Source: a virus
Direction: 5' to 3' (one strand)
DNA: 32,544 nt
IMG/VR virus record: IMGVR_UViG_3300035670_000843
Span: 1 to 32,544 of that record
A program made the position numbers and the translations under genes. The notes under the pieces were generated by a model, which saw only the letters and a program-made list of their open reading frames with translations, had not been told where the DNA came from and ran no database searches. Positions 1 to 32,544 of this stretch are shown one piece after another (the first letter of the stretch is position 1; the number at the start of each line of letters is the position of its first letter).

Positions 1-272
1 TAACAGATGCTGATAGCCTTATTACTATTAGCAATGCTGGAACTCAGACGATTGTGATTCCGCAGAACTCAGATGTTTCATTTGCTACTGGAGCTGCAGT
101 TAACATCGTAGCATCAGGAACTGGACCGGTACAGATTACTCAAGGGTCTGGAACAACTATTCGCTCTACTGGTGCTACTGCCACTGGACCATACCTACGC
201 GCTCAGTACTCAGCAGCAACTGCGTTATATGAAGGCACAAACGTCTGGTACATCCTAGGAGACATATCGTGA
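1..272 (+). CDS. Tail fibre/spike-like protein, C-terminal part (cut by window edge)
   Basis: The frame is open from base 3 to the TGA at 270-272, so the gene begins left of the window; the GTG at 54 is internal. The visible ~89 residues are rich in Thr, Ser, Gly and Ala, with alternating hydrophobics, and end in a Y-x-G-T-N-x-W-Y-x-L-G-D pattern. That ending is common at the C-termini of phage tail fibre or spike proteins, where the last strand closes a beta structure. The stop overlaps the GTG of the next gene, so the two are probably translationally coupled. The tail-fibre label rests on this ending and on the tail-like neighbours; no catalytic motif is visible. Confidence 0.6.
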   Translation, partial: TDADSLITISNAGTQTIVIPQNSDVSFATGAAVNIVASGTGPVQITQGSGTTIRSTGATATGPYLRAQYSAATALYEGTNVWYILGDIS

Positions 273-826
273 GTCCAATCCTAGGCATCATTGCTTCATC
301 CAGAGCCATCGCAGCCGGTGACTATGAATCCATAGCCACAGTCACAGTTACGGCAGCAACACAAGCAACTATAGAATTTACTTCAATCCCTGCTACTTAT
401 ACTCATTTACAAATAAGGGGTATTGCTAGAACTAACAGAGCCTCAGCAACTGCCGATTCACTTAGATTGCGCTTCAATAGTGATACAGCCGCCAACTATT
501 CCTATCACAATTTGACTGGAAATGGAACAGCCGCTAGCGCTAATGCCGACACTAGCGTTACCTTAATCGGTCATAGCGCTTTAACCGCAAATGATTCTAC
601 TGCTAGTATTTTTGGAACGGCAATCATTGACATTTTAGATTATGCGAATACCAACAAATATAAAACAAGTAGGGCGCTTGATGGCAACGACCAAAACGGC
701 TCAGGGGTGGTAGAACTTACTTCAGGAAATTGGCGCAGCACTAACGCTATCACTTCTATTCAATTGACCGCTATTGGGTCTTTTGTCACCAATAGCACCT
801 TCGCCCTATACGGCTGTAAAATCTGA
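269..826 (+). CDS. Beta-rich tail-associated protein, paralogue 1 of 3
   Basis: A 185-aa Ser/Thr/Ala/Asn-rich protein with short alternating strands and no catalytic motif. After a ~20-residue leader absent from its relatives it carries a module (I-A-T-V-T-V near residue 23, F-T-S-I-P, R-F-N-S-D-T, N-Y-S, Y-A-N, Y-K-T, W-R-S-x-x-A-I-T, and a final L-Y-G) that recurs in the genes at 1272 and 1775. The GTG start overlaps the preceding stop. A sandwich or jelly-roll fold and a place on the fibre or receptor-binding part of the virion are inferred from composition and from its place after a fibre gene. I do not recognise a named family. Confidence 0.75.
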   Translation: MSPILGIIASSRAIAAGDYESIATVTVTAATQATIEFTSIPATYTHLQIRGIARTNRASATADSLRLRFNSDTAANYSYHNLTGNGTAASANADTSVTLIGHSALTANDSTASIFGTAIIDILDYANTNKYKTSRALDGNDQNGSGVVELTSGNWRSTNAITSIQLTAIGSFVTNSTFALYGCKI

Positions 827-828
827 TA

Positions 829-1272
829 ATGGCTAAGACTCAATTAGAAAGAATCGTCAGTCGCTTTGAGGCGCAAGAGAATGGTTGCTGGTATCACCCA
901 TCTGTGCCAACCGCTAAGGGGTATGCACAAACTAAGTATGGCTGGCCTGTATCTAAGTCAATACTAATCCATCGTTTATCTTGGATGTATTACAAAGGTG
1001 ACATTCCAGAGGGAATGGTCATTGACCATCTATGCCACAACCCTGCTGAGTGTGAAGGTGGGAATAACTGCCCACACCGTCGTTGTGTAAATCCTGACCA
1101 CTTGGCTTTGGTAACTGAATTAGAAAACAGTCACAAGTCAGTACGAGTTTTAGATTATAAAAAACAATGCAAGAACGGACACATATTGGAGGGCAACTTG
1201 TACGAGTATAACTCTAAACAGGGCAAGAGGCGCGGCTGCGCTACTTGTATGGAACGAAAGGTTGGTGTCTGA
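829..1272 (+). CDS. HNH endonuclease (free-standing, homing-type)
   Basis: A 147-aa protein with an HNH nuclease core: an I-H-R-L-S-W helix near residue 50, V-I-D-H-L-C near 65, a Cys-rich insert, then R-R-C-V-N-P-D-H-L near 85 and a downstream Asn. The His-Asn-His metal and catalytic positions and zinc-binding Cys are present. A second Cys pair (C-K-N-G-H ... C-A-T-C) near the C-terminus suggests another zinc finger. Such phage enzymes nick or cut double-stranded DNA and often spread by homing. The gene sits between two paralogous structural genes with 2 bases before it and a one-base TGA/ATG overlap after it, so it is inserted without breaking either neighbour. Confidence 0.9.
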   Translation: MAKTQLERIVSRFEAQENGCWYHPSVPTAKGYAQTKYGWPVSKSILIHRLSWMYYKGDIPEGMVIDHLCHNPAECEGGNNCPHRRCVNPDHLALVTELENSHKSVRVLDYKKQCKNGHILEGNLYEYNSKQGKRRGCATCMERKVGV

Positions 1273-1775
1273 TGGCTGCTACCTATTCGCCGATAGCAAC
1301 GACTACGCTTGGGAGCAATCAAGCGACAGTTTCATTTACTTCAATTAGTGGAAGTTTCACCGATTTAATTTTGGTATTTAGCGGAGTAAGAAGTGCAAGT
1401 GGTAATAGTTATATTGGATTGCGTTTTAATTCAGATACAGGAACTAACTATTCTGATACTACAATTTTTGCTAATACCTCTTCTACTGGTAGCGGAAGAA
1501 ATAGCAATCAAAGTTATCTTTATATTGAACAAGGCGATGCAGTAACAGAAAGCGTCAATAATAAAATAATACAAATAATGAATTATGCAAATAGCACTAC
1601 TTACAAAACCGCTTTAATTCGCACTAATAATGCTAGCAGAGAAGTAAGTGCCGTTGTTGGTTTATGGCGTAGCACATCTGCGATTACAGACATTTCAATT
1701 ACATTACTAGGTGGAACTACTCCTAACTTTGCTTCTGGTTCAACCTTCACTCTTTACGGAATAGCGAGCGCATAA
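1272..1775 (+). CDS. Beta-rich tail-associated protein, paralogue 2 of 3
   Basis: A 167-aa protein starting at the ATG that overlaps the HNH stop (TGATG). An in-frame TTG at 1245 is possible, but its extra residues lie inside the HNH gene and do not match the relatives, while the chosen start gives M-A-A-T-Y-S-P-I-A-T, matching M-A-T-T-Y-E-A-I-A-T of the next gene. It shares R-F-N-S-D-T-x-x-N-Y-S, N-Y-A-N-S-x-x-Y-K-T, W-R-S-T-S-A-I-T and a final L-Y-G-I with its paralogues. Base composition is more AT-rich than the tail gene at 2551. Function inferred as structural, fibre-tip or decoration. Confidence 0.75.
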   Translation: MAATYSPIATTTLGSNQATVSFTSISGSFTDLILVFSGVRSASGNSYIGLRFNSDTGTNYSDTTIFANTSSTGSGRNSNQSYLYIEQGDAVTESVNNKIIQIMNYANSTTYKTALIRTNNASREVSAVVGLWRSTSAITDISITLLGGTTPNFASGSTFTLYGIASA

Positions 1776-2290
1776 TGGCAACCACTTATGAGGCAATCGC
1801 CACAGTGACAGTAGGCTCAGGCGGTGCTGCGAACATTGAATTTACAAGTATTCCTGGGACTTATACGGATTTAAATCTTTTATTATCTTTAAGAGGCAGT
1901 ATTTCAAATGTTACGGGAAAAATAACTTTTAATAGTAATGGTTCTAATTATTCTTATCGGTTTTTATCTGGTAATGGTTCTACGACTGAAAATGCAAGCG
2001 GAAGTGCTACTTCTTCAATTCAGATTTATGGTTTGTATAATAGCAGCAGTTATACGGCTACAACGTTTGCTAATGCTTCAGTTTATATTCCGAATTATGC
2101 TGGAAGCAACAACAAATCCGTAAGTATAGATACAGTTTCTGAAAATAACTCTACGAGTGCTTATGCGTCATTAGGCGCTGGTTTATGGTCTGATTCTGCG
2201 GCTATCACTTCAATCAAAATAGACTTAAACAGCGCAGGAACATTTGTCCAATACTCAACCGCCACACTTTACGGAATCAAGAACAGTTAG
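1775..2290 (+). CDS. Beta-rich tail-associated protein, paralogue 3 of 3
   Basis: A 171-aa protein whose ATG overlaps the previous TAA by one base. It opens with Y-E-A-I-A-T-V-T-V and F-T-S-I-P-G-T-Y-T-D-L, has F-N-S-N-G-S-N-Y-S in the middle, and ends with A-A-I-T-S-I-K-I and A-T-L-Y-G-I-K. Resemblance to paralogue 1 is strongest at both ends, while the central ~90 residues, probably the exposed loops, diverge and are rich in Ser, Asn and Tyr. It is the most AT-rich of the three. It is likely made with its neighbours from one message and probably forms part of the adsorption apparatus; that role is inference. Confidence 0.75.
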   Translation: MATTYEAIATVTVGSGGAANIEFTSIPGTYTDLNLLLSLRGSISNVTGKITFNSNGSNYSYRFLSGNGSTTENASGSATSSIQIYGLYNSSSYTATTFANASVYIPNYAGSNNKSVSIDTVSENNSTSAYASLGAGLWSDSAAITSIKIDLNSAGTFVQYSTATLYGIKNS

Positions 2291-2301
2291 GAAAGGAAAC
2301 A

Positions 2302-2529
2302 ATGCCAACTAAACTAATAGTGGACTGCTCCACCGGAGTAACCACAGAGGTAGAACTAACAGCCGAAGAAATCGCGCAAAGAGAAGCCGACGCACTTGCG
2401 TTTGCTGAGGCTAAGGCTAAAGAAGAAGCCGAAGCGCAGGCTAAGGCTGCTGCAAAGCAGGCAGCACAAGACAAACTCAAGGCTCTTGGTTTATCAGACC
2501 TTGAAGTTGCAGCACTCGTCGGCGCTTAA
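2302..2529 (+). CDS. Small charged helical protein of the tail region
   Basis: A 75-aa protein preceded by AGGAAAGGAAAC. The first ~17 residues (M-P-T-K-L-I-V-D-C-S-T-G) look like a short strand pair. From residue 20 to 60 the protein is a long Glu/Ala/Lys helix (E-A-K-A-K-E-E-A-E-A-Q) of likely coiled-coil type, ending in L-G-L-S-D-L-E-V-A-A-L-V-G. Small proteins with a short strand pair followed by a charged helix are frequent near tail fibre genes of phages. No enzymatic motif. A structural or chaperone role is inferred. Confidence 0.75.
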   Translation: MPTKLIVDCSTGVTTEVELTAEEIAQREADALAFAEAKAKEEAEAQAKAAAKQAAQDKLKALGLSDLEVAALVGA

Positions 2530-2550
2530 ATAATCTTAAAGGAGTAAGTC

Positions 2551-4758
2551 TTGGCACCTTATGGTTCTGACATCACCGAGGGTTTGCCCCTCACGTTATC
2601 GAACCCATCGGGTTCAACCACTTACTCAGCGACCGGTGAAGCATACGATATAGCAATCAATGGTCTGCCGTTCTTCTTGAACTCAGGAGACGACACACCA
2701 TACCGCCGCGTCACAGCTCAGTATCGTAAGCAACAGATTGACCAGTCTAGAGAACCTGGTGAGCAAACCCTTACCGGTTGGTGGCTTAGAAGCCAATCAT
2801 CATTCCATCTAGGAATGGGTATCAAATACTTTGAGCCTGCTCAAGATGAGAGCTTGCGGTTTCAGTACACAGAATCAAAAGGAGTAAACGTCTGGGATAA
2901 GGGCCAAGTAACCCTAATCAACGATGTTGACCCAGCCCACATAACAACTTCGGCGCTACAAGCTAACGGCAAACCTGGTCAATACCTACGTTCTATCGAG
3001 TGGACCAAGAGTGGTAATACCTACGGTGGTTGCTTGATGCTAGATGGTTATGACATTGACAAGGTTTACCCAACGATTACAGCAACGGTTACTAACAAAG
3101 AACTAACCTCTAACGTAGCTACACTTACTACTGCTGACCCTCACGGTATGGCTGTAGGTATGGAGATTGAAGTAACTGGAGTAGATGCTACATTTAACGG
3201 TACTTATGAGATTACTGTAGTTGGTTCAACTACTACTCTGTCTTATGCCAAAACTGCAGCAGACGTTACATCAACTGCTGCAACCGGAACAATTACCAGC
3301 AACATAACCCACTTCCAGGACTATGCCTCAGTAGGTGCCTACAAGATTTATGCCTACTGCGATGATGGTGTCTATGCTTACTGGATAGCACTCATCGATG
3401 ATGCTGGTACCGATAAGACTGCTATGTATAAGAAGTTACTCGATGATGACGAATCCGTATCTCCGACGGAAATGTTCAAGACTTCATCCGTTGTAGTTAC
3501 CAACGCCCATATGGAGTTTACCAAAGAGCGTATCGTTGCCTGTATCAATAACAAGGTTTATGAGATTTCAACTACTGCTTCAGCCCTACCTTCGGCTGCC
3601 TATACCCATCCAGTAGATGACTTTGTTTACACCAGCATTACCTCATCAGGCGCTGCTATCTATGTAACCGGATACTCTGGGTCTCAGTCCAATATCCAAA
3701 AGTTTACGCTTACCACCGCTGGCGCTATGCCCACTATGACTAGCGCTATCACTGCCGCTGAGATGCCAGTAGGTGAACTTATTTACCGTATCTATTATTA
3801 CCTTGGCTATATGCTCATCGGTACATCTAAAGGTGTACGAGTAGCCGTTGTATCTGACGATGGCTCTATTGCCTATGGCCCGTTGTTATTTGAATCAGAG
3901 CAACCAGTCTATGACTTTGCTGCTAGAGACCGCTATGTCTGGTGCGCTACTAATGTAGATGGATTCCCTGGAACTACCCGCATTGACCTAGGTACACAGA
4001 TAGGTCAGCTTATCTTTCCTTACGCTTGGGATACCTACTACAACGGTACAACCAACCGCCTTACAACGGCTTGCGCCTTTATCAATGGCACTGACCGCCT
4101 AGCATTTACAACTAACTACACCACAACTGATGGTGCGGTATACATAGAGACTGCCACAGATACCGGCAGGCTAGTATCAGAGGGTTACATACAGACCGGT
4201 TATATCCGCTACAACACAACAGAGAACAAGTTGTTTAAGGTTCTCTTTCCTCGCTTTGAATCTGCCAATGGTGGATTATCTATCCAATCTATAGATTCTT
4301 TTGGCAATGAATACAACCTTGGTTCCTTTGCTCAACAGTCAATTATCCAAGAGGTTAATACGCAGTATCCAGTAGGACCGCAAGAGTATGTGGGATACAA
4401 GTTTACAATGACCCGCAGTACTACTAACAATGCAAAAGGACCGCTACTAACTGGCTATCAGCTCAAGGCTTTGCCAGCAGTACCGCGTCAGAGATTGATT
4501 CAATATCCGCTGCTCTGTTTTGATAGAGAGTCGGATAAGTTCGGCGTAATGGTTGGCTACGAGGGCCGTGCTTGGGACCGTATGCAACAACTAGAAGCCG
4601 TAGAAAATGTAGGCGACTCCATCCGTATAGAGGACTTCCGAACAGGTGAGTCCTATATAGGCCTAATAGAAGAGATGGACTTTATCAACCGTACACCTAC
4701 TGACAAGAGATTCTCCGGGTTTGGAGGAATACTCATAGTCACCATTAGAACCATATAG
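2551..4758 (+). CDS. Large tail/baseplate-like structural protein
   Basis: A 735-aa protein starting at TTG, with a good ribosome site (AAAGGAG) ~8 bases upstream. The sequence is rich in aromatic residues and alternating strands, with repeated V-Y-x-x-x-T / V-A-V-V-S-D-D-G units in the middle that suggest a beta-propeller-like or stacked-sheet core. Around residues 172-250 sits a separate module with H-G-M-x-V-G, G-V-D-A-T-F-N-G-T-Y and T-L-S-Y-A-K, a small beta domain often repeated in phage structural proteins. Length and position between fibre-like genes and lysis genes favour a baseplate or distal-tail component. No peptidase or glycosidase motif stands out, so the exact role is unknown. 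Confidence 0.7.
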   Translation: MAPYGSDITEGLPLTLSNPSGSTTYSATGEAYDIAINGLPFFLNSGDDTPYRRVTAQYRKQQIDQSREPGEQTLTGWWLRSQSSFHLGMGIKYFEPAQDESLRFQYTESKGVNVWDKGQVTLINDVDPAHITTSALQANGKPGQYLRSIEWTKSGNTYGGCLMLDGYDIDKVYPTITATVTNKELTSNVATLTTADPHGMAVGMEIEVTGVDATFNGTYEITVVGSTTTLSYAKTAADVTSTAATGTITSNITHFQDYASVGAYKIYAYCDDGVYAYWIALIDDAGTDKTAMYKKLLDDDESVSPTEMFKTSSVVVTNAHMEFTKERIVACINNKVYEISTTASALPSAAYTHPVDDFVYTSITSSGAAIYVTGYSGSQSNIQKFTLTTAGAMPTMTSAITAAEMPVGELIYRIYYYLGYMLIGTSKGVRVAVVSDDGSIAYGPLLFESEQPVYDFAARDRYVWCATNVDGFPGTTRIDLGTQIGQLIFPYAWDTYYNGTTNRLTTACAFINGTDRLAFTTNYTTTDGAVYIETATDTGRLVSEGYIQTGYIRYNTTENKLFKVLFPRFESANGGLSIQSIDSFGNEYNLGSFAQQSIIQEVNTQYPVGPQEYVGYKFTMTRSTTNNAKGPLLTGYQLKALPAVPRQRLIQYPLLCFDRESDKFGVMVGYEGRAWDRMQQLEAVENVGDSIRIEDFRTGESYIGLIEEMDFINRTPTDKRFSGFGGILIVTIRTI

Positions 4759-4767
4759 GAGCCATCA

Positions 4768-4971
4768 ATGACCCCTACCGATTGGGCTGGCCTAGCCGTA
4801 GCCGTAGTAACCCTTGTAACAGCCTTTGCTGGCCTTATACGCTGGCTTGTAAGGCATTACTTAAATGAGTTAAAGCCCAATGGTGGGTCATCGCTTAAAG
4901 ATAAAGTCAACGCTCTAGAACAAAAGGTTGACATATTGACAGACATTGTACAGGCAGCCATCAGGAGATGA
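4768..4971 (+). CDS. Small membrane protein with coiled coil (holin candidate)
   Basis: A 67-aa protein with one hydrophobic segment at about residues 6-27 (W-A-G-L-A-V-A-V-V-T-L-V-T-A-F-A-G-L), a basic stretch R-W-L-V-R-H-Y, a Gly/Pro hinge and a short amphipathic heptad helix (L-E-Q-K-V-D-I-L-T-D-I-V). This layout resembles small membrane proteins next to endolysin genes in actinophages. It ends three bases before the TGA/ATG boundary of the endolysin, so the two are surely co-translated. It could be a holin, an antiholin or a partner of the second small membrane gene at 5487. Confidence 0.65.
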   Translation: MTPTDWAGLAVAVVTLVTAFAGLIRWLVRHYLNELKPNGGSSLKDKVNALEQKVDILTDIVQAAIRR

Positions 4972-5487
4972 ATGAAAACCAAAGTAGCGAAAGTAGCAAG
5001 TCCTGCTGCTATTGCTGTGCTTCGCCAAGCGACAGCATTGTGGCCGAAGCGCAAGAAAGCGTCAGACGGATTATTGCCTTCATCGGCTCACCTAGCAGCG
5101 AGTCCGGGCAGCGACCACAACACGGGTCTTGCTGTTGATTTAACCCACGACCCGAAGAATGGGGTTGACTGTGCGAAACTATTTGAAGAACTTAAGGAAG
5201 ACCCGAGAGTTAAGTATCTCATCTTTAACCGAAAGATTTGGTCTAAGGAAAAGAGCCGTCTTGGTAATCGTCCTTATACTGGGTCTAACCCTCACACTAA
5301 GCATTTACATATATCTATTGAACCTGATATGGCTAGTGATACTAGTCCTTGGTTCTGGTGGATGAACCAACCTAAGATTGTGAACCAGGTAAAGGCAAAG
5401 CTATCGCCTAAGCCTAAGAAGAAACCAGCAGAGCCAGAAGTCTGTACCTGCTGCAAGGTTCACAATAAACAAAGAAAGGCAATCTAA
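4972..5487 (+). CDS. Endolysin, M15 (VanY/D-Ala-D-Ala carboxypeptidase) type
   Basis: A 171-aa zinc peptidase. S-D-H-N-T-G-L-A-V-D at residues 47-56 gives the first zinc His (49) and Asp (56), and H-L-H at 111-113 the second His, the arrangement of M15 peptidases that cut peptidoglycan cross-links. The C-terminal ~40 residues are Lys/Pro-rich (K-P-K-K-K-P) followed by a Cys pair (C-T-C-C), perhaps a small wall-binding or zinc tail. There is no signal peptide, so it needs a holin to reach the wall. Genes for small membrane proteins flank it on both sides; the ATG has AGGAG upstream and overlaps the downstream ATG by one base. Confidence 0.85.
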   Translation: MKTKVAKVASPAAIAVLRQATALWPKRKKASDGLLPSSAHLAASPGSDHNTGLAVDLTHDPKNGVDCAKLFEELKEDPRVKYLIFNRKIWSKEKSRLGNRPYTGSNPHTKHLHISIEPDMASDTSPWFWWMNQPKIVNQVKAKLSPKPKKKPAEPEVCTCCKVHNKQRKAI

Positions 5488-5669
5488 TGGAGAAGCTAAA
5501 GCAAGTATCTCTGACTTGGTTCCGTGCAGCAGCAGCCGCTGCCATTGCACTATACCTAGCAGGAGAAACTGACCTGAAGGTATTAGGAACTGCAGCATTG
5601 GCAGGATTCCTCGGTCCAGTCCTTAAGTGGCTAGACCCATCTGCGCCAGAGTTTGGTCGCAAGAAGTAA
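5487..5669 (+). CDS. Small membrane protein, probable holin
   Basis: A 60-aa protein with two hydrophobic stretches, roughly residues 12-26 (F-R-A-A-A-A-A-A-I-A-L-Y-L-A-G) and 32-49 (V-L-G-T-A-A-L-A-G-F-L-G-P-V-L), separated by the short polar turn E-T-D-L-K, and a charged end (E-F-G-R-K-K). Size, two-segment topology and position directly after the endolysin match small phage holins. The ATG overlaps the endolysin TAA. It is the last gene of the lysis operon before the terminator. Which of the two membrane proteins makes the lethal hole cannot be told from sequence. Confidence 0.7.
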   Translation: MEKLKQVSLTWFRAAAAAAIALYLAGETDLKVLGTAALAGFLGPVLKWLDPSAPEFGRKK

Positions 5670-5692
5670 TAGTTCAGTAGCGCGAGGCAAGG

Positions 5693-5720
5693 CCCCCGGG
5701 AAACCGGGGGTTCTTTTTTT
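5693..5720 (+). terminator. Strong intrinsic terminator after lysis genes
   Basis: A 7-bp GC stem CCCCCGG / CCGGGGG closes a GAAA tetraloop (5693-5710) and is followed at once by TTCTTTTTTT. It ends the plus-strand tail/lysis transcript. The minus side has no T-run after the stem, so it would be weaker for the convergent gene at 5737. Confidence 0.9.
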
Positions 5721-5724
5721 GTCT

Positions 5725-5744
5725 CTAAATTTAGTGCTAAATTT
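5725..5744. repeat. Short palindrome/duplicated 8-mer at end of minus-strand gene
   Basis: AAATTTAG (5727-5734) and CTAAATTT (5737-5744) form a perfect inverted repeat with a 2-base centre. CTAAATTT also occurs directly repeated at 5725 and 5737. It covers the stop codon of the minus-strand gene and lies beside the terminator. It may be part of that gene's 3' end or a protein site. Confidence 0.45.
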
Positions 5745-5967
5745 GGTCAGGTTTATCTATGGGGCAAGGAGCTTTCAGCAGATTGCCACAGTTAGCGCAT
5801 TGAACATCTAGGGCATACCAGCAGATTTCATAATCCTCAAACTGGACATAGGTATTAAATACTGTACATCCGCAGGAACAAGCGTGAGTTGGACCTATGC
5901 TTCGCAGGTCAGCAGCCTGTATTGGTGGTAGGCTATTCTTTCGCAGCCTTGGTAGACGTAGCCACAT
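5737..5967 (-). CDS. Zinc-ribbon protein, conserved-looking, unknown function
   Basis: A 76-aa protein from the ATG at 5967; the frame stays open to an ATG at 6057, which would add 30 Arg-rich residues encoded by a hairpin-containing stretch. I prefer 5967 because AGGAGGG lies just upstream (spacing long, ~14 bases). The C-terminal half has Cys clusters H-A-C-S-C-G-C and C-A-N-C-G with a further Cys near the end, spaced by a Y-V-Q-F-E-D-Y-E-I strand region, as in a zinc ribbon. It is the only minus-strand gene in this area, between the lysis terminator and the proteasome-like gene. DNA or RNA binding is possible but unproven. Confidence 0.7.
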   Translation of the reverse strand: MWLRLPRLRKNSLPPIQAADLRSIGPTHACSCGCTVFNTYVQFEDYEICWYALDVQCANCGNLLKAPCPIDKPDQI

Positions 5968-6016
5968 TGCTCGGCACGGCTCCCTCCTGTGGTCGGTCGC
6001 CTCTCGGCTACCGCCT

Positions 6017-6034
6017 CGGCCCCGTAAGGGGCCG
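6017..6034. repeat. GC-rich hairpin in divergent region
   Basis: CGGCCCC and GGGGCCG form a 7-bp stem with a GTAA loop. It lies between the minus-strand zinc-ribbon gene and the plus-strand gene at 6120. With no adjacent T-run it is more likely a leader structure than a terminator. Confidence 0.55.
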
Positions 6035-6073
6035 TCTGTAATTCGCCTTCGGCTCATATTGTAATAAACTGCC

Positions 6074-6096
6074 GTGTGTCGCTAGGCGCGACACGC
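6074..6096. promoter_or_regulatory. Inverted repeat just upstream of the 6120 gene
   Basis: GTGTCGC (6076-6082) and GCGACAC (6088-6094) pair perfectly across TAGGC. The stem ends a few bases before the ribosome site GAGGAGG (6101-6107). It could be an operator or a leader hairpin controlling the proteasome-like gene. Confidence 0.5.
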
Positions 6097-6119
6097 CGTA
6101 GAGGAGGTAAGATTTTCTT

Positions 6120-6683
6120 GTGACTACCCTCATCGGAATCCAACTAGAAGACCGCTGTGTATTAGCTGCCGATTCTCAGATAACCGAAGATAACCAAAGG
6201 ACTGTTGCTACCGCAACGCCAAAGATAATCTCCGTCGGTAAGTATCTGCTGGGAATCACAGGTGATTCTAGACCTGGTGACATCCTTGCGTATAACTGGA
6301 CTCCGCCGAGTTACAAAGGCGCAGACCCGATTCAATGGATGGGAAAGAAAGTACTGCCGTCCATACTCACGGCGTTTAAGGAGAATAACTATGACCCATT
6401 TGAAGCAACCAAAGATAAAGATGCAGGGTTTGATTACCTCGTCGCTTTCAACGGCAACCTATTTCATATCGCGGTGGACCTATCGTTCATACAATCTGAT
6501 TACGGGGCCTACGGTCTTGGGTCGGGTGGTAGCTTCGGTCTTGGCTATATCTATGGCCTTTCTGCTTCTTCTCTTCGTAGACAACCTGAGCAACACGCCC
6601 GACGTGCCGTAGAGATTGCGTCGGTACTTGACGTAAATACCTGCCCTCCAATACAGTTGGTTGTCCAACACAAGGAGTATTGA
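6120..6683 (+). CDS. Proteasome beta/HslV-like Ntn-hydrolase
   Basis: A 187-aa protein with a GTG start and GAGGAGG upstream. After Met removal the N-terminus is Thr-Thr-Leu-Ile-Gly, the usual start of mature proteasome beta and HslV chains, with Thr1 as nucleophile. Counting from Thr1, A-A-D-S puts Asp at 17, T-P-K-I puts Lys at 34 (33 in the canonical numbering), and G-I-T-G-D puts Gly at 47. A later G-S-G-G-S-F-G-L-G matches the GSG loop that holds the catalytic Ser/Gly. There is no propeptide, as in HslV. The family forms ring-shaped threonine proteases fed by an ATPase, but no HslU/ClpX/Mpa partner is visible here. The target may be phage or host proteins; this is unknown. Confidence 0.8.
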   Translation: MTTLIGIQLEDRCVLAADSQITEDNQRTVATATPKIISVGKYLLGITGDSRPGDILAYNWTPPSYKGADPIQWMGKKVLPSILTAFKENNYDPFEATKDKDAGFDYLVAFNGNLFHIAVDLSFIQSDYGAYGLGSGGSFGLGYIYGLSASSLRRQPEQHARRAVEIASVLDVNTCPPIQLVVQHKEY

Positions 6684-6865
6684 TGCAAAGGGATTTTGGC
6701 AGATACAGTGTCCACATCAACAGGCACTACCTAAGTAACTTCGCTCTTGGCTTTGATTACTATAAGCTACTAGAGCACAAGACAAACATTCACGAAGCAT
6801 CAGTTCTACAGTTGAACTTTCTGTTCTTTAACATTACATTTACTAGGTGGGCAAGATGGATATAA
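6683..6865 (+). CDS. Small protein of unknown function
   Basis: A 60-aa protein whose ATG overlaps the previous stop (TGATG), with AAGGAG at 6671-6676; an in-frame TTG at 6680 is less likely. It is aromatic and basic: F-G-R-Y-S-V-H-I-N near the start, F-A-L-G-F-D-Y-Y-K in the middle and L-F-F-N-I-T-F-T-R-W near the end. It ends 10 bases inside the next gene. No Cys or catalytic motif. The compact beta-rich pattern suggests a small folded protein. No family recognised. Confidence 0.65.
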   Translation: MQRDFGRYSVHINRHYLSNFALGFDYYKLLEHKTNIHEASVLQLNFLFFNITFTRWARWI

Positions 6866-7794
6866 AAGAATTATTAGTTAAGGCTTTACACGAGCGCGAG
6901 AACAACCGACCTCGCAGTACGCAAGTACAGATAGGTCCATCAGAATTGGGTGGGTGCCGCCGTAAGGTTTGGTATCGACTCAATAACCAGCCTGAGACGA
7001 ACGACGCAGAACTAAAGCTCGCTGCCATTATGGGAACGGCTATACATTCTGCCATCGAGTCAGCTCTCGCTGGTAACAACTCAATACTACTTGAAAGTAC
7101 CGTTGAATATAACGGTATGAAAGCACACGTAGACGCATTCCTGCCGGACACAGGGGACGTCATAGATTGGAAGACAGTAAAGGCTAAGAACCTTTCCTAC
7201 TTTCCAAGCCAACAGCAACGTTGGCAAGTACAGGTATACGGCTACCTGATTGAGAAGTCCGGGGTGGGGAAGCCCAAGACTGTCAATTTGGTAGCTATAC
7301 CAAGAGACGGTGATGAGCGAGACATCAAAGTTCACTCTGAACCATACGATGAGAAGATAGCATTGGAAGCCTTAGACTGGCTTGCTGCTATCAAAGAGTC
7401 TGCTGAAGCACCAGCACCCGAGCGCGATGAGAGTTACTGCAAATTCTATTGCAAGTACTACGATTCAACAGGCGAGATGGGATGCGTTGGTCTAAAAAAA
7501 GAACGTACAAAAACTGAATTACCTATCATTGATAGTCCTGATGCAGACACCTCTGCTATGGAATATCTACAACTCGACAACCAGATTAAGGAACTGACCG
7601 AACGAAAGGAAGCGTTGCGAGACGGTCTAACTGGATTACTCGGCGTTACTAAATCTGGTTTCGAGATTAAATGGACTACGGTCCAAAACAATACAGTCGA
7701 TAAAGAAGCGGTGGAGAAAGCACTAGGCTTCGTACCGACTAAGCAGGGCAAAGAAAGCGCAAGGCTTTCGATTAAACATAATGGAGGAAACTAA
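6856..7794 (+). CDS. Cas4/RecB-like PD-(D/E)XK exonuclease with Fe-S cysteines
   Basis: A 312-aa nuclease. From Met1: a single Cys at 34 (G-G-C-R-R-K-V-W-Y), a conserved G-T-A-I-H at 60-64, the metal Asp at 93 (H-V-D-A-F), D-W-K at 104-106 as the D-x-K catalytic pair, then Q-R-W-Q-V-Q-V-Y helix residues near 121-128, and three Cys at 195, 199 and 210. One N-terminal plus three C-terminal Cys is the Fe-S layout of Cas4/AddB-type nucleases. A Glu/Lys coiled region follows (residues ~235-260). It probably resects phage or host DNA during recombination or replication. I chose the ATG at 6856 over the GTG at 6847; the ribosome site is weak for either. Confidence 0.8.
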   Translation: MDIKELLVKALHERENNRPRSTQVQIGPSELGGCRRKVWYRLNNQPETNDAELKLAAIMGTAIHSAIESALAGNNSILLESTVEYNGMKAHVDAFLPDTGDVIDWKTVKAKNLSYFPSQQQRWQVQVYGYLIEKSGVGKPKTVNLVAIPRDGDERDIKVHSEPYDEKIALEALDWLAAIKESAEAPAPERDESYCKFYCKYYDSTGEMGCVGLKKERTKTELPIIDSPDADTSAMEYLQLDNQIKELTERKEALRDGLTGLLGVTKSGFEIKWTTVQNNTVDKEAVEKALGFVPTKQGKESARLSIKHNGGN

Positions 7795-8177
7795 TGGCTG
7801 CGGAAACAACCAAGTTCCAAGTGAACTTTAAGACTCATAAAGATGGAACTTTGATAAACATTTATGCTGATTCTGTAAAGGATTTAGAGACTCAGATTAC
7901 TGATATTTCTATGCTGGCTTCTTTAATCAAAGCAACTGAAAGAGAATTGTTGTCTGGACCAAATGCACCACTATCACCAGAGCAAGTAGCTAAACAACTA
8001 GGTGCTGTTCCAGTACCTGCTAATAAACCCACTGCACCAGCAGAAGGTGGTCATATTTGTAAGCACGGCAATATGCCATTTAGAGAAGGTGTAAGTGCTA
8101 AAGGACCTTGGAAGGGTTATATGTGCGCTGCTCCAAAGGGAGCAACAGACAAGTGCCCGACAATTTGGGTCAGGTAA
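7794..8177 (+). CDS. Zinc-motif protein next to the exonuclease
   Basis: A 127-aa protein; the ATG overlaps the exonuclease TAA by one base with GGAGGA upstream. Residues 1-55 form a beta/helix domain (F-Q-V-N-F-K-T-H-K-D-G-T-L-I-N-I), residues 60-85 a Pro/Ala linker, and residues 87-121 a compact metal site with H87, C89, H91, C111 and C121 in H-I-C-K-H-G and C-P-T-I-W. The tight coupling to the nuclease suggests a DNA-binding partner in the same recombination or repair step, perhaps for single strands. That is inference from context. Confidence 0.7.
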   Translation: MAAETTKFQVNFKTHKDGTLINIYADSVKDLETQITDISMLASLIKATERELLSGPNAPLSPEQVAKQLGAVPVPANKPTAPAEGGHICKHGNMPFREGVSAKGPWKGYMCAAPKGATDKCPTIWVR

Positions 8178-8181
8178 TGCG

Positions 8182-8442
8182 ATGCGTGAGCCGCGTAACT
8201 ACGAGGCTCCGCTATGTGCAGAAGTCGGAGGGGACCTATGGTTTCCAGAACACACTACAGGTGTTCCAGATATACAGCGAGCAAAAAGTATTTGTGGACG
8301 TTGTGAGCACCGACTCGAATGCGCCGAATGGGGCATTAACTATGAACGATATGGCATCTGGGGTGGACTTAGCGCCTCTCAGAGAGAGTCAATAAGAACA
8401 AGAAGAAGAATAAGATTACCAAGGGAGGGTAGAAGTGCTTAA
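8182..8442 (+). CDS. WhiB-family Fe-S transcription regulator
   Basis: An 86-aa protein with the complete WhiB signature: Cys at 12, 38, 41 and 47 (C-x25-C-x2-C-x5-C) for a 4Fe-4S cluster, G-I-W-G-G at 58-62 and a basic C-terminal tail (R-T-R-R-R-I-R-L-P-R). WhiB proteins are confined to Actinobacteria and their phages and act with the primary sigma factor, so this gene is the best host marker in the window. A phage copy could redirect host transcription or block host WhiB functions. The ATG at 8182 gives the usual family length; the next gene starts 8 bases before its stop. Confidence 0.92.
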   Translation: MREPRNYEAPLCAEVGGDLWFPEHTTGVPDIQRAKSICGRCEHRLECAEWGINYERYGIWGGLSASQRESIRTRRRIRLPREGRSA

Positions 8443-9268
8443 GTTGTCACGCGCTTGGAGTAGCGTAACAACCAAGGCAACGCCTTTACCCGATGTATGG
8501 AAGGACCTAAGCAGCAAACAGATTAAGTTCCGGCGTGGTCAAGTGTGTATGGTTGCCGCTGCACCTAACGCTGGAAAGTCTATGTTCGCTTTGGTCTATG
8601 CCATCAGAGCTAAGGTGCCTACCCTTTTCTTCTCTGCAGATACAGATACTGCAACGGTAATGATACGAGTAGCCTCAGCGCTGTCAGGTCACGGACAGGT
8701 CAGCGTTGAGTCTAATCTGCAAAGGAATCCTCGTCACTACGATAATTACTTAAAGGATATGACTCACATACAGTGGGTCTTTGATTCATCACCATCGCTC
8801 GATGACATTGAGTTAGAGATTAAGGCCTATGTAGAAGTCTTTGGTGTAGCACCGGAACTTATAGTCATAGATAACCTGATGAATGTTGTAGCAGAACACG
8901 AGAACGAATGGGCTGGGCTTCGTCAGATAATGATGGAGCTTCACGATATGGCTAGGAAAACCGAAGCCTGCGTAATGGTATTGCACCACGTATCAGAGCA
9001 GGGTGAGTATGGTGATACCACCACACCACCTGCAAGACGAGCCATTCACGGCAAGGTAAGTCAGCTTCCGTCGCTGATACTTACCCTTGGCTATTCACCA
9101 CTAGAAGGAACGCTACGCGTTGCTCCGGTAAAGAATCGCTTTGGTCCTATGTATGCCAATGCTGACCAGCACGTTGCATTGTTTGTCGACTATGCAACTT
9201 GCCGGATAGAAAACGCAGATGAGATAGGGCGTATGGTTCGTCGCAATAATGCTGAGGTTAGATACTAA
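8435..9268 (+). CDS. DnaB/RecA-fold ATPase (replicative helicase-like)
   Basis: A 277-aa P-loop protein. Walker A is A-P-N-A-G-K-S at 43-49, Walker B is L-I-V-I-D-N at 142-147, and V-L-H-H-V-S near 180 fits the sensor strand of DnaB/KaiC-like ATPases. It lacks the DnaB N-terminal domain, so it is only the motor part, as in many phage helicases. A GTG start with AAGGGAGGG upstream overlaps the WhiB gene. With the primase genes at 12471-13386 it likely forms the phage replication machinery, unwinding DNA at the fork. A RecA-like or RadA-like recombination ATPase is the alternative. Confidence 0.8.
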   Translation: MLKLSRAWSSVTTKATPLPDVWKDLSSKQIKFRRGQVCMVAAAPNAGKSMFALVYAIRAKVPTLFFSADTDTATVMIRVASALSGHGQVSVESNLQRNPRHYDNYLKDMTHIQWVFDSSPSLDDIELEIKAYVEVFGVAPELIVIDNLMNVVAEHENEWAGLRQIMMELHDMARKTEACVMVLHHVSEQGEYGDTTTPPARRAIHGKVSQLPSLILTLGYSPLEGTLRVAPVKNRFGPMYANADQHVALFVDYATCRIENADEIGRMVRRNNAEVRY

Positions 9269-9852
9269 TGCTGAACGAAATCTTTGACAGGATAGTAGTT
9301 CTAAACCTAGACCATAGGACTGACAGACTAGAACACTTTGATAGTCAGGCCAAGAAGTATGGCTTTACTTATGAAAGGTTCGCTGCTTATGAAGCAGACC
9401 CACCTAAGTTCATTGCAAGGGATGCCTGCAAGAAGGGTCATCAGGAGATAATGAAGAAAGCGCTAGATGATGGCGTAAAGAATCTACTTATCTTTGAAGA
9501 TGATGCTTTATTTGTTGACGACTTCAATGCTAAACTATCTGTTGTGTATAGCAGAGTACCGAAGAACTGGGATATGTTCTACCTTGGTGCTTGGCACCAC
9601 GTCTTTCAACAGCACGATGACGGTGTAGTGAAGATGATGGATAGTTTCTCAGCCCACGCATACGGTATCAGCGGTAAGTACCTAGCCAATGCCTATCGCT
9701 CAACGTTCCACCTTTGGCCTGTAGATATGGCACTAGCAGCACAGCACCCACATATTCAAGCCTACTGTGCAAAGCCAGCACTTGTAGGTCAGATGCCAGG
9801 TTACTCAGATATAGAAAAGGAATACCGAGACGTTACGGATAAATACTTATGA
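9268..9852 (+). CDS. Glycosyltransferase, family 25-like
   Basis: A 194-aa GT-A-type enzyme. It opens with I-V-V-L-N-L-D-H-R-T-D-R at residues 9-20, the typical family 25 start, and has L-I-F-E-D-D-A at 73-79, the acidic metal/nucleotide-sugar motif. Family members add sugars to surface glycans. It is the first of four coupled sugar or methyl genes; start and stop overlap its neighbours by 1 and 4 bases. It could decorate phage proteins or the host envelope, or supply part of a DNA-hypermodification route; nothing in the sequence decides which. Confidence 0.8.
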   Translation: MLNEIFDRIVVLNLDHRTDRLEHFDSQAKKYGFTYERFAAYEADPPKFIARDACKKGHQEIMKKALDDGVKNLLIFEDDALFVDDFNAKLSVVYSRVPKNWDMFYLGAWHHVFQQHDDGVVKMMDSFSAHAYGISGKYLANAYRSTFHLWPVDMALAAQHPHIQAYCAKPALVGQMPGYSDIEKEYRDVTDKYL

Positions 9853-10517
9853 ACACTAACCTAGTAATAATCCCAGCAAGAGGCAGACCTGACAAGGCTC
9901 AGACTGCATTTGATGCGCTCAAAGCGCACAGCAAGATTTCAGATTTTCTCATCGGGTTAGATGATGACGATGCTCATAACTACCCAGAGATAGAGGGAGT
10001 CATCAGAGAAGTAAACCCAAGGTTGAAGATGAATGGCACCTTGAACCTGCTGGCTACTAAGTATGCCGACAAGTACGAGACGATTAGTTTTATGGGAGAT
10101 GACCACCTAGTTAGAACTGAAGGGTGGGATGAGAAGCTATACGAAACCATCAAGAATAGAGGCTTTGGTATCTCGTATGGTAATGACCTATTCCAAGGAG
10201 CAAACCTGCCGACTATGGTTATGATGTCAACTAACATAATCAAGGAGTTAGGATTTATGGCTCCGCCTAAGTTGATTCATTTGTATATGGATAACTTTTG
10301 GAAGTTCTTTGGTCAAGTCCTCGGATGCCTGGATTACAGAGCAGATGTAGTCGTAGAGCATATGCACTATATGGCAGGCAAGAGTCAGTCAGATGCTCAA
10401 TACCTAGAGGTTAATTCATCGGATGTATCTAATCACGATGCTAAGGTATTCAAAGAATACTGCGACAACGACCTAAAGAATGATGCAATCAAGGTACTTA
10501 TGGCGGTGAGCAAATGA
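9849..10517 (+). CDS. Glycosyltransferase-like protein, GT-A fold
   Basis: A 222-aa protein. L-V-I-I-P-A-R-G-R-P at residues 4-13 is the first strand and loop of a GT-A nucleotide-sugar domain, L-I-G-L-D-D-D-D near 34-41 and F-M-G-D-D-H near 80 are acidic metal-binding candidates, and an Asp-rich H-L-Y-M-D-N-F follows. It lacks membrane segments, so it is soluble. ATG overlaps the previous stop (ATGA) and its own stop overlaps the next ATG. The donor and acceptor are unknown. It is distinct from the family 25 enzyme before it. Confidence 0.7.
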   Translation: MNTNLVIIPARGRPDKAQTAFDALKAHSKISDFLIGLDDDDAHNYPEIEGVIREVNPRLKMNGTLNLLATKYADKYETISFMGDDHLVRTEGWDEKLYETIKNRGFGISYGNDLFQGANLPTMVMMSTNIIKELGFMAPPKLIHLYMDNFWKFFGQVLGCLDYRADVVVEHMHYMAGKSQSDAQYLEVNSSDVSNHDAKVFKEYCDNDLKNDAIKVLMAVSK

Positions 10518-11377
10518 AGAAGATTCTAATTACCGGAAGCGAAGGCTTCGTCGGTAGATACTTTGTTGAAGCGCTAGACAGAGAAGACACTATCATCACA
10601 AAGGTTGACATCAAGAAGGGTTTAGACTGCCGAGACTTTTTCAAGCGGGACTTTACACAGTTTGATTTAGTTATACACTTAGCAGCCATCGTAGGTGGGC
10701 GAGAATCCATCGAGGGACGCCCACTTGCGGTAGCAGATAACTTCAGTATTGACTCTGAGTTCTTTCAATGGTGCTTAAAGACTGAGCCTAAGAAGGTAGT
10801 TTACTTCTCAAGCTCTGCTGCTTATCCAGTATCGTTACAGTCTAGCGGTCGTCACGTCAGGCTATCTGAGAAGATGTCCTGCTGGGAGCATTTGAATATG
10901 CCCGATATGACATACGGTATGAGCAAGTTGGTTGGAGAATACCTATCATCATTTATAGATAACGTATATATCTTCAGACCATTCAGTGGATACGGCACAG
11001 ACCAAGACTTGAACTATCCATTCCCGATGTATGTCAAGCGAGCAATGGAGAAGGCTGACCCATTTGAAGTATGGGGAACTGGACTGCAGACAAGAGACTT
11101 CATACATATTAGAGACATCGTAGATGCTGTGTTAACTATCATTCAGGATGCACCAGTTGGTCCAATCAATCTTGGTTGGGGCAGGTCAACCTCGTTCATC
11201 GAGTTGGCTCAGATGTGTATGGATGCTGTTGGCTACGAAGGTGAGATAGTTACTAGACCGGATAAGCCTGTTGGCTGTATGCACCGGGTATCTAACAATG
11301 ACTTTATGCTTGGATTCTACAGACCAAAGATTACCTTAGAGCAAGGTATCGAGATGGCAGTTAAAGGTATCCGCTAA
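10514..11377 (+). CDS. NAD-dependent nucleotide-sugar epimerase/dehydratase (SDR)
   Basis: A 287-aa extended short-chain dehydrogenase. G-x-x-G-x-x-G at residues 8-14 binds the dinucleotide, S-S-S at 99-101 and Y-G-M-S-K at 134-138 give the catalytic Ser, Tyr and Lys, and R-D-F-I-H-I-R-D near 195 is the substrate-domain motif of sugar epimerases and reductases. It is most like GDP-sugar or UDP-sugar epimerases/reductases; substrate specificity cannot be read from sequence. It presumably makes or converts the sugar used by the two glycosyltransferases just upstream. Confidence 0.88.
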   Translation: MKKILITGSEGFVGRYFVEALDREDTIITKVDIKKGLDCRDFFKRDFTQFDLVIHLAAIVGGRESIEGRPLAVADNFSIDSEFFQWCLKTEPKKVVYFSSSAAYPVSLQSSGRHVRLSEKMSCWEHLNMPDMTYGMSKLVGEYLSSFIDNVYIFRPFSGYGTDQDLNYPFPMYVKRAMEKADPFEVWGTGLQTRDFIHIRDIVDAVLTIIQDAPVGPINLGWGRSTSFIELAQMCMDAVGYEGEIVTRPDKPVGCMHRVSNNDFMLGFYRPKITLEQGIEMAVKGIR

Positions 11378-11958
11378 TGGAATGGAAACTATTTGATGGT
11401 AACGCATCGGAGTTTGCTACTTCTGAATGGTATGAGGGCAGGCAAGCTGCTCATCATCTAGAAGAAGATACGCATAAGGAAAGACTCCACGCGGCTGCTT
11501 CATTAGTTAACGTTGCTATTGGTATGGGTGCTAAGACTGCTGTTGATTTAGGTTGTGGTGATGGTGGCTTACTTCAACTACTGAAGAACTCGGGCATCAA
11601 AGCCTGGGGTTATGACTTGATGCAGACCAACATAGACTATGCAGTTCAGGTAAGAAACGTTGATGCTAGATACACAGACTTCAACTCTGATGACATCGAG
11701 TATGGTGACGTTGCTATCTTGACCGAAACTCTTGAGCATATGATTGACCCACACAAAGTAGTAAGAGAACTACCATCTAAGTTTATTGTTGCCAGCAGTC
11801 CTTACAATGAGAACAACATAAACCATTATGAGTTCCATCTATGGGCTTGGGACCAGCAAGGCTACGATAACCTGATTACACAGGGCGGATACCGTATAGT
11901 AAATAAACTATATGTCGCTGGCTGGTCACAGGTACTTCTTGGAGTACGAGATGAGTAG
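11377..11958 (+). CDS. SAM-dependent methyltransferase (class I)
   Basis: A 193-aa protein with the SAM motif V-D-L-G-C-G-D-G at about residues 56-63, a second acidic strand end G-Y-D-L near 78-81 and L-T-E-T-L-E-H-M near 125, the post-I pattern of the family-23/UbiG-like methyltransferases. No base-flipping or N-P-P-Y type motif is present, so DNA methylation is unlikely; a small molecule or sugar is more probable. The start overlaps the epimerase stop by one base and the stop overlaps the next gene by 8. It probably completes the sugar-modification cassette. Confidence 0.82.
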   Translation: MEWKLFDGNASEFATSEWYEGRQAAHHLEEDTHKERLHAAASLVNVAIGMGAKTAVDLGCGDGGLLQLLKNSGIKAWGYDLMQTNIDYAVQVRNVDARYTDFNSDDIEYGDVAILTETLEHMIDPHKVVRELPSKFIVASSPYNENNINHYEFHLWAWDQQGYDNLITQGGYRIVNKLYVAGWSQVLLGVRDE

Positions 11959-12376
11959 CTACAACAAGGCTAAGGGTTCAAAGTTTGAGACAGATGTGAT
12001 GAAATATCTACGCAAACTAGGACATTTTGCTGAGAGATTAGCCAAGGCTGGGGCCAATGACGAGGGTGACATCGTTACCATAATCGCAGGTCAGACCTAC
12101 ATTTTGGAATGCAAGAACCGCAAGTCAATCAATCTTCCGCAGTTCTGGGCTGAAGCTCAGACTGAGGCTGACAACTATGCGAAGGCTCGTGGCTTACCCT
12201 TTTCTCCACCGGCCTTCGTAATAGTTAAGAGGAGAAACGCCAGCATCGAAGATGCTTGGGTAATAACAACACTAGAGAAATGGACAGAGCAGATGCCAGT
12301 ACCACAGGGTGACATAACAACAGCAGATGTGATAGCACCAAAGCCTGAAGAAAAGAAAGAAGAAGAAAAGAAATGA
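11951..12376 (+). CDS. Holliday-junction-resolvase-like PD-(D/E)XK nuclease
   Basis: A 141-aa protein from the ATG at 11951 (an upstream GTG at 11912 would lie inside the methyltransferase gene). G-S-K-F-E at 9-13 supplies the first Glu, G-D-I at 39-41 the Asp, and E-C-K at 53-55 the E-x-K pair, in the order and spacing of archaeal-type resolvases (Hjc) and related phage nucleases. The last 15 residues are a Glu/Lys run. It probably trims or resolves branched DNA before packaging. Overlaps of 8 bases upstream and 4 downstream place it in the same operon. Confidence 0.78.
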   Translation: MSSYNKAKGSKFETDVMKYLRKLGHFAERLAKAGANDEGDIVTIIAGQTYILECKNRKSINLPQFWAEAQTEADNYAKARGLPFSPPAFVIVKRRNASIEDAWVITTLEKWTEQMPVPQGDITTADVIAPKPEEKKEEEKK

Positions 12377-12549
12377 TTTGTAATCTATGCGCTGTCGCTG
12401 GTGAATACAATACGAAAACAAAGTATGCTCTAGCTAAAGCACAGCACGAAGAATGTAAAGGAGACTGCGGATGTCAACACAAGACTGGTCCAGGGTGGTA
12501 CGTAAAGGCAAACGCAAAGGCTCCGTTGATGCAAGTACAATCCCCATAG
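12373..12549 (+). CDS. Tiny Cys/His-rich protein
   Basis: A 58-aa protein starting with ATGA overlap on the previous stop. Metal-type residues: C-N-L-C near the start, H-x2-C, then C-G-C-Q-H, followed by K-T-G-P-G-W. Spacing fits a small zinc knuckle. The last 79 bases are shared with the start of the primase zinc-domain gene in another frame. It looks like the small Cys-rich proteins common in actinophage replication regions; function unknown. Confidence 0.65.
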   Translation: MICNLCAVAGEYNTKTKYALAKAQHEECKGDCGCQHKTGPGWYVKANAKAPLMQVQSP

Positions 12550-12848
12550 GAGAGATAGTAAACTTCTACGGTGGTGAAGTAAGGGAGGGACGGAACGTAT
12601 CTGTTCGCTGTTGTATTCATAACGATACAAGAAGGTCGGCAGTAATAGATACCTACGGCAATTTATATTTCTGCCACACCTGCGGTAAGGGTGGGTCAGC
12701 GTTAGATATTATTATGGAGAAGGAAGGGATAGGGTTCAAAGATGCAGTCGAGCGAGCAGATGAAATTCTTGCTGGAGGCGGCAACGCGGTACGCTCAGAG
12801 TCTAAGCGAAGAGGCCGTGCGATACCTAGAAGGACGTGGAATATCTGA
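12471..12848 (+). CDS. Primase, zinc-binding domain (first of two frames)
   Basis: A 125-aa protein equal to the N-terminal domain of DnaG-type primases. V-R-C-C-I-H-N-D at 46-52 with C-H-T-C at 68-71 forms the Cys/His zinc site, followed by G-G-S-A-L-D-I-I and G-F-K-D-A-V-E-R-A, the usual helix after the zinc ribbon. From about residue 103 (G-N-A-V-R) it turns into Arg-rich sequence (R-R-G-R-A-I-P-R-R) that looks non-homologous, while the downstream primase frame is already running. The two reading frames overlap for 107 bases (12742-12848), the second being +1 relative to the first. Confidence 0.82.
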   Translation: MSTQDWSRVVRKGKRKGSVDASTIPIGEIVNFYGGEVREGRNVSVRCCIHNDTRRSAVIDTYGNLYFCHTCGKGGSALDIIMEKEGIGFKDAVERADEILAGGGNAVRSESKRRGRAIPRRTWNI

Positions 12849-13386
12849 AGATGTAGCTCGGCAGTTTATGCTTGGCACTATCACGGAACCAGCCAATGGG
12901 CACGAGATGCACGAGGGTTGGCTATCCATTCCATACATCACAGTCCTCGGTCATTGCGTAGGGTTTAAGTTCCGCAGATTAGATGATGGCAAGCCTAAGT
13001 ATGGCTCACCTCTTGGTCAGAAGTCGCACCTATACAACGTAGCTGATGTAACTTTAGATGTGGGTAGCATTGTTATCTGCGAAGGTGAGTTAGATGCAGT
13101 AGTGCTATCGGGTATGTGCAACATACCAGCAGTTGGTGTACCAGGTGTGACTGCTTGGAAGCCACACTTTGCTAGATTATTTAGTGGCTTTGATACGGTT
13201 TATATTGTTGGCGATAATGATGTTAAAGAAGATGGCTCCAACCCTGGAGCTGAATTTAGTCGGCGTGTCGCCAGTGAGTTAACAAACGGACAAATAATAC
13301 AATTACCACCAGGTATGGACATCAACGAGTTCTATCTGGCAGAAGGACCCGATGCGTTGAACAACCTATTAGGAGGAGTTAAGTGA
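12742..13386 (+). CDS. Primase, TOPRIM domain (second frame)
   Basis: A 214-aa protein with Y-L-E-G-R-G-I near residue 28 (linker typical of primases), I-C-E-G-E-L-D-A at 112-119 carrying the catalytic Glu, and V-G-D-N-D at 156-160 with the metal-binding D-x-D. It lacks the zinc domain, which is supplied by the gene overlapping its 5' end. It may start at the ATG at 12742 by coupled reinitiation, or be reached by frameshifting from the first gene; I see no convincing slippery site. With the ATPase at 8435 it would prime replication. Confidence 0.85.
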   Translation: MQSSEQMKFLLEAATRYAQSLSEEAVRYLEGRGISEDVARQFMLGTITEPANGHEMHEGWLSIPYITVLGHCVGFKFRRLDDGKPKYGSPLGQKSHLYNVADVTLDVGSIVICEGELDAVVLSGMCNIPAVGVPGVTAWKPHFARLFSGFDTVYIVGDNDVKEDGSNPGAEFSRRVASELTNGQIIQLPPGMDINEFYLAEGPDALNNLLGGVK

Positions 13387-13799
13387 GTGAGCAAGAAAAA
13401 GGACTTACAAGAGGCAGCCAGATTATTGATGGATATGGGGATGATAATAGTCTCGATAGACTACAAGGCTGGGACGATAACTTGCCAGCCAATGCCGGTA
13501 CGAAAATAGATGACAAATTTGTAGAAGATATGTGGCGTGTCTTTGATACCGCAGGCACCCTTCTGCTGAGGAAGCATAAAGATTATGGGCCTCTCAATGT
13601 GGCTCATTCACCCGGCGGTCCTCTCAATGGACTGCGTGTCCGTATGTGGGACAAGGTAGCTAGAATAAATAATCTACTTGATAGCGGTGTCAAGCCTTCT
13701 AATGAATCACTCAGAGATTCCTTTGTAGATTTACTAAACTATTCTGCCATTGCAATTATGGTACTCGATAAGAATTGGCCTGAACTACCAAATGACTGA
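13383..13799 (+). CDS. DUF1599-type (nucleotide-modification-associated) protein
   Basis: A 138-aa protein, GTG start overlapping the primase stop, GGAGGAG upstream. Residues 1-45 are polar and acidic; from residue 60 on comes the conserved part: L-L-R-K-H-K-D-Y-G-P-L-N, then P-L-N-G-L-R-V-R-M-W-D-K-V-A-R, then E-S-L-R-D-S-F-V-D-L-L-N-Y. This matches the DUF1599/Nmad1 pattern, an all-helical MazG-like fold seen with base-modification and nucleotide genes in phages. Exact substrate unknown. It could tune nucleotide pools or take part in DNA modification. Confidence 0.72.
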   Translation: MSEQEKGLTRGSQIIDGYGDDNSLDRLQGWDDNLPANAGTKIDDKFVEDMWRVFDTAGTLLLRKHKDYGPLNVAHSPGGPLNGLRVRMWDKVARINNLLDSGVKPSNESLRDSFVDLLNYSAIAIMVLDKNWPELPND

Positions 13800-13926
13800 G
13801 CAAGAATTACGTGAGCAGATAGCTCAAGAGATTGAGGCGGTATTACCCGATGACCCAACCGCTTGGGGTTGCATTCAAACTTTAAGAACTATAACTGCTG
13901 CTATTGCCAGAGGTAAACGTGACTGA
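13792..13926 (+). CDS. 44-aa helical protein
   Basis: ATG at 13792 lies 8 bases before the stop of the previous gene, and the TGA at 13924 lies 8 bases inside the next. M-T-E-Q-E-L-R-E-Q-I-A-Q-E-I-E forms an amphipathic helix, followed by P-D-D-P-T-A-W and a second helix ending in A-R-G-K-R-D. The coupled overlaps on both sides support a real gene. Function unknown; it could be a small partner of the sigma-like protein downstream. Confidence 0.6.
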   Translation: MTEQELREQIAQEIEAVLPDDPTAWGCIQTLRTITAAIARGKRD

Positions 13927-14551
13927 ACTACATCCCGCCTTCTACGATTTGATTCCCCCGGTATCTCAGAGCACCTATCGTAAGTACCGTCAATGGATAG
14001 AGCGAGATGATGTTACCCAGGAGTTATACGCTTGGGCTTTGAGTAGGGCAAGTCATTACGCAGAGTTATTAAACGAAGAGAATAAACTACAGCGCACAAT
14101 AAATGAGAAGAGAATTAGTTGGCAGATGCGCCGACACGCAGAGCGCTACGCTCGCAAAGAGAAGGCTAAGAAGAGCGGCTATCAGATAGGTGATGAGTCC
14201 TTCTACGATACGCTAGTGCTAGCCCAGCTCCTACCTCACGTCATCTCATCAGTACTAGATGGCACAGTACTAGAGCAAGCACAAGAGATGATAAATGATG
14301 GGCAACCACGCAGACCATCTGCTCCTGCTGAAGGTGGCAACCTGCTGGCTATCCTCATTGACATCAAGAAAGCCTACCTGAAACTAGATGTGGTAGATAA
14401 GGACATACTTATCAAGAGATACCACGAGAACCTAACCCTCCAAGAGATGGCTGAGTATCTAGGTTGCGCCCTCTCTACTGCCGATAGGAAAGTGAATAAC
14501 TCTATGAGAAAACTTCAGAACCTCCTTGGCGGAGAGAGTCCCTGGCAATGA
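13919..14551 (+). CDS. Sigma-factor-like HTH protein
   Basis: A 210-aa protein. Its last ~65 residues (L-D-V-V-D-K-D-I-L-I-K-R-Y-H ... T-L-Q-E-M-A-E-Y-L-G-C-A-L-S-T-A-D-R-K-V) look like sigma-70 region 4, the -35-binding helix-turn-helix. The N-terminal ~100 residues are charged and helical and could contain a diverged region 2, but I cannot see its core-binding pattern. The GTG at 13919 overlaps the previous gene; a TTG at 13904 is an alternative start. It may direct late phage transcription, perhaps together with the WhiB protein. Confidence 0.68.
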   Translation: MTELHPAFYDLIPPVSQSTYRKYRQWIERDDVTQELYAWALSRASHYAELLNEENKLQRTINEKRISWQMRRHAERYARKEKAKKSGYQIGDESFYDTLVLAQLLPHVISSVLDGTVLEQAQEMINDGQPRRPSAPAEGGNLLAILIDIKKAYLKLDVVDKDILIKRYHENLTLQEMAEYLGCALSTADRKVNNSMRKLQNLLGGESPWQ

Positions 14552-14940
14552 CCAATAAATCATCCTTTGACTTAGACTTCTCCTACGGTAGAAAGGGTGA
14601 GCAATTAGTAGAAGAGTTGCTTACTGAAGGCAAGAGAATAGAAGTAAAGCGAGATAGAAAGTGGCATCTCACTAACAATGTCTACATAGAAGTCGAGTGC
14701 TTCTTCACCAAAGATAACAAGTGGTCACCCTCTGGGTTGGCTGTGACTGAGGCTGAATACTGGGCTTTTGTCTTAAAGAAAACTGTTCTTATGCTACCTA
14801 CCACCGTGCTATGGCACGCCGTCAAGACTTTTGGCAGAGACATAACCTGCGAGATACCACCTAATCTTTCTCGCGGTTATCTAGTAAAGGTAGTTGATTT
14901 AATTGAAGCTACTAAACTGATGCCTGTTGAGGAAGTATGA
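14548..14940 (+). CDS. Small PD-(D/E)XK-like nuclease
   Basis: A 130-aa protein. G-R-K-G-E-Q-L-V-E-E-L-L at 14-25 gives the first Glu, and I-E-V-K-R-D at 31-36 the E-x-K pair, followed by N-V-Y-I-E-V-E, as in small phage resolvase-like nucleases. The metal Asp usually found between these motifs is not obvious, as is often so in the shortest members. ATGA overlaps join it to the sigma-like gene before and the zinc ribbon after. It is the second resolvase-type protein in this block, so the two may act on different structures. Confidence 0.65.
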   Translation: MTNKSSFDLDFSYGRKGEQLVEELLTEGKRIEVKRDRKWHLTNNVYIEVECFFTKDNKWSPSGLAVTEAEYWAFVLKKTVLMLPTTVLWHAVKTFGRDITCEIPPNLSRGYLVKVVDLIEATKLMPVEEV

Positions 14941-15110
14941 ACTACGAATACAAGTGTCCTCAATGCTCGACTATCCTCTTTGTCGAGCGTTCTATCCACG
15001 CCGAAGCCAGCACTCCCTCCTGTGCTGATTGCGGTAGCCTGACGAATAGAGTCTGGTCCTCTCCCCCTATCACCTTCCGGGGACCAGGCTTCTACTCAAG
15101 CGATAAATGA
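14937..15110 (+). CDS. FmdB-type zinc-ribbon protein
   Basis: A 57-aa protein opening with M-N-Y-E-Y-K-C-P-Q-C and a second C-A-D-C-G pair, ending in P-I-T-F-R-G-P-G-F-Y-S-S-D. Both the four-Cys ribbon and the F-R-G-x-G-F-Y end are hallmarks of the FmdB putative regulatory family, common in Actinobacteria. Start overlaps the previous stop (ATGA), with GAGGAAG before it. It is the last gene before the hairpin at 15109-15140. Confidence 0.85.
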   Translation: MNYEYKCPQCSTILFVERSIHAEASTPSCADCGSLTNRVWSSPPITFRGPGFYSSDK

Positions 15111-15140
15111 GAAAGCCCCGGGGTTAGCCGGGGCTTTCTC
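15109..15140. terminator. Hairpin terminator between convergent operons
   Basis: GAGAAAGCCCCGG (15109-15121) and CCGGGGCTTTCTC (15128-15140) make a perfect 13-bp stem with loop GGTTAG. The stem starts inside the stop codon of the FmdB gene. T-rich stretches are part of the stem on each strand, so it can act in both directions, which suits its place between the plus-strand block and the minus-strand operon. Confidence 0.85.
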
Positions 15141-15190
15141 TGTTGCTAGGTCGAAAGGGTATAAGAACCTAGCAAACTTATTCTACCACA

Positions 15191-15613
15191 TCAGTAGTGA
15201 TGGGGTCTTGCTTTATTCCAAAAAGCCCAAGCTCTACAAGGCGTGCCGTAACGATGTTCAATGTAACGCAAGCCTCTAAGAATCTGGACTCTAGGTCTTG
15301 GGTCTGTCTCTCCAAGTCGTTGAGCAATTCCGAAAGCGCTTGACTTTGGGTTCTTTGCGAGATGGTCCCACTTTGACTCAGCCATCCAGAGGTCGTGGAG
15401 GCAGAGCCATTCTCTTCCACTCCATCCCCAACCAGCCTGAGCGTAGGTCTTCCCGATACGCTTGTTCTCTTTCTTCTCATCCCAAGTCGCGTGCTTCGCT
15501 TTGATTACCAAGTCGGTTGGCATTCTCACCGGGTTCTCGGTCATCGGTTGATGGGCCCAGACTAGAGTTAGTCCTGCCAGTAATATCAACCCAAACTTTA
15601 CCCTCAGCTTCAT
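15191..15613 (-). CDS. Secreted transglycosylase-like lysin
   Basis: A 140-aa protein from the ATG at 15613; an upstream TTG at 15634 would use the ribosome-site bases as codons. Residues 1-20 are a signal peptide or anchor (F-G-L-I-L-L-A-G-L-T-L-V-W-A). The domain W-L-C-L-H-D-L-W-M-A-E-S-K-W at 69-82 holds the likely catalytic Glu79, followed by S-S-A-F-G-I-A-Q, Q-I-L-R-G-L-R-Y-I-E and G-T-P-C-R-A-W-A-F-W, the pattern of actinobacterial lysozyme/transglycosylase domains; Cys71 and Cys126 may pair. Last gene of the minus operon, far from the main endolysin: a second wall enzyme with its own export signal. Its first ~45 codons overlap the previous gene. Confidence 0.75.
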   Translation of the reverse strand: MKLRVKFGLILLAGLTLVWAHQPMTENPVRMPTDLVIKAKHATWDEKKENKRIGKTYAQAGWGWSGREWLCLHDLWMAESKWDHLAKNPKSSAFGIAQRLGETDPRPRVQILRGLRYIEHRYGTPCRAWAFWNKARPHHY

Positions 15614-15758
15614 ATCTTCTCTTCTCCTCCTCAAGTAAGCGACGATAGTCCGCCGGGTATAGCTGCGATAGTTTTACTAAGGCAGAATCTCGGGCACGTC
15701 GGTAATTACGATAGTAGACTGCTTGTTTTAGTGCAGCCATCTTCCTCTTCTCGGTCAT
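15477..15758 (-). CDS. Basic helical protein, unknown function
   Basis: A 93-aa protein. M-T-E-K-R-K-M-A-A-L-K-Q-A-V-Y-Y-R-N-Y-R-R-A-R-D and L-S-Q-L-Y-P-A-D-Y then L-E-E-E-K-R form a charged helical domain over the first ~55 residues, the part that looks conserved; the last ~40 are polar and overlap the transglycosylase start for 137 bases. The start overlaps the upstream stop by 4 bases. Basic Arg/Tyr helices could bind nucleic acid. No named family. Confidence 0.65.
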   Translation of the reverse strand: MTEKRKMAALKQAVYYRNYRRARDSALVKLSQLYPADYRRLLEEEKRRYEAEGKVWVDITGRTNSSLGPSTDDREPGENANRLGNQSEARDLG

Positions 15759-15982
15759 CCTCCTCCCCTCTCCTGCGTCAGTGCAGCCAGCACTAGTTTA
15801 GTGACATCTATTTTATCAGTAATGAGCTTGAAGTCATCCTCATTCTCTTCATCCCATACGCTGACGTATATGGACTTATCTAAGCCACGCCTGAACCAGT
15901 CGATGGCATCCCTGGCGCTCGCTCCTCCCCATTCTACTTCTCCCTTCCTATCGCAGACTTCATAGAAGTTAGTCGGTCTCAT
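15755..15982 (-). CDS. Small acidic protein, unknown function
   Basis: A 75-aa protein: N-F-Y-E-V-C-D-R-K-G-E-V-E-W at the start, A-R-D-A-I-D-W-F-R-R-G helix, then a strand pair I-Y-V-S-V-W-D-E-E-N-E-D-D-F and a final hydrophobic helix. It looks like a compact alpha/beta fold. It overlaps the upstream gene by 14 bases and the downstream gene by 4. Confidence 0.65.
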   Translation of the reverse strand: MRPTNFYEVCDRKGEVEWGGASARDAIDWFRRGLDKSIYVSVWDEENEDDFKLITDKIDVTKLVLAALTQERGGG

Positions 15983-16133
15983 CCTCTTCCCCTTCCTCTG
16001 CCGGGACCACGACTAGCGTAGCTCCCAGCTCGGTCATTACGTATCGTAGATTCTTACGTACGTTCTTTCTCTTTCCCATCTCTATCGTACCTAGTATTAG
16101 GTCGACTTGCTCCTCAGCGGTTAGCTTAGGCAT
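15969..16133 (-). CDS. 54-aa protein starting M-P-K
   Basis: ATG at 16133 with GGAGGAG upstream. M-P-K-L-T-A-E-E-Q-V-D-L-I-L-G-T, a basic middle (G-K-R-K-N-V-R-K-N), then a hydrophobic strand and an acidic end (E-E-G-E-E-D-E). Its start codon is fused to the upstream stop in the 8-mer ATGCCTAA. Function unknown. Confidence 0.6.
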   Translation of the reverse strand: MPKLTAEEQVDLILGTIEMGKRKNVRKNLRYVMTELGATLVVVPAEEGEEDETD

Positions 16134-16281
16134 TGCTCTCCTCCCCTATTGGATATAGGTATCCACCCATATCTTCAGTTAGTCCGGTATAAATTACTAT
16201 CTCGCCATCTCTCTCTTGAATGCGAGCATCGGGCAGCGTATCTAGTACCCACTGCGTTAAGTCGTTTATATTGTTATCCAT
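16126..16281 (-). CDS. 51-aa acidic protein
   Basis: ATG at 16281 with AGGAGGAG upstream. L-T-Q-W-V-L-D-T-L-P-D-A, then I-V-I-Y-T-G-L and G-G-Y-L-Y-P-I-G: a small helix-plus-strands protein. The stop/start junction with the next gene is ATGCCTAA; with the upstream gene it is ATGGATAA. Function unknown. Confidence 0.6.
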   Translation of the reverse strand: MDNNINDLTQWVLDTLPDARIQERDGEIVIYTGLTEDMGGYLYPIGEESNA

Positions 16282-16429
16282 TACTCTCCTCCTCTTCTCT
16301 CTTTATATCGTTTATTGTTCTCTCCGGCCCGTATGGACGGGCCGGTCCCTTCATATCATCATCGCACGTCTCCCCGTGCTTAACTAATAGCTCCCCGTAA
16401 TGGTCGCCGCATACGCCGCACTTAGGCAT
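16274..16429 (-). CDS. 51-aa Cys-containing protein starting M-P-K
   Basis: ATG at 16429 with GAGGAGGG upstream. M-P-K-C-G-V-C-G-D-H near the start and a lone Cys at 22 suggest a zinc knuckle (C4, C7, H10, H18, C22 as candidates). A Pro/Gly stretch follows (G-P-A-R-P-Y-G-P) and an acidic helix (K-R-E-E-E-E). Function unknown; probable nucleic-acid or protein binder. Confidence 0.6.
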   Translation of the reverse strand: MPKCGVCGDHYGELLVKHGETCDDDMKGPARPYGPERTINDIKREEEESNG

Positions 16430-16547
16430 AGTGCCATCCCTCCTCTTTAGCTCTCTCTAAGTCTCGCTCGCAATAAATAGTCCCGTGATAAGGGTAAAGA
16501 ATCGTCTCCTCCTCTTTAGCCCAGCATACTTCGCATTCTTTAGGCAT
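16422..16547 (-). CDS. 41-aa zinc-finger-like protein starting M-P-K
   Basis: ATG at 16547 after GAGGGAGA. M-P-K-E-C-E-V-C-W near the start and T-I-Y-C-E-R-D near the end give a C-x2-C plus a third Cys, with H in H-G-T. An in-frame upstream ATG at 16616 would overlap the previous gene for 70 bases and lacks a matching context. Its stop and the next start share ATGCCTAA. Confidence 0.6.
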   Translation of the reverse strand: MPKECEVCWAKEEETILYPYHGTIYCERDLERAKEEGWHYA

Positions 16548-17112
16548 TCTCTCCCTCTCTCTCGCACTCGCAGTCTGGGAAGTACTCCCCGCATCCCTTA
16601 TGGCATCCCCATTCATCTACGATGCCAGCGGTTATCGCTTCATCTAGCGTCATAGTATCCGGCAGTAATTGGATGGGATAGATGCTGAATGATGCTCCCA
16701 TCGGTTCATCGTGACTCCATCTCCTGGCAGTGAATATCCCGCCCGCTTCCACTTTCAGCTCAACGCGGAAGTCTCCATCAAAGAGGAGCGCACCCTTCAG
16801 CTCTTCCCACGTCGCTCTAATATCCTTATACCCGGAGCGGGACTGCCATCCCATACGTCTACCCTCTACGCGTAGGCGTTTAGGTTGCTCCATCTCTTTT
16901 AAGTAGTCAGAGAATAGCTCTTCCGCTGCGTAATTAGCATCGTCCCAGCATTCTCCCCCGCAACCGTAGGTTAGGTCAGTCAGTGGACCGCTGCATTCTA
17001 GGCAGCTCTCCTCCTGCGTCATATAACCAATTCCGCACGATTCGCAGTGGGTGCAGTGGCAACTACTATTTAGCTCCACTCTTCCAATTAATCTCTCTTC
17101 AGTCATAGTCAT
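16540..17112 (-). CDS. Cys-rich accessory protein, unknown function
   Basis: A 190-aa protein from the ATG at 17112, which overlaps the upstream stop (ATGA) and has GGAAGG before it. The first 60 residues hold many Cys/His: C-H-C-T-H-C-E-S-C-G, S-C-L-E-C and C-G-G-E-C, a likely pair of zinc sites. The middle (residues ~65-150) is mixed helix/strand with W-E-E-L-K-G-A-L-L, and the end has another Cys set (C-H-K-G-C-G-E-Y-F-P-D-C-E-C). Two metal-binding clusters flanking a central domain suggest a protein-protein or nucleic-acid scaffold. I do not recognise a family. Confidence 0.68.
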   Translation of the reverse strand: MTMTEERLIGRVELNSSCHCTHCESCGIGYMTQEESCLECSGPLTDLTYGCGGECWDDANYAAEELFSDYLKEMEQPKRLRVEGRRMGWQSRSGYKDIRATWEELKGALLFDGDFRVELKVEAGGIFTARRWSHDEPMGASFSIYPIQLLPDTMTLDEAITAGIVDEWGCHKGCGEYFPDCECEREGENA

Positions 17113-17264
17113 TGCTTCATTCCTTCCCATAGGCATTCCTCTAGTGTCCCCCAGCAGTAGCCATCTCCCACCCACCATAGATGGGTGGAGACTTGATAAA
17201 CTCCAATTAGTAACGCAACCGCCAGAATTGCAGCGACTATCTTTCCGCGTCGGGTAAGTCTCAT
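17109..17264 (-). CDS. 51-aa single-pass membrane protein
   Basis: From the ATG at 17264: M-R-L-T-R-R-G-K then a transmembrane segment (I-V-A-A-I-L-A-V-A-L-L-I-G-V-Y, residues 9-23), then an aromatic outside part with two Cys (G-Y-C-W-G-T-L-E-E-C). N-terminal positive charges put the short end inside. It overlaps neighbours by 4 bases on both sides. Perhaps an envelope or superinfection-exclusion factor; unproven. Confidence 0.65.
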   Translation of the reverse strand: MRLTRRGKIVAAILAVALLIGVYQVSTHLWWVGDGYCWGTLEECLWEGMKQ

Positions 17265-17977
17265 TGAGCACCATCTCTCATAGGTGCGCCGCAGATGGCG
17301 CACGGTAGATAGTCGAGCTTCAAGAGTCGCGCTCTTTCACTCATTGCATAAGGGTTATACTCGCTGGAGTATCCTCCCTCATAGGTCCATTCCCCGCCGC
17401 TCCAGTCGAATCGGTGCGGACCGTCGGAGTCGACCGCATCTCCAGTGCAGAAGATAGCGGCATTCTCCATCAGTAGGTCATACTCTTCATCCATTGAGAA
17501 GATACGTGGCGCGGTATATCCGCCGCGTACGTCAGCTCCCCCGTGAATCTGCAGCGCGACTAGTATCTCGCTTCCGGTATCATAGACGGTATATTGAATG
17601 ACTTGAGAGAGGATACTCTCGCGGTTATAGCTATTCTCAGTGAATAGGCGCTTCCACCCCATCTCTACCGGGAATGATTCCATCAGCTCTAGCCATCCGG
17701 TATCTCTCTTCCCCGCGTAATCGTTGAATTCCTCGGTCCACTCCTCGGAGTAGGTGAGCTTCTCGGTTAGATGGTGGAAGAGTGACGCGGTAGCGTCATA
17801 GTATTTAGCATCAAAGTAGGTCTGCGGTTCATTCTTGAAGTCATCGAGAGACTTCACTTGATTCCGCTGCCAGCTCCTGCCGCTCTCTCCTCCTGAGTCG
17901 AGTATATGGCGGCCCGTGTTTTCAGTGAGCATCTCATAGATGATGCGCTCGGTCCGCGTTGCGTTGATAGTGTCCAT
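17261..17977 (-). CDS. Unknown 238-aa accessory protein
   Basis: The largest gene of the minus operon, ATG at 17977 with GAAGGGGTAAAG upstream. Mixed alpha/beta, rich in Tyr, Trp, Glu and Asp: E-R-I-I-Y-E-M-L near the start, Y-F-D-A-K-Y-Y-D-A-T, W-T-E-E-F-N-D-Y in the middle, I-Q-Y-T-V-Y-D-T-G strands, and a final C-A-I-C-G-A-P that could bind zinc. No catalytic motif is evident. Acidic composition would fit a DNA-mimic or an inhibitor of a host protein, but this is only a guess. Confidence 0.68.
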   Translation of the reverse strand: MDTINATRTERIIYEMLTENTGRHILDSGGESGRSWQRNQVKSLDDFKNEPQTYFDAKYYDATASLFHHLTEKLTYSEEWTEEFNDYAGKRDTGWLELMESFPVEMGWKRLFTENSYNRESILSQVIQYTVYDTGSEILVALQIHGGADVRGGYTAPRIFSMDEEYDLLMENAAIFCTGDAVDSDGPHRFDWSGGEWTYEGGYSSEYNPYAMSERARLLKLDYLPCAICGAPMRDGAQ

Positions 17978-18029
17978 ACTTTACCCCTTCATATTCTCCC
18001 GCCGCCAGTGTTAGCGACTAGGCCATCCC

Positions 18030-18049
18030 CTACGGTATAGCAACCGTAG
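18030..18049. promoter_or_regulatory. Inverted repeat in the 17978-18064 gap
   Basis: CTACGGT (18030-18036) and ACCGTAG (18043-18049) pair perfectly around ATAGCA. The first 12 bases CTACGGTATAGC recur at 18545-18556. On the minus strand this reads GCTATACCGTAG, containing a -10-like TATACC, in front of the gene starting at 17977. Confidence 0.5.
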
Positions 18050-18064
18050 AGGAAAGTCCAGCTA

Positions 18065-18196
18065 CTAATTGCGCTCGCTATCGTGTCTATCTAGGTGACT
18101 ATCGACTAGCTGCATACTCCACTCATCGCGGCGATTCAATTCTAGGCCGCAACGTGGACACGTCCAATAGTCCCACTCTCTAGGCCGCTCGCTCAT
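18065..18196 (-). CDS. 43-aa C2H2 zinc-finger protein
   Basis: ATG at 18196 with GGGGTGGAG upstream. W-T-C-P-R-C-G-L-E-L then S-H-L-D-R-H gives C-x2-C and H-x3-H, a compact classic finger, with a basic/acidic helix between. Overlaps the upstream stop by 4 bases. Probable DNA- or protein-binding factor of the phage. Confidence 0.72.
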   Translation of the reverse strand: MSERPREWDYWTCPRCGLELNRRDEWSMQLVDSHLDRHDSERN

Positions 18197-18369
18197 TGCT
18201 CCACCCCGCAAGCTGCAAGGAATCGAGCACGGTCGAAGCGTGGGTTATCTTGCTCGAATTCATCAGCAAGTCTTCGAGCTAGGTCAGCTCCTACGGTCTC
18301 ATTGATATCGATTACTTCAGCGATGCCGGAGAAGACTCCAGCAATTAGGTTATAGTCTTTGCGTGTCAT
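18193..18369 (-). CDS. 58-aa helical protein (M-T-R-K-D-Y type)
   Basis: From the ATG at 18369, with GAGGAG upstream; an ATG at 18441 would overlap the upstream gene almost fully. M-T-R-K-D-Y-N-L-I-A-G-V-F then L-A-R-R-L-A-D-E-F and N-P-R-F-D-R-A-R-F-L-A-A-C-G form two or three helices. The C-terminal F-D-x-x-R-F-L-x-A-C-G pattern is common in small actinophage proteins. Function unknown. Confidence 0.7.
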   Translation of the reverse strand: MTRKDYNLIAGVFSGIAEVIDINETVGADLARRLADEFEQDNPRFDRARFLAACGVEQ

Positions 18370-18370
18370 A

Positions 18371-18481
18371 TTAGTTATCTCCTCGGTTGAGCTTGATGAA
18401 TAGGTCGAAGCATTCATCGCATAGAATCGTCTCGGAATCAATTCTCACTTTACCGAGCTCCTGGCAGTTATTGCAGTCCAT
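18371..18481 (-). CDS. 36-aa zinc-finger protein
   Basis: ATG at 18481 with AGGAG 8 bases upstream. Two C-x2-C pairs (C-N-N-C near 3-6 and C-D-E-C near 21-24) make a minimal four-Cys zinc site. It is the first gene of the minus operon, right after the candidate promoter. Confidence 0.62.
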   Translation of the reverse strand: MDCNNCQELGKVRIDSETILCDECFDLFIKLNRGDN

Positions 18482-18548
18482 CTGATTTATCTCCTCTTGG
18501 GTTCATCTGGTCCGGTCGGGCCAGTAGCTGCACTATGCCAGACGCTAC

Positions 18549-18576
18549 GGTATAGCGCAAGTTATAGCGATAACAA
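18549..18576 (-). promoter_or_regulatory. Candidate promoter of the minus operon
   Basis: Reading leftward, TTGTTA (18571-18576) and TATACC (18549-18554) are separated by 16 bases, a weak sigma-70-type pair ~70 bases before the first minus gene. GTTAT/ATAAC (18561-18574), a short palindrome, lies between the boxes and could be an operator. Confidence 0.35.
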
Positions 18577-18667
18577 TTAGGTAACGATTAGCTGAGTGAA
18601 TGCTGGGAGGAATGGGCCGGAATAGCTGGGGATAAGTAGTTGAAGATTCAACAATTCCGGGGAGAGT

Positions 18668-18697
18668 AAGTTACTGGCCGGGGTGAATGAGTAACTT
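18668..18697 (+). promoter_or_regulatory. Hairpin holding a ribosome site and start codon
   Basis: AAGTTACT (18668-18675) and AGTAACTT (18690-18697) pair perfectly; the 14-base loop holds GGGGTGA and the ATG at 18687. Folding would affect translation of the short gene that follows. Confidence 0.5.
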
Positions 18698-18938
18698 GTT
18701 AGCTGCACTGGAAAGACTTATTGGATGCAGTCGGGGGATGGGGGAGACTGCCGGAGCGGTAGCCAGCCCCTCTTTACTTCCTACCGGAACCAAAGCCGGG
18801 GCAGGGGTGGGGGTCTGCCCCGTAACCGGCCAGCACGGACCCGGGTATGTTGAATCCGGGGCCGTGTGGGTGTACACTCCCTCACAAAATATTTCTCCTA
18901 AAGTGAAACATTTGTTCGGTCGTATAGCGGTTATATAG
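18687..18938 (+). CDS. Possible small gene in the control region
   Basis: An 83-aa frame with GGGG before its ATG: L-L-A-A-L-E-R-L-I-G-C at the start, a Gly/Ala/Pro stretch, then C-P-V-T-G-Q-H-G-P-G-Y-V-E-S-G-A-V-W-V-Y. The region is far more GC-rich than its surroundings and a 68-aa frame runs the other way, so this could be non-coding. If it is not a gene, 18482-19225 is a 744-base gap holding only the palindromes listed here. Confidence 0.35.
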   Translation: MSNLLAALERLIGCSRGMGETAGAVASPSLLPTGTKAGAGVGVCPVTGQHGPGYVESGAVWVYTPSQNISPKVKHLFGRIAVI

Positions 18939-18944
18939 CTATAT
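18933..18944. repeat. 12-bp AT palindrome
   Basis: ATATAGCTATAT is a perfect palindrome one base upstream of the TGTGA-N6-TCACA site. It could be part of the same operator or an open-complex-prone stretch. Confidence 0.5.
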
Positions 18945-18945
18945 C

Positions 18946-18961
18946 TGTGACGTTAGTCACA
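18946..18961. promoter_or_regulatory. CRP/GlxR-family operator-like palindrome
   Basis: TGTGACGTTAGTCACA is a perfect inverted repeat matching the TGTGA-N6-TCACA consensus of CRP-type regulators, including GlxR of Actinobacteria. A -10-like TATAAA begins 3 bases downstream (18964-18969), so a bound protein would sit over the -35/-10 area and probably repress rightward transcription. Confidence 0.6.
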
Positions 18962-18963
18962 TC

Positions 18964-18969
18964 TATAAA
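18964..18969 (+). promoter_or_regulatory. Candidate -10 box (TATAAA)
   Basis: TATAAA followed by G lies just right of the CRP-like site. No good -35 is seen 17 bases upstream (ATATCT), which would fit a regulated promoter. It points toward the terminase gene at 19226. Confidence 0.4.
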
Positions 18970-18985
18970 GATTTTTCGGCAGAAT

Positions 18986-19024
18986 GCGGGAAATGCTCTA
19001 AATTTCCCGCCTACTATACAGTAG
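18986..19024. promoter_or_regulatory. 9-bp inverted repeat plus adjoining palindrome
   Basis: GCGGGAAAT (18986-18994) and ATTTCCCGC (19002-19010) pair perfectly around GCTCTAA. Directly next, CTACT/AGTAG (19011-19024) pairs around ATAC and contains TATACA, a -10-like box. Likely an operator over a second promoter. Confidence 0.55.
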
Positions 19025-19027
19025 GGA

Positions 19028-19054
19028 GCAAATGCGGCAGGCAATGGCATTTGC
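19028..19054. repeat. 8-bp inverted repeat
   Basis: GCAAATGC (19028-19035) and GCATTTGC (19047-19054) pair perfectly around an 11-base loop. Part of the palindrome-rich stretch before the terminase gene; leader RNA structure or protein site. Confidence 0.5.
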
Positions 19055-19111
19055 GACCGTTGACGGTAGGGCTACGCTGGCGCTACGCCCCCTAGGGCGG
19101 AGAGCCGACCT

Positions 19112-19185
19112 ACCCCTCACGTCGCTGTGGCTCGCTCGGGAGTTTGACCCGAGAGAGGCGCGAGCGACGCCTCTTTTAGTGGGGT
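19112..19185. other. Long nested hairpin before the terminase gene
   Basis: Three nested pairings: ACCCC/GGGGT (19112-19116, 19181-19185), CGTCGCT/AGCGACG (19120-19126, 19163-19169) and CTCGGG/CCCGAG (19135-19140, 19148-19153). CTCTTTT follows the middle stem, so it may act as a terminator or attenuator for rightward leader RNA. A packaging (cos/pac) role is also possible from its place beside the terminase. Confidence 0.45.
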
Positions 19186-19225
19186 GTAATCTATCGATTA
19201 ACCCGCCGATAATTTTAGGAGCCTG

Positions 19226-21085
19226 ATGGCTGAGAAGTCCAGCGAAATAGCAAAGCGAGTGATACTCGCGGCTATAGCTGAGGGAATGACCGTCGAAAAG
19301 GCTGTTGCCTCTGCAGGCAAGTCAATGAAGACGTGGGAATATTACCGACGTACAGACAAGGCTTTCGCAGATAAAGTAGATAGAACTAGGCTAGGCCTGA
19401 AGTCCAAGAACTTTATCGAGGCCGATGCTCACGATATAGACTTCGCTACCTTTCGTGCCAAGTACCTTCACCAGAAGACCTTTGGTCACCAGCAGAACCT
19501 GGTAGATGTTATAGAAGGAAGGCAGCCCTCTTGGCTTCATCCCTCGATGAAGTACGAGAAGGGTCTAAACGACAACCGCATCCTTATCAACATCCCACCT
19601 AACCACGCCAAGTCAATTACCATAACCGTTGACTATGTAACCTGGAAGGTAGCCCAGAACCCCAACTTTAGAGTCTTGATAGTTTCCCAGACTCAGCAAC
19701 TTGCAGCAGACTTCCTATACGCTATCAAACAAAGACTTACCCACCCGATGTATGAGGGCCTACAATCTGCCTATGCAGCCGGAGTCGGCTTTAACTCTAA
19801 GGGTGCTTCGTGGCAAGCCACCCGCGTAGTCTTCGGAGATGAACTCAGAGAGTCATCCGAAAAAGACCCAAACATAGAAGCCGTAGGTATCGGCGGTCAG
19901 ATTTACGGTAAGCGTGCAGATATGATTATCGTAGATGACGCTGTTACGTTAAAGAACGCTAATGAGTTTGAAAAGCAAATCCGCTGGCTAACCCAAGACG
20001 TACGCTCCCGTCTTAACCCAACTGGTAAGTTGGTAGTAATCGGCACCCGAGTTGCCTCAGTAGATTTATACAAAGAATTGCGTAACCCCGACAGGTATCC
20101 TGGAGGCCAGGTCCCTTGGACCTATTTGGCAATGCCAGCCTTATTAGAAACAGATGAGGATTCTGAGAAGTGGGTTACGCTCTGGCCTTACTCTGACCAA
20201 CCCTTTGATGGACAGTCAGATGCTGATAAAACCGAAGATGACTTATATCCCCGCTGGAATGGCAAGCATCTCTATAACGAGCGCCAAGCGATGGATGCCC
20301 AGACCTGGGCTTTGGTTTATCAACAACAAGATGTTTCCGACGATGCCATATTTGACCCGGTATGTGTGAAAGGCTCCATTGATGGAATGCGAAAAGCAGG
20401 ACGTCTGGTACCTGGCAATCCTGGTCACCCAAGAGACCTCAACGGTTTCAGTATCGTCTGTGGCCTCGACCCAGCTATGGTCGGAGATACAGCAGCAGTA
20501 TGTTACGCAGTTGACCGTATCTCTCATAAAAGGTACATTGTTGATGCTACGAAAATCACGCGTCCCACTCCTGCACAAATCCGCCAGCTCATTATCGATT
20601 GGACTAATCTTTACACTCCGGGGGAGTGGATTGTTGAACGTAATGCTTTTCAGTCCTTCCTTACCCAAGATGAAGGAATCAGACAGTTCCTTGCTACGAA
20701 GGGCGTTATACTAAGAGAGCATCACACCGGAAATAATAAATGGGATTCCGGCTTTGGTGTTGCTTCTATGTCTACTTTGTTTGGTACAAAGCAACAAGAT
20801 GGTAAGCATCATAGAGATAATCTAATTCATCTTCCGTCGGACCAAACTGAAAATATCAAGGCTTTGATGGAACAACTTATCACTTGGTCACCTACGACTA
20901 AGGGTAAGACAGATATGGTGATGGCTCTTTGGTTCTGTGAAATCAGAGCAAGAGAATGGCTAAACACCGGTATCTATCAACAGCATCATCTAAAGAACCC
21001 GTTTTTATCTAGGGCAGAAAAGAATAAACGAATCGTTGTCAACATCGATAACCTGTTGGCAGAACAAGAGAGGCAGTTCATCTAA
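19226..21085 (+). CDS. terL: Terminase large subunit with N-terminal HTH-like domain
   Basis: A 619-aa packaging motor. Residues 1-60 look like a helix-turn-helix (G-M-T-V-E-K-A-V-A-S-A-G-K-S-M-K-T-W-E), resembling small-terminase or recombinase DNA-binding ends. The ATPase follows: P-P-N-H-A-K-S as Walker A near residue 126, M-I-I-V-D-D as Walker B near 236, and V-I-G-T-R as coupling motif. The nuclease domain has G-L-D-P-A near 415 with W-I-V-E-R-N near 470 and a later acidic region (T-D-M-V-M-A). The ATG has TAGGAG upstream. No separate small-terminase gene is visible here. It cuts and pumps DNA into the prohead. Confidence 0.92.
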   Translation: MAEKSSEIAKRVILAAIAEGMTVEKAVASAGKSMKTWEYYRRTDKAFADKVDRTRLGLKSKNFIEADAHDIDFATFRAKYLHQKTFGHQQNLVDVIEGRQPSWLHPSMKYEKGLNDNRILINIPPNHAKSITITVDYVTWKVAQNPNFRVLIVSQTQQLAADFLYAIKQRLTHPMYEGLQSAYAAGVGFNSKGASWQATRVVFGDELRESSEKDPNIEAVGIGGQIYGKRADMIIVDDAVTLKNANEFEKQIRWLTQDVRSRLNPTGKLVVIGTRVASVDLYKELRNPDRYPGGQVPWTYLAMPALLETDEDSEKWVTLWPYSDQPFDGQSDADKTEDDLYPRWNGKHLYNERQAMDAQTWALVYQQQDVSDDAIFDPVCVKGSIDGMRKAGRLVPGNPGHPRDLNGFSIVCGLDPAMVGDTAAVCYAVDRISHKRYIVDATKITRPTPAQIRQLIIDWTNLYTPGEWIVERNAFQSFLTQDEGIRQFLATKGVILREHHTGNNKWDSGFGVASMSTLFGTKQQDGKHHRDNLIHLPSDQTENIKALMEQLITWSPTTKGKTDMVMALWFCEIRAREWLNTGIYQQHHLKNPFLSRAEKNKRIVVNIDNLLAEQERQFI

Positions 21086-21408
21086 TGGCAGAAAAGAAAA
21101 AAGTAAAAAGAAATGTGGTATCTAAAGTACCTGCTGCTGTGCCATCAAAGATTTCAATTAAGGGTACTTCATATAAAGTAAATCAAACTGCCACAGGTAA
21201 AATTAGATTAACAGCACCATCAGGCAATACCGTAACTTTCCCTAAAGGGGTTACGAGTGGACAAATTGCTGCTCAAATGTCTCAAGGTAAAACATTATTT
21301 GGCGACATTGCAGGTAAGTTAGGTGGCAAGACTGGTAAGCCAAAAGCGCCTCGTGGTGGATTCAAAGGCGGTATTGGCGGCGGTATGTTCGGAATTAAGA
21401 ACCGATAG
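21085..21408 (+). CDS. Basic small protein between terminase and portal
   Basis: A 107-aa Lys/Gly-rich protein; the ATG overlaps the terminase stop by one base. A basic N-terminus (K-K-K-V-K-R-N), a short strand-rich core (G-T-S-Y-K-V-N-Q, N-T-V-T-F-P-K-G), then a Gly-rich tail (G-G-F-K-G-G-I-G-G-G-M-F-G). Charge and place suggest DNA or head binding. Function unknown. Confidence 0.7.
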   Translation: MAEKKKVKRNVVSKVPAAVPSKISIKGTSYKVNQTATGKIRLTAPSGNTVTFPKGVTSGQIAAQMSQGKTLFGDIAGKLGGKTGKPKAPRGGFKGGIGGGMFGIKNR

Positions 21409-21415
21409 GAATTAA

Positions 21416-23155
21416 ATGTTAACGTCCAAAGAGGTTATAGCGAAGGTAACTCGCCTTCAGACTCGTTACGCTAAACGCGACCAGCGTATGCGTGACGTTC
21501 TATCAGTGCGCCAAGGAGACATCTCCAAGGTTTATCCTGCTATGTTCTCTGAGGATTACCCAAAGCCACTCGTTGCTAACTTCATTGATGTAGCAGCTCG
21601 TGACTTAGCAGAGGCTATGGCACCACTTCCAGCCTTTGAATGCTCTGCTACAAATATGGTTTCTGATGCTGCTAGAAAACAAGCAGATACCAGAACCCGC
21701 ATCGCTAACTATTACGTATCATCTAGCGAACTACAGATTCAGATGTACTCCGGTGCTGACTGGTTTAACACCTACGGTATGTTGCCAGCAGTTGTGGAGA
21801 TGGATTATGAAACTAACAATCCGCGTATTCGTCTTCTTAATCCGTTCGGTGTTTACCCGGAAATCGATAGATTCGGCCGCTGCATCTCAATCACTCAAGT
21901 TGTTCAGTCTGATGCGGAAACTATCGCATCACAATACCCAGAGTTCGCAAGGCAAATCCTAGGTGGCAATGCTTACATCCAGAACTCTCCTTATGTTTCT
22001 TTAGTTCGTTACCACGATAAGGACCAGGACTTAATCTTCCTACCTGAACGACAGAACCTAGTCCTTGCTAATATCCCGAATCCAATCGGCAAATGCCTCG
22101 CCTCTGTTGCGGTTCGGGCCTCTCTTGATGGCGAAGCTCGCGGTCAGTTTGATGACGTCCTAGCAGTACAACTTGCTAGAGCACGGTTCGCTGTATTGCA
22201 GATTCAGGCAGCAGAAAAATCTATCCAAGCACCTATTGCCATTCCACAGGATGTGCAAGAACTTGCACTTGGTCCTGATTCGATTATGCGCTCTGCTAAT
22301 CCACAGGCAATTCGTCGCGTACCGCTAGAACTTCCACCTGGAGTATTTACAGAATCTGGCGTTCTAGAACGAGAACTACGTCTCGGTTCGCGTTATCCAG
22401 AGGTTCGTAGCGGTAACCTAGATGCTTCTGTTGTTACCGGTCGTGGCGTACAAGCGCTACAGGCTGGCTTTGATACACAGATTCGCTCTGCTCAAGCACA
22501 GTTTGCTCGCCTATTTACAGATATGGTTGCAATTTGCTTTGAGGTAGATGAGAAGATATTTGGCAATATGACCAAAGAGATTCGTGGCTCCGAAGATGGA
22601 ACACCATTCTCAATGAAGTACGTACCATCTCGCGCCATTGGCGGCGAGTATGGCGTAGATGTTCGCTACGGAATTATGTCCGGTATGGACCCAAACCGTG
22701 CAATCATTGCACTACTACAGATGCGTAGCGATAAGTTAGTTTCCCGCGACTATGTACGTCGTGAAATTCCGATGGAGCTAAATGTCACCCAAGAAGAACA
22801 ACGTGTGGACATTGAAGAGATGCGTGATTCTCTTCGTGTTGCTGTGGCTCAGTATGCACAAGCTATCCCCGCACTTGCAGCGCAAGGTCAAGACCCTTCG
22901 CAAATTGTTTCAAGGATTGCTGAAGTTATTAAAGGCAGACAAAAAGGCAAGGCGATAGAGACTATCGTAGAAGAAGTCTTCGCCCCAGAAGAGCCAGAAG
23001 AAGTCCCAGCAGAAATGATGGGCGGTCAAGTTCCAGCAGCAGGTATGGCCCCAGCCCCTGCCTCGCAGCCAACTCCAGAAATGATGACTGGTGCGGCCCC
23101 TGCTGCTGGCGCTCGTCCAGATATAGCAAGTTTGCTCGCACAAATCGCAGGTTGA
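21416..23155 (+). CDS. Portal protein
   Basis: A 579-aa protein right after the terminase. The N-terminal part has W-F-N-T-Y-G-M-L-P-A-V-V-E near 115 and P-F-G-V-Y-P-E-I-D near 142, the wing/stem pattern of phage portals; the middle is helical with R-Y-P-E-V-R-S-G-N; the last ~60 residues are Pro/Ala/Glu-rich and probably disordered. The place between terminase and head genes is as expected. It forms the ring through which DNA enters and the tail joins. Start ATG 21416 has TAGGAA upstream. Confidence 0.85.
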   Translation: MLTSKEVIAKVTRLQTRYAKRDQRMRDVLSVRQGDISKVYPAMFSEDYPKPLVANFIDVAARDLAEAMAPLPAFECSATNMVSDAARKQADTRTRIANYYVSSSELQIQMYSGADWFNTYGMLPAVVEMDYETNNPRIRLLNPFGVYPEIDRFGRCISITQVVQSDAETIASQYPEFARQILGGNAYIQNSPYVSLVRYHDKDQDLIFLPERQNLVLANIPNPIGKCLASVAVRASLDGEARGQFDDVLAVQLARARFAVLQIQAAEKSIQAPIAIPQDVQELALGPDSIMRSANPQAIRRVPLELPPGVFTESGVLERELRLGSRYPEVRSGNLDASVVTGRGVQALQAGFDTQIRSAQAQFARLFTDMVAICFEVDEKIFGNMTKEIRGSEDGTPFSMKYVPSRAIGGEYGVDVRYGIMSGMDPNRAIIALLQMRSDKLVSRDYVRREIPMELNVTQEEQRVDIEEMRDSLRVAVAQYAQAIPALAAQGQDPSQIVSRIAEVIKGRQKGKAIETIVEEVFAPEEPEEVPAEMMGGQVPAAGMAPAPASQPTPEMMTGAAPAAGARPDIASLLAQIAG

Positions 23156-23178
23156 GCATACCCGAAGGAGGTGTAAAA

Positions 23179-23316
23179 ATGAATAAAAAAGGTGGTCGCG
23201 CTGCTGCTCCAATGCAGAAGCCAACAGAAGGTAAGAAGGACACTTCAAAGCCAAAAGGTGGAGAAGTGAAGTTCGGATATGCCCCTGCCGGACGTCGCGG
23301 TACTTCAGCAAAGTAA
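23179..23316 (+). CDS. 45-aa basic protein
   Basis: ATG at 23179 with a perfect GAAGGAGG site 8 bases upstream. Lys/Gly/Ala-rich: M-N-K-K-G-G-R-A-A-A, two short K-P/K-G stretches and a final Y-A-P-A-G-R-R-G-T. It could bind DNA or the portal. The strong ribosome site supports a real gene. Confidence 0.65.
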   Translation: MNKKGGRAAAPMQKPTEGKKDTSKPKGGEVKFGYAPAGRRGTSAK

Positions 23317-23338
23317 AACTTATCGAGAGGACAGAGCG

Positions 23339-23557
23339 TTGAAAAAAGAACCAGATTACATTCCTCGCTCTGTCCGTCTCGCTGACCTTGCTGTTTTATT
23401 CGCAGGTCTATTTCATAACTTAGTAAGCGCGATACATATGTTCGCAGAAGAAGTTTTAGATTTAGCTACATACAACGCAATTAGAAAGAACCAAGTGAAT
23501 CAGGCTTGGGAACAGTTTACAGTAGATTTAGAAACGATGGAGGACAACAATGGCTAG
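23339..23557 (+). CDS. 72-aa helical head-region protein
   Basis: TTG at 23339 with GAGAGGA upstream; the open frame goes back to 23279, but that part lies in the previous gene. R-S-V-R-L-A-D-L-A-V-L-F-A-G-L-F-H-N-L-V-S-A is a hydrophobic helix, followed by a second helix and an acidic end (D-L-E-T-M-E-D-N-N). It overlaps the next gene by 8 bases. Function unknown. Confidence 0.62.
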   Translation: MKKEPDYIPRSVRLADLAVLFAGLFHNLVSAIHMFAEEVLDLATYNAIRKNQVNQAWEQFTVDLETMEDNNG

Positions 23558-23948
23558 AGGACCACTCGCTGGTGCATCAGGCCCTGGCAAGTTCTCCAAG
23601 AGAACAGATATGGCTATGCCATCACAGTTTTACGGCGAAGGTGTTGAGACTGCCGCTATTCAAGCAGGTGCTCCACTCGCTAAAACCGCAGATGTTCGCG
23701 GTATGCCAGCAGGTCAAGTACGTGAAGCCGCAGCACAGGCTCCAATAACTCCATTATTTGCACCATCAACTCGTCCAGATGAACCGATTACTGCAGGTAT
23801 TGCAATGGGTCCTGGCCCTGGACCTGAAGTACTTGGCGTTAATCAAATGGCACAAAAGACATCAGATGCTTTAGCAAAGATGCTTCCATTTGACACTACT
23901 GGCGAAATAGCAATTCTTTATCAGCAAGCTCTAGCGCGAGGTGATTAG
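23550..23948 (+). CDS. Small head/structural protein
   Basis: A 132-aa protein, GGAGGACAACA before its ATG. Gly/Pro/Ala-rich N-terminus (R-G-P-L-A-G-A-S-G-P-G-K-F-S-K-R), a middle with P-I-T-P-L-F-A-P and G-P-G-P-G-P, then a helical end (A-Q-K-T-S-D-A-L-A-K-M-L). Its stop overlaps the GTG of the giant gene. Likely an accessory virion protein. Confidence 0.65.
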   Translation: MARGPLAGASGPGKFSKRTDMAMPSQFYGEGVETAAIQAGAPLAKTADVRGMPAGQVREAAAQAPITPLFAPSTRPDEPITAGIAMGPGPGPEVLGVNQMAQKTSDALAKMLPFDTTGEIAILYQQALARGD

Positions 23949-26900
23949 TGGCTGACAAACTATCTGCAGCCGCAGCCGCTGCTGGTTTGACTCCTGAAGA
24001 GCGTAAGCGAATTGAAGACTTAAGCAAGACAATCGCTAACAACAGAGAACTTTCTAACTTGCCAGCAAAAGTTGCGAACGAAGCGTTTAATAATAAGACA
24101 ACTGCACAGCAGGCAGCTCTTACCAATTTTGCTGGCACAGAGCCAACGCCTAATCGCGGCTGGCTTTCAACGGCTTGGCACTACACCCTTGGTGGCGCAG
24201 TCAACGTTTTGACTGAGCTATCTGATTTGTCTACCCGCGCCTATCGCGCTGCAGCAATTCCATTGTCACGTGGCGAGATTGGCTTTGCTTGGGATGAAGC
24301 AAACGACAAAGGTGATTTAGTATTTAACAAGGGCCGCGTAGAAGATGCTCGTCGTAAGTTTGGTAACCCAACGGTCAATGTTGCTCTTAAAGTTGCCCAG
24401 GGTCAGAAGTTATCTGACATCATCAACAATGGTACCGAAGAAGAAAAGCAAGTTGCCAGAACTGCACAGACTGGATTTAAGACACAAGACGGCAAAGTAG
24501 ATGGCGGTATCTTCCAAGATGCGTTAGATGCAGTAAATGCTGCTAAGTATTCACCAGGACGTCAGTTAGCAAACCTTCTTCTTCCAGGACAGCTAGAAGG
24601 CTCAGGACTTCTTTATAGAAGCATCTCAGGATTTACTGATGCTGCTTATAGAATCATTGCTGACCCAACTCTTATCGCTGGAAAAGCAAAGCGCCTATTT
24701 GATGTAAGCAAGTACGCTGTCGATGTAGTAGTCGGCGGTAATAAAGTAGACGAAGTATTTGCCAAGCCACAAGTTCAGGCTTTCTGGAATCAGTACGGCG
24801 CTAACCTAAAGAAACTCAAAGATGCTACTGAGCGCGGTGCTGCCGATGAGATGATGCAGGCTCGTAACTCTCTTCGCACTATGGCACCTGAGTTTGGCCC
24901 AGCAGTTGTTAATTCATTCCTACGGGCAGACGTACCTGTCGAAAACGCTATTACTGCCAAGGCTTTCTTTGCTAACGCAAAGCAGGTTGATGAAATATTC
25001 TCAGGCCAGATTGGTCGCAAGCGCGTACTGATTCCTAAACTTGGCAATCCTTTGATTCCTGGAACAAGGGCATTCAGGATTAGCGTAGTTACCACAGCTA
25101 ATAAGGTGTTTAACCTAGACCGCATCGGTCCTAAGTTTGTAGATGATTTATTTTTTGGTGGTGCTGCAACTACCGATGGTATCGCAGAGAAACTAATCAA
25201 CGGTCGTAAAGAGATTGTTGAACAAGTAACTGCTAACGAGTCATCAAAGGGTGTTGCTAGATTCTCTACGGCTATGATTCAACGCCGCCTAGATAGATTT
25301 AAGTCTAAGTTTGAGCGTATCCCATTCTTTGAGAATAACCAATTTGACGTAATGAGCAAGGATGCTCAGACAAAGATTTATCAACTAGCCCGTTTGGTTT
25401 TACCACAGCGCGAGTCTAAGTTAATTTCTGAAGCGTTTGAAGCTGCATCAGGTAGCGGTAAGCGTAAGGAAATCTTCTACGGTCTACAGTCAACCATTGC
25501 TGAAATTCGCGGGTTGAATGTAACCAAAGAAGGCAAGACTATCTTTGACGAGATTACTGGTCGCGTTAAGCCTATGCACGCAGCTCGTAACGCAGATGGC
25601 TATAACCCGTCGCTTTTGCCTAATGGTGAATCTGTAGGTCTCATCCTTTCAGATAATTCTAACTTTGTATCTACTATAAGCCTGCGAGACTTGGATAGAG
25701 CAGCATCCCGTTCTGGACTCATTCAAAGAATGGCAGGAGTAGGTTCATCTAACTGGGTAGAAAAAATGACTTCTTACTGGTCATTCTTAACCCTTGCTGG
25801 ACCACGTTACGCTATCCGTAACGCAACAGAAGATTTGCTAGTACACCTAGCCATCGGTGAATCACCTTGGGGCTTGGTAAAGGGCCGCGCTCTTTCAACA
25901 CGCTTACGCACCGCACGTCAAGTAGAAAAAGGCTTGACTGGTATGCAGGCTGTTGCCAATACCCCACTTGGTAGCGTACTTAGATTTGTTAATAAAAAAG
26001 AAGCAAAGGCTTATGGCGCTGCTATTGAGGCAGCTCAAGGCGATGTTAAGCAGGTCCGTGAGATTATCGCTAACGCTCTTAATGAAGGAAAGATTGTTCG
26101 CCTTAATGAGCGTCTAGGTTTAGGTAAGTTTACAAAAGCAGACCGAGAACTCCTTGCAGAGCAGATTCGTTTCGGCGATTTAGATAATGCTTTAGCCGAT
26201 GTTGTAGAAGGTGGACGTCAGGCTTTTACCGGTATCGATTCATATAACCGCGTAATTAACTTTACTCGCAAAAACAAGGTTCGCACAGCGGAACTGACCT
26301 ACACATTACCTTCAAATTTCCGTCGCGCTCGTGGCGGTAGATTCAAAGAGATGATGCCTACCATTGCTGACGAATCTACAATGGTTGCTTGGTTAATGCG
26401 TATTGGCTACTACTCAAATGACCAACTAGGCGCTATTGCTGTAGCAAACCTAGCAGATGACGCAGCAGGCGAGACAGCGGCAGTAACAAAGATATTCCAA
26501 TGGCTAGATGACCCAAAGAATGACAATCTAGTCAAGGCTTTTCGTCTTGAAGAGAACGGCATCTCTAAGCAAGAGCACGCACAACGCATCTATGATGCGG
26601 CAAAGCAGTTGTTTGTAAAGCGCAACGGAACTCTAAACAAAGAACTTCTTGACAAGGTTCGCGTTATTGACGATGCCACAGGAGAATTTAGAATCTCCGG
26701 TAATCTATCAATGGATGACCTGCCTAAGACTGATGCAGACTTACCAGAATACCTTGTTGGCCCATCGCTAGTTCCAGTATCTGATTCAGATAACTATGCA
26801 GCCTCTATTATGGAATGGGGTTGGGACTGGTTAGGAAACGCTAACGCTAGATTCTCACGTGAACCTATGGTCTTGGCTGAGATGGTCAAGATTCGTAAGC

Positions 26901-28654
26901 AATTCAAGTCAACAGGTTTTGAAGACGCGTTTATTGCGGCTTACAAAAAGGGTATTACAGACGCAGATGGATTAGCAAAGGCTGAAACTGCTGCCCGTCG
27001 TAAACTCGCAGAGATTGCAGAGGACAGAGCACGTCTACAAATCCTTGCATATGTAGATAACCCAGCGGTACAGAGCCAGTTGGCTTTCGGAATCCGTAAC
27101 TTTGCTCGTTTCTATCGCGCAACTGAAGACTTTTATCGACGTTTTTACCGTGCAGTACGCTACAACCCAGAGTCTCTAGCCCGTGCAGCCCTCACATATG
27201 AGGGAATTACGCACTCAGGTTGGGTACAAAAGGATGACCAGGGCGAAGATTACTTCTTATACCCTGGAGTTCAACAGGTTTACCGAGCTGTACAGACTGC
27301 AATGCAGGCTTTAGGTGTGCCAGCAGAGTTCAAAGCACCACTTCCTGTGGAATTTGGTGCAAAACTTAAGATGATTACCCCATCTTTGAGCATTGACTCC
27401 GTAGTTCCTACACTTGCTGGTCCGTTATCTGGCGTATCCATTAAGGTTGTATCCAATCTTGTAGATATTTTCTCACCAGGTGCAGCAGATACGATTACAA
27501 GAGTAACACTTGGTAAGTATGCAGAGAATCAACCTATGGTTTCTGCCTTCTTGCCAGCACATATTAACCGTATCTACTCGGCAATGAACCAGAATGACCG
27601 AGATGGTCAGTATGCCAGCGCTTGGCGCAAGGCAGTTACTTATCTTGAGGCTTCAGGTCACGGCTTACAGCAGAAGTACACAACCGATGAGTTCGGTAAC
27701 GAAATACCAGTACCGTTTACTGCAGAAGAGTTAGATGACTACCGTCGCAGAGTAAAGAATATCACTATGGGTATTCTTGGTTTACGAGTTGTATACGGCT
27801 TTGTAGCACCAGCATCACCGCAGATTACGCTCAAGAGCGATATGGCTGACTGGGTTCGTGACAATGGTGAGGCTTCATTTAAGCAAGTTTGGTACGGAAT
27901 CCTAGATAAGACTGGCGATTATGACCAGGCTATGTCTGAATGGGTACGTCTATTCCCAGACCAGATGCCGTTTACTGTGTCCGAATCTCAGAGAGATACC
28001 GTTGCGTACTTCAGATATGCACAAGAATCTGGTGACTTTGTAAACAATAATCCAGAGTTATTCAAGAAGCATAAGCAAGCCGCAGCCTTCTTGATACCTC
28101 ATAAGGGCGGATTCTCTTGGGATGCTTACAGGACTATGACCGATATGGGTCTACGTCAGAATAAGCAGGTAGATGAGTTCCTTCGTGAAGCGCAAACTGC
28201 TGCAGATATGCAGACATATTACGAGCGTAAAAACAAATATGAAGCAGATTTAGAGTCTGTAGGTACAGACTTTGAGCGTCAGCAGTTACGTGCCGAGTGG
28301 ACTAATTGGGCAACACTATTCAAAGCAGGACGCCCATTGGTTCAAGAAGAACTAGCAGAAGGCGGTCGCAAAGCAGTAGAGCGACTCAATGCGCTCAATG
28401 ACCTGAAGGCAATGCTAGATAGCGGTATCGCTGATAGCGCAGCGCCTGAAACCGTAGCAAGACTACGCGAGATGGCAGACTTGTACTTCAACTACAAGCG
28501 TAATGCAGAGAAACTTGCGCTAGTAAGCGGCGGTTCTACCTTGGCTAAATGGGAAAAAGAAAACACCATTATCAAGATGCGTGAACTATCTCAGCTAAAT
28601 GAGAACACAGTTAATACCTACAACTTGCTGTTCGGAAGACTACTAGGAGACTAA
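23948..28654 (+). CDS. Giant (1568-aa) virion-associated protein, possible ejected protein
   Basis: The largest gene of the window, GTG start at the previous stop. Mostly helical with Lys/Arg/Ala/Glu. Recognisable blocks: a Trp-rich piece near residues 70-120 (G-W-L-S-T-A-W-H-Y), a hydrophobic stretch W-S-F-L-T-L-A-G-P-R-Y-A near 615, R-N-F-A-R-F-Y-R-A-T-E-D-F-Y near 1050 and W-D-W-L-G-N-A near 960. No polymerase (D-x-x-G-R), peptidase or glycosidase signature is evident. Length, position among head genes and the hydrophobic patches resemble proteins packed in the head and ejected with DNA. Multi-domain polyvalent proteins are an alternative. Function is unknown. Confidence 0.6.
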   Translation: MADKLSAAAAAAGLTPEERKRIEDLSKTIANNRELSNLPAKVANEAFNNKTTAQQAALTNFAGTEPTPNRGWLSTAWHYTLGGAVNVLTELSDLSTRAYRAAAIPLSRGEIGFAWDEANDKGDLVFNKGRVEDARRKFGNPTVNVALKVAQGQKLSDIINNGTEEEKQVARTAQTGFKTQDGKVDGGIFQDALDAVNAAKYSPGRQLANLLLPGQLEGSGLLYRSISGFTDAAYRIIADPTLIAGKAKRLFDVSKYAVDVVVGGNKVDEVFAKPQVQAFWNQYGANLKKLKDATERGAADEMMQARNSLRTMAPEFGPAVVNSFLRADVPVENAITAKAFFANAKQVDEIFSGQIGRKRVLIPKLGNPLIPGTRAFRISVVTTANKVFNLDRIGPKFVDDLFFGGAATTDGIAEKLINGRKEIVEQVTANESSKGVARFSTAMIQRRLDRFKSKFERIPFFENNQFDVMSKDAQTKIYQLARLVLPQRESKLISEAFEAASGSGKRKEIFYGLQSTIAEIRGLNVTKEGKTIFDEITGRVKPMHAARNADGYNPSLLPNGESVGLILSDNSNFVSTISLRDLDRAASRSGLIQRMAGVGSSNWVEKMTSYWSFLTLAGPRYAIRNATEDLLVHLAIGESPWGLVKGRALSTRLRTARQVEKGLTGMQAVANTPLGSVLRFVNKKEAKAYGAAIEAAQGDVKQVREIIANALNEGKIVRLNERLGLGKFTKADRELLAEQIRFGDLDNALADVVEGGRQAFTGIDSYNRVINFTRKNKVRTAELTYTLPSNFRRARGGRFKEMMPTIADESTMVAWLMRIGYYSNDQLGAIAVANLADDAAGETAAVTKIFQWLDDPKNDNLVKAFRLEENGISKQEHAQRIYDAAKQLFVKRNGTLNKELLDKVRVIDDATGEFRISGNLSMDDLPKTDADLPEYLVGPSLVPVSDSDNYAASIMEWGWDWLGNANARFSREPMVLAEMVKIRKQFKSTGFEDAFIAAYKKGITDADGLAKAETAARRKLAEIAEDRARLQILAYVDNPAVQSQLAFGIRNFARFYRATEDFYRRFYRAVRYNPESLARAALTYEGITHSGWVQKDDQGEDYFLYPGVQQVYRAVQTAMQALGVPAEFKAPLPVEFGAKLKMITPSLSIDSVVPTLAGPLSGVSIKVVSNLVDIFSPGAADTITRVTLGKYAENQPMVSAFLPAHINRIYSAMNQNDRDGQYASAWRKAVTYLEASGHGLQQKYTTDEFGNEIPVPFTAEELDDYRRRVKNITMGILGLRVVYGFVAPASPQITLKSDMADWVRDNGEASFKQVWYGILDKTGDYDQAMSEWVRLFPDQMPFTVSESQRDTVAYFRYAQESGDFVNNNPELFKKHKQAAAFLIPHKGGFSWDAYRTMTDMGLRQNKQVDEFLREAQTAADMQTYYERKNKYEADLESVGTDFERQQLRAEWTNWATLFKAGRPLVQEELAEGGRKAVERLNALNDLKAMLDSGIADSAAPETVARLREMADLYFNYKRNAEKLALVSGGSTLAKWEKENTIIKMRELSQLNENTVNTYNLLFGRLLGD

Positions 28655-28655
28655 A

Positions 28656-29246
28656 GTGGCAGAAGAAGTAAGCATTGGCGACTTTGCAAAGGCTATTGCT
28701 AAAGGTCCAGAAGACACACGTCTCAAACTAGCGCAACAGTTAAAGAAGGCTGGTCTATACAGAGGTAAAGTCTCAAGCAAGTTCAATAACTCTATGTACG
28801 AAGCACTGATTAGCGCTGAGACAAAACGTATTCAGTTGGCTACCGTAGTCGGCGCTATTGACCGATTTGACTTTATTGATGAACTAGCGGCAGAAGGCCC
28901 AGCAACTGACACCGGAAAAGTACCTAGAACCACTGCTCGTACTATCTCAGCACCAGAATCTTTGTTTGACGAGATTGATACAGTTACTGAAGAGTATCTA
29001 GGTAGAAAACTTCCTGATGCTGCCAAAAAGAAACTAGCTCAAAAGTATATCGCCAAGCAGAGGGCTGGCGAATTAGATGTTACAACTACCTACAGTTCTG
29101 ATGGTGGCTTTACTCAGACCACAGGCGGCGGTATGGGTCCTAGTCAATTTTTTATTGAGGAAGTTTCCCAACGAGATGAGGCCAAAGCCAACAAGGCTCT
29201 TCGTGGCTACGAAATCATTATGGATATGTTCGGAGGTTTGCGTTAA
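28656..29246 (+). CDS. Head-region structural protein
   Basis: A 196-aa protein; GTG start two bases after the giant gene, AGGAG upstream. Helices at the start (F-A-K-A-I-A-K-G-P-E-D-T-R-L-K-L-A-Q-Q-L), then an acidic middle (D-E-I-D-T-V-T-E-E-Y-L) and a Gly/Thr segment (F-T-Q-T-T-G-G-G-M-G-P) before a final helix. It ends at the next ATG (TAATG). Function unknown. Confidence 0.65.
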   Translation: MAEEVSIGDFAKAIAKGPEDTRLKLAQQLKKAGLYRGKVSSKFNNSMYEALISAETKRIQLATVVGAIDRFDFIDELAAEGPATDTGKVPRTTARTISAPESLFDEIDTVTEEYLGRKLPDAAKKKLAQKYIAKQRAGELDVTTTYSSDGGFTQTTGGGMGPSQFFIEEVSQRDEAKANKALRGYEIIMDMFGGLR

Positions 29247-30964
29247 TGGCACGTCCTGAAGGAACATATACAAGACAAGTATTTAACTTTGGCATCGAAG
29301 ATAACATCCCATTTGGGTTTGTTGATGTAGTTTTTGATAGAGCAGGCAATGCTGTAGGCTTTGAAAAAGACGGTGTATTCTACAATCTAGGTGAGCAGGT
29401 TCCTACAGACAGAATCCAAAAGCCTTTAACTGCAAAACAGTTAGCTACAAAAGTAGACATCCTAACCAAGAAACTTAATAACCTAAAGAGAACAGCATCT
29501 AATACCAATATAAGTGATGCTGAAAGAAACAAGGCTATTGAGGATTTCAAAGCAACCGAAGATGAACTAGTCAGAATAAAGAAATCTGCGGTTGAAGCTG
29601 AGGTTTCTGAAGGAAAGATAAAGGAAGAGCAGGCATCCAAGAAGGCTGCTGATGCTATTCGATTTGAAATCCGTACACTTAAAGAGCGTCGTCAATTACT
29701 ATCTAAACTAGGTCAGACTACTACTGAAGTAGACAATCAGATTAGAGATAAAGAGCGCAGCCTTAAAGGTATTATTACCCCTACTCGTGCTAGAACAGCA
29801 CCTGGTCCAACTGTACCTGTGGCGAATCGACCATTCGGTGGTATGTCAGTTAGCGGTCAACCAATTACCACTGCTACAACTGCTGCACCAGTGGCAACTC
29901 CACAGGCTGGAGCAACTGGTGGCGGCGGAGCCGGTGGAGGAGCTGGTGGTGCTGGTGGTGCTGGCGGTGGCGCAGGCGGAGACAAAGGCAAAGGTGAAAA
30001 GCCAAAGACTAAAGAAGAGCGCTACGCAGATGCTATTGCTCTGGCTATTGAAAAGTACAATATGCCAGACATTATCTTTAAGAATGTTGGCAGCCTAAAG
30101 ACTCTCCTTGAAAAGTTTGTAAACAATGAACTTACTGATGAACAATTCAAGCGCGAGATAGAACTTGACCCTTGGTACCGTAGCAACTCTGCTGAAATCA
30201 AGGCTCGGTATGTTCAGTTGTTTAACTATGAGGACTTGGTAACTCAAGGACGCGCTACAGGAACTACTGACTACGAGCAAAAGATAAATAAGATTGTTCG
30301 TAATATCCAGGCTAAGGCTAGAGAACTTAATGGCGTAGAGATTCCTGACGACCAGGCTAAGTTGATGGCTAAGGATTTATACATCTACAACCTAGATAAC
30401 GACCCAGCGGTCCTTACAGAGCGCTTAGTTAGATTTATCAGACCATCCGCTGGAATGATTGGCGGAGTGCCGACAACAGGATACGGCGGTCAGGCTCTTC
30501 AGAACTACCAGGCTCTTCAGGCTGTAGCTAAGGCTAACGGTATGCGTATCGAAGACTTGCTTCCAAGAGATGCAATGGGTAATCCAATGACTGCTGAAGG
30601 TACATTGGAGCAACTAGCACTTGGCAAGATAGATATTAACCGTATCGCTCAAGACGCTCGCAAACTTGCAGCACTTGGTCAACCAGATTTTGTAAAGGAC
30701 CTACTTGGTCAAGGCTATGACTTAGAGACTATTTATTCGCCATACAGAAATACAATGGCAAATATTCTAGAACTTGACCCAAATACCATATCTCTATCCG
30801 ATGCAGGATTGCGTATGGGTATCTCCAAAGAAGGAGATATGAACCTTTACGATTATGAAAGAGCTTTACGTAATGACGGTAGATGGCAATATACACAGCA
30901 AGCTCGTGGAGAGGTGGCAGATGTTGCGCTTAGAGTCCTACGAGACTTCGGATTTACGGGGTAA
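29246..30964 (+). CDS. Coiled-coil/Gly-rich structural protein
   Basis: A 572-aa protein of three parts: a beta-rich start (residues 1-60, F-G-F-V-D-V-V-F-D-R-A-G-N-A), a charged coiled coil (about 62-175), and a Pro/Thr then Gly/Ala low-complexity linker (about 178-245) leading to a helical C-terminal domain. That domain has L-L-E-K-F-V-N-N-E-L-T-D-E-Q-F and D-P-W-Y-R, similar in layout to the gene at 30967. A role as internal or tail-attachment protein is inferred from the place among head genes. Confidence 0.62.
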   Translation: MARPEGTYTRQVFNFGIEDNIPFGFVDVVFDRAGNAVGFEKDGVFYNLGEQVPTDRIQKPLTAKQLATKVDILTKKLNNLKRTASNTNISDAERNKAIEDFKATEDELVRIKKSAVEAEVSEGKIKEEQASKKAADAIRFEIRTLKERRQLLSKLGQTTTEVDNQIRDKERSLKGIITPTRARTAPGPTVPVANRPFGGMSVSGQPITTATTAAPVATPQAGATGGGGAGGGAGGAGGAGGGAGGDKGKGEKPKTKEERYADAIALAIEKYNMPDIIFKNVGSLKTLLEKFVNNELTDEQFKREIELDPWYRSNSAEIKARYVQLFNYEDLVTQGRATGTTDYEQKINKIVRNIQAKARELNGVEIPDDQAKLMAKDLYIYNLDNDPAVLTERLVRFIRPSAGMIGGVPTTGYGGQALQNYQALQAVAKANGMRIEDLLPRDAMGNPMTAEGTLEQLALGKIDINRIAQDARKLAALGQPDFVKDLLGQGYDLETIYSPYRNTMANILELDPNTISLSDAGLRMGISKEGDMNLYDYERALRNDGRWQYTQQARGEVADVALRVLRDFGFTG

Positions 30965-30966
30965 CA

Positions 30967-32271
30967 ATGGCTGACGAAGACATCCGCAGAGCACGCCAAG
31001 CAAGGGAAATGGCTAATTACCTTGCACAACAAAGAGCAACAGCGCCAACACCAACAGCATCTCCAACTAGACTTGCTGCTGCTGAAAGCGGTGCTATCGG
31101 TGCTGCATCTATTGCAAGCCAAATCGCTAATGCGTCAAGAGCCACATTAACTATGCCTACTGGCCCCGTCGTTGGATTTGCAACTCCAGCACCAGCGCCA
31201 ACTCCAACTATGGCTACTGGTCCTACTGGACCAACACAAACTGGACCAACCGGACCCGTACCAACAACTCAAACTGGCCCAGTTCCTACTACTGCAACTG
31301 TGCCTGCTGGTGTAGACCCAGCAATAGCGGCACTCTTAGCACAACTACAACAACAGAATCTAGCTGCCGCATTAGCAGCGCAAGCTGAGGCAGATAGAAG
31401 GGCAGCGGAAGCAAGAGCAGCCCGTCAATCTGCATACGATTTGTTATATCAGCAATTCTCTCAGTACGGATTACAGGCTCTTGTAGAACCACTAAAGGGT
31501 TTCATCACTTCAGGTATTAACCCATCTGAATTTACAATTCGCTTACGCGAGACTGATGCTTACAAGAAGCGCTTTGCTGCTAATCAAGCTCGTATTAATA
31601 AAGGATTACGTGCACTATCCGAGGCAGAATATATTGGGTTAGAAGACCAGTATCAAGACGTAATGCGTCGCTACGGTCTACCTGACACTTATTACACTCG
31701 CGGAGAAATGGGCCGCCAAGAAGGATTTGAAAAGTTTATCGGCGGAGATGTATCGCCTGTCGAATTAGAAGATAGAATCCAAACAGCACAGCGCAGAGTT
31801 ATCAACGCTGCACCTGAAATAACTGCATCACTTCGTTCATTCTATCCAGAGATTGGTCAGGGAGATTTGCTTGCATACTTCCTAGACCCAGACAAGGCTA
31901 TTGAAAACATCAAGCGTAAGGTAACTGCTGCAGAAATCGGCGGAGCCGCAACGATGGCTGGACTTACAACTGGTGTAACCAGAGCAGAAGAACTCGGAAG
32001 ATTCGGCGTTACTGGAGAACAGGCACGTCAAGGATTCCAGACCATCGCTGACATTTTACCAAGCGCAACAAAATTGTCTGAGATTTATGGCAGACAAGGC
32101 GCTGGCCCATATAACCAAACAACTGCCGAACAAGAAGTATTTGGAATTACTGGAGCAGCTGAAGCGTCAAGGCGACGCAGACAGTTGACTCAACTTGAAA
32201 CTGCCGCATTCTCCGGTCAAGCCGGAACTGCTGGTGGCGCTCTAGGCAGAGAACGAGCCGGAGCAATTTAG
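30967..32271 (+). CDS. Collagen-like-linker/helical structural protein
   Basis: A 434-aa protein. Residues 1-55 are helical, then a Thr/Pro/Gly low-complexity stretch with G-P-T-Q-T-G-P-T-G-P-V repeats (about 60-115), then an Ala/Arg coiled coil (about 120-155) and a helical C-terminal domain opening with L-V-E-P-L-K-G-F-I-T-S-G and E-F-T-I-R-L-R-E-T-D-A-Y, followed by A-T-M-A-G-L-T-T-G-V. The domain resembles the one in the preceding gene. Last gene before the scaffold leader. Function unknown. Confidence 0.62.
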   Translation: MADEDIRRARQAREMANYLAQQRATAPTPTASPTRLAAAESGAIGAASIASQIANASRATLTMPTGPVVGFATPAPAPTPTMATGPTGPTQTGPTGPVPTTQTGPVPTTATVPAGVDPAIAALLAQLQQQNLAAALAAQAEADRRAAEARAARQSAYDLLYQQFSQYGLQALVEPLKGFITSGINPSEFTIRLRETDAYKKRFAANQARINKGLRALSEAEYIGLEDQYQDVMRRYGLPDTYYTRGEMGRQEGFEKFIGGDVSPVELEDRIQTAQRRVINAAPEITASLRSFYPEIGQGDLLAYFLDPDKAIENIKRKVTAAEIGGAATMAGLTTGVTRAEELGRFGVTGEQARQGFQTIADILPSATKLSEIYGRQGAGPYNQTTAEQEVFGITGAAEASRRRRQLTQLETAAFSGQAGTAGGALGRERAGAI

Positions 32272-32276
32272 GCCTG

Positions 32277-32300
32277 CTAACGGGACGACCGGTCCGTTAG
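32277..32300 (+). promoter_or_regulatory. Hairpin after the structural gene
   Basis: CTAACGG (32277-32283) and CCGTTAG (32294-32300) pair around a 10-base loop containing the palindrome GACCGGTC. No T-run follows; AGAGATATAAAC with a -10-like TATAAA (32306-32311) does. Probably an operator or a processing site. Confidence 0.5.
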
Positions 32301-32319
32301 AGAGATATAAACACCGGAA

Positions 32320-32360
32320 GTAGGAGCCATATAGCGTTCCCCAAACTATATGAGGCCTAC
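32320..32360 (+). promoter_or_regulatory. Structured leader before the scaffold gene
   Basis: Outer stem GTAGG/CCTAC (32320-32324, 32356-32360) and inner stem CATATAG/CTATATG (32328-32334, 32346-32352) with 3-base internal loops enclose CGTTCCCCAAA. The start codon follows 28 bases later, after AGGGAGAAGG. Confidence 0.6.
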
Positions 32361-32387
32361 GTAACTACAAATAAGGGAGAAGGACCT

Positions 32388-32544
32388 ATGTCCAACTACG
32401 ACTACGACGATGACGACTACAGTGTTGAAGATACTGCTAATGACCTCGTTAAACAGTTGCGTAAAGCAAACAAGCAGAAAGAAAAAGAACTGGCAGATTT
32501 GAAAAGCCAGTTTGAGAATCTTTCAAAAGCACAAAGAGAACGAG
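32388..32544 (+). CDS. Scaffold-like protein, N-terminal part (cut by window edge)
   Basis: ATG at 32388 with GGGAGAAGG upstream; no stop before the edge. The start is strongly acidic (Y-D-Y-D-D-D-D-Y-S-V-E-D) and leads into a Lys/Glu/Gln helix with heptad spacing (V-K-Q-L-R-K-A-N-K-Q-K-E-K-E-L-A-D-L). Acidic start plus coiled coil just before the expected major capsid gene is the usual picture of a capsid scaffolding protein. Confidence 0.7.
   Translation, partial: MSNYDYDDDDYSVEDTANDLVKQLRKANKQKEKELADLKSQFENLSKAQRER

Follow-up and report, generated by a model that had tools for sequence, protein, structure and literature searches.

A predicted proteasome-like threonine peptidase of freshwater actinophages, probably acting without an unfoldase of its own

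HslV and the 20S proteasome are proteolytic halves that work together with AAA+ unfoldases. Their wider family is more varied: the beta-proteobacterial proteasome homologue (BPH) has no known unfoldase, Anbu assembles as a split, open ring, and connectase, itself proteasome-like, acts as a monomeric protein ligase (PMC8665760). A first-pass annotation of the DNA studied here had taken chains of this type to be driven by an ATPase, which, given these three relatives, does not hold for the family as a whole. Phages also encode such proteins. Fuchs, Alva and Lupas described in 2021 the phage proteasome homologues PPH and AAH, the latter being the sequence cluster that includes WP_035979212; they found no co-occurring AAA+ partners for their novel families, and no Actinobacteria-specific phages with AAH (PMC8665760). 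The kind of protein reported below is therefore already known.

We analyzed a 32.5-kb tailed-phage record from IMG/VR (hereafter the window), which encodes TerL, a portal protein (assigned by its position and its relative in phage F5), a DnaB-like helicase, primase pieces, a sigma factor, an endolysin and a WhiB regulator. Its TerL is 43–46% identical to those of Streptomyces phages and of the Planktophila phages E7 and F5 (PMC10202952). Of the 41 records searched, the window among them, 36 contain WhiB, against a single one of the 14 control genomes (Corynebacterium); an actinobacterial host is therefore almost certain. Downstream of the portal gene lies a 1568-aa ORF (23948-28654, plus strand) without a PHROG match, whose counterparts vary greatly in length and identity. 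The gene of interest is the following:

6120..6683, plus strand: HslV/proteasome-beta-like Ntn hydrolase gene (187 aa, GTG start, stop TGA at 6681-6683, predicted mature N-terminus Thr at residue 2)

Its translation opens MTTLIGIQLEDRCVLAADSQ... and continues for 187 aa. The dN/dS values of the window copy against 16 relatives range from 0.06 to 0.19; this is a real coding gene under strong purifying selection. The first-pass annotation had the chain begin with Thr-Thr after Met loss, and the relatives support this start site: Met-Thr-Thr stands at the same position in nearly all relatives, with ATT/ATC-Thr-Thr in a few. Many relatives have the frame closed by a stop one to five codons 5' of the conserved start, which makes a propeptide impossible in them. 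ATT or ATC replaces ATG/GTG at the conserved start in six relatives (L020, L027, L028, L038, L039 and L045); in three of them (L038, L039 and L045), no in-frame ATG, GTG or TTG is found between this codon and the stop 5' of it, pointing to genuine ATT starts.

At least 594 IMG/VR stretches encode relatives of the window protein. How far such genes spread among phages had been left as a question; they prove very widespread in freshwater actinophages, with other subfamilies in many Caudoviricetes. To judge prevalence, we used records located through the portal gene and not through the HslV-like gene itself, their completeness not being certified: eight of the ten related records that reach 25 kb, and all five that reach 33 kb, have the gene. 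Its phage group thus almost always carries it. Scans of GTDB genomes with the HslV-like protein and with the portal recovered no relatives. One related virus record (that of L189) holds two HslV-like genes, at G051:C1:43658-44215 and 5255-5770.

The window protein matches PHROG_1040, “peptidase HslV family”, with E=3e-19; a single-sequence Pfam search stayed below threshold (0.0038), and the copy scores below the curated cut-offs of Pfam and NCBIfam. We also aligned 75 relatives, most of them about 25–35% identical to the window copy. The Pfam Proteasome family (PF00227) is matched by 65 of the 75 (best 2.6e-9), and their profile, searched against the PDB, hit HslV (E=4e-12), BPH over residues 2–182 (E=1.4e-11) and eukaryotic beta5 (~3e-8). 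AlphaFold run on this alignment returned a model with pLDDT 89.7 and pTM 0.86 (five models, 87.7–89.7), superseding an earlier run on 35 close sequences (pLDDT 68.6). The first-pass annotation had suggested comparing a predicted structure with HslV and the proteasome; in Foldseek against the PDB, the model matched BPH 5ovs first (E=6e-11, TM 0.73), then HslV and proteasome beta, and no other Ntn family appeared among the first 50 structure matches. The same fold was found in dozens of phage proteins in BFVD. Helices H1–H4 are present in the model (H1, residues 50–59; H2, residues 70–88), while a propeptide and the C-terminal S12/H5 are absent, giving a compact HslV/BPH layout. By predicted fold, catalytic residues and profile E-values, the window protein belongs to the proteasome-like Ntn hydrolases (PF00227 clan), a family marked by a beta-sandwich core with Thr1 or Ser1, Asp17, Lys33 and the oxyanion Gly47. 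The original proposal of a phage-encoded proteasome-beta/HslV-like N-terminal-Thr hydrolase is accordingly supported by sequence profiles, catalytic invariance and predicted fold.

The active site can be read from the following codons, with residues numbered from Met:

6123..6125, plus strand: Thr2, predicted catalytic Thr1 after Met removal; invariant in 75/75 and in both phage clades described below (MTT, MTC)
6171..6173, plus strand: Asp18 (proteasome Asp17); invariant in 75/75 and in the MTC clade
6222..6224, plus strand: Lys35 (proteasome Lys33); invariant in 75/75 and in the MTC clade
6261..6263, plus strand: Gly48 (proteasome Gly47, oxyanion hole); invariant in the MTT clade, Ser/Gln/Thr in the MTC clade
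6519..6530, plus strand: G-S-G-G loop, residues 134-137 (Ser135 at the proteasome Ser129 position); G134 and G136 invariant, S/T at 135

Only ten columns of the 75-sequence alignment are invariant: M1, T2, T3, D18, K35, G48, R51, P63, G134 and G136. They contain the proteasome set Thr1/Asp17/Lys33/Gly47 (numbering as in PMC8665760), and the chance of four named positions falling among 10 invariant columns of 187 is, by simple arithmetic, ~4e-6. The Asp17, Lys34, Gly47 and G-S-G loop named at first pass are all in place when Thr2 is counted as residue 1 (the loop, G-S-G-G, spans 134–137 with Met); on this count, the lysine comes one position later than proteasome Lys33. Most of the clade also has D171 and T174 at the proteasome Asp166 and Ser169 positions, which, like Ser135 at that of Ser129, we take to have a role in the active site. 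The invariance of the catalytic set in 75 relatives makes catalytic decay very unlikely, and the protein is, as far as its residues tell, catalytically intact.

The same Thr1 centre could in principle serve a specific transpeptidase, ligase or amidohydrolase rather than a protease. Ntn hydrolase chemistry varies widely, and connectase is a homologue that uses this active site as a monomeric protein ligase (PMC8665760). The model, however, has H1 and H2, both absent in connectase, lacks connectase's two-helix insertion between S3 and S4, and finds its closest structures in the ring-forming BPH and HslV. We regard such a non-proteolytic enzyme as very unlikely.

In a tree, the family splits into two groups by N-terminal motif, although its deeper branch order is uncertain and weakly supported owing to long branches. 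The MTT group comprises the window clade, the Planktophila-phage clade, DSL-LC01 and its relatives, Arthrobacter phage Pitbull and Microbacterium phage Pumpernickel. The MTC group is proteobacterial and comprises phages of Vibrio, Pseudoalteromonas, Aeromonas, Pantoea and Psychrobacter, together with Mesorhizobium, Sinorhizobium and Paraburkholderia plasmids, a host range that probably identifies it as PPH. It keeps T2, D18 and K35; Gly48 is replaced by Ser, Thr or Gln (mostly Ser) and Thr174 mostly by Val, whereas the window clade has the MTT start and retains Gly48. Single-sequence queries with the Pseudoalteromonas phage J2-1 and Pantoea phage AAS21 proteins returned no further viral relatives.

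How does the window protein compare with each described family? With PHROG_1040, PPH and AAH, it shares a phage origin, the proteasome-like fold, Thr1/Asp17/Lys33 and a compact form with neither a propeptide nor a known AAA+ partner. PPH, however, has ~140 residues and lacks helix H2 (PMC8665760), while the window protein runs to 187, shows H1 as well as H2 in its model, and sits on a branch separate from the MTC clade that holds the Pseudoalteromonas-phage and Mesorhizobium members. BPH (5ovs/5ovu), the closest solved relative, is the best structural match (TM 0.73) and a full-length profile match, likewise without a propeptide or known unfoldase, but it is bacterial and only ~24% identical; it forms a double heptameric ring with peptidase activity, a comparison that for the window protein extends to the predicted monomer fold. 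HslV (ClpQ) shares the fold, the N-terminal TT, the Asp17/Lys/Gly47 set and the GSGG loop, yet is ~14–22% identical, and no HslU is encoded with the window protein. Identity as HslV itself was rejected, with a score of 23.2 bits against equivalog cut-offs of 137 and 157.75 and HslU-type AAA_2 in none of 30 records. So was identity as a bacterial 20S proteasome beta subunit (PrcB): the window copy is not among the TIGR03690 matches and has no propeptide, and no alpha-subunit (PrcA) gene was seen among its neighbours.

Relatives are also found in actinophages. The Planktophila phages LanE43AprE7/F5 (OX376640, OX376641; PMC10202952) carry WhiB and share 46% identity in TerL, 53% in the portal and 30% in the HslV-like protein; in contrast to the window, where it is part of the replication-side operon, their HslV-like gene is the one immediately after the portal gene. 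Further MTT-type relatives, three of them in isolated phages, are annotated “protease” (Microbacterium phage Pumpernickel 135, Arthrobacter phages Pitbull 77 and Hum25 81) or “ATP-dependent protease subunit” (DSL-LC01); they are ~26–40% identical to members of the wider clade and have other gene neighbourhoods. The actinophage MTT clade would be a new member of this known kind, being distinct from HslV, PrcB and, by the H2 criterion, PPH, in a comparison that covered these three.

The window had been reported to lack a partner ATPase. For AAA+ unfoldases, we confirm this: the P-loop ATPases seen are the DnaB-like helicase and TerL. The search for an HslU/ClpX-type ATPase, suggested for the rest of the phage, gave AAA_2 above cut-off in none of 30 related records, the window included, with all 14 controls positive. 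AAA (PF00004) matches in the Planktophila-phage clade were rejected as unfoldases, the F5 match (L002, ~6613-7029) lying inside a DnaB-like helicase gene (6499-7281). The 129-kb DSL-LC01 has two PF00004 matches. An ATP-driven version of the window's system would, with no unfoldase found in phage records of its clade, have to borrow one: the phage ring might dock on a host AAA+ unfoldase (actinobacterial ARC/Mpa, ClpX/ClpC or similar), redirecting or competing with host degradation. Against such docking, the HslV equivalog scores lie far below cut-off (23 bits vs 137–158), and the novel families surveyed by Fuchs et al. showed no co-occurring AAA+ partners (PMC8665760); we consider it unlikely.

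The genomic setting of the gene is described by the following features:

5737-6057, minus strand: antisense ORF of 106 aa with CxC...CxxC (zinc-ribbon-like), 75–94% identical in relatives
6102..6107, plus strand: Shine-Dalgarno-like AGGAGG, 12 nt 5' of the GTG, similar in sequence in several relatives
6683..6865, plus strand: 60-aa ORF whose start overlaps the HslV-like stop (TGATG); directly downstream in 71/80 relatives
6847..7794, plus strand: Cas4/RecB-like exonuclease (PF01930 E=1e-7, phrog_1674 E=6e-30); second gene downstream in 68 relatives (of 80 loci)
8095..8442, plus strand: WhiB-like regulator, marker of an actinobacterial host (PF02467 E=1.4e-13)
8435-9268: DnaB-like helicase (P-loop ATPase)

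Gene order in the window's clade runs endolysin, antisense zinc-ribbon ORF (just upstream of the HslV-like gene in 52 of 76 loci), HslV-like gene, 60-aa ORF, Cas4-like exonuclease, gp49, WhiB and helicase, so that the HslV-like gene heads a fixed replication-side operon. From this gene order, early expression is probable. The 60-aa ORF is probably translationally coupled to the HslV-like gene. Six aligned copies are 47–75% identical to that of the window, with DYY, QxN and TRW among the strongly conserved motifs, and no family match was found for it; its product is a possible partner of the HslV-like protein.

Head proteases are usually located just after the portal gene, and this is where the HslV-like gene stands in all 80 F5-like (Planktophila-phage) loci and in two further relatives (L198 and L210). 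Early expression is hence not a property of the whole family, and a proteasome-like fold could have been recruited as a prohead protease for capsid maturation, later displaced from its post-portal place in the window's lineage. In the window clade, however, the gene is part of the replication-side operon and distant from the head genes, and DSL-LC01, Pumpernickel and Pitbull also carry it away from the portal. Moreover, in a 43-kb relative the 308-aa major head protein (phrog_1357) is matched from residue 7 onward, so that not much of an N-terminal extension would be there for trimming, and this relative also encodes a scaffold-like protein of its own (a weak scaffold match). A role in head maturation thus appears improbable.

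The best explanation of the whole, to which we assign a probability of roughly 60%, is an early-acting, proteasome-like N-terminal-threonine peptidase of the phage without an unfoldase of its own. By homology, Met would be removed from the nascent chain to expose Thr1, which Lys34 and Asp17 (mature numbering; both residues observed, as is Gly47) would activate, with Gly47 forming the oxyanion hole. The compact HslV/BPH layout of the model makes assembly into a homo-oligomeric particle of one or two rings, active only when assembled, the most likely arrangement. Since the search of the window's clade turned up no phage unfoldase, the protein would probably trim peptides and unfolded or flexible proteins as BPH does, or borrow a host ATPase. 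It would probably be made early and act on host or misfolded proteins during takeover, not in the virion. A bolder version, in which abundant freshwater actinophages turn an unfoldase-free threonine-peptidase ring, its adaptor or gate being the coupled 60-aa protein, on host or defence proteins early in infection and as a near-core function, in effect an autonomous viral proteasome-like particle, seems to us quite unlikely. PADLOC gave no defence-system match for the HslV-like protein.

Catalogues of phage proteasome homologues go back to 2021 but assign them no function. The MTT clade adds a clear actinophage branch to a survey that had no Actinobacteria-specific phages with AAH, and offers a good entry point: all its catalytic residues are retained, purifying selection is strong, few members of the phage group lack the gene, and relatives occur in phages of cultivated hosts (Planktophila, Microbacterium and Arthrobacter). 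Because the gene occupies two alternative genome positions, on the replication side or behind the portal, experiments could tell an early-takeover role from one in head assembly.

The region upstream of the gene (elements at 6076-6098 and 6108-6113) contains an inverted repeat, GTGTCGC-TAGGC-GCGACAC followed by GCCG, which is conserved in most of the clade and present as a single copy in the window. Of 57 distinct relatives, 29 have a TANNNT hexamer ending exactly 6 nt ahead of the start codon (at most 6 in shuffles, the relatives not being independent). This spacing would fit a -10 element and a message with no leader or almost none. In phage F5, where the HslV-like gene is elsewhere, one GCGACACGCCG stands at the corresponding place after the endolysin (L002 4824-4834), and the element may therefore control the replication-side operon.
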